From: Pseudomonadota bacterium
Lineage (GTDB): Bacteria; Pseudomonadota; Gammaproteobacteria; Burkholderiales; SG8-39
Assembly (NCBI GenBank): GCA_018241645.1
Contig: JAFEDL010000050.1
Coordinates: forward strand, 1-42,920
Direction of reading: 5' to 3'
Length of the DNA stretch: 42,920 nt
The translations under genes were made by a program, and so were the position numbers. Below are positions 1 to 42,920 of this stretch, piece by piece; position 1 is the first letter of the stretch, and each line of letters begins with the position of its first letter. The notes below the pieces were generated by a model. That model did not search any database, was not told the DNA's origin, and saw only the letters and a program-made list of their open reading frames with translations.

Positions 1-1
1 G

Positions 2-76
2 CTCGCGCCGGCCCGGCCGGACGAGGCTGCGGAAGCCCCCAGGGTCCGGCGCTTCGCCTTCAGGGCCGTCGCCTAG
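2..76 (+). other. possible 3' end of an upstream gene
   Basis: One frame is open from the left edge to a TAG at 74-76 and ends in the residues RRFAFRAVA. A five-base stem (77-81 with 87-91) follows directly, as might be found just after a gene end. Twenty-four open codons mean little at this GC content, so this is only a weak suggestion that a gene runs in from the left. No family can be named. Confidence 0.22.
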
Positions 77-113
77 CCTGCTTCGGGCAGGACAAGCTGA
101 TTAGAATGGCGCG

Positions 114-863
114 ATGCGCGCCAACATCGATACCGTCCGCGGCTGGGTGGCCGCGGCCAAACGCATCGTGGTCCTTACCGGCGCCGGCATCTCGACCGAG
201 TCCGGCATCCCCGACTTTCGCGGCCCGAACGGCCTCTGGACCCGCGACCCGGAGGCCGAGAAGCTGTCCGATATCCGTTATTACCTCGCCGATCCCGGGG
301 TGCGCCGGAAGGCGTGGCAGAAGCGCCTGACGAACCCCGCCTGGACCGCGCAGCCCAATGCGGGCCACAAGGCGATCGTCGAACTGGAGCGGCGCGGGCA
401 ACTGCACGCGCTCGTCACGCAGAACATCGACGGCCTGCACCAGAAGGCGGGCAACTCGCCGGAGAAGGTGATCGAAGTTCACGGCACGATGCACTCGGTG
501 CTGTGCTGGGACTGCAACTGGACCGGCCCGATGCTTCCCGCGCTCGAGCGTGTCCGCGCGGGCGAGGAAGACCCGGCCTGCGCCGAGTGCGGCGGGATCC
601 TCAAGAGTGCCACGATCCTGTTCGGCGAAGGGCTCAGGCCCGGGGTGATGGAGCGCGCACTGCAGGCCGCCGTGGAGGCGGATCTCCTGATCGCCGTCGG
701 GACAACGCTGCAGGTGTACCCGGTGGCAGGCGTGGTGCCCGCCGCCAAGGAGGCCGGCGCAAGGCTCGTGATCCTGAACGCCGATCCCACGCAGTTCGAC
801 CGCATCGCGGATGCAGTCCTGCACAGCCCGATCGGCGAGACCCTGCCGCTTCTCGCCGGCTGA
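114..863 (+). CDS. SIR2-family NAD-dependent protein deacylase (sirtuin)
   Basis: A 249-residue cytoplasmic sirtuin, the usual length for bacterial single-domain enzymes. It would remove acyl groups from protein lysines, using NAD+ and releasing nicotinamide and O-acyl-ADP-ribose. Visible motifs are the NAD-binding GAGIS (residues 23-27), PDFRG (33-37), TQNIDGLH, and HG with the catalytic base His123. A structural zinc site is formed by Cys131, Cys134, Cys156 and Cys159, and a GTTLQVYP segment lies near the C-terminus. ATG 114 is chosen because the conserved Rossmann start comes about 18 residues later; an ATG at 106 is in another frame. The CobB-type Tyr/Arg pair typical of desuccinylases is not evident, so plain deacetylation is likelier. 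It ends 67 bp before the TetR gene, which appears to have its own promoter, so co-regulation is not implied. Confidence 0.93.
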   Translation: MRANIDTVRGWVAAAKRIVVLTGAGISTESGIPDFRGPNGLWTRDPEAEKLSDIRYYLADPGVRRKAWQKRLTNPAWTAQPNAGHKAIVELERRGQLHALVTQNIDGLHQKAGNSPEKVIEVHGTMHSVLCWDCNWTGPMLPALERVRAGEEDPACAECGGILKSATILFGEGLRPGVMERALQAAVEADLLIAVGTTLQVYPVAGVVPAAKEAGARLVILNADPTQFDRIADAVLHSPIGETLPLLAG

Positions 864-894
864 GGCAAACCGCACATATCGCCGCCGGTTCCTG

Positions 895-923
895 TTGTAG
901 CCTGTCCACCGGTGGCCTAGAAT
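895..923 (+). promoter_or_regulatory. predicted sigma70 promoter of the TetR gene; leaderless transcript likely
   Basis: TTGTAG (895-900) and TAGAAT (918-923) are separated by exactly 17 bp. The -10 box matches consensus in five of six positions and the -35 box keeps TTG. Transcription would begin at about 930-931, on the ATG of the regulator, and no Shine-Dalgarno sequence precedes that ATG. This is a prediction from sequence only. Confidence 0.5.
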
Positions 924-943
924 TCGAACGATGGTTCAAATTC
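920..943. promoter_or_regulatory. inverted repeat, probable TetR-family operator
   Basis: Two 10-bp arms, GAATTCGAAC (920-929) and GTTCAAATTC (934-943), are inverted repeats with one mismatch around a 4-bp spacer. The element covers the end of the -10 box, the likely transcription start and the start codon of the adjacent TetR gene. That is where an autorepressor would bind. A second small palindrome, GAATATTC, follows at 945-952. Confidence 0.6.
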
Positions 944-1596
944 TGAATATTCGTTCCGATAAGCCTGCCTCCGAGCGGGTCCGCCGCAAGAGCGAGGCGC
1001 GCCGGCTGGAGATCCTGCGCGCCGCGGCCCGGGTATTCCGCCGCCGGGGGGTGGCCGCCGCCGGCATGCGCGAAATCGCCGAGGAGGCCGACCTCTCCCC
1101 GGGCAACCTCTACTACTACTTCCGCGGCAAGGACGAGCTCCTGTATTTCTGCCAGGACCGCACGCTCGGCCAGATGCACACCGCGGTGGAACTCGCGCGC
1201 GCCACGGACGCGCCGGTAGCCGACCAGCTGCGCGCGGTGCTCGCGGCCCACCTGCACTGCACGCTCGACGAGATGGAGGGCGCCACGGCGCACCTCGAGG
1301 TCGAGGCCCTGCCGGACAAGCTGCGCGGCCGGATCGTCGGGAAGCGCGACGCCTACGAGCGCGCGGTGCGCGCCCTCGTGTCGAAGGGCGTGAAACGCGG
1401 CGAGTTCGCGCCCTGCGATGCGGCGCTGGTCACCCGCGCAATGCTCGGCGCGGTGAACTGGACCGCGCGCTGGTACCGCCCGGACGGCTCCCAGTCGGTT
1501 GCGGAGATCGCCCGCGCCCTGCCGGAATACCTGGTTCGCGGCCTCCTCAGGGATGCGAAACCCTCCCGCTCCAGATCACAGGCGAAACCATGCTGA
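931..1596 (+). CDS. TetR/AcrR-family transcriptional regulator, KstR2-like
   Basis: A 221-residue regulator. The N-terminal helix-turn-helix spans roughly residues 28-75 and includes GMREIAEEADLSPGNLYYYF, the standard recognition-helix pattern. The C-terminal part carries NWTARWYRPDG, typical of the KstR2 subfamily, which in characterised members senses CoA thioesters. ATG 931 is the only good start: upstream sequence is promoter, and the next Met lies inside the DNA-binding domain. An inverted repeat at 920-943 overlaps the start codon, suggesting autorepression. The stop codon overlaps the ATG of the next gene by seven bases, so the two are translationally coupled, and the regulator probably controls the whole block to about 7453. 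Ligand binding by a CoA ester would fit the CoA-reductase-like enzyme downstream but is inference. Confidence 0.9.
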   Translation: MVQILNIRSDKPASERVRRKSEARRLEILRAAARVFRRRGVAAAGMREIAEEADLSPGNLYYYFRGKDELLYFCQDRTLGQMHTAVELARATDAPVADQLRAVLAAHLHCTLDEMEGATAHLEVEALPDKLRGRIVGKRDAYERAVRALVSKGVKRGEFAPCDAALVTRAMLGAVNWTARWYRPDGSQSVAEIARALPEYLVRGLLRDAKPSRSRSQAKPC

Positions 1597-3455
1597 CACT
1601 CTTGCGGCGCAGGCTCGGCAAGCTCAAGGACCGGCTCGAGCGCAGGGTCGCGACGATCGCCTCCGGCGGCAAGCCCCGCGCGGAGCAGGCGCCGATCAGT
1701 GCGGCCGACAAGGACTTCATGCTCGAGTGGATCATGGGCAGGGTCGACGACCACGCCCTGATCTCGCGCGCAAGGGCCTCGGACACGGGCCTGGGCCTGA
1801 TCGAACGGGCGTGCGCGGCGCGCCCGGCCAATGCCCGCGTCTGCGCGGTGCGCGCGGAGTTCTGCCTCGAGGCCGGCGACCTGGCCGGGGCGGTGGAACA
1901 CGCCGACCGGGCCTACGCCCTCGGGCGCCTCGAGCCCGAAGTCGGCCGGGTCCTCGCCAAGGTGCTGGTCGCCGCCGGGCGCGGCGCCGATGCGCTGCAG
2001 GTCATTCCCCCGGCGCTCGAAAACGCCAGGCGCACCAACGCGCACGCAACGCGGCTGGAGCTGTGCCTGCTCTGGCGCTCGCTCGAGCCCGAGTCGATCG
2101 AGCCGCTCCTCGAGTCCGCGCGCACCCACGTGGCCGCGCGGGAGTTTGATGTTGCGATCCAGGCGTTCGAGGCCCTGCGCGCGAAGTACGGCCCGCGCTC
2201 GGACATCCTGCTGCCGCTGGCCGCGGTCTACCAGGACCTGGCCCGCGTGGAGGATGCGACTCGCGTATACATGGAGGCGGTAGAGGCCGAACCCGACAAC
2301 GTGGACGCGCTGTGCATGGCCGGCATCTGCGCGCGCGACCTGTGCGACACGGCAACCGCCGACCGGCTGCTGTCCAAGGCCTTCGCGCTCGACCCGGCCT
2401 CGTCCTTCGCGCAATACAACCTCGGCCTGCTGCGCCTGGACCAGGGGCGCATCGACGAGGCCGCGCAGCTGGTGCTCGGCGCGCGTGCGGCCGGCCGCGG
2501 CGAGCCTTGGAGCGCCGAGGGGCTGGCGGGCAAGCTCGCGGCACCCTCGGAGCGCGACATGGCGGACCTGGACTGGGCGACTGCGCGTTTCAAGCTCGTG
2601 CACGACCTGGAGCAGTTCGGGTACCTGCGCGCGCACGGCAGGGTCGGGCCCGAGCTCGATCCCGTGATCGCCGAATACACCGCCGCGCTCCGCGACCCCA
2701 ACCTGCCCGAAGACGCCTACAGCATGGTGGCGCTGCACCCGGGCACCTATCCGATGCTTTCGCGCACGTACAAGGCCCCGCTGCATGCGCCGGACCCGGA
2801 GCCGCCGCAGGGGCCGCTGGTAAACCCGGACCTCGACTGGAAGTCGCTGGAGGATGCCTACCTCAGTGCAAAGCCTGGCCTCGTGGTCGTCGACCAGATG
2901 CTTGCGCCGCAGGCGCTGGCGGCGGTGCAGGCTTTCTGCCTGGAGAGCACGATCTGGAACGAGTTGCGGGGCGGGTACGTCGGCGCGTACATGCCCGACG
3001 GATTTTCCGGCCGGCTGCTGCTGCGCATCGCATCGGAATTGCGCGCGCGCATGCCGCGCCTCCTGCGCGAGCATCCGCTGCAGACCATGTGGGCCTACAA
3101 GTACGACTCGCGCTATCCGGGCATAGCCGTGCACGCGGACATCGCCGCGGTGAACGTCAATTTCTGGGTCACGCCGGACGCGGCCAACCTCGACCCGGAA
3201 TCGGGCGGGCTGGTGGTGCATGTCACCGGAGAGTCGCGGGAGGCGAGCGTGGAGCAGGTGAGGGCCGGGCCCGCCGCGATCCGCAAGCACCTCGAGGAGG
3301 CGGGCGCAAGGCAGGTGCGGGTGCCTTACCGGGCCAACCGCGCCGTGATCTTCGATGCGCGCCTGTTCCACGAGACGGACGCGTTCAGGTTTCGCGAGGG
3401 ATACGAGAACCGTCGCGTGAACATCACCATGCTGTACGGCACTCGGAACGGCTAG
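1590..3455 (+). CDS. TPR protein with C-terminal 2OG-Fe(II) oxygenase-like domain
   Basis: A 621-residue protein of two parts. Residues of about 60-330 form degenerate tetratricopeptide helices, for example around AVYQDLARVEDATRVYMEAVEAEP (given here as the repeat near residues 211-234). The C-terminal 200 residues look like a 2-oxoglutarate/Fe(II) dioxygenase: His515-x-Asp517 (HAD) and distal His594 (FHE) would bind iron, and an Arg in NRRVN about 15 residues later could bind 2-oxoglutarate. A strand reading VNVNFWVTP follows the HxD, as in prolyl-hydroxylase-like folds. No signal peptide is visible, so it should be cytoplasmic. It overlaps the TetR gene by seven bases and sits 22 bp before the molybdenum enzyme genes. 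The substrate is unknown; a protein or peptidyl side chain recruited by the TPRs is one possibility. Confidence 0.75.
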   Translation: MLTLLRRRLGKLKDRLERRVATIASGGKPRAEQAPISAADKDFMLEWIMGRVDDHALISRARASDTGLGLIERACAARPANARVCAVRAEFCLEAGDLAGAVEHADRAYALGRLEPEVGRVLAKVLVAAGRGADALQVIPPALENARRTNAHATRLELCLLWRSLEPESIEPLLESARTHVAAREFDVAIQAFEALRAKYGPRSDILLPLAAVYQDLARVEDATRVYMEAVEAEPDNVDALCMAGICARDLCDTATADRLLSKAFALDPASSFAQYNLGLLRLDQGRIDEAAQLVLGARAAGRGEPWSAEGLAGKLAAPSERDMADLDWATARFKLVHDLEQFGYLRAHGRVGPELDPVIAEYTAALRDPNLPEDAYSMVALHPGTYPMLSRTYKAPLHAPDPEPPQGPLVNPDLDWKSLEDAYLSAKPGLVVVDQMLAPQALAAVQAFCLESTIWNELRGGYVGAYMPDGFSGRLLLRIASELRARMPRLLREHPLQTMWAYKYDSRYPGIAVHADIAAVNVNFWVTPDAANLDPESGGLVVHVTGESREASVEQVRAGPAAIRKHLEEAGARQVRVPYRANRAVIFDARLFHETDAFRFREGYENRRVNITMLYGTRNG

Positions 3456-3477
3456 GTTACGGGAGGAGGGGAAGGCT

Positions 3478-3975
3478 ATGCGGGCGATGCAGCAGGTACA
3501 CCTGAAACTCAACGTCAACGGCGAGGAGGAGGAAGTGTCCTTCGCGCCCTACAAGACGCTCCTCGAGGTGCTGCGCGAGGACATGAACCTGACCGGCACC
3601 AAGCATGGCTGCGAGCTGGGCGAATGCGGGGCCTGCGCGGTGCTGGTGGACGGCCAGCCGCTGTTGGCGTGCCTGGAGCTCGCGGTCGAATGCGAGGGCC
3701 GCGCAATCGAGACCATCGAGGGACTCGCGAACGGTTCGGTGCTGCATCCGCTGCAGGCCGCGTTTGCGGACCTGGGCGGCGCCCAGTGCGGCTACTGCAC
3801 GCCGGGCATCCTGATGACCGCCAAGGCCCTGCTCGAGGCGGAGCCCAATCCCTCGCGCGAGCGGATCCGCGAAGCAATCTCCGGGAACCTGTGCCGCTGC
3901 ACGGGCTACCAGCAGATCTACGAATCCATAGAAGAGGCTGCGCGCAGGATCAACGAAGCCAGGGTGCAGGCATGA
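3478..3975 (+). CDS. hcrC: [2Fe-2S] small subunit of a xanthine-oxidase-family CoA reductase (HcrC-like)
   Basis: A 165-residue iron-sulfur subunit that passes electrons between the molybdenum and flavin subunits. The N-terminal plant-ferredoxin cluster is bound by Cys45, Cys50, Cys53 and Cys65. The C-terminal helical domain binds the second cluster through Cys104, Cys107, Cys139 and Cys141 (CGYC and CRC). A strong Shine-Dalgarno (GGAGGAGGG, 3462-3470) lies eight bases before ATG 3478; an ATG three codons later is a weaker alternative. The stop overlaps the start of the large subunit (ATGA), so the subunits are translationally coupled. The symbol rests on the flavin subunit two genes on, which has the loop specific to 4-hydroxybenzoyl-CoA reductase. 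The small subunit alone could belong to any xanthine dehydrogenase relative. Confidence 0.85.
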   Translation: MRAMQQVHLKLNVNGEEEEVSFAPYKTLLEVLREDMNLTGTKHGCELGECGACAVLVDGQPLLACLELAVECEGRAIETIEGLANGSVLHPLQAAFADLGGAQCGYCTPGILMTAKALLEAEPNPSRERIREAISGNLCRCTGYQQIYESIEEAARRINEARVQA

Positions 3976-6437
3976 ACGCCCCGGAAAAAGTAAAGCCGCG
4001 CACGCGCTTCGACACCGTAGGCAAGCCGCGCCGCCGCGTGGACGGCCGCGCCAAGGTCACCGGCCTGACCAGGTTTGCCGACGACCTCGTCCTGCCGCGC
4101 ATGGTGCATTGCAAGCTGCTGCGCTCGCCGCATCCGCACGCGGTGATCGAGGCCATCGACTTTTCCAGGGCGAAGGACTTTCCCGGCGTGCACCTCGTGC
4201 TCACGGGCAAGGATTTCCCGGTGAGCTTCGGCATCCTGCCGGTGACCCAGGACGAATACCCGCTCGCCAACGAGCGCGTGCGCTATGTGGGCGACCCGGT
4301 GGCCGCGGTGGTCGCGAAGGACGAGCAGACCGCGGATGCGGCGCTTGGGCTGATCGAGGTGAAGTACCGGATCCTCAATACGGTGTCTTCCGCCGAGGAA
4401 GCGCTGGCCAACCCCGAGCCGCGCATCCACGACTACGGCGAGCAGGGCAACATCCATCGCCTGCAGGCATTCGAGTTCGGGGACGTGGACGAGGCGCTGG
4501 CGAAATCCGACCACGTGTTCGAGGACCTGTTCTTCTTCGAAGGCAACACCCATTTGCCGTTGGAGCAGCACGCCTCCGTGGCCGCGCCTGATGGCGAAGG
4601 CAAGCTCACGTTGTGGTCCTCCACCCAGGTGCCGCACTACATCCACCGGGCACTTTCGCGCGCGCTGCGCATGCCCGCGCAGCACATCCGCGTGATCGCC
4701 TGCCCGAACGGCGGCGGATTCGGCGGCAAGTGCGACCTGCACAACCACGAGATCGTGGTCTCGCGCGCTTCGCTGATCCTCGGCCGGCCGGTGAAGATCT
4801 GCCTCACGCGCGAGGAGGTGTTCTACATGCACCGCGGCCGCCACCCGGTGCTGATGAAGATGCGCACCGGCGTGACCAACGAGGGCAAGCTCACCGGCAT
4901 GCACCTGCAGACGCTGCTCGACGGGGGCGGCTACGGCTCGTACGGCGTGGCGAGCACGTTCTACACCGGGGCGCTGCAGACCGTGACCTACGAGCTGCCG
5001 CGCTACAAGTTCGACGCCTGCCGCACCTTCACCAACAAGCCGGCCTGCGGGCCCAAGCGCGGCCACGGCACGCCGCAGCCGCGCTTCGGCCAGGAGGTGC
5101 AGCTTGACAAGATCGCCGAGAAGCTCGGCCTCGACCCGGCGGAGATGCGCCTCAACATGGTGGCCAAGCCCGATTCGCTGACCGCCAACTGGCTGAAGAT
5201 CGGCTCAATCGGGCTGGAGGAGTGCATCCGCCAGGTGGTGGACCACTCGGACTGGAAGAAGAAGCGCGCGCAGCTCCCGCCCGGGCGCGGCCTGGGGCTC
5301 GCATGCGGCTCGTACCTGTGCGGCGCGGGCCTGCCGATCTACTGGAACAAGATGCCGCAGTCGGGCGTGCAGATCCTCGCCGACCGCAGCGGGCAGGTGA
5401 CTGTGTTCTGCGGCGCCACCGAGATCGGGCAGGGCTCGGACGACATGCTGGCCGCGTTCGTGGCCGAGGTGCTGGGGATCGACGCGTTCGACGTGCGCCT
5501 CGTCACCGGCGACACGGGGCTGACGCCGGTGGACCTCGGCTCGTATTCGAGCCGGGTCACGGTGATGATGGGCCACGCCGCGATCCAGGCCGCCGAGCGC
5601 ATGCGCGAGATGATCGTCGACGCGGCTTCGATGGAGCTGGAGGTTTCGCCCGAGCGGCTGGTGATGGCGCAGGGCCGTGTGTTCCTGTCCGAGGATCCCT
5701 CCAAGGGGATGACCTTCGCCGAGGCGGTGGTGTACGCCGAGACCAAGTACGGGACGCTGGGCACCGTCGGTTCGTACGCTCCGCCGCGCGCGCCGGGGCG
5801 CTTCAAGGGGGCGGGTGTGGGCCCCTCGCCCGCGTACTCCTACACCGCGGTGGTGGTCGAGGCCGAGGTGGACCAGAACACCGGGTGGATCCACGTGCCG
5901 AGGATCTGGGTGGCGCACGACATCGGCCGGGCGGTGAACCCGGTCCTCGCGCGCGGGCAGGTGGAAGGCAGCATTTACATGGGGCTCGGGGAGGCGCTGA
6001 TGGAGGAGCAGGTGTTCCGGCGGCTGCCGCCCAAGATGTCGCATGCGCTGGTGCACAAGTTTCCCTCGCTGCTCGAATACAAGAGCCTCACGTCCCTGGA
6101 CATGCCCGAGGTGTTCACCTACCTCGTCGAGGACCCGGACCCGAACTGCCCGTTCGGCGCGAAGGAGGTCGGGCAGGGGCCGCTGCTGCCGGTGATGCCG
6201 GCCGTGGCCAATGCCGTGTACGACGCGGTGGGTGTGCGCATCGACGAGGTGCCGATCACGCCCGACAAGGTGCTGCGCGCGCTGGAGCGCAAGGCCAAGG
6301 GCGAGACGCCGCGCGTCGGCCCCGACCATTTCCCGAAGGTGCCTTATCCCACACCCATCTATGTGACGACGCCGTGGGAAGGCGGGGACGGCAACGAGAC
6401 GAAACCGGCCGATCGCAAACAGGCGGTGGCGTCATGA
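3972..6437 (+). CDS. hcrA: molybdopterin-binding large subunit, 4-hydroxybenzoyl-CoA reductase-like (HcrA-like)
   Basis: An 821-residue catalytic subunit carrying the molybdenum-cytosine-dinucleotide site. ATG 3972 overlaps the preceding stop by four bases and begins just before the conserved Ald_Xan_dh_C N-terminal region (VDGRAKVTGLTRFADD). Family motifs follow: GGGFGGK near residues 245-251, a GPKRGHGTPQP cofactor segment near 358, and GATEIGQGS near 482. The C-terminal active-site loop reads GAKEVGQGPLLP. In xanthine oxidase and in 4-hydroxybenzoyl-CoA reductase this loop contains an essential Glu after the second Gly; here that position is Gln735 (codon CAG, 6174-6176). Either the nearby Glu in GAKE substitutes, or the chemistry differs. 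No signal peptide is seen, so the enzyme is cytoplasmic. Gene order is 2Fe-2S, Mo, FAD. Confidence 0.85.
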   Translation: MNAPEKVKPRTRFDTVGKPRRRVDGRAKVTGLTRFADDLVLPRMVHCKLLRSPHPHAVIEAIDFSRAKDFPGVHLVLTGKDFPVSFGILPVTQDEYPLANERVRYVGDPVAAVVAKDEQTADAALGLIEVKYRILNTVSSAEEALANPEPRIHDYGEQGNIHRLQAFEFGDVDEALAKSDHVFEDLFFFEGNTHLPLEQHASVAAPDGEGKLTLWSSTQVPHYIHRALSRALRMPAQHIRVIACPNGGGFGGKCDLHNHEIVVSRASLILGRPVKICLTREEVFYMHRGRHPVLMKMRTGVTNEGKLTGMHLQTLLDGGGYGSYGVASTFYTGALQTVTYELPRYKFDACRTFTNKPACGPKRGHGTPQPRFGQEVQLDKIAEKLGLDPAEMRLNMVAKPDSLTANWLKIGSIGLEECIRQVVDHSDWKKKRAQLPPGRGLGLACGSYLCGAGLPIYWNKMPQSGVQILADRSGQVTVFCGATEIGQGSDDMLAAFVAEVLGIDAFDVRLVTGDTGLTPVDLGSYSSRVTVMMGHAAIQAAERMREMIVDAASMELEVSPERLVMAQGRVFLSEDPSKGMTFAEAVVYAETKYGTLGTVGSYAPPRAPGRFKGAGVGPSPAYSYTAVVVEAEVDQNTGWIHVPRIWVAHDIGRAVNPVLARGQVEGSIYMGLGEALMEEQVFRRLPPKMSHALVHKFPSLLEYKSLTSLDMPEVFTYLVEDPDPNCPFGAKEVGQGPLLPVMPAVANAVYDAVGVRIDEVPITPDKVLRALERKAKGETPRVGPDHFPKVPYPTPIYVTTPWEGGDGNETKPADRKQAVAS

Positions 6438-7453
6438 TGCGCCTGCCGTGGTTCGGCTTCCATGCGCCGCGCACGGTCGCGGAGGCGGCGAAGATCCTCG
6501 CCGGGGAGGGCCCGCAGGCCATGCTGATCGCGGGCGGCACGGACCTCGTGCCGAACATGAAGCGCCGCCACCAGTCCCCGCAGACGCTGGTGTCGCTGCG
6601 TCGCGTCGACGAGCTGAAGAAAATCACAAATGGTTCAGGCCTGAAACTCGGCGCCGGGCTCTCGCTCACCGAGGTCATCCACTCGGACAAGGTGCGCGCC
6701 GGGTACACGGGCCTCTACCAGGCGGCCGCGCAGGTGGCCACCGTGCACCTGCGCAACATGGGTACGCTGGGCGGCAACCTGTGCCTCGACACGCGCTGCA
6801 CCTACCTCAACCAGAACTACGAGTGGCGGAAGGCGATCGACTTCTGCATGAAGAAGGACGGCGACATCTGCTGGGTGGCGACGGCGAGCAAGCGCTGCCT
6901 CGCGGTGTCCTCGACCGACACGGCGCCTGCGCTGATTTCGCTGGGGGCGAAGGTGAAGCTGGTTTCCTCCCAGGGAGAGCGCGAAGTCCTGCTCGCGGAC
7001 CTCTACGCCAACGACGGCATCGACTACATCGTGCGGCGGCCGGACGAAATCCTGACCGAGGTCTCGCTGCCCGATACCGCTGGCTGGAAGAGCACTTACT
7101 GGAAGCTGCGCCGGCGCGGCGCGTTCGACTTTCCGGTGCTGGGCGTGGCGGCGGCGATCAAGTTCGCGCCCGACGGCACGGTGGAAGCGGCACGGATTGC
7201 GCTGGGCGCCGTGTCTTCGCGGCCGCTCGCCACCAAGGCGGGCGACTCGCTCATCGGGAAGAAGCTTACCGACGAAGCGATTGCCGAGGCGGGCGGCAAG
7301 GCGCAGAACGTGGCCAAGCCCATGGACAACACCGACCTCGACATCTACTGGAGGAAGGACGTCGTGTCCTCCTTCGTCGGCTACGCGCTGCGCGAGCTGC
7401 GCGGGGACGACATGCGCGACACGCGCATGCGGATCTCCCGACAGGCGCTGTAG
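6434..7453 (+). CDS. hcrB: FAD subunit with an extra [4Fe-4S] cysteine loop (HcrB-like)
   Basis: A 339-residue FAD-binding subunit of the CO-dehydrogenase-flavoprotein type; LIAGGTDLVPNMK (about residues 32-44) and MGTLGGN (about 110-116) contact FAD. Between the FAD domain halves lies an insert with Cys122, Cys138, Cys146 and Cys155. In Thauera 4-hydroxybenzoyl-CoA reductase the beta subunit has such a loop, absent from other family members, that binds a [4Fe-4S] cluster and lets low-potential electrons run towards the molybdenum. From memory, the ligands there carry these same residue numbers. The overlap with hcrA (ATGA at 6434-6437) marks one operon. The loop argues for a reductive dehydroxylation of an aryl-CoA-type substrate, but no CoA ligase or ferredoxin gene is nearby, so the substrate is open. 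Confidence 0.85.
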   Translation: MMRLPWFGFHAPRTVAEAAKILAGEGPQAMLIAGGTDLVPNMKRRHQSPQTLVSLRRVDELKKITNGSGLKLGAGLSLTEVIHSDKVRAGYTGLYQAAAQVATVHLRNMGTLGGNLCLDTRCTYLNQNYEWRKAIDFCMKKDGDICWVATASKRCLAVSSTDTAPALISLGAKVKLVSSQGEREVLLADLYANDGIDYIVRRPDEILTEVSLPDTAGWKSTYWKLRRRGAFDFPVLGVAAAIKFAPDGTVEAARIALGAVSSRPLATKAGDSLIGKKLTDEAIAEAGGKAQNVAKPMDNTDLDIYWRKDVVSSFVGYALRELRGDDMRDTRMRISRQAL

Positions 7454-7480
7454 AAGTGAAACTTTAGTCTCCCGTACCGG

Positions 7481-8077
7481 ATGAACCATCCGCTGCAATG
7501 CCGGTGCGGCACGCTGAAGGGCTATGTCAGTCCTCCCGGCATGGCCGTCCGGATGATTTGCTATTGCAGGGATTGCCAGGCTTACGCCCGGTTTCTCGGA
7601 ACCCCCGGCGCTGTGCTGGATCCGCAGGGCGGCACCGAAATCGTCGCCACTCTTCCGGGGCAGGTGCATTTCACCGAGGGCGAGGCGGTCCTCGCCTGCA
7701 TGTCCCTGTCCGGCCGCGGGCCCCTGCGCTGGTATGCGAGCTGCTGCAATACACCCATCGGAAACACGTCCCGCGACTTCAAGACTGCGTATGTCGGCCT
7801 GGTTCACAGCTGCCTTGCCGGGAGCGAGCCTTCGCTGCAGGAATCGTTCGGGCCCGTGCGAATGGTGCTGTGGACAAAGTCCGCCAATGGCGAGGTGAAG
7901 CCCTCGCAGCTGGGAGTCTTCGCAGGCATGCTGAGGATCATGACGGGCGTGATCGGCGCGCGCATCGGCGGTGCCTACAAGCACAATCCCTTCTTCCTCG
8001 CGGATACGGGTACGGCTATCAGGGAGCCTCGCGTACTGACCGAGGCCGAGCGGGACCGGTTCACTAATCCCGTCTGA
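7481..8077 (+). CDS. DUF6151 family protein, GFA-like zinc-binding fold
   Basis: A 198-residue cytoplasmic protein of unknown function. Cys7 and Cys9 (CRCG), then Cys27, Cys29 and Cys32 (CYCRDC), and a later WYASCCNTP give the cysteine spacing of the glutathione-dependent formaldehyde-activating (GFA/CENP-V) zinc fold, to which DUF6151 proteins are related. The start is ATG 7481, 27 bp after hcrB; no clear ribosome binding site precedes it, so another start is possible. It may be the last gene of the hcr transcript, although the short gap could hold a weak promoter. A role in carbonyl or thiol-adduct handling would be a guess by analogy with GFA. The family call comes from the motif pattern. 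Confidence 0.72.
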   Translation: MNHPLQCRCGTLKGYVSPPGMAVRMICYCRDCQAYARFLGTPGAVLDPQGGTEIVATLPGQVHFTEGEAVLACMSLSGRGPLRWYASCCNTPIGNTSRDFKTAYVGLVHSCLAGSEPSLQESFGPVRMVLWTKSANGEVKPSQLGVFAGMLRIMTGVIGARIGGAYKHNPFFLADTGTAIREPRVLTEAERDRFTNPV

Positions 8078-8329
8078 CCCCTGCGTCCGTCCCGGGCGCT
8101 TAACCCGCGGCGCAGGGTGGCCGGCGTAGGGAGAAAGCAGGGGGGGCGCCAGGAGGTGATCAGGGGGAAAGCACATCTGCAGCGGTATTGTGGTTTCTGG
8201 CAAGCTGGCATAACGTGCTGAATACAGGGATGGACGACGCCGGGGAGCACGAATCTTGATATCAGATACGAGCGGGGTTCACGGAGTGTCACCTAAAGAA
8301 TGCCACCTAAAAATGTCAACCAAATCTAG
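8078..8329. other. non-coding stretch before the cassette array
   Basis: About 250 bp with no convincing gene. A seven-base stem (8079-8085 with 8111-8117) lies just after the DUF6151 stop but has no T-tract, so it is a poor terminator. A perfect 11-base match to the ideal Shine-Dalgarno sequence (8151-8161) is followed only by a 21-codon frame from GTG 8157. Two copies of CACCTAAA near 8290 and 8304 are the reverse complement of the TTTAGGTG found in the first two attC sites, and ACCA precedes GTTAGT at 8329. This end may be a decayed recombination site. Base composition becomes AT-richer from about 8200. Confidence 0.5.
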
Positions 8330-8357
8330 TTAGTTTGCTCGTAATGTTCCTACTTAC

Positions 8358-8621
8358 ATGACCGAGTCACAGGACAAAAACGGCGCGCGCGTTCAAGTCG
8401 GTTCCAAGGTACGGGTCGTTCAAATTCGCCCATCCGTGCTCGCGCCGCTCCCCGAAAAGGATAGGCAAAACGTTTTGAGCATGAAAGACGAAGTCTTCGA
8501 GGTCTACGAGATCGACCAGTGGGGCGGCGCTTGGGTAGAGAAGTGGTGGTATCACTCAGACGGCACTGCATTCTCACATTCACTTGGTTTGAGTGCGGAC
8601 GAAATGGAGATTGCCGAATGA
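8358..8621 (+). CDS. hypothetical small protein, first cassette gene
   Basis: An 87-residue protein of no recognised family, the only gene of the first cassette. The middle (VQVGSKVRVVQI, EVFEVYEIDQWGGAWVEKWW) looks like a run of beta strands, as in SH3-like folds, with many aromatic residues. There is no signal peptide or membrane segment. It starts at ATG 8358, 28 bp inside the cassette, and ends at TGA 8621, eight bases before the attC site begins, which is the compact layout usual for cassettes. Codon use is less GC-biased than in the flanking chromosome. The function is unknown. Confidence 0.7.
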   Translation: MTESQDKNGARVQVGSKVRVVQIRPSVLAPLPEKDRQNVLSMKDEVFEVYEIDQWGGAWVEKWWYHSDGTAFSHSLGLSADEMEIAE

Positions 8622-8628
8622 AAGAGCA

Positions 8629-8715
8629 AACTAACTTTAGGTGCTGCGGACGGGCTTCCGGCACCTCACAAGTGCAATCGTCCGCGTGGGCCCGCCGCAG
8701 ACCAGGACGTTGGGT
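8629..8715 (+). repeat. attC-like recombination site 1
   Basis: R'' is AACTAAC (8629-8635) and R' is GTTGGGT (8709-8715). Inside, GGTGCTGCGG and CCGCAGACC pair with one unpaired G on one arm, the extrahelical-base feature that orients attC recombination. The central part can also fold (CGGAC with GTCCG). Length is 87 bp. Its L'' side is nearly identical to that of attC site 2. Confidence 0.75.
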
Positions 8716-8721
8716 GGCGAG

Positions 8722-9168
8722 GTGACCGAGCGACGTAGCTTCCAGGACGAATTGCTCTCTGAGGAGTCGGCGTGGTTGCGCTGGCTGCTTGCGCTCGTAT
8801 GCGCAGTGATCGGGGTCACCTTTGCCGCACTATTGGTATGGTGGGTGAGCGGGTTTATCTCAAGGCCTCGCATCGACGCCGTAGTATGGTTTGTCGGAGG
8901 TGTTTTTGCCGCGCTTGCCGGCATCTTCCTTGTCGTGTCATATCGACTTGCGCTAAATCGTAGTAAGACTTCGAGATTGGGACTGCCGGGAGACCTTTTC
9001 CTAGCTGGCGGGTTCTTCGCCCTACTTGGGATCGGTGGTGTCGTTGCTGGCGATTTGGTCGAGTCGAACACCGCAGTTAAGGCCGTGCTTTCAGCTTTTG
9101 GCATGTCAGGAGTCTTAATAAGTTGTGGTGCTTTCGCAAGAAAGAACAAGAAGGGAGCATCACAGTGA
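8722..9168 (+). CDS. small integral membrane protein, cassette gene
   Basis: A 148-residue protein of no recognised family with four predicted membrane helices: about residues 18-46, 53-78, 89-112 and 120-138. A basic C-terminal tail (KNKKGASQ) suggests a cytoplasmic C-terminus. GTG 8722 is chosen because the frame further upstream, including a GTG at 8641, lies inside attC site 1; TTG 8710 at the crossover is a less likely alternative. A GGCGAG sequence precedes GTG 8722. The gene fills the second cassette almost completely and ends five bases before attC site 2. Confidence 0.65.
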   Translation: MTERRSFQDELLSEESAWLRWLLALVCAVIGVTFAALLVWWVSGFISRPRIDAVVWFVGGVFAALAGIFLVVSYRLALNRSKTSRLGLPGDLFLAGGFFALLGIGGVVAGDLVESNTAVKAVLSAFGMSGVLISCGAFARKNKKGASQ

Positions 9169-9172
9169 CGCC

Positions 9173-9229
9173 GCCTAACTTTAGGTGCAGCGGACCGCCG
9201 TCGGCGGCCGCTGACCAGGCACGTTAGAC
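9173..9229 (+). repeat. attC-like recombination site 2
   Basis: R'' is GCCTAAC (9173-9179) and R' is GTTAGAC (9223-9229), 57 bp in all. GGTGCAGCGG pairs with CCGCTGACC, again with one extra G on the left arm, and the loop is GC-rich. The conserved CTAACTTTAGGTGC of site 1 recurs here, which is strong evidence of a common recombination system. Confidence 0.85.
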
Positions 9230-9232
9230 GTC

Positions 9233-9676
9233 ATGCAATTCACTGTCACACCGGTGCCAGACGAAGCTCAATGCGAGGAGCTTGAGTCGTTCTTGATTGA
9301 GCGCATCTACGAGTTCAACGCGAAAGAGACTGGCTACTTCGACGGAAGACTCTTAGCGGGCACGGTGCGAAACGAGCGCGGCGAAGTCATCGCCGGCTTC
9401 AATGGCCACACTTGGGGAGGTTGCTGCGAGCTTTCTCATGTCTGGGTACACGAGCAGTACCGTGGGCATGGGCTTGGAACCGCGCTCCTTGCTTCCGCTG
9501 AAGCAGAGGCTCAATCGCGCGGTTGCGTGCAAATCGTTCTCGCCACACATAGTTTTCAGGCGCCAGCCTTCTATGAGCGCATGGGTTACGAGAGAAAGTA
9601 CGCTCTCGAGGGCCGGCCCCAGGGCCATTCGCAACTCATCTACTCAAAGCTCTTGCGTGACAGGAATGCCGTCTAA
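9233..9676 (+). CDS. GNAT family N-acetyltransferase, cassette gene
   Basis: A 147-residue acetyltransferase that would move an acetyl group from acetyl-CoA to an amine. The acetyl-CoA pyrophosphate loop is QYRGHGLGTALL (residues 75-86), preceded by a beta-bulge strand (CELSHVWV) and followed by the helix that ends in FYERMGYERK, the usual GNAT motif B. ATG 9233 lies four bases after the crossover site, so translation depends on upstream signals or a very short leader. The stop codon is part of the next R'' box. GNAT genes are among the commonest integron cassettes and include resistance enzymes, but nothing here identifies the substrate. Confidence 0.88.
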   Translation: MQFTVTPVPDEAQCEELESFLIERIYEFNAKETGYFDGRLLAGTVRNERGEVIAGFNGHTWGGCCELSHVWVHEQYRGHGLGTALLASAEAEAQSRGCVQIVLATHSFQAPAFYERMGYERKYALEGRPQGHSQLIYSKLLRDRNAV

Positions 9677-9739
9677 CCCTTCAATCCAGAGGACGTCACC
9701 CGGCAAGCCGGGCGCCGCCTCTCATCTCAAACGTTAGGC
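9671..9739 (+). repeat. attC-like recombination site 3
   Basis: R'' GTCTAAC (9671-9677) overlaps the stop codon of the GNAT gene; R' is GTTAGGC (9733-9739). The site is 69 bp long, with a central hairpin ACCCGGCAAGCCGGGC and AGAGG/CCTCT arms. The R'' box is the exact complement of the start of its own cassette (GTTAGAC at 9223). Confidence 0.8.
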
Positions 9740-9757
9740 CTCACTCAACGTTGTGCC

Positions 9758-10192
9758 ATGGTGTGCAATCAAGATCCTTATGATCTCAATCGCTTCGTCG
9801 AGGCGCACGCGGCAAACTATGACGACGCCCTCGCCGAATTGCGGGCCGGAAGGAAGCGCACTCATTGGAGTTGGTATGTCTTTCCTCAAATCTGCGGCCT
9901 CGGGTCCAGTGCCATGTCAGTCCGCTACGCCATAGGTTCTCTGGCTGAAGCCGTTGTCTACTTGCAGCACCCTGTACTCGGTCCCAGGCTTCGCGAGTGT
10001 GTGGCGTCAATGAATTCGCACCACGGTCCCAGTGCCACCGATATTCTGGGTGGCATCGATGCGCAAAAGCTTCATTCTTGTCTTACCTTGTTCATCCAGG
10101 CCGCTCCCTCAGAGCCGGTCTTCAATAAGGCGCTGCATAGGTACTTCGGTGGAGAGCCCGATGCGGCCACCCTCCATATTCTGGCGAACTGA
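9758..10192 (+). CDS. DUF1810 family protein, cassette gene
   Basis: A 144-residue cytoplasmic protein of unknown function. The signature of the family is easy to see: DPYDLNRFVEAHAANYDDAL, then THWSWYVFPQICGLG, an SVRYAIGSLAEAVVYLQHPVLGPRL helix region (about residues 54-78), and SCLTLF near the end. ATG 9758 begins 24 bp into its cassette and is followed at once by the conserved N-terminus. DUF1810 genes are widespread singletons in bacteria and are sometimes carried in cassettes. No catalytic mechanism is established to my knowledge. Base composition matches the other cassette genes rather than the chromosome. Confidence 0.85.
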   Translation: MVCNQDPYDLNRFVEAHAANYDDALAELRAGRKRTHWSWYVFPQICGLGSSAMSVRYAIGSLAEAVVYLQHPVLGPRLRECVASMNSHHGPSATDILGGIDAQKLHSCLTLFIQAAPSEPVFNKALHRYFGGEPDAATLHILAN

Positions 10193-10238
10193 CGTGTCCC
10201 GGCAATCCGGGCCACGCAACTGGTGTTAATTGTTAGCC
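10183..10238 (+). repeat. degenerate attC-like site 4
   Basis: R' is GTTAGCC (10232-10238) and a candidate R'' is GGCGAAC (10183-10189), six of seven bases complementary to it. Inside, ACGTGTCCCGG and CCGGGCCACG form a stem around CAAT. The right side carries about 15 unpaired bases and R' departs from the GTTRRRY rule at one base, so this site is probably decayed or weakly active. Confidence 0.5.
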
Positions 10239-10289
10239 TCATTAAGGGACTCCTCTGCGCAAATGTGAGCTCCTTGATATGCTGGTTAA

Positions 10290-10478
10290 ATGAAGGTCAG
10301 CGAAATACTTCGAATGCTTGGTGAGGATGGATGGTTTCTGGCCGCAACTCGCGGAAGCCACCGGCAATTCAAGCATCCCTCGAAGCTCGGGCGGGTCACG
10401 GTGCCGGGAAAGCCAAGCGACGACTTGGCACCGGGCACTCTGAACAGTATCCTGAAGCAATCAGGTCTTAAGAAGTGA
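10290..10478 (+). CDS. hicA: HicA toxin (mRNA interferase)
   Basis: A 62-residue protein with the double-stranded-RNA-binding-like HicA fold. HicA toxins cut mRNA independently of the ribosome, and the catalytic His is His24 in TRGSHRQFKHP. The conserved C-terminal pattern VTVPGKPSDDLAPGTLNSILKQ is complete, so the toxin looks intact. It starts at ATG 10290, about 50 bp after attC site 4, and its stop lies seven bases before the antitoxin start. Toxin-antitoxin pairs are frequent in large cassette arrays, where they resist cassette loss. This pair may do the same here, although no attC is recognisable after it. Confidence 0.92.
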   Translation: MKVSEILRMLGEDGWFLAATRGSHRQFKHPSKLGRVTVPGKPSDDLAPGTLNSILKQSGLKK

Positions 10479-10485
10479 GGCTCAA

Positions 10486-10698
10486 ATGCGCTACGCCATA
10501 GTGATCGAAAAAGCCGCGGGAAATTACTCGGCATACGTCCCCGACTTGCCCGGTTGTGTGGCCACGGGCGTCACCCTGGAGGAGGCGGAATCGCAAATCC
10601 GCGAGGCGATCGAATTTCATCTCGAAGGAATGCGCGAAGACGGGATCGCCATTCCGGCGCCGGCCAGTCGCGTCGAGTACGTCGACGTAGCGGCCTGA
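10486..10698 (+). CDS. hicB: HicB-family antitoxin
   Basis: A 70-residue antitoxin with the partial RNase-H-like HicB fold: YAIVIEKAAGNYSAYVPDLPGCVATG, then a helix TLEEAESQIREAIEFHLEGM (near residues 25-55). This version stops after the fold; it has no C-terminal ribbon-helix-helix or HTH domain, so direct operator binding by HicB is uncertain. Seven bases separate it from hicA, and GAGG at the end of hicA serves as ribosome binding site. It would bind HicA and cover its active site. Confidence 0.92.
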   Translation: MRYAIVIEKAAGNYSAYVPDLPGCVATGVTLEEAESQIREAIEFHLEGMREDGIAIPAPASRVEYVDVAA

Positions 10699-10725
10699 AT
10701 ATCCGGTACTAAAGTAAAACATTTG

Positions 10726-10747
10726 TCCTGTAAGTTCCGCTACAGGA
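10726..10747. other. stem-loop between hicB and the convergent glycosyltransferase gene
   Basis: TCCTGTA (10726-10732) and TACAGGA (10741-10747) form a perfect seven-base stem with an eight-base loop in the 66-bp gap between two convergent genes. The position suits a two-way terminator, but there is no clear T-tract on either side. It could also be a relic of a fifth cassette site. Confidence 0.35.
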
Positions 10748-10764
10748 GCTGGTTATAGGCCGAA

Positions 10765-12159
10765 TTACGTTCCATATTTGGAAATATTACCCGGCCGCCG
10801 CAACTCCCCCGCCATGCGCCCCACCACGCTCCCCCAGTCCTCCGGCACGGGCTGCCGGAACAACTGCATGCCCGGATACCACGGGCAGTCCTCCCGCTCG
10901 AGCAGCCAGCGCCAGTCCGGGTTGTAGGGCAGCGGCACCCAGGTCGGCCGGTCCATGGCCCCGGCCAGGTGTGCGACGCTGGTGTCGACGCTGATCACGA
11001 GGTCCATCAGGGCGAGCAGGGGCGCGTCCGCGAAATTGCGCAGGCCGGCCGCGTCCTGGCGGATTTCCGGATGCGTGTCGAGGAGCGCTTGGTCCGCTGG
11101 CGAGACGTCCTGCTGGAAACTGAAGAACTGCGCTGCGGGCGTGACCACCTCAAGCATCTGCGCGAGCGGGACGGATTTGTTCGCGGCCGTACCCTGCCAG
11201 ACGAGCCCGATCCGCGGCAACGCGGGTGGACCGAGCTTTTCGCGCCAGTGCGCAACGGCGGAAGGGTCGCAGCGCACGTAGCCGCGAGGGGCCGGGATGG
11301 TGGTGAGCGTGGTATTGAAAGCCAGCGGCAGGCTCATCAGCGGGCAGTGGAAGTCGAACGCGGGCAGGGGCTCGCCGTGCGCGAGCAGGAGCGACGGACC
11401 TTCGAGGGTGGCGAGCAATCCCTTCAGCGGCTTCTGAACTTCGAGTACGACGCTGGCGCCGAGCCCCGCGACGAGCTTCGCGTAGCGGCAGAACTGGATC
11501 GTGTCGCCGAGCCCCTGCTCGCCGTGCAGCAGGATGGTCTTTCCCGCGAGGCTCTCCTGGCCCAGCCAGAGCGGCTGCGCAAAATCGCGCCGGCTCGCCG
11601 CCATGTGGGGCAGCTGCCAGCGCCACTCCTGCTTCGCCCAGCCCGCCTCGAACTGGCCCAGCTGCAGGCGGAGGAACCCCTCGTTCCAGTGCGTCTGCGC
11701 ATGGTCGGGGTCGACGGCCAGGGCCCGCGCGTAACTCTCCAGCGCCTCGTCGCGCCGCCCCAGGCCCCAGAGCGAATTGCCGCGGTTGCTGTGCGCCTCG
11801 ACACAGGCCGGGTCGAGGGCGATCGCCCGGTCGCAGCTCTCCACCGCCTCCCGGCCGCGGCCCACCGCATTCAGCGCGAGCGCGAGGTTCGAATGCGCGC
11901 CGGCCTGGCCGGGATCGACGGCGATAGCCTTTGACAACAGCTCGACGGCAAGCTGCGGGCGACTGGTCTGGGAGGCGAGGATGCCGAGGAAATTGAGGGC
12001 CGGGAAGTGGCGCGGATCGAGCGCAAGCACCGATCCGTAGAGTCTTTCCGCCCGGCCCAGTTCCCCCCGCTGGTGGAGCGCCAGGGCCTGCTGGAATAAC
12101 TCGTCCACCGAAGGCCGCGCCTGCGCCCTCCCGAACAGCGCCTGGAGTCTCCTGAGCAT
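10765..12159 (-). CDS. TPR protein with GT9-like glycosyltransferase domain
   Basis: A 464-residue cytoplasmic protein. The first 170 residues are about four TPR units with canonical pairs such as AHSNLALALNAVGRGREAVE and AHSNRGNSLWGLGRRDEALE. The rest resembles heptosyltransferase-type GT9 domains: ILLHGEQGLGDTIQFCRYA for the acceptor side, GLVWQGTAANKS, and VDTSVAHLAGAMDRPTWVPLP near the C-terminus, the donor-binding part. Proteins of this build are common in betaproteobacteria and are thought to glycosylate cell-surface or secreted targets, but few are characterised. ATG 12159 is preferred; a TTG 12 codons upstream is possible. It is divergent from the kinase gene across a short GC-rich palindrome. 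Confidence 0.85.
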   Translation of the reverse strand: MLRRLQALFGRAQARPSVDELFQQALALHQRGELGRAERLYGSVLALDPRHFPALNFLGILASQTSRPQLAVELLSKAIAVDPGQAGAHSNLALALNAVGRGREAVESCDRAIALDPACVEAHSNRGNSLWGLGRRDEALESYARALAVDPDHAQTHWNEGFLRLQLGQFEAGWAKQEWRWQLPHMAASRRDFAQPLWLGQESLAGKTILLHGEQGLGDTIQFCRYAKLVAGLGASVVLEVQKPLKGLLATLEGPSLLLAHGEPLPAFDFHCPLMSLPLAFNTTLTTIPAPRGYVRCDPSAVAHWREKLGPPALPRIGLVWQGTAANKSVPLAQMLEVVTPAAQFFSFQQDVSPADQALLDTHPEIRQDAAGLRNFADAPLLALMDLVISVDTSVAHLAGAMDRPTWVPLPYNPDWRWLLEREDCPWYPGMQLFRQPVPEDWGSVVGRMAGELRRPGNISKYGT

Positions 12160-12185
12160 GGGACGATACTGCCCCGGTTGCCCCG

Positions 12186-12214
12186 GGGCGGGCAAGCCCG
12201 CCCGCGTTTATACT
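12186..12214. promoter_or_regulatory. palindrome and -10 box before the kinase gene
   Basis: GGGCGGGC-AA-GCCCGCCC (12186-12203) is a perfect inverted repeat, followed by TATACT (12209-12214), a good -10 box. No -35 consensus exists at the right distance; the palindrome occupies that place. The kinase start codon is about 30 bp downstream of the expected +1. The element lies between divergent genes and could be a protein-binding site. Confidence 0.4.
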
Positions 12215-12249
12215 GCGGGCGCTCGCGGGACTCACGCAAAGGGCTGGTG

Positions 12250-14184
<1,935 letters not shown>

Positions 14185-14262
14185 CGGCCCGCCGGCGGTC
14201 CCGCAGTATCATGGCCCCACGCCGCCGGCCCGTGCCGGCCGCGCACTGACTAGGATCCACCC

Positions 14263-15273
14263 ATGACTGAAATGAACCGCCAGTTCAAGCTGGTTGCCCG
14301 CCCCGTGGGCATGGTGAAGCGCAGCGACTTCGAATTCACCTCCGCGCCGGCGCCCGTTCCCGGGCCGGGCCAGGTCCTCATCCGCGTGCTCTACGTGTCG
14401 CTCGACCCGGCGATGCGCGGCTGGATGAACGAGGGCCGCTCCTACATCCCGCCGGTGGCGCTGGGCGAGGTGATGCGCGCGGGCACGGCCGGAAAGGTGG
14501 TGGCCTCTAACAACCCGAAGTTCGCCGTGGGCGATTACGTCGCCGGCTGGGGCGGCGTGCAGGACTACGTCCTCTCGGACGGCAAGGACATCACCAAGGT
14601 GGACCCGCGGCTCGCGCCGCTGCCGGTGTTCCTCGGCACGCTGGGCATGCCGGGGATGACGGCCTATTTCGGGCTGCTCGAGGTCGGCAAGCCCAGGGAG
14701 GGCGACACGGTGGTCGTCTCGGGCGCCGCCGGCGCGGTGGGCACGGTCGTCGGGCAGGTCGCGAAGATCAAGGGCTGCCGCGTGGTGGGCATCGCCGGCG
14801 GGCCCGACAAGTGCCGCTGGATCGTCGACGAGCTCGGCTTCGACGCGGCGATCGACTACAAGTCGCAGGACGTGAACAAGGCGCTGCGCGAGCACTGCCC
14901 CAAGGGCGTCGATGTCTATTTCGACAACGTCGGCGGCGACATCCTCGACGCGGCGCTGGCCCGCATGGCGAGGCACGGCCGCATCGTGATCTGCGGCGCG
15001 ATCTCGCAGTACAACAACACCACGCCGGTGAAGGGGCCGTCGAACTACCTCTCGCTGCTGGTCAACCGCGCGAGCATGACCGGCATGGTCGTGATGGACT
15101 ACACCGACCGGTTCGGCGAAGCGGTGCGCGAGATGGCCGGCTGGATGAAGGCCGGCAGGCTGAAGACCCGGGAGGACATCGTCGACGGGCTGGAGACCTT
15201 CCCCGAAACCCTGCTGATGCTCTTCAAGGGCGAGAACACCGGCAAGCTGCTCATCAAGGTAGCGGATGCCTGA
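14263..15273 (+). CDS. NADP-dependent MDR-family reductase (CurA / leukotriene-B4-dehydrogenase-like)
   Basis: A 336-residue zinc-free medium-chain reductase that would use NADPH to reduce the double bond of enones or similar compounds. The N-terminal domain has the family pattern VSLDPAMRGWMNE (residues 46-58). The nucleotide-binding domain shows VVVSGAAGAVGTVVGQVAK, followed by a GIAGG loop and DVYFDNVGGDILDAAL (about 221-236). No zinc-binding cysteines are seen. Length and start agree with the family. It follows the kinase gene after 78 bp and overlaps the thioesterase gene by eight bases, so these two are co-translated and may act on the same acyl-CoA or enone pool. The substrate is unknown. 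Confidence 0.9.
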   Translation: MTEMNRQFKLVARPVGMVKRSDFEFTSAPAPVPGPGQVLIRVLYVSLDPAMRGWMNEGRSYIPPVALGEVMRAGTAGKVVASNNPKFAVGDYVAGWGGVQDYVLSDGKDITKVDPRLAPLPVFLGTLGMPGMTAYFGLLEVGKPREGDTVVVSGAAGAVGTVVGQVAKIKGCRVVGIAGGPDKCRWIVDELGFDAAIDYKSQDVNKALREHCPKGVDVYFDNVGGDILDAALARMARHGRIVICGAISQYNNTTPVKGPSNYLSLLVNRASMTGMVVMDYTDRFGEAVREMAGWMKAGRLKTREDIVDGLETFPETLLMLFKGENTGKLLIKVADA

Positions 15274-16060
15274 GCACCCGTTCGATGCCGCGGTCAGCCT
15301 CGAGCCGCTGGGCGAAGGGCTGTTTCGCGGCCACACCAGCGAGCGGTACTGGAACTTCGTCGGTCCGTTCGGCGGCATCACCGCCGCCACCGCGCTGAAC
15401 GGCATCCTGCGCTGCCCGGAGCGGATCGGCGACCCGCTCTCGCTCACCGCCAACTTCATGGCGCCGATCCAGGCCGGCCCCTTCACGGTGCGCACCCGGC
15501 CGGTCCGCACCAACCGCTCCACCCAGCACTGGTCGGTGGAGATCCTGCAGGAGGACCGGCCGGTGCTCGGCGCGCTCGCGGTGTTCGCCGAGCGCCGCGA
15601 CACCTGGGGCCTCAGGGAGGCGACGCCGCCCGAGGCGCGCCCGTACCTGGAGTGCAAGCCCTTCAAGGCGCCCCTCGAGATCAAGTGGCCGGGCATGTAT
15701 GAAATGCGCTACGCGCGCGGGCGCTTCGGCGTGGAGAATCCCGACAGCCTGACCCATTGCTGGATCGCGGACGCGCCGCGCCGGGCGCTGGACCACGCCT
15801 CGCTCACCGCCATCTGCGACGCCTTCTTCCCGCGCATCTTCCTGCGCCGCTCGCGGCTCGCGCCGATCGCGACGGTGTCGCTGAACATCTATTTCCACGT
15901 CGACGCCGGCGCCTTGGCCAAAGAAGGCACCGGCCCGGTGCTGTGTGCGGCCAAGGCGCAGGTCTTCAACAAGGGGTACTACGACCAGGAGGGGCAGGTC
16001 TGGGGCGCGGACGGGGTGCTGCTCGCGTCCACCCACCAGATCGCCTGGTACAAGGACTAG
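15266..16060 (+). CDS. acyl-CoA thioesterase, double-hotdog (TesB-like)
   Basis: A 264-residue protein made of two hotdog units. The first holds YWNFVGPFGGITAATALNGIL, where the hotdog helix packs in the sheet, and the second holds SLTAICDAFFPRIFLRR and TVSLNIYFHVD. The C-terminal GADGVLLASTHQIAWY is the closing strand of TesB-like enzymes. It would hydrolyse an acyl-CoA to free acid and CoA in the cytoplasm. It overlaps the upstream reductase by eight bases, a strong sign of a two-gene operon. Only ten bases separate it from the convergent PhzF gene, and no terminator can be seen in that gap. Confidence 0.85.
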   Translation: MPEHPFDAAVSLEPLGEGLFRGHTSERYWNFVGPFGGITAATALNGILRCPERIGDPLSLTANFMAPIQAGPFTVRTRPVRTNRSTQHWSVEILQEDRPVLGALAVFAERRDTWGLREATPPEARPYLECKPFKAPLEIKWPGMYEMRYARGRFGVENPDSLTHCWIADAPRRALDHASLTAICDAFFPRIFLRRSRLAPIATVSLNIYFHVDAGALAKEGTGPVLCAAKAQVFNKGYYDQEGQVWGADGVLLASTHQIAWYKD

Positions 16061-16070
16061 GGTCCCCGCG

Positions 16071-16853
16071 CTACTCCGTGTGGATGGAGCCTTCGAGGTA
16101 GAGCGCCGCGCGCCCGGCGATCGACACGCGCGCGCCCAGGTCCTCGCAGAACAGTTCACCGCCGCGCGCCGATACCTGGTGCGCCTTCAGTTTCGACCTC
16201 CCGAGGCGCTTCGCCCAGTAAGGAATCAGCGTGCAGTGGGATGAGCCGGTCACCGGGTCCTCGGGCACGCCGTGCCCGGGGGCGAAGAAGCGGGAGACGA
16301 AATCGGAATCCTTGCCCGGAGCGGTGGCGATGATGCCCCAAGTGTCTACTTTCACGAGCTCGGCGAAATCGGGCCTGATGGCGCGTACCTCTTCTTCGGA
16401 ATCGAACACGACCATGTAGTCGCGCGCCTTGAGGACCTCGGTGGCGTTGATTCCGAGGCCCGCTTCCAATCCGGCCGGTGCGGTTGCGGGCGCGCCCGGG
16501 CGTGAAGGGAAATCCATGGAGAGCAGGTCCCCCGACTTGCGCACCGTGAGCACGCCGCTGCGCGTGTCGAAGCTGACTTCGCTCCCCTTGATCCCCAGCT
16601 GCTCGAACAGCACCCAAGCGCTGGCGAGCGTCGCGTGGCCGCACAGGTCCACCTCGGTCGTGGGCGTGAACCAGCGCAGGTGGTAGCGATCGGGCCCCGC
16701 GACGAAGAACGCGGTCTCGGCGAGATTGTTCTCCGCCGCGATCGCCTGCATCACGTCGTAATCCAGCCAGGAATCGAGCGGGCAGACGCCCGCCGGGTTG
16801 CCGCCGAAAACGCGGTTCGTGAATGCATCCACCTGGTAGAAGGGCAGCTTCAT
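16071..16853 (-). CDS. PhzF family isomerase/epimerase
   Basis: A 260-residue protein of the diaminopimelate-epimerase-like fold. The N-terminus FYQVDAFTNRVFGGNPAGVC (residues 5-24) and the acid Glu46 in ENNLAET are family hallmarks; Glu46 matches the proton-shuttling Glu of PhzF. The second half contains GHGVPEDPVTGSSHC with the conserved Asp. Members isomerise small metabolites, and most have unknown substrates; phenazine synthesis is not implied because no other phz genes are present. The start is ATG 16853; the open frame further upstream runs into the preceding gene and lacks homology. It is the last gene of the minus-strand operon that begins at 21203, ten bases after its neighbour. Confidence 0.92.
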   Translation of the reverse strand: MKLPFYQVDAFTNRVFGGNPAGVCPLDSWLDYDVMQAIAAENNLAETAFFVAGPDRYHLRWFTPTTEVDLCGHATLASAWVLFEQLGIKGSEVSFDTRSGVLTVRKSGDLLSMDFPSRPGAPATAPAGLEAGLGINATEVLKARDYMVVFDSEEEVRAIRPDFAELVKVDTWGIIATAPGKDSDFVSRFFAPGHGVPEDPVTGSSHCTLIPYWAKRLGRSKLKAHQVSARGGELFCEDLGARVSIAGRAALYLEGSIHTE

Positions 16854-16863
16854 CGGGTACTCG

Positions 16864-18363
16864 CTAGAATTGTACGGCCCGGGCGGCGCGCTCGATCTCT
16901 TCGGCATCCGCCTCGAGCAGGAAGCGGTCGTCGACGAGCTTCCGGGCCGCAGCCCGGATGCGGGCCACGTAATCTTCGCTGCCAGCATACCGCCGCGCAA
17001 GGTTCTCTTTTGCGAAGGCGATATATGCCGCATTCAGGTTGCAGGCGCGGTCGGTGAGCGGCAGGTTCTGCGCGCCATGCGTGCCCAGCGGCGCCTCCAT
17101 GTCGGGCAGCCTCACGCCGCCGAGGGGGTTGCCGTCCGCGTCCCTCCTTGGCGCCTGGACGATTGCGCCAGGCAAGTGCTTCGGCGCCTGCAACAGGCTC
17201 TTCTCGTTCGGCAAGGGCTCCAGCGGCATCAGACGGGTGGCCGGGGGATCGATCCCGTCGCGGACCCAGCGGTCCAGGTTGAGCAGCGTGGCGCGCATCA
17301 CCGGGAAGAAATCGAGGCGCCCCGGCGGGAACTCGCAGGACGACTTGGTGGCGCGGCCATGCGACGCACCGGCCACGTCGTACAGGCGCACGGTGTCCGG
17401 GACGGGCAGGTCGGCAATGCCGCGTGCGCCCGTACGCGCAAGCGAGGCGCGGATGCTCCAGTAATCGGTGGTCATGTTGGTGACGAGCAGCTTCGGCGGC
17501 ACCTGCCCGCGCGCGGTGACGCGCGCAACGATGCCGGCATAGGTGAGCGGCTCTTCGGTGACCCCGCGGAATTCCGGATGGGTGAACCGCGGGGTGAAGA
17601 AGGTGCCCGATTCCGGCCCGGCCCCGGTGGCGTAGATGTTGGCGAGACCCGAAGCGCTGGCGTTCACGTGCATGCCGTCGAACACCCGCCTGTCGCCGGA
17701 CTGGTTCAGGCCCTCGATCAGGAAGCTCTTCAGCAGGCGTGCCGTCTGCGAATAGCCGACGACGAGCGTGCGGTCGATGCGCCCGGCGAGGGGATTGCGC
17801 GTGCCCCATTCGTCCGCGGCGGCATGCCGCAGGAAATCCGCAAAATCCCGGATCGCGGCCACGCCTGCGCCTTCGACGTTGAGCACCTTGCCGGCCGCGT
17901 CCCGGAACTGCGGCAGCGCGATCCCCTGGCCGAGTTCCCATTGCAGCATGGCAACGGTGAAGCCGTAGTCCTGCAGGAAGCCATTGCCGCGCCCGAAGGT
18001 CCCGATGGGCACGAACGGGTCGCGCGGGCTGTTGTAGAGGAAATGCGAGATCGCCCGGCCGCGGTTGGGCACCTCGACGAGCAGCGCCCCGTTTCCCCGC
18101 GCCTTTTCGCCCGGCGCGATCAGCACGAAAGGCGCCTTGTACTCGACCAGGCCGCGCGCATTCTTCGGCGCGCGATCGAGGCCCGGAATCGGTTCGCCCG
18201 GGGACAGTTCCCCCGTGACCGTTCCTTCGATGCGCACGAAGTCGCCCGTCCGGAACGTCCCGAACGGGACGGTCGAAGCGACTTCGACGCGCGTGATTTT
18301 CGCTGCGGCCGGCAACGCCAGGGTTAGCGCAAGGACAGCGAGGGTGAGCCTTCGGATCGGCAT
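16864..18363 (-). CDS. exported alpha/beta-hydrolase-domain protein
   Basis: A 499-residue protein with a Sec signal peptide (LTLAVLALTLALPAAA, cleavage near residue 21). It resembles the large 'alpha/beta hydrolase domain' family of secreted proteins. The nucleophile elbow is GYSQT with Ser205, and a His in VAGASHG would complete the triad. Gly-rich turns and a C-terminal RAGPR-type segment are absent, so the exact subfamily is unclear. The ribosome binding site GGAGGA lies eight bases before ATG 18363. In the operon it follows a Bug receptor by 15 bp. A periplasmic esterase or lactonase that prepares the ligand of the neighbouring receptor is a reasonable inference, not shown. Confidence 0.72.
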   Translation of the reverse strand: MPIRRLTLAVLALTLALPAAAKITRVEVASTVPFGTFRTGDFVRIEGTVTGELSPGEPIPGLDRAPKNARGLVEYKAPFVLIAPGEKARGNGALLVEVPNRGRAISHFLYNSPRDPFVPIGTFGRGNGFLQDYGFTVAMLQWELGQGIALPQFRDAAGKVLNVEGAGVAAIRDFADFLRHAAADEWGTRNPLAGRIDRTLVVGYSQTARLLKSFLIEGLNQSGDRRVFDGMHVNASASGLANIYATGAGPESGTFFTPRFTHPEFRGVTEEPLTYAGIVARVTARGQVPPKLLVTNMTTDYWSIRASLARTGARGIADLPVPDTVRLYDVAGASHGRATKSSCEFPPGRLDFFPVMRATLLNLDRWVRDGIDPPATRLMPLEPLPNEKSLLQAPKHLPGAIVQAPRRDADGNPLGGVRLPDMEAPLGTHGAQNLPLTDRACNLNAAYIAFAKENLARRYAGSEDYVARIRAAARKLVDDRFLLEADAEEIERAARAVQF

Positions 18364-18378
18364 TGCGTCCTCCGCGGT

Positions 18379-19341
18379 TCAGTCATTGACCTTGGCGCCC
18401 GATGCCTTGACCACTGCGGCCCAGGTGGCGACTTCCCGCTTCAGCTGGCGGTCGAAATCCTCCGGCGTGCTGCCCAGCGGCTCCGCCCCCTGCTCGAGCA
18501 GGCGCTGGCGCGTTTCGGGGGAATGCGCAGCCTTGGCGACGGCCTCCGCGAGGCGGTTGACGATGTCGCGCGGGGTGGCGGCCGGCGCGAGCACGCCGTA
18601 CCAGACCACCACGTCCATGTCGACGCCGGCCTCCCGCATGGTCGGCACGTCGGGCATCAGCTCGGCGCGCTTGGGCCCCGTGGACGCGAGCGGCCGCAGG
18701 CGGCCGGACTTCACGTGCGCCTGGATCGCGGGAATGTTGGCGTAGGACAGCTGCACCTCCCCTGCGATCAGCGCGGTGAGCGCGGGCGAGGTGCCCTTGT
18801 AAGGCACGTGGACGATGTCGGTCTTCGTGAGCGTCTTGAAGAGTTCTCCCGACAGGTGCTGGGTGGTGCCGCTGCCGGCCGAGGAGTAGTTGAGCTTGCC
18901 GGGCTCGGCGCGCGCGAGGGCGATGAGGTCGGCCACGCTCTTCACCGGGGTGGAGGCGTTCACCACCAGCACGTTGGGGCTGGAGGAGAACACCGAAACC
19001 CCGGCAAAGTCCTTCAGCGCGTCGTAGCCGGGGCGCTTGTACAGCGACATGTTGATCGCCACGGCGGCCGTGTTCATCAGGAGCGTGTATCCGTCGGGGG
19101 CCGAGTGCGCGACATATTCGTTGGCGATGTTGGTGCCCGCGCCCGGCTTGTTCTCCACGATGACCTGCTGGCCGAGCAGGTCCGAGAGCCTCGCGGCGAG
19201 CAGGCGCGCATTGATGTCCACGCCGCCGCCGGGCGTGAACCCGACCACCAGCTTGACCGGCTTCGCAGGGTAGGCTTGCGCGAAGGCCGCGCCGGGCAGG
19301 GCAAGCGCTGCGACCAGCAGGGCACGCAGGACGGTTTTCAT
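18379..19341 (-). CDS. Bug family (TctC-like) periplasmic substrate-binding protein
   Basis: A 320-residue periplasmic receptor of the tripartite tricarboxylate transporter type. Its signal peptide (ALLVAALALPGAAFA) is cleaved near residue 21. Family signatures are KLVVGFTPGGGVDINAR, VIVENKPGAGTNIA, SAPDGYTLLMN and HVPYKGTSPAL. Bug proteins bind small organic acids, often carboxylates or aromatic acids. Its start overlaps the stop of the amidohydrolase gene (ATGA at 19338-19341), so the two are coupled. No tctA or tctB membrane genes are nearby, so it must work with a permease encoded elsewhere or serve as a sensor. Confidence 0.93.
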   Translation of the reverse strand: MKTVLRALLVAALALPGAAFAQAYPAKPVKLVVGFTPGGGVDINARLLAARLSDLLGQQVIVENKPGAGTNIANEYVAHSAPDGYTLLMNTAAVAINMSLYKRPGYDALKDFAGVSVFSSSPNVLVVNASTPVKSVADLIALARAEPGKLNYSSAGSGTTQHLSGELFKTLTKTDIVHVPYKGTSPALTALIAGEVQLSYANIPAIQAHVKSGRLRPLASTGPKRAELMPDVPTMREAGVDMDVVVWYGVLAPAATPRDIVNRLAEAVAKAAHSPETRQRLLEQGAEPLGSTPEDFDRQLKREVATWAAVVKASGAKVND

Positions 19342-20231
19342 GGATTGCCTCCAAAGCGATAGAGTTTCCTGGCATTGGCCGCGAACAGCGGCACGCGCAC
19401 CGCGTCGCCGGGCAGCCAGCTTTCCAGCTGGTCGACCAGGTCCGCGTCGTTCGGCATGAATTTGGTGAGGCCGGGGTGCGGCCAGTTGGTGCCCCAGACG
19501 CAGCGGTCGGGCCGGTCATTGAGCAAGGCCTGCACCAGCGGGCGCATGTCCTCGCACGCCGGCAGGCCGGTATCCGACAGCCGATACCAGCTGGAGATCT
19601 TGGTCCAGCAGTCGTCGCGCCCGGCCAGCAGCCGGCGCACTACGGTGAACCCGGGCGCGTTCACGCCCTCGCTGCCGCGCACGCGCCCGAGGTGGTCGAA
19701 TACCAATGGCACGGGACACCTGCGCAACCGGGGTTCCAGGTCCACCCAGTCCGCGGACTTCGCTATGTTGATTTCGATGTGCCACCCGTACGGGGCGACG
19801 CGCCGCGCTATGTCCTCCAGCATGGCCGTGGTCGCGCCATTTGGGAACTGGTCCATGAGGCGCGCAGCGCGAAAGCCGGCCGCGTCGAGGCGCTTCAGTT
19901 CGGCTTCGCTCACGTCGGGGCGGATCGCCGCAACGCCGAGAAAGCGTCCCGGGTACTCGCGCAGGAAATCCAGCGTGATCGAATTGTCGCAGCCGTACGG
20001 CGTGCCGTGCACCTGCACGCCGTACTCCACGCCGAGCGAAGCGTGCAGGGCGAGCCACGCTTCGCGCGTGCACAGCGGCGGCGAATACTTGCGCTCCCCG
20101 GCGAGCGGATAGCGCTCGAACCGGTCGAAGATGTGCGCGTGGCAGTCGATCGTGCCGGCCGGCAGCGCGCGCCGCGGGGGGCGCAGGGCCGCGCTCGGGG
20201 CAAGGACGTCAGCCGCGGTCATGGGCAACAT
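19338..20231 (-). CDS. amidohydrolase-2 family hydrolase (2-pyrone-4,6-dicarboxylate hydrolase-like)
   Basis: A 297-residue TIM-barrel hydrolase. DCHAHIF gives Asp29, His31 and His33 at the end of the first strand, and FDHLGR supplies the conserved His near the middle. The last barrel strand reads CVWGTNWPHP, where LigI-type lactonases have Asp as general base; here the residue is Asn249. Many relatives in Bug-containing operons have this kind of variation, and activity may differ from LigI. Expected action is hydrolysis of a lactone or decarboxylation of a dicarboxylic or aromatic acid in the cytoplasm. It is sandwiched between two Bug receptor genes: its ATG directly abuts the stop of one, and its stop overlaps the start of the other. 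ATG 20222 is an alternative start. Confidence 0.85.
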   Translation of the reverse strand: MLPMTAADVLAPSAALRPPRRALPAGTIDCHAHIFDRFERYPLAGERKYSPPLCTREAWLALHASLGVEYGVQVHGTPYGCDNSITLDFLREYPGRFLGVAAIRPDVSEAELKRLDAAGFRAARLMDQFPNGATTAMLEDIARRVAPYGWHIEINIAKSADWVDLEPRLRRCPVPLVFDHLGRVRGSEGVNAPGFTVVRRLLAGRDDCWTKISSWYRLSDTGLPACEDMRPLVQALLNDRPDRCVWGTNWPHPGLTKFMPNDADLVDQLESWLPGDAVRVPLFAANARKLYRFGGNP

Positions 20232-21203
20232 TCATTCGATGACGATGTTGCCCTCTTTGGCCAGCATCCGCCATTTCTCGTAGTCGGCGCGCACGTAGGC
20301 GGCGAACTCGGGCTGGGTCATGTCCATGAGTTCCACGCCCATGGAGCGAAAGCGCTCCCGCACCGCCTCGACGGACAGGGCCTTGCGGATGGCCGCATGC
20401 AGCTTTTCAACGACGGCCGGCGGCATCCCCGCGGGCCCGACGATGCCGGTCCACGTGCTGGCCTCGTACCCCGTGATGCCAAGTTCGGCGAGCGTGGGGA
20501 CGGCGGGCAGCAGCGGGGAGCGCGCCTTGGACGTGACCGCGAGCGCCTTGATGCGGCCTTCGCGGATGTGGCCGATGGAGGCGGTGAGCTGGTCCATCAT
20601 CGCGTCGACCTGGCTGCCCAGCAGGTCCGTGATCGCCGGGCCGCTGCCCTTGTACGGGACGTGGGTCAGCTTGAGGTGCGTCTGGCGCATCAGCAGCTCG
20701 AGGGCCAGGTGGTTCGAGGAACCGTTGCCCGCCGAGGCGACCGACAGGCCGCCGTTCTTCGCCTTGGCGAGCTCGACGAACTCCTTGTAGGTCGTCACCG
20801 GCGTTTTGGGCGCGGCGGTGAGCACGATGGGCACCGACTGGATCGGCCCGACCATCGTGAAGTCCCTGTTCGGGTCGTAGGGGATGGTCTTGTATACGGC
20901 CGGCGCGTTGGTGATCGTTCCGCTCGAGCCGAGTCCCAGCGTGTAGCCGTCCGGCGCGGACTTCGCCACCAGCGCGGTGCCGATCGTGCCGCCGGCGCCG
21001 GCGCGGTTTTCCACCACCACCTGCTGGCCGAGCGCGTCGCTGAGCGCCGGTGCGATGGTGCGCGCGGTGATGTCGACGTTGCCGCTCGGCGGCCACGGCA
21101 CGATGATCTTCACCGGTTTGTTCGGGTAATCCTGCGCCTGGGCGGTGGCGTGCAGGCATGCGCCCGACGCCAGCAGCACGGCGAGCGTGATTGTTCTGAT
21201 CAT
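20232..21203 (-). CDS. Bug family (TctC-like) periplasmic substrate-binding protein, operon head
   Basis: A 323-residue receptor with a Sec signal (TLAVLLASGACLHATAQA, cleaved near residue 23). Motifs include IIVPWPPSGNVDITAR, VVVENRAGAGGTIG, SAPDGYTLGLG and HVPYKGSGPAI. ATG 21203 is preferred to an upstream ATG because GGAGGAGGGG stands eight bases before it and the signal peptide begins there. It is the first gene of a five-gene minus-strand operon that holds a second Bug receptor. Ligand specificity cannot be read; the amidohydrolase next door suggests an aromatic-derived acid or lactone. Confidence 0.93.
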   Translation of the reverse strand: MIRTITLAVLLASGACLHATAQAQDYPNKPVKIIVPWPPSGNVDITARTIAPALSDALGQQVVVENRAGAGGTIGTALVAKSAPDGYTLGLGSSGTITNAPAVYKTIPYDPNRDFTMVGPIQSVPIVLTAAPKTPVTTYKEFVELAKAKNGGLSVASAGNGSSNHLALELLMRQTHLKLTHVPYKGSGPAITDLLGSQVDAMMDQLTASIGHIREGRIKALAVTSKARSPLLPAVPTLAELGITGYEASTWTGIVGPAGMPPAVVEKLHAAIRKALSVEAVRERFRSMGVELMDMTQPEFAAYVRADYEKWRMLAKEGNIVIE

Positions 21204-21272
21204 GTTTTTTTCCCCTCCTCCTTGTGTAATGTACCCTATCGGAAAGGAGGAGTGCACCATGGGCGGGGCGCG

Positions 21273-22559
21273 ATGCTGAGGGACCGGTACGGGCTCGGGC
21301 TGTCGACGGCTTCACAGGCGGCGCGCGACGCGTACGTCGAAGGCGTCGACCTGTTCCTGTCGGCCAATTTCGGCTCCGAGGCGGCATTCGAGCGGGCGAT
21401 CGCCGCCGACGAGGGCTTTGCGCTCGCGCATGCCGCGCTCGGCCGCACCCGCCAGCTGTATTCGAAGCCCGACGCGGCACGGCAGTCGGTCACGCGTGCC
21501 CGGGATCTCATGCCCGGCCTGGGGAGGCAGGAGCGCGCGAACGTGGAAATCCTCGCTACCCTCGTCGACGGCAATGGTCCCGCGCCGCTGCCGTTCGCGC
21601 TGGAGCACCTCGCCGAATTCCCGCGCGACGTCATGGTGCTGGCGCCGTGCGCGGGGGTGTTCGGGCTCATCGGGTTTTCGGGCCGCAAGGGACGCGAACT
21701 CGAGCAGGTGGCGCAGCTCGACGCGCTGGCGAGCGCGTACGGCGACGACTGGTGGTTCCTTTCTTCGCATGCGTTCGCGCTCGACGAGGTCGGCCGGCTC
21801 GAGGAGGCGCGCCGCGCGATCGAACGCGCACAGCAGATCTATCCGCGCAACGCGCATGGCGCGCACGTCTACGCCCACGTGCTGTACGAGTCGGGCGAGG
21901 ACGCGGCCGGGCTGGCCTACCTGGAAGGGTGGCTGCCGGACCTGCCGCGCGAGTCACAGCTGCATTGCCACCTGAGCTGGCATGTGGCCCTGTGGAATTT
22001 CGACCTTGGCAACGTGGAGGCGGCGCGGCGCGTCTACGCCGCGGACGTGCGGCCCGGCGGCGCCTGGGGCCCGCCGATCAACGTGCTGACCGATTCGGCC
22101 TCGTTGCTGTGGCGCATGCAGTTGGCCGGCCATGCAGGCGACCCTGCGCAGTGGCGCGAGGTTCGCGATTACGCGTTGCGCGAGTTCCCCAGGGCAGGGA
22201 TCACCTTCGTGGACGTCCATACGGCGCTTGCTTGCGCGGCGGCCGGCGATACGACCGCTTTGCAGGTGCTCGTCGCGCAGCTGCGCGAGCGCGAGGCCGC
22301 CGGACGGCTCGCAGCGGGGCAGCTGGTGCCTGCGCTGGCCGAGGCTTTCGGCGCGTACGTGCGCGGCGACTGGGCCGGCGTGATCGACCGCATCGAACCG
22401 GTGCTCGGCGAGCACGAGCGCATCGGAGGGAGCCGCGCGCAGCGCGACCTGGTCGAATACACGCTGGCCAGCGCGCTCATGCGCGCCGGCCGGGCTCCGC
22501 AGGGACCGCTGCGCCGGCGGGGCGGGCGGGGACGTGCCTGCCTGCCGTTCGCGCGCTGA
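21273..22559 (+). CDS. TPR protein, TTC38-like
   Basis: A 428-residue repeat protein resembling the bacterial relatives of tetratricopeptide repeat protein 38. Recognisable pieces are RDAYVEGVDLFLSANFGSEAAFERAIA at the N-terminus (residues 15-41), FGLIGFSGRKG, YGDDWWFLSSHAFALDEVG, LHCHLSWHVALW and PPINVLTDSASLLWRM. The function of the family is unknown; no signal peptide or membrane helix is seen. Homologues end in an Arg/Leu-rich helix after GGSRAQRDL, while this one ends in a Gly/Arg-rich tail, so a late frameshift is possible. ATG 21273 is chosen by homology. A strong AAAGGAGG lies closer to an ATG at 21259, which would encode a six-residue leader that overlaps this start. Confidence 0.8.
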   Translation: MLRDRYGLGLSTASQAARDAYVEGVDLFLSANFGSEAAFERAIAADEGFALAHAALGRTRQLYSKPDAARQSVTRARDLMPGLGRQERANVEILATLVDGNGPAPLPFALEHLAEFPRDVMVLAPCAGVFGLIGFSGRKGRELEQVAQLDALASAYGDDWWFLSSHAFALDEVGRLEEARRAIERAQQIYPRNAHGAHVYAHVLYESGEDAAGLAYLEGWLPDLPRESQLHCHLSWHVALWNFDLGNVEAARRVYAADVRPGGAWGPPINVLTDSASLLWRMQLAGHAGDPAQWREVRDYALREFPRAGITFVDVHTALACAAAGDTTALQVLVAQLREREAAGRLAAGQLVPALAEAFGAYVRGDWAGVIDRIEPVLGEHERIGGSRAQRDLVEYTLASALMRAGRAPQGPLRRRGGRGRACLPFAR

Positions 22560-22583
22560 GCCCGTCCGGATAGAATGGGAACC

Positions 22584-23543
22584 ATGATGCGCTTCGCGAC
22601 TGCACTGCTGCTCGCCGGGGTCGCCGCAACGGCTGCCGCGCAATCCGGCTATCCCAGCAAGCCGATACTGATGCTCGTGCCCCTGCAGGCGGCGAGCGCG
22701 GTGGACAACGCGGCGCGCATCGTGGCCCAGAAGATGTCCGACAACATGGGCCAGCCGATCCTGATCGAAAACCAGCCCGGCGCCGCGGGCCTGATCGGCG
22801 CGGAGCGGGTAGCCAAGGCCGCGCCGGACGGCTACACCATCGGCGGCTTCAACGACAGCATCATGACCATGCTGCCGAACGTGCACTCCAAGATGCCCTG
22901 GGACGTCCTCAAGGACTTCGCGCCGGTTTCGCTGGTCGCCTCGATGGAGTGGGTGCTGGTCGCTTCGCCTTCGGGCGCGTACCGCAATGCGGGCGACCTG
23001 ATCCAGGCGGCGAAAGCCCGGCCGGGCTCGCTCAACTACTCCTCCGGCGGCAGCGGCAGCCCGCAGCATGTGGCGATGGAATTGTTCAAGTCGCGCGCCG
23101 GGGTCTTCATGACGCATATCCCGTACCGCGGCGCGAGCGCGGCGGCCGTCGACGTCGCCACGGGGCAGGTGGATGCATCGTTCTCCGGCATGCCCACGGC
23201 GTTCACGCTGATCAAGAGCGGCAAGCTCCGGGCGATCGGCGTCGCAAGCGCGAAGCGCTCGCCGGTGCTGCCGGACGTGCCCACGGTGTCCGAATTCCTG
23301 CCGGGATTCGAGTTCAATTCGCTGTTCAGCATCGTCGTGCCCGCAGGCACGCCGAAAGAGATCGTCGCACGCCTCAATGCGGAAATCGCCAAGGCCGTCG
23401 CCGCACCGGACGTGCGCGAAAAGCTGGTGGCGCAGGGCTTCAGCGTCGTCGCCTCTTCGCCCGAAGGCCTGTACAAGTCGACGAAGGACCAGCTCGAGCG
23501 CTACGGAAAGCTCTTCAGGCAGGTCGGCATCAAGGCGGACTAG
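22584..23543 (+). CDS. Bug family (TctC-like) periplasmic substrate-binding protein
   Basis: A 319-residue receptor with a short Sec signal ending near AAATAAAQ-like residues (ATAAAQ, cleavage near residue 20). Core motifs are ILIENQPGAAGLIGAERVAKAAPDGYT (residues 57-83 region) and NYSSGGSGSPQHVAMELFK. It is clearly a paralogue of the receptor at 37709-38677: both have the unusual first loop ending in Asp followed by an IxENQPGAAG core and the FNDS segment, while the other three differ. ATG 22584 is used; ATG 22575 and 22587 are possible. It follows the TTC38-like gene by 24 bp and may share its transcript. No permease gene is close. Confidence 0.92.
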   Translation: MMRFATALLLAGVAATAAAQSGYPSKPILMLVPLQAASAVDNAARIVAQKMSDNMGQPILIENQPGAAGLIGAERVAKAAPDGYTIGGFNDSIMTMLPNVHSKMPWDVLKDFAPVSLVASMEWVLVASPSGAYRNAGDLIQAAKARPGSLNYSSGGSGSPQHVAMELFKSRAGVFMTHIPYRGASAAAVDVATGQVDASFSGMPTAFTLIKSGKLRAIGVASAKRSPVLPDVPTVSEFLPGFEFNSLFSIVVPAGTPKEIVARLNAEIAKAVAAPDVREKLVAQGFSVVASSPEGLYKSTKDQLERYGKLFRQVGIKAD

Positions 23544-23549
23544 GGCGGG

Positions 23550-24140
23550 TCAGTCCCGCAGCGCGGTCTCGATTTCGGCGAAGGTGTGCGCGAAACTGGT
23601 GGGCTGCAGGTCGATCCCGAGCTGGCGCGCGATCTGGGACAGCGAAAAGATGCCGCGCACCCGTTCGCCCTCGGCCCCCTGTTCGCCGACCAGCAGGTGC
23701 TGCCGGCCCGCCTTGCGCAGCGTGGCCACGATGTGCCCCACACGCGACTGGCGGACCTCCTCGTAGACCAGCAGTTCGAGCAACGCGCGTTCGGTCATCA
23801 GGTCGGAGACCCGGATCTCCGCGTGCGTCCGCCCGTAATCGAGCGCGAACTTGACCGGTTTCTCGCCCAGCAGGTCGGTTGAAGTCAGGATGCCGGCCAC
23901 GCCGCCGCCGGGGTCCGTTACGAGGAGGGCGCGCACGCCGCGGCGGCGCATATAGTCTTGCGCAGCCACGATGCTGGTGCCGGGTTCTACTGTCGCCGCC
24001 GGGATCCGGGTGAAATCGGTCATGGCCAGCACGGCAGCGGAGTCCAGCGTGACGCGGTCCGGCTGCTTGACTCTGGCCACGCGGGCGCCGGAGACGGACT
24101 GGAGGGGGACGAAGCCGAGCGAAGCGTATTCGCGGAACAT
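23550..24140 (-). CDS. CBS-domain protein
   Basis: A 196-residue cytoplasmic protein with two CBS motifs, about residues 40-100 (DYMRRRGVRALLVTDPGGGVAGILTSTDLL region) and 115-185 (GHIVATLRKAGRQHLLVGEQ then VRGIFSLSQIARQLG). Such pairs bind adenine nucleotides and regulate a partner. There is no catalytic domain, so it is probably a stand-alone sensor. AGGAGG precedes ATG 24140 by four bases. It converges with the Bug gene with six bases between the stops, and it is divergent from the large catabolic operon across a 142-bp control region. Confidence 0.88.
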   Translation of the reverse strand: MFREYASLGFVPLQSVSGARVARVKQPDRVTLDSAAVLAMTDFTRIPAATVEPGTSIVAAQDYMRRRGVRALLVTDPGGGVAGILTSTDLLGEKPVKFALDYGRTHAEIRVSDLMTERALLELLVYEEVRQSRVGHIVATLRKAGRQHLLVGEQGAEGERVRGIFSLSQIARQLGIDLQPTSFAHTFAEIETALRD

Positions 24141-24224
24141 GTCGCCTCCTGAGAGTGGGGGACTGGCATTCGACCCCGATACGCGCCCGGCGTTCCCTGC
24201 AGGCGCCCTTGCCGGAACGGCGAC

Positions 24225-24257
24225 AACATTTCACAATGCAAATTCAGATGCGATAAT
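24225..24257 (+). promoter_or_regulatory. promoter of the catabolic operon with a shared 15-bp regulator motif
   Basis: TTCACA (24230-24235) and GATAAT (24252-24257) are 16 bp apart, each five of six to consensus. The -35 box lies inside AACATTTCACAATGC (24225-24239), whose reverse complement occurs exactly at 30576-30590, just after the predicted promoter of the ABC importer. Expected transcription start is near 24264, giving a leader of about 20 bases before GTG 24283. The shared motif is a candidate operator for the IclR protein encoded at 29633-30469. Confidence 0.6.
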
Positions 24258-24282
24258 ATGGAAGAAAGTTCTGGATCGCATC

Positions 24283-25950
24283 GTGACCACTTCCACGCCC
24301 GCAGCTGCCTTTGATGCCGAGTACGACCTGGTCGTGCTCGGCTCGGGCGCGTCCGGCCTGACGGCGGCCCTGGTCGCGGCGGTAGAGGGGGCGAAAGTCC
24401 TCGTCCTCGAAAGCACACCATATGTAGGCGGCACCAGCGCGCGGTCCTCCGGCACGGTCTGGATACCGCAGCGCGACGACGCAACGGTTTCAACCTACCT
24501 CGACGCGCTCGTCGGCGACAGGGAGGATCGCGCATTGCGCGAGGCGTTCCTCGCCGCCGGCCCCGAAATGCTCGCCTGCCTCGAGAAGCATGCCGGCATG
24601 AAGTTCCGCCCTTATCCTGCGCATCCCGACTATCGCCAGGACCTGCCCGGCGCCGCGGGCGGGATGCGGCCGTTGGAGCCGCCCGAGTTCGACGGCCGCG
24701 AACTCGGCAGGCAGTTCGAGCGCGTGGGGTGGCCGCTGCCCGAGCTGATGCTGTTCGGCGGGATGATGATTACGCGGGGAGAGGCGGGCCGGTTGTTGCG
24801 CGCCGGCCGCTCGGTCGACGGGACGCTGCTCGGCGCACGCCTCGTGCTGCGCTTTCTCGCCGACCGGATGCGTTATTCGCGCGGCACGCGGCTGGTGCTC
24901 GGCAATGCGATCGTGGCGGCCCTCTACAAGGCCTTGCTCGACCGGAAGGTGGCGGTCTGGTACGAGGCGCAGACTGAGCGCCTGGTCGCAAACGGCGAGG
25001 TGCGCGGCGCCGTGGTGCGCCACTGCGGCAACATCTACCGGGTGCGTGCGCGGCGCGGCGTGGTGCTGGCCGGCGGCGGGTTTCCCGCCAGCGCCGAATG
25101 GCGCGAGAAGCACCTGCCGCATCCCCTGGCCACGCACACGCCCGCCTACGAAGGATGCGTCGGGAGCACGATCCGGCTCGGCCAGCAGGCGGGCGGCGCG
25201 CTGGGTCCCTCCGGGATCGACAACGCCTTGTGGTTTCCAAGCTCGGTGGCCAGGCGGGCCGACGGGTCGACGGCGGTCTACCCGCATATCGTGCTGGATC
25301 GCGGCAAGCCCGGGCTGGTCGCGGTCGGGAATTCAGGAGAACGGTTCACCGATGAAGCGGTCTCGTACCACGAGTTCACGCGCGCCATGTACCGCACCTC
25401 CAATGTGCCCGCATGGCTGGTCTGCGACCGGCGCTTCGTGTGGAAATACGGCCTGGGCATGATCCGGCCGATGACGCCGCGCCTGGCCCCGTACATCGAG
25501 TCCGGGTACCTGCATGTGTCCGACAGCATCGAAGGGCTGGCGCGCGCAATCGGCGTCGACGCGGCGGGCCTTTCCGCAACGGTGGGCAGGAACAACGAGT
25601 TCGCGCGGACCGGGATCGATGCGGATTTCGGCAAAGGCGGGAACGCGTACGATCGCGGCAATGGGGATGCGGCTCACAAGCCGAACCCGTGCGTGGGCAC
25701 GATCGCGAAGGCGCCGTTCTGCGCGGTGCGGGTCGAGCCCACCCCGCTCGGCACGAGCCTCGGCCTGCGCACGGACGTGAACGCGCAGGTGTGCAACGCA
25801 GGCGGGATCGCCATCCCCGGCCTGTATGCCGTCGGCAACGACATGCATTCGGTGATGGGCGGAGAATACCCCGGCGCGGGCGCCCAGCTCGGGCCGGGCA
25901 TGACTTTCGGATACCTGGCGGCGCGGCATGCCGTCCGCCCGGCAATGTAA
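24283..25950 (+). CDS. FAD-dependent dehydrogenase, 3-ketosteroid-dehydrogenase / fumarate-reductase type
   Basis: A 555-residue flavoprotein. GSGASG (residues 20-25) and Glu43 form the FAD Rossmann motif, and the C-terminus GLYAVGNDMHSVMGGEYPGAGAQLGPGMTFGYLA (about 507-540) is the second FAD contact seen in KstD-like enzymes. It would introduce or remove a carbon-carbon double bond next to a carbonyl. There is no signal peptide, so it is cytoplasmic. GTG 24283 is chosen: it lies about 20 bases after a good promoter, and the FAD motif follows within 20 residues. TTG or ATG starts further up would lie in the promoter. Eleven bases separate it from the ThDP enzyme, so it opens the operon. Steroid metabolism is not implied because no other steroid genes are present. 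Confidence 0.87.
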   Translation: MTTSTPAAAFDAEYDLVVLGSGASGLTAALVAAVEGAKVLVLESTPYVGGTSARSSGTVWIPQRDDATVSTYLDALVGDREDRALREAFLAAGPEMLACLEKHAGMKFRPYPAHPDYRQDLPGAAGGMRPLEPPEFDGRELGRQFERVGWPLPELMLFGGMMITRGEAGRLLRAGRSVDGTLLGARLVLRFLADRMRYSRGTRLVLGNAIVAALYKALLDRKVAVWYEAQTERLVANGEVRGAVVRHCGNIYRVRARRGVVLAGGGFPASAEWREKHLPHPLATHTPAYEGCVGSTIRLGQQAGGALGPSGIDNALWFPSSVARRADGSTAVYPHIVLDRGKPGLVAVGNSGERFTDEAVSYHEFTRAMYRTSNVPAWLVCDRRFVWKYGLGMIRPMTPRLAPYIESGYLHVSDSIEGLARAIGVDAAGLSATVGRNNEFARTGIDADFGKGGNAYDRGNGDAAHKPNPCVGTIAKAPFCAVRVEPTPLGTSLGLRTDVNAQVCNAGGIAIPGLYAVGNDMHSVMGGEYPGAGAQLGPGMTFGYLAARHAVRPAM

Positions 25951-25961
25951 AGGAGAGAACA

Positions 25962-27815
25962 ATGAACAAACCTACGGAAAAGGGCGTGGTAGGAGCGCAA
26001 GATGGTGCGCAGGCGGCGCCGGCAGCCGTCCCGAAGAAGATGACGAGAAAGGGCGGCGAGCTGATCGCCGAATTCCTCGTCAACGAAAGGATGCCGTACA
26101 TCTTCGGCATCTGCGGCCACGGCAACGTCGGCCTGCTCGACCCGCTGTACGAGGTCCGCGACAAGATCAAGCTGATCTCGCCGCGCCACGAGCAGACCGC
26201 CGCGCACATGGCCGACGGGTACTTCCGCGTGAAGCACCAGCCCGTGGCGACGCTGACCTCCACCGGGCCGGGCTCGGCCAACCTGATCATGGCGCTGGCC
26301 GTGGCGCAGACCGATTCGTCCGCGCTGCTCGCGATCACCGCCAACGTGCCAACCTCGCAGTTCAACCGCAGCCCGTTCCAGGAACTCAACCGCCACAACC
26401 AGGCGGATTTCCCCAACGTGATCCGGCCGGTGGTGAAGCACAGCTTCCAGCCCTCGCGCGTCGACATGCTGCCGCACGCGCTGCGCCAGGCGGTCACCAC
26501 GATGACCAGCGGCCGGCCCGGCCCGGTAAACCTGGATGTTCCGTACAACCTGTTCCAGGAAGAGGCGGAGGTGGCGCTCGAGCCGGCATGGGACGGCTTC
26601 GCCAAGCGCCGCAGCGGCGCCTCTCCCGACGACGTCCGGACGGCCGTCAACATGCTGCAGGCTTCGCGCCGGCCGGTGATCTTCATCGGGCACGGCGTGA
26701 CGCTTTCGGAAGCGTCTAAGGAGCTCACCGAGTTCGCGATGCAATACCGCATCCCGGTCATCAGTTCGCCGAACGGCATGGGGTGCCTGGACATGCGCGA
26801 TCCCCTGTCGCTCGGGTTCATCGGCCGCAACGGCGCCTACCAGGCCAACCAGGCGGGGCGCTACTGCGACCTCATCATCGCCATCGGCGCGCGGTTCGAC
26901 GACCGCTCCGCGTCCTCGTGGATGCCGGGCTACTCGTGGAACATCCCGACCTCCAAGCTCATCCATGTCGACGTGGACCACGCCGAGATCGGCCGCAACT
27001 ATGCGCCGGACCTCGGGATACTGGCCGATGCGCGCACGTTCCTGCGGCAGGTGCTTGGCGAGGCGGCAGGCAGGAAGATCGACGGCGCGACGCAATTCGC
27101 GCAATGGCATGCGGAAATCGCGGGCTGGCGCGCAGAATGGGAAAAATTTGTCGCGCCGAACTTCAATATCCACTCCACGCCGATCCGGCCCGAGCGAATC
27201 GTCGCCGACTGCCGCGCCGTGCTGCCCGACGACGCGATCATCTCGCTCGACTCCGGCATCCACCACAACTGGTTCATGCAGTTCTGGGAGGCGCGCCGGC
27301 CGCAGACCATGCTGAACACCTGGGGTTTTTCGGGCATGGGCTTCGGGCCGAGCTCGATCCTCGGCGCCAAGCTGGCCGCGCCCGACCGCCCCTGCGTGTC
27401 GATCTGCGGCGACGGCGGCTTCACCATGGTGTCCCACGTGCTGTGCACCGCTGTCGAATACGACATCCCGGCGGTCTGGGTGGTGTGGAACAACTTCGCC
27501 TGGGGCGCGATCCGCGACCTGCAGTACGCCTACTTCCAGGGCCGCGAGTACGGCACGGGCTTCTACTCCGGGCCCGACCGCAAGCCCTACAACCCCGACT
27601 TCGCCGCTTGGGCGCGGGCGGCGGGGGTGGAGGGCCTCACGGTCACGAAGTCTCAGGACTTCAAGGGCACGCTGGAGCACGCCATCAAGCTCAACAAGCC
27701 CTGCCTGATCGACGTGCACGTCGACGCCAACATCCGTCCGCCCGGCACCGGCGCCTGGGCGCTCCCGCCGATTCCGCACATGGAACCGGTCTTCGGCAAG
27801 AAAATCGTAAGGTGA
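25962..27815 (+). CDS. ThDP-dependent enzyme, acetolactate-synthase superfamily
   Basis: A 617-residue enzyme with the three domains of the pyruvate-oxidase / acetolactate-synthase group. Glu77 (RHEQTAAHM) is the cofactor-activating glutamate; GDGG at residues 483-486 and Asn510-Asn511 bind diphosphate and magnesium. The middle domain (about 215-350) has the DHS-like fold with PVIFIGHGV. It would cleave or join carbon-carbon bonds next to a keto group. AAAGGAG stands nine bases before ATG 25962. Cupin and aldehyde dehydrogenase genes follow at six and three bases, which suggests a decarboxylase or lyase that delivers an aldehyde. It is not close enough to any named enzyme that I can recognise for a specific substrate. 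Confidence 0.88.
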   Translation: MNKPTEKGVVGAQDGAQAAPAAVPKKMTRKGGELIAEFLVNERMPYIFGICGHGNVGLLDPLYEVRDKIKLISPRHEQTAAHMADGYFRVKHQPVATLTSTGPGSANLIMALAVAQTDSSALLAITANVPTSQFNRSPFQELNRHNQADFPNVIRPVVKHSFQPSRVDMLPHALRQAVTTMTSGRPGPVNLDVPYNLFQEEAEVALEPAWDGFAKRRSGASPDDVRTAVNMLQASRRPVIFIGHGVTLSEASKELTEFAMQYRIPVISSPNGMGCLDMRDPLSLGFIGRNGAYQANQAGRYCDLIIAIGARFDDRSASSWMPGYSWNIPTSKLIHVDVDHAEIGRNYAPDLGILADARTFLRQVLGEAAGRKIDGATQFAQWHAEIAGWRAEWEKFVAPNFNIHSTPIRPERIVADCRAVLPDDAIISLDSGIHHNWFMQFWEARRPQTMLNTWGFSGMGFGPSSILGAKLAAPDRPCVSICGDGGFTMVSHVLCTAVEYDIPAVWVVWNNFAWGAIRDLQYAYFQGREYGTGFYSGPDRKPYNPDFAAWARAAGVEGLTVTKSQDFKGTLEHAIKLNKPCLIDVHVDANIRPPGTGAWALPPIPHMEPVFGKKIVR

Positions 27816-27820
27816 GGAAC

Positions 27821-28204
27821 ATGAAAAAGAACAAGGGCAAGGGCAAGGCGCAGGCATCGATCCGCAACATCGTCGAAACGCCGTGGCTGCAGTTTCCCGG
27901 CCACTTCGGCGGCGCGTTGTCCAAGCCGCTGGTGCGGCCCGAGACGGCCGGCTCGAAACTGGTCGACTACCGCATTTCGACCTACCAGCCCATGGCCTAC
28001 GTCGAAGTGCACAAGCACAAGGTGCAGGAGCAGATCTACCACGTGCTCGAAGGCGAGGGCGCCATGGTGATCGAGGGCGAGACCCGGATCGTCAGGAAGC
28101 ACGACGTGGTCTTCATCCCGCCCGGCCTGTCCCATTCGATCATCAACAACGGGATCAGCGACCTCACGTTCATCGTCGTCACCACGCCCGTCGAGGACAA
28201 GTAG
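27821..28204 (+). CDS. small cupin-domain protein
   Basis: A 127-residue single-domain cupin. The first motif is VEVHKHKVQEQIYHVLEGEG, with the metal-binding His/His/Glu pattern, and the second is HDVVFIPPGLSHSI with the last His, so a metal site is likely. A Lys-rich leader (MKKNKGKGK) precedes it. Small cupins of this kind are isomerases, decarboxylases or regulators, and the exact role here is unknown. GGTGAGG lies before ATG 27821, five bases after the ThDP gene stop, and the next gene begins four bases after its stop. It is therefore a fixed member of the operon and probably acts on the same intermediate. Confidence 0.85.
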   Translation: MKKNKGKGKAQASIRNIVETPWLQFPGHFGGALSKPLVRPETAGSKLVDYRISTYQPMAYVEVHKHKVQEQIYHVLEGEGAMVIEGETRIVRKHDVVFIPPGLSHSIINNGISDLTFIVVTTPVEDK

Positions 28205-28207
28205 CCG

Positions 28208-29626
28208 ATGGTTGCCAGCGTAAGGATGCTCATCGGCGGCAAGTGGCGCGAAGGCGCGAAGACCCACGAGGTGCGCGACCCGTACCGCAACGAGGTCATT
28301 GCGCATGCGCCGGAGTCCTCTCTGCAGGACCTCGAGGATGCGCTGGCGGCGGCCAGCGCGGCGAAGGCGCAGGCCGCAGCCATGCCGGGTTACGAGCGGG
28401 CCGCGATCCTGCGCCGCGTGGCGCAGCTGCTGGTCGAGCGCGCGGACGGGATCGCCGAGATCATGTCGCGCGAGACCGGCAAGGCGATCAACGACGCCCG
28501 CGCGGAGGTGATCCGTTCGCAGGACACCATCAACCTGTCGGCCGAGGAGGCGATCCGCATCCAGGGCGAGCAGGTGCCGCTCGACGGCAGCGCGATGGGC
28601 GCGGGCAAGTACGCGTTCCTGCTGCGTTTCCCGGTGGGCGTCGTGGCCGGGATCACGCCGTTCAACGCGCCGTTCAACCTCGCCTGCCACAAGTTCGCCC
28701 CGGCCCTGGCGGCCGGCAACACCATCGTGCTGAAGGCGCCGCCGCAGTCGCCGTGGGTGGTGAGCAAGCTGGCCGAATTGTTCCACGATGCGGGCGCGCC
28801 GCCCGGATTCGTCAACCTGCTGTTCGGCAATGCCGTCGGTCCCGCGCTGGTGCGCGACCCGCGCGTCGATTTCGTCACGTTCACCGGTTCGAGCCGGGTG
28901 GGCGCGGAGATCAAGGCCGCGAGCGGCCTCAAGCGCGTGGCCCTCGAACTGGGCGGCAACGGCACGACCATCGTGTGCGCCGACGCCGACCTCGACGAGG
29001 CCGCGGCGCTGTGCGCGCGCAACTCGATGCGCCTCGCCGGCCAGAGCTGCATTTCGGTGCAGAACATCTACGTGCACCAGGACGTCTACGAGGCTTTCCT
29101 GGAAAAAGTGGTGGCGGGGGTGAAGAAGCTGAAACTCGGCGACCCGCTCGACCCGAAGAGCGACGTCGGCACGCTGATCGACGAGAACGCCGCGAAGCGC
29201 GTGGAAAACTGGGTGGGCGAGGCAGTTTCGCAGGGCGCGCGCCTGCTTACCGGAGGCAAGCGCCATGGCGCTGCTTACGAGCCCACCGTGCTGGCCGACG
29301 TGCGCCCGACCATGAAGGTCGTGTGCGAGGAGATCTTCGGGCCGGTGGCCACCGTGCAGCCGTTCACCGACCTGAACCCGTTGTTCGAGCGCGTGAGCGC
29401 CGAACAGTACGGCCTGCATGCCGGCATCTTCACGAAGTCCCTGAAGGTGTCCTTCGACGCGATACGCCGCCTGCGCGTGGGCGGCGTGATCATCAACGGG
29501 ACTTCGACCTGGCGCACGGACCAGCTCGCCTACGGCGGCATCAAGGCCAGCGGCATCGGCCGGGAGGGCCCGAAGTTCGCGATCCGCGACATGACGGACG
29601 AGAGGCTGGTGGTTTTCAACCTATAA
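28208..29626 (+). CDS. aldehyde dehydrogenase, NAD(P)-dependent
   Basis: A 472-residue ALDH-superfamily enzyme of normal length. Catalytic residues are Glu247 (LELGGN) and Cys281 (GQSCIS); the cofactor lysine lies in KAPPQSP. It would oxidise an aldehyde to a carboxylate or an acyl-CoA. Its GQSCISVQNIYVH segment resembles lactaldehyde and phosphonoacetaldehyde dehydrogenases more than betaine aldehyde enzymes, but this is only a similarity impression. In the operon it follows the ThDP enzyme and cupin, in line with removal of an aldehyde product. Its stop codon lies within a TATAAT sequence just before the regulator gene. Confidence 0.92.
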   Translation: MVASVRMLIGGKWREGAKTHEVRDPYRNEVIAHAPESSLQDLEDALAAASAAKAQAAAMPGYERAAILRRVAQLLVERADGIAEIMSRETGKAINDARAEVIRSQDTINLSAEEAIRIQGEQVPLDGSAMGAGKYAFLLRFPVGVVAGITPFNAPFNLACHKFAPALAAGNTIVLKAPPQSPWVVSKLAELFHDAGAPPGFVNLLFGNAVGPALVRDPRVDFVTFTGSSRVGAEIKAASGLKRVALELGGNGTTIVCADADLDEAAALCARNSMRLAGQSCISVQNIYVHQDVYEAFLEKVVAGVKKLKLGDPLDPKSDVGTLIDENAAKRVENWVGEAVSQGARLLTGGKRHGAAYEPTVLADVRPTMKVVCEEIFGPVATVQPFTDLNPLFERVSAEQYGLHAGIFTKSLKVSFDAIRRLRVGGVIINGTSTWRTDQLAYGGIKASGIGREGPKFAIRDMTDERLVVFNL

Positions 29627-29632
29627 TAAAAA

Positions 29633-30469
29633 ATGCCTGCCAAGAAGAAGCCCATCCCCCAGGACCCGGCCGAGGCCGCGCCCAAGGAACGCGGCGGAAT
29701 CCAGTCGCTCGAGCGCGCGTTCGCCATCCTCGAGGAGGTGGCCCGCAACGTCGAAGGGATCAACGTCGCCGACCTGTCGAAGGCGGTCGGGCTGCACAAC
29801 AGCACCACGTTCCACCTGGTGAAGACGATGGCGCAGCTGGGCTACATCAGCCAGGTGCGCGAGTCCAAGCGCTACCGGATCGGCACGAAGCTCTTCACGC
29901 TGGCGGCCGGCGCGCTCGAGGAGAATTCGTTCCTCGCCGTGGCCACGCCGGTGCTGGAAAAGCTGACGGGCGAGACCGGTGAGTCGGCGCATTTCGCCAT
30001 CCGTTCGGGCAACAGCATCGTCGTGATCGCGCGCACCGCAGGCTCGGGCCTCCTGCAGATGGTCGACCGCAACGGCGGGCAGCGTCCCGCGCATGCCACC
30101 GCGCTCGGCAAGGTCCTGTTGTCCCCGCTGAACGACGCCCAGATCCGCCAGTTCCTCGGGCCCGAGGCGCTGCGCAAGTTCACCCCCAAGACCATCTCCG
30201 AGCGCGACACGCTGCTGCGCGAGATTGCGGAGGTGCGCCGCACCGGCATCGCGTACGACGACGGGGAGTTCGACGAGGAGATCCGCTGCGTTGCGGTACC
30301 GGTCTTCGATTTTGCCGGGCGCGTTGCCGGCGCGGTCGGCATCTCCGGTGCCGTATGGCGGCTATCCCTGCAGTCGCTCCAGGCCAAGGCCGAGCAGGTG
30401 CGCGAGGCAGCGCGGTCGATTTCCGCGCAGCTCGGGTACAGCGAGGCGAAGGCACCGCGCGTCGCCTAG
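29633..30469 (+). CDS. IclR-family transcriptional regulator
   Basis: A 278-residue regulator. The N-terminal winged helix (about residues 20-85) reads IQSLERAFAILEEVARNVEG then LSKAVGLHNSTTFHLVKTM, as in IclR proteins; the rest is the ligand-binding domain with RPAHATALGKVLLS and FDEEIRCVAVPVFD. Effectors of this family are often aromatic or other small acids. ATG 29633 lies six bases after the stop of the ALDH gene and has no Shine-Dalgarno. TATAAT at 29622-29627 directly upstream suggests an extra, possibly leaderless, promoter, but no -35 box is seen. It is the obvious candidate to bind the shared 15-bp motif in front of the catabolic genes and the importer. Confidence 0.92.
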   Translation: MPAKKKPIPQDPAEAAPKERGGIQSLERAFAILEEVARNVEGINVADLSKAVGLHNSTTFHLVKTMAQLGYISQVRESKRYRIGTKLFTLAAGALEENSFLAVATPVLEKLTGETGESAHFAIRSGNSIVVIARTAGSGLLQMVDRNGGQRPAHATALGKVLLSPLNDAQIRQFLGPEALRKFTPKTISERDTLLREIAEVRRTGIAYDDGEFDEEIRCVAVPVFDFAGRVAGAVGISGAVWRLSLQSLQAKAEQVREAARSISAQLGYSEAKAPRVA

Positions 30470-30531
30470 CTGTGCCCCGGCCCGACCCAACGGGCCTGAC
30501 GTATCCCTGTCGCGCTGCCCACCATTTCCCC

Positions 30532-30590
30532 TTGCACCCATTGCGGGTTTATTCGATACTGTGAATTCGTTTGCGGCATTGTGAAATGTT
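30532..30590 (+). promoter_or_regulatory. promoter of the ABC importer operon with tandem regulator motifs
   Basis: TTGCAC (30532-30537) and GATACT (30555-30560) are 17 bp apart. TACTGTGAAT (30557-30566) overlaps the -10 box, and CATTGTGAAA (30577-30586) lies exactly 20 bp, about two helical turns, downstream. The second belongs to GCATTGTGAAATGTT (30576-30590), identical on the opposite strand to the motif at 24225-24239. The layout fits repression by a dimer pair. Confidence 0.6.
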
Positions 30591-30619
30591 TGCTGGACCA
30601 ACGAAGCGAGGAGGATCAA

Positions 30620-31870
30620 ATGAACGGAGACAAAAAAAAGGGGAACGTATCCCGCAGGACCGCGCTCAAGGCAGGCGCCGCGGGCGCGCTGGCCCTTGGA
30701 TTTCCGGCGATCGTGCGAGCGCAGTCGGACAAGATCAAGATCGGGCACCTCACGCCGCTGACGGGCTTCCTCGGGGCGCTGGGTGAGTACGCCGTCCTCG
30801 GCATGCGGATGGCGCAGGAAGAGATCAACAAGTCGGGCGGCGTGATGGGCCGCCAGATCGAGGTGATGTCGGAAGACTCGGTCAACCCGGCCACGGCCGC
30901 GACCAAGGCGCAGCGCATGCTCGAGCGCGACGGCGCGACCCTGCTGTTCGGCGAGATCAACTCGGCATCGGCCAAGACGATCATGCAGGTGGCGGCGCGC
31001 AACAAGCGCCTGTTCATGAGCGTGGGCGCGCGTTCCGACGTGCTGCGCGGCAAGGACTGCAACCGCTACACGTTCCACGTCGACATCCCGGTCACCGTCA
31101 TGGTGAACGCCGTGGGCCAGGCGCTGATGCGCGACGGCCTGGTGAAGGGCAAGAAGTTCTTCAGCCTGACTTCCGACTACCTGTTCGGGCACGACCTGGC
31201 GAAGGCGGCCAAGTCCTTCTTCGCCGCCAACGGCGGGAGCCTGATCGGCGACGAGCTGGTCGCCACCGACGTGACCGACTTCAGCCCCTACCTGCTGAAG
31301 ATCCGGCAGGCGAAGCCGGATGTGGTGTCCACCAACCTGGGCGGCAACCAGGTCACGAACTTCGTGAAGCAGTACGCCGAGTTCGGGCTGCCCTACCCGG
31401 TGGTGGGCTTCAACCTGAATACCGCGGATGCGTGGGCGGCGGGCGACGGCAACCTGGGCGGGATCTGGCCCACCGTCTGGCACCACGACCTCGACGTGCC
31501 CGGTTCGAAGGCCTTCGTGGCCGCCTTCATGAAGAAATACGGCAAGCGGCCCGAGAACCACGCCTGGATCGAGTACGTCTCGCTCAAGATCCTGGCGCAG
31601 GCCATGAACGCGACGAAGTCCACCGACACGGAAAAGCTGATCGCCTATTTCGAGTCGCAGGCGGAGTTCGACCTGCTCAAGGCGCGCAAGGGCTATTTCC
31701 GCTCGTGGGACCACCAGCTGATGCAGGAAGCCTACCCGTTCACCGTCAAGCCCAAGGGCCAGGCGAAGGGCAAGCAGGACTTCCTCGCGTTCGGGGCGGC
31801 GGTGCCCGCGGCGAACCAGCCCCTGGAGCTGCTTGCGCCGGCGAAGGAGCAGAACGCCTGCGTGTTCTAG
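30620..31870 (+). CDS. Tat-exported substrate-binding protein of a Liv-type ABC importer
   Basis: A 416-residue periplasmic receptor of the branched-chain-amino-acid type (Peripla_BP_6). The leader has a twin-arginine motif, SRRTALK (residues 11-17), then a hydrophobic stretch ending AIVRAQ, so folded export by Tat is expected. Mature sequence begins KIKIGHLTPLTGFLGALGEYAVLGM (about residues 36-60). GAGGAGG stands before ATG 30620. A strong stem-loop after its stop separates it from the permease genes. Members of this family bind amino acids, aromatic acids or amides; the surrounding catabolic enzymes suggest an organic acid. Confidence 0.9.
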   Translation: MNGDKKKGNVSRRTALKAGAAGALALGFPAIVRAQSDKIKIGHLTPLTGFLGALGEYAVLGMRMAQEEINKSGGVMGRQIEVMSEDSVNPATAATKAQRMLERDGATLLFGEINSASAKTIMQVAARNKRLFMSVGARSDVLRGKDCNRYTFHVDIPVTVMVNAVGQALMRDGLVKGKKFFSLTSDYLFGHDLAKAAKSFFAANGGSLIGDELVATDVTDFSPYLLKIRQAKPDVVSTNLGGNQVTNFVKQYAEFGLPYPVVGFNLNTADAWAAGDGNLGGIWPTVWHHDLDVPGSKAFVAAFMKKYGKRPENHAWIEYVSLKILAQAMNATKSTDTEKLIAYFESQAEFDLLKARKGYFRSWDHQLMQEAYPFTVKPKGQAKGKQDFLAFGAAVPAANQPLELLAPAKEQNACVF

Positions 31871-31878
31871 CCGGGTCC

Positions 31879-31908
31879 GCGCCGAAGGGGCCGCGGCTCC
31901 TTCGGCGC
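31879..31908 (+). other. stem-loop between binding-protein and permease genes
   Basis: GCGCCGAAGG (31879-31888) and CCTTCGGCGC (31899-31908) form a perfect ten-base stem with a ten-base GC-rich loop, eight bases after the stop. No T-tract follows, so full termination is unlikely. As in other binding-protein operons, it may protect the upstream message and lower permease expression. Confidence 0.6.
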
Positions 31909-31975
31909 GCCGCGGATTGCGCGGCGCGCGGCGCGTGACGACCCTCCCAACTCCCCCCGCATTCCTGGACTAAGC

Positions 31976-32851
31976 ATGCAGTTCCTGTTCTTGCTGGAAC
32001 AGGTGGTGAACGGCCTCGTGCTCGGGGGCTACTACCTCCTGATCGCGCTCGGCCTGTCGCTGATCTTCAGCGTGGGCGGGGTGGTGAACCTTGCGCACGG
32101 CGCGTTCTATGCGTTCGGGGCCTACGTGTCGCTCGAAATCGCCAAGCACACCGGCTTCGGGCCTTCGATCGTGCTTTCGCCGGTGGCGGTGGGCCTGCTC
32201 GGCGTGCTGTTCGAGCGGTTCCTGCTGCGCCGGTTCTACACCGCCGATCCCATCCTGAGCCTGCTCGTGACGTTCGGGTTGGCGATGGTGGCCGAGCAGC
32301 TGATCCGGATGATCTGGGGTGCCGCGCCCTTGTCCGCGTCCATGCCGCCCGGGTTCAAGGGGCAGCTCATGTTCGGCGACTTCATGTTCTCGCGCTATCG
32401 GCTGCTGCTGCTGGCCGTCGTCGCGGGCGTGCTTGCCGCGATCTGGCTGCTGCTGCACAAGACTGCCTTCGGCCGCGTGGTGCGCGCGGGCATCCAGCGC
32501 CCCGACATGGTGGCCGCGCTGGGAATCCGCCTGCAGCCCTACATGACCGCGATTGTCGTGCTCGGCGTGGGCATGGCCGCGCTCGGCGGCGCGCTGTTTG
32601 CCCCGATCACGGTCGTGCACCCGGCCATGGGCGCGGAGATCATCACGGTCGCTTTCGTAGTGGTGGTGATCGGCGGGCTGGGCAGCTTCTGGGGCGTGGT
32701 GCTGGCCGCGCTGCTGGTGGGCGTGGTGCGCGGCATCACCATCCATTTCGCCCCGGCGGCCGGCGAGGCCTCTATGTACGTGCTGATGTTCCTGGTGCTG
32801 ATGTTCAGGCCGCGCGGGCTGCTCGGCGAGCGCATCGAGAAATTCGAGTGA
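31976..32851 (+). CDS. LivH-type ABC permease
   Basis: A 291-residue inner-membrane permease with about eight hydrophobic helices. Typical elements are GLVLGGYYLLIALGLSLIF at the N-terminus, VNLAHGAFYAFGAYVSLE, the cytoplasmic EAA-like coupling loop region FGRVVRAGIQRPDMVAALGI (about residues 163-182), and VVVVIGGLGSFWGVVLAALLVG. It pairs with the LivM domain encoded next to form the channel. ATG 31976 has a poor ribosome binding site and lies about 105 bp after the binding-protein gene. Ten bases separate it from the fusion gene. Confidence 0.93.
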   Translation: MQFLFLLEQVVNGLVLGGYYLLIALGLSLIFSVGGVVNLAHGAFYAFGAYVSLEIAKHTGFGPSIVLSPVAVGLLGVLFERFLLRRFYTADPILSLLVTFGLAMVAEQLIRMIWGAAPLSASMPPGFKGQLMFGDFMFSRYRLLLLAVVAGVLAAIWLLLHKTAFGRVVRAGIQRPDMVAALGIRLQPYMTAIVVLGVGMAALGGALFAPITVVHPAMGAEIITVAFVVVVIGGLGSFWGVVLAALLVGVVRGITIHFAPAAGEASMYVLMFLVLMFRPRGLLGERIEKFE

Positions 32852-32861
32852 GGCCGGCCGC

Positions 32862-35399
32862 ATGAATGCCCCGCGCACCCATTCCAAATACCGCCCGCTG
32901 TTGATCGCGCTGGCGGGCCTTGTCCTGCTGCCGCTCGCCATGCGCGTGCTCGGGCTCACGCTGGACAATGGCACGGCGATCGTCATCTTCGCGATGGCCG
33001 CCATGGGGCTCAACCTGCTGGTCGGGTATACGGGGCTCACCTCGTTCGGCCATGCCGCGTGGTTCGGCATCGGCGCCTATGCGGCGGCCATAGTCCAGAA
33101 GCAGTGGCTGCACGGGCAGATCCTGCTGCCGCTGCTGATCTCGATGGCTTTCGTGGCGTTGCTTTCGGCCGTCGTCGGAGCGCTGGTGCTGCGCCGGCGC
33201 GGGGTCTATTTCTCCCTGCTGACGCTGGCGCTCTCGGCGCTGGCCTATGCGATCTGCTTCCGCTGGACCGAGGTCACCGGCGGCGAGGACGGCCTCGGGG
33301 GGCTTTCGCGCGGCGGCATCGGGCCGCTCGACCTGGGCAACTCGGTGGCGTACTACATCCTGTGCGCAACGATCGGGTTCGCCGTGTTCTACGGACTGCT
33401 GCGCGTGGCGCGTTCGCCCTTCGGGCACGTGCTCGTGGCGATCCGCGAGAACCAGGTGCGCACGACTTTCCAGGGCTACCCGGTGGATCGCTACCGGCTG
33501 GTCGCGTTCGTGATCTCGGCCGTGGTCACGGGCCTGGCCGGGGCGCTGCTGGGGTTCCTGCACTTTCTCGTGTCGGCCGAGGCGGTATCGGTGGCGCTTT
33601 CGGGCGAACTGCTCGCGATCGTCGTCATCGGCGGCATGCACAGCATCCTCGGCCCGGCCCTGGGCGCGCTGTTCTTCGTGCTGTTCCGCGAGTTGTTCTC
33701 GATCTGGAGTTCCAACTGGCTGCTCTGGTTCGGGGTGGTGTTCGTCGCCTTCGTGATGTATTCGCCCGGCGGGCTGGTCGGCATCTGGGCGCAGCTCGTG
33801 CGGCGCTGGAATCCGCCGCCCGAGGAAGGGGCGGCCATGAGCACGCGCAACATCATCGCGGGGCTGCCGCTGCCGGCATACCTGCGCCCGCAGTCCCGCA
33901 CGGGGACGGTGCTCGAAGTCGAGGCGGTGTCGCGGCATTTCGGCGGGATCCAGGCCGTGGCCAACGCCAGCCTGCGCATCGAGGTCGGCCAGATCCACGC
34001 CCTGATCGGCCCGAACGGCGCGGGCAAGACCACGCTGTTCAACATCGTCTCGGGACTGTTCCGGCCCAACCAGGGTGCCGTGCGCCTGTACGGGGAGGCG
34101 ATCGAGCACCTGCCGCCCAACCGGATCTGCGAGCGCGGCATCGCGCGCTCCTTCCAGATCACCAACCTGTTCCGCGGCCTGACGATCTACGAAAACCTGC
34201 GGCTTTCGCTGCAGGCGCGCCATGCGGCGCGCTTCAACCTCTGGCGCGACATCGACAGCTACGCCGACATCCATGCCGAGACCGTGGAGCTGGTGCGTTT
34301 CCTCGGCCTTGAAGGAATCGAGCGCATCCTCGGCGGCGACCTGTCCTACGGCGGCCAGCGGCTGGTGGACCTCGGGATCTCGCTGGGATCCAAGCCCGAG
34401 GTGCTGCTGCTCGACGAGCCGCTCGCCGGCCTTGCGGCGGCCGAGCGCGAGCGGGTGTCGAACCTCATCAAGGCGGTGGCCGCGAACATCCCCGTCCTGA
34501 TCGTCGAGCACGACATCGACCGCGTCCTCGGGTTTTCGCAGGTGGTGACGGTGATGAACCAGGGCGAGGTGCTGATGGCGGGTTCGCCCGAGGAAGTGCG
34601 CAACGACGCCCGCGTGCAGGAGATCTACACCGGGAGCGGGACGCCCCCTGTCACCGGCCGCGTAGCGGGAGAGGCGCGCGAGCGCGCCCACGTGCTGCGG
34701 TTCACGAACGTCAACGCGTTCTACGGCAAGAGCCACATCCTGAACGATGCGACGCTCGACGTGCGCGAAGGCGAGATCGTCGCGCTCCTCGGGCGCAACG
34801 GGGCGGGAAAGTCCACGCTGCTGAAGGCGCTCGCCGGCCTGTTGCCGCCGGCGTCCGGCACGATCGAATACGAAGGCCGCAACATCGCCGGCTTGCCGGC
34901 GCCGGACATCGCGCGCCTCGGCATCGGCTACGTGCCGCAGGGCCGCGGCCTGTTCGCGGGAATGACGGTGGCCGAGAACCTGTCGCTCGGGCGCCTGGCC
35001 AGGAAGACCGACGGCAGCCACGGCACGGTCTGGAGCGAGGAGAAGATCCTCGAGTTCTTCCCGCGCCTCAAGGCGCGGATGAACGTCGCGGCGGACTACC
35101 TCTCCGGCGGCGAGCAGCAGATGGTGGCGGTGGCGCGCGCGCTGTCGGGCAACGTGAAGCTGCTGCTTCTCGACGAGCCGTTCGAGGGCCTGGCGCCGGC
35201 CATCGTGCAGGAGCTGTTTACTGTGTTCGACCGTCTGCGCGGTGAGACCTCGATCGTCATCGTCGAGCACAACCTCGACCTCGTGCTGGCGCTCGCCGAC
35301 CGGGTGTTTGCGCTGGAGCGCGGCGCGGTCTTCCATCAGGGGCCCGCCGAAGCGCTGCTGACCGATCTCGAGTACCGCAAGAAGATTCTCTGGCTGTGA
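32862..35399 (+). CDS. LivM-LivG-LivF fusion: ABC permease with two ATPase domains in one chain
   Basis: An 845-residue protein that holds three normally separate subunits. Residues 1-320 are a LivM permease (LLVGYTGLTSFGHAAWFGIGA, about 53-73, is its signature). Residues 345-600 are a LivG ATPase: Walker A GPNGAGKT at 383-390, signature LSYGGQ and Walker B LLLDEPLAGL. Residues 613-845 are a LivF ATPase: Walker A GRNGAGKS at 644-651, LSGGEQQ, LLLDEPFEGL. LivM-LivG fusions are known; all three in one chain is less usual. An in-frame ATG at 33837 (residue 326) has AGGAAGGGG about eight bases before it, so a separate LivG-LivF product may also be made. No stop or frameshift is present. With LivH and the binding protein the importer is complete. 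Confidence 0.93.
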   Translation: MNAPRTHSKYRPLLIALAGLVLLPLAMRVLGLTLDNGTAIVIFAMAAMGLNLLVGYTGLTSFGHAAWFGIGAYAAAIVQKQWLHGQILLPLLISMAFVALLSAVVGALVLRRRGVYFSLLTLALSALAYAICFRWTEVTGGEDGLGGLSRGGIGPLDLGNSVAYYILCATIGFAVFYGLLRVARSPFGHVLVAIRENQVRTTFQGYPVDRYRLVAFVISAVVTGLAGALLGFLHFLVSAEAVSVALSGELLAIVVIGGMHSILGPALGALFFVLFRELFSIWSSNWLLWFGVVFVAFVMYSPGGLVGIWAQLVRRWNPPPEEGAAMSTRNIIAGLPLPAYLRPQSRTGTVLEVEAVSRHFGGIQAVANASLRIEVGQIHALIGPNGAGKTTLFNIVSGLFRPNQGAVRLYGEAIEHLPPNRICERGIARSFQITNLFRGLTIYENLRLSLQARHAARFNLWRDIDSYADIHAETVELVRFLGLEGIERILGGDLSYGGQRLVDLGISLGSKPEVLLLDEPLAGLAAAERERVSNLIKAVAANIPVLIVEHDIDRVLGFSQVVTVMNQGEVLMAGSPEEVRNDARVQEIYTGSGTPPVTGRVAGEARERAHVLRFTNVNAFYGKSHILNDATLDVREGEIVALLGRNGAGKSTLLKALAGLLPPASGTIEYEGRNIAGLPAPDIARLGIGYVPQGRGLFAGMTVAENLSLGRLARKTDGSHGTVWSEEKILEFFPRLKARMNVAADYLSGGEQQMVAVARALSGNVKLLLLDEPFEGLAPAIVQELFTVFDRLRGETSIVIVEHNLDLVLALADRVFALERGAVFHQGPAEALLTDLEYRKKILWL

Positions 35400-35437
35400 C
35401 CGGCCTGCCGAAACAATTCCAAACCGAGGGGTAGAGA

Positions 35438-36184
35438 GTGAAAGCTGACAATCGCGGCAAAGTGGCGCTCGTTACGGGCGCGTCCAAGGGGATCGGGCAG
35501 GCAATTGCCGAGCGGCTTGCCGCCGACGGCGCGTCCATCGCGGTCCACTACGGCGAGGACGCGGCCGGCGCGGCCGAAACGGTGCGGCGCATCGAGGCGG
35601 CCGGCGGCAAGGCGAAGGCATTCAGCGCGAATGTCGCGGACGCCGCAGGCGTGAAGTCCCTGTTCGGCGCGGTCCAGGCCGCATTCGGGCGGGTCGACGT
35701 CGTGGTGAACAATGCGGGCATCAACGTGGCCGCGGCCCCGATTGCGGACACCTCGGAAGCCGATTTCGACCGCGTCATGCAGATCAACGCCAAGGGCGTG
35801 TTCCTCGTGATGCGCGAAGCCGCCAGGTGCCTCGCGGAGGACGGGCGGATCGTGAGCATCGCGACCACGCTCAGCCTCACTGCACGGCCGGGATTCGGCG
35901 CGTATGCGGCGAGCAAGGCCGCGGTGGAAGGGCTGACGCGCGTCCTTGCGCGCGAGCTTGCCGGCAAGCGCATCACCGTGAACGCGGTAGCGCCGGGCCC
36001 GGTCGACACGGCCCTGTTCCGCAAGGGCAAGAGCGAGGCGCAGCTGCAGTTCTCCGCGGGGTTTTCGCCGCTGAACCGCGTGGGCAAGCCGGACGAGGTG
36101 GCGAGCGTGGTGGCGTTCCTGGCCGGTCCGGAATCGAGCTGGATGACCGGGCAGGTGGTACGGGCGAACGGCGGCTGGATCTGA
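35438..36184 (+). CDS. SDR-family oxidoreductase, FabG-like
   Basis: A 248-residue short-chain dehydrogenase. The dinucleotide motif is TGASKGIG (residues 13-20), NNAG follows in VVVNNAGIN, and the active-site pair is Tyr156 and Lys160 (YAASK). The position of the catalytic serine, 13 residues before Tyr156, is Thr143 here (IATTLS), an uncommon replacement that may still work. It would interconvert an alcohol and a ketone using NAD(P)H. GTG 35438 is the start, with GAGGGG about nine bases ahead. It follows the importer by 38 bp and precedes the TcuA-like gene by 24 bp, and so belongs to the same set. Confidence 0.9.
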   Translation: MKADNRGKVALVTGASKGIGQAIAERLAADGASIAVHYGEDAAGAAETVRRIEAAGGKAKAFSANVADAAGVKSLFGAVQAAFGRVDVVVNNAGINVAAAPIADTSEADFDRVMQINAKGVFLVMREAARCLAEDGRIVSIATTLSLTARPGFGAYAASKAAVEGLTRVLARELAGKRITVNAVAPGPVDTALFRKGKSEAQLQFSAGFSPLNRVGKPDEVASVVAFLAGPESSWMTGQVVRANGGWI

Positions 36185-36208
36185 AGCAGTTCCGCAATCG
36201 GAGAAGAG

Positions 36209-37693
36209 ATGAGCAACGCATATGACGTAGTAGTGGTGGGCGGGGGCAACGCGGCTTTCTGCGCGGCGCTGTCCGCCCGAGAAACCTGCGGGCGCGTGCT
36301 GGTGCTCGAACGCGCACCCGTGGACGAGGCCGGGGGCAACTCGCGGTTCACGGCGGGGCTGATGCGCGTGGCCTACACCGGGGTGGAGGACCTGAAGCGC
36401 CCGATCCCGGACCTGAGTCCTGAGGAGATCGCGCGCACGGACTTCGGGACCTACACGGAAGACCAGTTCCTCGACGACATGGCGCGGGTCACGGAATACC
36501 GCTGCGACCCCGACCTGACCGAGATCCTGGTCAAGAAGAGCCTGGACACGGTGGCCTGGATGCGCTCCAAGGGCGTGCGCTTCACCGCCGCCTGGGGGCG
36601 CCAGGCGTTCAACATCAACGGCCGCTTCAAGTTCTGGGGCGGGCTCACGGTGGAGGCCGTGGGCGGCGGGCCGGGCCTCGTGGAGAACCTGACCAACGCG
36701 GCGAAGAAGAACGGCATCGAGGTCTGGTACGAGGCGCGGGTGACGGGCCTCATCGCGGACGACGACGGCGTGCAGGGCGTCAAGGTCAAGGTCAGGGGCC
36801 GGACCACCGAGGTGTACGCGAAATCGGTGGTGTTGGCCGCGGGGGGCTTCCAGGCAAACCCGGAGATGCGGGCACGGTACCTGGGACCGGGCTGGGAACT
36901 GGCCAAGGTGCGGGGCACGCGGTTCAACACCGGGGATGTGCTGAAGATGGCGCTGGACATCGGGGCGGCCCCGACGGGCAACTGGTCGGGCTGCCACGCG
37001 GTGGCCTGGGAGCGGAACGCGCCGGAGTTCGGGGACCTGGCGGTGGGCGACCAGTTCCAGAAGCACTCCTACCCGTGGGGGGTGTACCTGAACGCCGAGG
37101 GCAAGCGGTTCGTGGACGAGGGGGCGGACTTCAGGAACTACACGTACGCGAAGTACGGGCGGGTGATCCTGAACCAGCCGGGGCAGTTCGCCTGGCAGGT
37201 GTTCGACGCGAAGATGAAGCCGCAGCTGCGGGACGAGTACAAGATCAAGCAGGTGACGAAGGTGACGGCGAACACGCTGGAGGAGCTGGTGAAGAAGCTC
37301 GACGACGTGAACGCCGAGGTGGCGCTGCAGGAACTCAAAGCCTACAACGCGGCGGTGCAGACCGGAATCCCGTTCAACCCGAACGTGAAGGACGGGCGGG
37401 GCACGCAGGGGCTTGCGATCCCGAAGTCGAACTGGGCGAACACGCTGGACACGCCGCCGTACGAGGCGTACGCGGTGACCTGCGGGATCACGTTCACGTT
37501 CGGGGGGCTGCGGATCAACACCGAGGCGCAGGTGATGTCGACCGACGGGCTGCCGATCCCGGGCCTGTTTGCCGCCGGCGAGCTGGTCGGCGGGATCTTC
37601 TACTTCAACTACCCCGGCGGTACGGGGCTTACGAACGGCGCCGTGTTCGGCAAGATCGCGGGTACGAGCGCCGCCAGGGCGGTCAGGCCCTGA
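36209..37693 (+). CDS. FAD-dependent dehydrogenase, TcuA (tricarballylate dehydrogenase)-like
   Basis: A 494-residue flavoprotein of the fumarate-reductase / succinate-dehydrogenase group. VVVGGGNAAFCAALSARE (about residues 8-25) has the unusual GGGNAA form of the FAD motif that marks TcuA-like enzymes. The C-terminus has GLPIPGLFAAGELVGGIFYFNYPGGTG (about 450-476). TcuA oxidises tricarballylate to cis-aconitate, but its electron-transfer partner TcuB is not encoded here, so the natural substrate may be another polycarboxylate. No signal peptide is visible. Third-position G runs (many GGG, CGG) are denser than in neighbouring genes. Its stop lies 15 bases from the convergent Bug gene. Confidence 0.87.
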   Translation: MSNAYDVVVVGGGNAAFCAALSARETCGRVLVLERAPVDEAGGNSRFTAGLMRVAYTGVEDLKRPIPDLSPEEIARTDFGTYTEDQFLDDMARVTEYRCDPDLTEILVKKSLDTVAWMRSKGVRFTAAWGRQAFNINGRFKFWGGLTVEAVGGGPGLVENLTNAAKKNGIEVWYEARVTGLIADDDGVQGVKVKVRGRTTEVYAKSVVLAAGGFQANPEMRARYLGPGWELAKVRGTRFNTGDVLKMALDIGAAPTGNWSGCHAVAWERNAPEFGDLAVGDQFQKHSYPWGVYLNAEGKRFVDEGADFRNYTYAKYGRVILNQPGQFAWQVFDAKMKPQLRDEYKIKQVTKVTANTLEELVKKLDDVNAEVALQELKAYNAAVQTGIPFNPNVKDGRGTQGLAIPKSNWANTLDTPPYEAYAVTCGITFTFGGLRINTEAQVMSTDGLPIPGLFAAGELVGGIFYFNYPGGTGLTNGAVFGKIAGTSAARAVRP

Positions 37694-37708
37694 CCCGCCG
37701 TGCAAAGC

Positions 37709-38677
37709 TCACTCGACCGGGATACCCGCGCTCTTGATCAGGTCGCGCATCTGCTCGAAGCGCGCCTTGGTCATCGCGCCGAGCTGTTCGGGCGTCGACG
37801 GTGCAACTTCGAGTCCCTGGGCTCCCAGCTTCTCGCGCACATCCGGCGCGGAGAGGGCCTTGGCGGTCTCTGCATTCAGCCGCGCGATGATTTCGGCCGG
37901 GGTGTTCAACGGCGCAAAGAACGCGCCCCACGTGGCGAATTCGAATCCGGGGAGGCCGGATTCAGAGACCGTCGGCACGTTGGGCAGCAGCGGCGAGCGC
38001 TGCGCGCCGCCGGCTGCCAGCGCCCGCAGCTTGCCGTCCTTCACCTGTGCGGTGATCGCATTCGTGCCGGAGAACATCATCGGGATCTGGCCTGCGATCA
38101 CGTCCACCGTCGCCTGGGTCGTGCCCTTGTACGGGACGTGCGTCAGCTTGATGCCGGCCTTTGCGGCGAACATCGCCATCGCAATGTGCTGCGGGCTGCC
38201 GACGCCCCCGCTCGAGTAGTTGACCTCGCCAGGCTTCGCCTTGGCGAGCGCGATCAGTTCAGCGACGTTTTTTGCCGGCAGGCTCGGGTGGGCCACCAGC
38301 ATCCAGGAGTTGTTGGCGACCAGGCTGATCGGCGCAAAGCTCTTCACCGCGTCGTAGGCCACCTTCTTGCGCAGGTTGGGCACCATCGTCAGCACGCTGT
38401 CGTTGAACATCGCGAACGTGTAGCCGTCCGGAGCGGCGTGCGTAAAGCGCTCCGCGCCGATCATGCCCGCCGCGCCCGGCTGGTTGTCGACGACGATCTG
38501 CTGGCCCATGTTCTCCGACATCTTCTGCGTCACGACGCGGATCGCCACGTCGAGCGAACTGCCGGCCGCAAGCGGCATCATCATTGTGAGCGGCCTGGCC
38601 GGGTAAGTCTGCGCGTGGGCAAGGGGCAGGGAACATGCCAACGCGACGCAAAACAACCACTTCGTACGGAAGTACAT
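37709..38677 (-). CDS. Bug family (TctC-like) periplasmic substrate-binding protein
   Basis: A 322-residue receptor with Sec signal KWLFCVALACSLPLAHA, cleaved near residue 22. Core motifs are VVDNQPGAAGMIGAERF, AAPDGYTFAMFNDS and HVPYKGTTQA. It shares its subfamily with the receptor at 22584-23543, which has the same NQPGAAG and FNDS segments. ATG 38677 has GGAG nine bases upstream and starts the signal peptide; a longer frame upstream crosses the operator. A 20-bp palindrome lies 20-39 bases before the start. The TcuA-like gene converges on it and may share a ligand class such as polycarboxylates, but that link is only by position. Confidence 0.93.
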   Translation of the reverse strand: MYFRTKWLFCVALACSLPLAHAQTYPARPLTMMMPLAAGSSLDVAIRVVTQKMSENMGQQIVVDNQPGAAGMIGAERFTHAAPDGYTFAMFNDSVLTMVPNLRKKVAYDAVKSFAPISLVANNSWMLVAHPSLPAKNVAELIALAKAKPGEVNYSSGGVGSPQHIAMAMFAAKAGIKLTHVPYKGTTQATVDVIAGQIPMMFSGTNAITAQVKDGKLRALAAGGAQRSPLLPNVPTVSESGLPGFEFATWGAFFAPLNTPAEIIARLNAETAKALSAPDVREKLGAQGLEVAPSTPEQLGAMTKARFEQMRDLIKSAGIPVE

Positions 38678-38696
38678 TGTCGTCTCCGGTTTGTAA

Positions 38697-38716
38697 TTGT
38701 TGCGAATTCGAAACAA
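38697..38716. promoter_or_regulatory. 20-bp near-perfect palindrome, probable operator
   Basis: TTGTTGCGAATTCGAAACAA matches its reverse complement in nine of ten base pairs per arm. It lies 20-39 bp before the Bug gene in a divergent region of 212 bp. A second inverted repeat, AACAA-CCGC-TTGTT (38712-38725), overlaps its right edge. The core GAATTCGAA also occurs in the operator-like repeat at 920-943. The regulator is unknown. Confidence 0.6.
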
Positions 38717-38889
38717 CCGCTTGTTGAATCCGAGTGTGTGCGCGGAATCGTACGATGCCACGAACATTTTCGCCACGCGTTTGGTTCTGCTGCGTGGACC
38801 GGCAGGGGTGGCGCTGGGATGGCCGGGCAGTTTGGTAGAGTTTCAATTCTCCGTACCCATACCCGTGCTCTGAACAAAGGGGAAGCCGC

Positions 38890-40494
38890 GTGACCGTCTC
38901 GGAACTGATCGTCCATTACCTGCGCGCGCTCGGTGTGCGCCACGTGTTCGGCTACCCGGGCGACCCGTCGGTCGAGTTCCTCGAGGCGGCGCGCCGTGAA
39001 GGGCTCGATTTCGTGCTCGCCACGCGCGAGGGAACCTCGGGCCTGATGGCGGAGGCCACCGGCATGCTTACCGGGCTGCCCGGCGTGTGCCTGTCCACGC
39101 TGGGACCGGGTTCGTCCAACCTCGTGAACGCGGTCGCGAACGCGTGGCTCGACCGGGTGCCCATGCTGGCGATTTCGGGGCAGATCGAGACCCGGCGCGA
39201 GCCGTTCTTCACCCACCAGGTGCTGGACCACGAGAAGCTGTTCGGGCCGGTCTGCAAGTGGGCCACCACGCTCCAGCCGAACACCGCGGGCATCATCCTT
39301 CGCAAGGCCGCGCGAATCGCGATGGCCGAACGCCCGGGCCCGGTCCACATCACCACAGCCGCCGACGTGGTCGGCGCGCAGGCCATCGACGACCGGATCC
39401 TGCTGCCGCCCCTCAAGGCGCAGGCATTTCCCATGGCATTCGCGGCAGATGCTGCCGCTGCAGATGCTTGCGCCCGGATAAGCGCGGCGCGGCGCCCGGT
39501 GATCCTCGCGGGCATTGCGGCGGTGCGCGCGGACGCTGGCGCGAGCCTCGCGCGCCTTGCCGAAAAGCTCGGCTGCCCGGTGGTCGTCGCGCCGATGGCC
39601 AAGGGCGTGCTTGCCGAGGACCATCCGCTCTACGCCGGCACGCTCGACATGGCTTGCAACCAGTTTGTCTGGAAATTCCTTGCCGGGTGCGACCTGCTGC
39701 TCGCGACAGGCTTCGACGCGGTGGAACTCATCAAGCCCTGGGAACTCGACATCCCGGCGATCCACATCGACGCCACGCCGAACACCGACCAGATCTACCC
39801 GGCCGAGCTCGAACTCGTCGGGCCGATTGCGGCGATCCTCGACGCGCTCGGCGCCGGGTATGACGGGCAGCCCCGCTGGACGGAACGCGAGGTGGCGGCG
39901 CACCGCGACGCGCTCAAGGCGAAGTACTACGAGGGGCGCGTTGCCGGACGGCTCAACCCGACCGACGTGATCGACGTGGTGCGCGCGGCCACCCCGCGCG
40001 ACACGATCGCCACCAGCGACGTCGGCTCGCACAAGCTGCTGGTCGGCCAGGGGTGGACCACCTACGCGCCGCGCAGCACGCTGATGACCAACGGCCTGTC
40101 CTCGATGGGTTTCTCGCTGCCGGCGGCGATCGCAGCCAAGCTCGTGCACCCGGACCGGCCGGTGGCCTGCTTCACCGGCGACGGCGGGCTCGCGATGGTG
40201 CAGGGCGAGCTGCGCGTCGCCGCCAGCCTCAAGCTCGACCCGCTGGTGGTGGTGTTCTGCGACAACAGCCTGAACCGCATCGAACTGAAGCAATCCAAGC
40301 GCGGCTATCCCAGCCACGGCACGCTGATCCAGCCGACCGACATGGTCAAGCTCGCGGAGTCGATGGGCTGCGCCGGCGTGATGGTGGATTCGGCTGCGGC
40401 GCTCGAACGGGTGATGTCCGCGCAGCGCCCGAAGGACCGCCCGCTGGTGGTCGGGGTGCAGATCGATCCTGCGCAATACGCCGCGCAGTTCTGA
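38890..40494 (+). CDS. ThDP-dependent enzyme, benzoylformate-decarboxylase / acetolactate-synthase type
   Basis: A 534-residue enzyme. Glu47 (TREGTSGLM) is the activating glutamate, and GDGG (residues 430-433) with Asn459 (CDNSLN) binds ThDP and magnesium. The shorter length and missing FAD segment point to decarboxylases or carboligases of small 2-keto acids, but the exact family is not recognised. It is only distantly like the ThDP enzyme at 25962-27815, so the two are separate functions. GTG 38890 has AAAGGGGAAG seven bases ahead. It begins a three-gene set with a binding-protein-like gene (25 bp) and a Bug receptor, and it is divergent from another Bug receptor. Confidence 0.87.
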   Translation: MTVSELIVHYLRALGVRHVFGYPGDPSVEFLEAARREGLDFVLATREGTSGLMAEATGMLTGLPGVCLSTLGPGSSNLVNAVANAWLDRVPMLAISGQIETRREPFFTHQVLDHEKLFGPVCKWATTLQPNTAGIILRKAARIAMAERPGPVHITTAADVVGAQAIDDRILLPPLKAQAFPMAFAADAAAADACARISAARRPVILAGIAAVRADAGASLARLAEKLGCPVVVAPMAKGVLAEDHPLYAGTLDMACNQFVWKFLAGCDLLLATGFDAVELIKPWELDIPAIHIDATPNTDQIYPAELELVGPIAAILDALGAGYDGQPRWTEREVAAHRDALKAKYYEGRVAGRLNPTDVIDVVRAATPRDTIATSDVGSHKLLVGQGWTTYAPRSTLMTNGLSSMGFSLPAAIAAKLVHPDRPVACFTGDGGLAMVQGELRVAASLKLDPLVVVFCDNSLNRIELKQSKRGYPSHGTLIQPTDMVKLAESMGCAGVMVDSAAALERVMSAQRPKDRPLVVGVQIDPAQYAAQF

Positions 40495-40519
40495 AGCGCC
40501 GCAAAGGCGAACCCAGACC

Positions 40520-41443
40520 TTGAAATCCCCGACCATCGCGGTATTCACCAAGAACCGCACCAACGCCGCGTACGAGGGAGCGCGCCTGGGCGCGGATCGC
40601 GTCGCGGCGCGCATGGGCGGCCGGGCCATCCACTACGTCCCCGACACGCCCGACGATGTCGCTCAGCAGGCCGCGCTTGTCGACCGTGCGCTCGGCGAAA
40701 ATGCGGCGGATCGCCCGGATGCCTTTGTGTTCGTGCCCGTGCACCTCACCGCGATGAACGAATCGATCCTCAGGATCAACGCCGCCGGCATCCCGCTGGT
40801 CAACCTGATCTCGCCCACGGGCGTGGGGGAGCGGGTCTGCTTCGTGGGATCCGACGATTGCGCACTGGCGATGGAGGTCACCCGGTACGTTGCCCTGCGC
40901 CTGCGTCCCGGGGCGCGCGTGGTGATCCTCGAAGGCCATCCCGCGTCCGGCACCACCGGCGAGCGGCTGCGCGGGATCAGGGCGGCCCTGGCGGACCTGC
41001 CCGGGCTGGCGGTGGCGGCCTCCGTGCGAGGGGACTACCAGCGCGACATCGCCTGCGATGCCCTGTCCGCACTGTTGCGGCAAGGCGTACGGTTCGACGC
41101 GGTGATCGCCTCGAACGACACGATGGCGCTCGGCGCGCTCGATGCGCTCGAGGCCCTGCGTCCGGGCGAACCGCTGCCGCCGGTGGCCGGGGTCAATGCG
41201 ATTCCCGAAGCGGTCTCCGCAATCAGGGCGGGCCGGCTGCTCGCGACGGTGGACTTCGACGCGATGAAGATGGCCTGCATCGCCACCGAGGCGGCGTTCC
41301 GCCACCTGCGCGGCGAGGCGGTGCCTTCCAAAATCATGCTTCCCGTGCAGGTCGTGGATGCTTCGAACTGCGCGCAATGGGACCTTCCCTATGCCGCACG
41401 TGCCTGTCCCGACTGGGACGAAGTGATGAGGTGCCAGCAATGA
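40520..41443 (+). CDS. type-1 periplasmic-binding-protein fold without signal peptide
   Basis: A 307-residue protein of the RbsB/LacI-core type (Peripla_BP_4). IAVFTKNRTNAAYEGARLGAD opens the first lobe (about residues 6-26), AVIASNDTMALGALDAL is the hallmark of the second lobe, and AGVNAIPEAVSAIRAGRLLATVD precedes the hinge. No signal peptide, lipobox or N-terminal HTH is present, so it is neither a normal exported receptor nor a LacI regulator. It may be a cytoplasmic sensor. TTG 40520 is used with AAAGGCGA upstream; no better start exists in frame. It overlaps the Bug gene by four bases (ATGA), so both are coupled. A missed signal peptide from a wrong start is the main doubt. Confidence 0.75.
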   Translation: MKSPTIAVFTKNRTNAAYEGARLGADRVAARMGGRAIHYVPDTPDDVAQQAALVDRALGENAADRPDAFVFVPVHLTAMNESILRINAAGIPLVNLISPTGVGERVCFVGSDDCALAMEVTRYVALRLRPGARVVILEGHPASGTTGERLRGIRAALADLPGLAVAASVRGDYQRDIACDALSALLRQGVRFDAVIASNDTMALGALDALEALRPGEPLPPVAGVNAIPEAVSAIRAGRLLATVDFDAMKMACIATEAAFRHLRGEAVPSKIMLPVQVVDASNCAQWDLPYAARACPDWDEVMRCQQ

Positions 41444-42405
41444 ATATCCTGAAGGTCCTGGCTTTCGCGGCCGCGGCGCTCGCGGCGAATGCGGCTTTCG
41501 CCCAGGCGGAATTCCCTTCGAAGCCCATCCGGCTCGTGGTGCCGTTCCCGCCGGGCGGCACTACCGACGTGCTCGGCCGGATCGCCGCGCGGCGCTTGGG
41601 CGACCTGTATGGCAAACCAGTGGTCGTCGAGAACAAGCCCGGCGCCAGCGGCCACGTGGGCGCGGCGGAAGTCGCGCGCGCCGCGCCGGACGGCTACACG
41701 CTCGTCGCCGGCACGATCGGCATCCATGCGGCCCATCGCATGTACAAGAAGCTCACCTACACCCCGGCGACCGACCTGCAGCCCATCACCCTGCTGGCCG
41801 AGCAGTCCAACCTGCTCATCGTGAACCCGGGCGTGGCCGCGAAGAGCGTCGAGGAACTGGTGGCGCTGGCCAAGGCAAGGCCCGGTGCGCTCAACTACGC
41901 TTCGGCCGGGCCCGGTTCCTCGATCCACATGGTGACCGAACTCTTCATCCTCGCGACCGGCGTGAAGCTGACCCATGTGCCGTACAAGGGCAGCGGCCCC
42001 GCGCTGAACGACCTGATGGGCGGGCAGATCCAGCTGATCTTCGAGAACTTTCCCACCGGCCTGCCGCTGGTGCGCGGGGGGCGGGTCAGGCCGCTGGCGG
42101 TGACCGGCGCGCAGCGCGAAGCCGCGTTGCCCGAGGTGCCCACGGTGGCCGAAACGGTCGCGCCGGGATTTGCGGCCACCTCATGGTTCACGCTCGCCGG
42201 CCCGCGCGGGCTGCCGGCAGCCCTGGCCGACAGGATACAGTCGGACCTCAAGCGGGCGTTGTCACCGCCCGAGGTGGGCGCGGAATTGCGCGCGCAGGGC
42301 ATCGGCCTCGTGCTGAACACGCCGGCGGAGGCTGCGCGTTTCATCGCGGCGGAGACCGAAAAATGGAACCGGGTCATCGACGCGGCGAAGATCCAGGTGG
42401 AGTAG
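41440..42405 (+). CDS. Bug family (TctC-like) periplasmic substrate-binding protein
   Basis: A 321-residue receptor with signal peptide LAFAAAALAANAAFAQ, cleaved near residue 22. Motifs are LVVPFPPGGTTDVLGR, VVVENKPGASGHVGAAEVARAAPDGYT (about residues 58-84), NYASAGPGSSIHM and HVPYKGSGPAL. The PFPPGG and AGxIG-type loops are classical Bug features. It overlaps the preceding gene by four bases and is therefore co-translated with it. Together with the ThDP enzyme it forms a compact uptake-and-conversion unit whose ligand might be a keto acid. No tctAB genes are present. Confidence 0.93.
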   Translation: MNILKVLAFAAAALAANAAFAQAEFPSKPIRLVVPFPPGGTTDVLGRIAARRLGDLYGKPVVVENKPGASGHVGAAEVARAAPDGYTLVAGTIGIHAAHRMYKKLTYTPATDLQPITLLAEQSNLLIVNPGVAAKSVEELVALAKARPGALNYASAGPGSSIHMVTELFILATGVKLTHVPYKGSGPALNDLMGGQIQLIFENFPTGLPLVRGGRVRPLAVTGAQREAALPEVPTVAETVAPGFAATSWFTLAGPRGLPAALADRIQSDLKRALSPPEVGAELRAQGIGLVLNTPAEAARFIAAETEKWNRVIDAAKIQVE

Positions 42406-42422
42406 CCCTGTGACGCCGCCCC

Positions 42423-42920
42423 CTAGACCGCGTTGCGCGGGTGCTCGTGCATCTCGTACCACACCAGCGCGCGCAGCAGCAGCAGGTCGTGCGGCTGGGG
42501 GTCCTTGAAGATGACGCCGTGCTGGTGCCGCGGCGCGCCCGCCGCGTCCTCGGCGCATTTTGCGGTGCGTATCGTGGCGGTGAGCTTGAGCGCGGACGGC
42601 ACGCCGTGCAGGCTGAAATCGAAGTCGAGCTTGATCTCCTCGCCGGCGCTGCCGAGCGGTTCGGCCGACTCGACCAGCGCGCCCGTGGCGCTGATGTTTT
42701 CGATCAGCGCGTCGATGGCGCCCGGTCCGCCGGGCGGCACGACCCGGGCAGCCAGGTTCACCCGGTAACGCGGCGAACTGCGCACTTCCAGCCCCTCCAC
42801 CTTGTCCGGGAACGAGAGGTGCAGGTAATCGAACGGCGGGCGCGCGGACTTCAGTACCGTGCCCTTGAACGCAAACGCGCTGCTGCCGGTGAACACGCGC
42901 AGCAGCACGTTCTCGTCCTT
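42423..42920 (-). CDS. PilZ-domain protein, 5' end cut by the window edge
   Basis: At least 165 residues of a protein that continues past the right edge; the visible frame opens with KDENVLLRVF. The N-terminal part (RVFTGSSAFAFKGTVLKSARPP, about 20 residues) resembles the YcgR-type flagellar-brake domain. The PilZ domain follows, with RYRVNL (an RxxxR motif) and ENISATGALV, matching the c-di-GMP-binding D/NxSxxG pattern. It would bind cyclic di-GMP and alter motility or surface polymer production. It converges on the Bug gene with 17 bases between the stops. The 5' end and true start are not in the window. Confidence 0.82.
   Translation of the reverse strand, partial: KDENVLLRVFTGSSAFAFKGTVLKSARPPFDYLHLSFPDKVEGLEVRSSPRYRVNLAARVVPPGGPGAIDALIENISATGALVESAEPLGSAGEEIKLDFDFSLHGVPSALKLTATIRTAKCAEDAAGAPRHQHGVIFKDPQPHDLLLLRALVWYEMHEHPRNAV

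Follow-up and report, generated by a model that had tools for sequence, protein, structure and literature searches.

The window analyzed here is an entire contig (C126; 42,920 bases) from the 3.67 Mb MAG of an uncultured Burkholderiales bacterium (genome G000). The MAG comprises 180 contigs and is 91% complete, with a contamination estimate of 0.56%. Its nearest named relatives, as judged by its integron integrase (IntI), are MAGs of uncultured Betaproteobacteria/Burkholderiales. Four records with integrons like those of this group of uncultured Burkholderiales (CAMAXP, CAMCYP, CAMAWC and CAMDKM) are MAGs titled 'Bordetella parapertussis' and look mislabelled.

At 8.1-10.7 kb, the window contains a block with a G+C content of 56.5%, compared with a mean of 67.5% (sd 3.0), which bears out the original prediction that this block is AT-richer than its flanks. 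That prediction placed four short genes on one strand, each followed by an integron recombination site (attC), at 8330-10232 and called them a CALIN, the term for clustered attC sites that have no integrase (Cury et al., IntegronFinder, PMC9024848). The extent proved too narrow: the feature begins at 8142, where a stub of an integrase gene (intI) and an attI site precede the first cassette, and ends at 10698 with a HicAB gene pair, the fifth cassette. Because the array sits in the interior of the 42.9 kb contig, a contig-edge split or edge artefact is excluded.

Gene cassettes and their attC sites

Rfam, searched at gathering thresholds, gave no matches in the window. Since it offered no matching model there, we built an attC covariance model from congeners, using 17 sites that were picked by eye from three congeneric genomes and aligned; none came from G000. 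Double changes occur in 9 of the 16 pairs of the consensus structure of these training sites. The top unrelated score of this model in the 42.9 kb was 11.4 bits.

Cassette 1 (8330-8709, plus strand) contains an ORF at 8358-8621 (87 aa) and site 1 at 8629-8715, which scored 67.9 bits (E 1e-15). It is followed on the same strand by cassette 2 (8710-9223), with an ORF that starts with GTG (8722-9168, 148 aa) and site 2 at 9173-9229 (48.3 bits, E 1.5e-10), and by cassette 3 (9224-9733), with an ORF at 9233-9676 for a GNAT acetyltransferase (Pfam PF00583, 3.6e-15) and site 3 at 9671-9739 (25.1 bits, E 2e-4). Rather than all four sites falling under the attC threshold, these three score well above background, and they lie inside 1.1 kb, forming the clustered attC sites of a CALIN. 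Cassette 4 (9734-10232, plus strand) carries an ORF at 9758-10192 with a DUF1810 domain (PF08837, 3.8e-54), and its 3' site is degenerate. This site 4 (about 10188-10237) gave no match to the attC model, even with filters off, and shows only a good hairpin in the DNA fold (z -4.1).

The start of each cassette was also compared with its own R'' box, with random 12-mers of the window as the reference. The start of cassette 1 (8329-8340) and positions 8624-8635 are reverse complements throughout all 12 bases (p 5e-5), and the start of cassette 3 matches at 11 of 12 positions (p 0.0014), in agreement with the complementarity proposed earlier for these two cassettes. The match of cassette 2 (9/12, p 0.09) is not significant alone, and cassette 4 has no complementary R'' (7/12, p=0.95). 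The unpaired base described in the left arm of two sites is visible in the DNA folds of sites 1 and 2. Thus, all four predicted genes are present and three of their four sites hold, because the attC scores and the complementarity between starts and R'' boxes fit cassettes 1-3 only.

Sites 1 and 2 conform to the attC consensus of the genus, and site 3 belongs to a different, order-wide type. Sequences of the latter type (9669-9739), with 75-94% identity, occur in more than 20 genomes from many families of the order, without the flanking genes, and occasionally as two copies within one array.

An ordinary operon or set of chromosomal genes with chance inverted repeats would account for site 4 and cassette 4, which lack the integron signature. 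Three strong attC matches in a row against an 11-bit background, an attI at the correct junction (see below), and the occurrence of the HicAB genes as a cassette elsewhere leave this reading practically no probability, and for sites 1-3 the attC scores refute it.

The first two cassettes carry genes of no known family. The cassette 1 protein had no matches in Pfam, NCBIfam or PADLOC, and its predicted structure (pLDDT 54) was set aside; the cassette 2 product is apparently a membrane protein by its sequence and matched no family. No defence systems were found among the cargo except for a weak HicA-like match.

Cassette 5 (10233-10698, plus strand) is truncated and consists of genes for HicA (10290-10478, PF07927) and a HicB-like protein (10486-10698, PF15919). 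In genomes G001 and G003, HicAB genes form a cassette with attC on both sides. Alignment of both cassette ends showed that R'' of the relatives overlaps the HicB stop codon; similarity of the window genes to these relatives stops at precisely this HicB stop/R'', and the attC is gone. No attC was detected 3' of the window HicB by model, fold or alignment. Judged from this alignment, the window HicAB is a fifth cassette whose own attC was lost. HicAB genes also adjoin attC in a number of further families of this order; over many families, this toxin-antitoxin pair moves as an integron cassette (the window, G001 C2, G003 C122 and C32, and L077-L089).

The array head and an integrase on a second contig

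The bases directly 5' of cassette 1 match a second contig of the MAG, C175, with 89% identity over 191 bases. In C175, the matching segment has a cassette array on one side and, on the other, an intact intI that is transcribed away from the array. Because the C175 counterpart lies between cassettes and an intact integron integrase gene, we assigned window positions 8191-8333 as attI; 136 of 142 positions (96%) are identical between the two copies. The attI region proper (8191-8329, plus strand) ends at G8329, with the crossover between G8329 and T8330, and has three 14-nt direct repeats at 8284-8324, upstream of the crossover. A promoter scan of attI revealed no sigma-70-like Pc.

Of the two further components of a complete integron, the locus has attI at 8191-8333 and lacks an intact adjoining intI. 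What is left of the latter is a degenerate stub on the minus strand (8142-8190), recognized by alignment, translation and tblastn, that comprises the 5' leader and the first ~11 codons. It reads VLSP-stop-SPPGAP against MTSPGSPPPVP in IntI, with the stop at codon 5. A search for more intI between the stub and the neighboring DUF6151 gene found nothing above noise, and no IntI similarity beyond the stub was found elsewhere in the window. By these comparisons, the original prediction overlooked the array head, in which attI and an intI stub precede cassette 1. The array is decayed at both ends. The CALIN label holds insofar as the cassettes have no adjoining integrase; the attI and intI stub at the head speak for a decayed integron instead.

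The original prediction advised looking for intI elsewhere in the genome, and one intact copy was found there, at C175:9745-10770. It encodes a full-length IntI of 342 aa, the only IntI over the cut-off in the MAG (TIGR02249, 472 bits; cut-off 265). The protein aligned along its length to structure 2A3V, the integron integrase of Vibrio cholerae (314 bits), and inspection of the alignment showed conserved R, K, H, R, H and Y at the catalytic positions. IntI recombines folded bottom strands of attC sites with attI. The C175 IntI could bind the C126 attI and attC sites 1-3, folded as bottom strands, and act in trans to integrate or excise cassettes. Mobilization in trans is possible for arrays that lack intI (PMC12444791). 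On the strength of these sequences, the supply of integrase in trans for this array is plausible, and we infer that the locus may be dormant, not necessarily dead.

The linkage of C126 and C175 consists of binning within one MAG, the congeneric flank of C175 and the attI identity, with no physical join. The two contigs may have come from different strains or species that never shared a cell, given a MAG in 180 contigs with some estimated contamination. The chromosomal flank of C175 is 78-83% identical in three congeners, so this contig belongs to the genus, and the two attI copies are closer to each other than to those of congeners. Misbinning or strain mixing is accordingly improbable.

A different possibility is that the array is a plain CALIN, produced when the C175 integrase inserted cassettes off-target at a non-att (attG-like) genomic site; this comes near the original prediction, in which the cassettes were brought in from another place. 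Off-target insertion is one of three proposed routes to CALINs (PMC8618304), no integrase lies beside the array, and an active-looking one is present elsewhere in the genome. The array is headed, however, by a copy of attI of ~140 bp and an intI stub, which is no chance secondary site, and congeners carry integron relics in the same neighborhood. Off-target insertion was rejected on the attI head and intI stub, features that fit loss of intI or rearrangement, and we consider it very improbable.

Integron relics and attI copies in the genus

In the window, the DUF6151 gene (7481-8077) separates a CoxM-like gene from the intI stub. Next to the CoxM-like gene of the congener G003 (contig C19) comes an intI relic, the C-terminal end (GRGVRSPLD...AGYAA), with the right half of an attC site and more cassettes beyond it; in the congener G004 (contig C12), the CoxM-like gene is followed by a different gene and then attI. 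Integron relics are thus found 3' of the CoxM-like gene in three species (this genome, G003 and G004), with a varying intervening gene. The sequence read downstream of the CoxM-like gene in three further genera of this family showed no integron. We tentatively infer a single ancestral insertion 3' of this gene; the gene between the CoxM-like gene and the relic differs, and the insertions near CoxM may also have been independent. The gene order expected of vertical inheritance across species is absent for the cassettes and present in part for the location, which is common to two congeners. With these relics by the same CoxM-like gene, and an attI type found only in this genus, the earlier proposal that the array came from another replicon is unsupported.

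The G003 C19 array joins the CoxM-like gene to a gene for an HflX-type GTPase. In G000, another cassette array, without attI, adjoins an HflX-type GTPase gene on contig C141 (L069, 7083-7169, 49 bits). That an HflX-type gene flanks both the CoxM-site array in G003 and the C141 array in G000 suggests that arrays are located at rearrangement breakpoints.

We searched 61 genomes with a 23-base attI signature, allowing up to 2 mismatches and using a reversed control. The signature occurred in four genomes, all of this genus, and was absent from the control. Three copies lie beside an intact intI (C175, G003 C24 and G004 C219), and five have no complete adjoining intI (C126, G001 C2, G003 C122, G004 C12 and G004 C35); attI of the latter kind was present in 4 of the 5 genus genomes examined. 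Full intI genes and attI copies of the genus are found at many different chromosomal positions. The intI relic of G003 C122 consists of IntI residues 1-14, 58-82 and those from 124 on, joined together, and that of G001 C2 looks like it in the alignment. An intact integrase on the same G001 contig (L058) has a different attI type. Past a sugar dehydrogenase gene, this contig has a second array with a truncated intI and a C175-type attI.

One and the same short palindrome (ACCGCTTCGCGGTGGTG) comes directly after the attI copies of G004 C12 (L063) and G003 C24 (L061). In G004 C12, the palindrome adjoins a tyrosine recombinase gene of a kind found together with IS91-like elements. Perhaps an element targets attI at these two loci.

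No congener has an attI nearly as similar to the C126 or C175 copy as these two are to one another (96%); in the middle of the attI region, identity is 33-81% between congeners and 95% between these two copies. In contrast to attI, the adjoining stub and leader (8138-8190) match C175 at 38 of 53 positions (~72%), with 8 gap columns. The difference between 136/142 and 38/53 gives a Fisher p of 9e-6, with the boundary placed after looking. This pattern suggests exchange or copying of the attI segment between these loci at a time when the stub had already diverged. Given an attI that is 96% identical next to a stub and leader at about 72%, recombination or gene conversion may have refreshed the C126 attI from the C175 integron. 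With a short stub (about 60 against 140 aligned sites) and a boundary chosen post hoc, the mosaic is a lead.

The same mosaic could arise by segmental duplication or rearrangement, in which attI and the first cassettes of a C175-type integron were copied or moved near CoxM. The apparent location of arrays at rearrangement points (the HflX-type gene by G003 C19 and by C141) is also in line with such an event. On the other hand, the C-terminal intI relic by CoxM in G003 means that a whole integron was once there in that species, and the first cassettes of C126 and C175 are entirely different. Duplication or rearrangement is a somewhat unlikely origin.

Origin of the array and relation to known integrons

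Very probably, the locus is what is left of a chromosomal integron whose intI was deleted: an array still headed by attI, for which a candidate integrase is available in trans. In the original layout, intI would have faced the CoxM-like gene, divergent from attI and the cassettes. A deletion would then have taken all of intI beyond the first ~11 codons, one attC would have degenerated, and the final cassette (HicAB) would have lost its attC. Present today are attI, four cassettes (three with recognizable attC) and the HicAB cassette without attC.

By IntegronFinder's definitions, C126 is a CALIN, and biologically it is a decayed integron. Like C126, CALINs are arrays of cassettes with at least two attC sites but without intI beside them, and they have been proposed to be degraded integrons; the C126 array differs in keeping attI and an intI stub. 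IntegronFinder no longer seeks attI by default, and attI outside class 1 goes undetected (PMC9024848). Because such an attI is not detected, IntegronFinder would list C126 as a bare CALIN, and since standard tools skip attI outside class 1, attI-headed arrays may be common but unseen.

Loss of intI with a retained array is already known in Xanthomonas (PMC12444791) and Treponema (PMC3607928). As in C126, intI of the Xanthomonas sedentary integron was lost or truncated and the array left in place, and, as in this genus, CALINs lie at other chromosomal loci of the same genomes (PMC12444791). The Xanthomonas integron site is nearly fixed (ilvD; PMC12444791), whereas intI and attI of this genus are at many positions, and the C126 genome has an intact intI alongside its decayed array. 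The integron remnant of Treponema phagedenis likewise kept attC and cassettes after loss of intI; there, no remaining intI was reported and the structure was called static (PMC3607928), whereas the C126 genome has a second, intact intI. Delta-attI-type gene cassettes, like C126, have attI sequence away from intI, and this attI is usable by an integrase; in them, a partial attI takes the place of an attC within arrays of class 1 or class 2 (PMC12901181), while the C126 attI heads its array, by a broken intI. What is less ordinary in the present case is the retained attI heads together with the mosaic divergence. A small literature search found no report of orphan attI spread through a genus.

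It is conceivable, if rather unlikely, that one integrase serves several attI-headed arrays, the attI copies without intI being kept as working landing sites and homogenized within the genome, i.e., a dispersed multi-locus integron. If the attI copies are inert, C126 simply documents ordinary integron decay. Arrays now listed as bare CALINs may be decayed integrons with a usable attI. The genus offers paired intact and orphan attI sites, which makes use in trans directly testable. If a distant integrase does use such an attI, cassette capture would extend beyond a single site, and the dividing line between integrons and CALINs would have to be redrawn.
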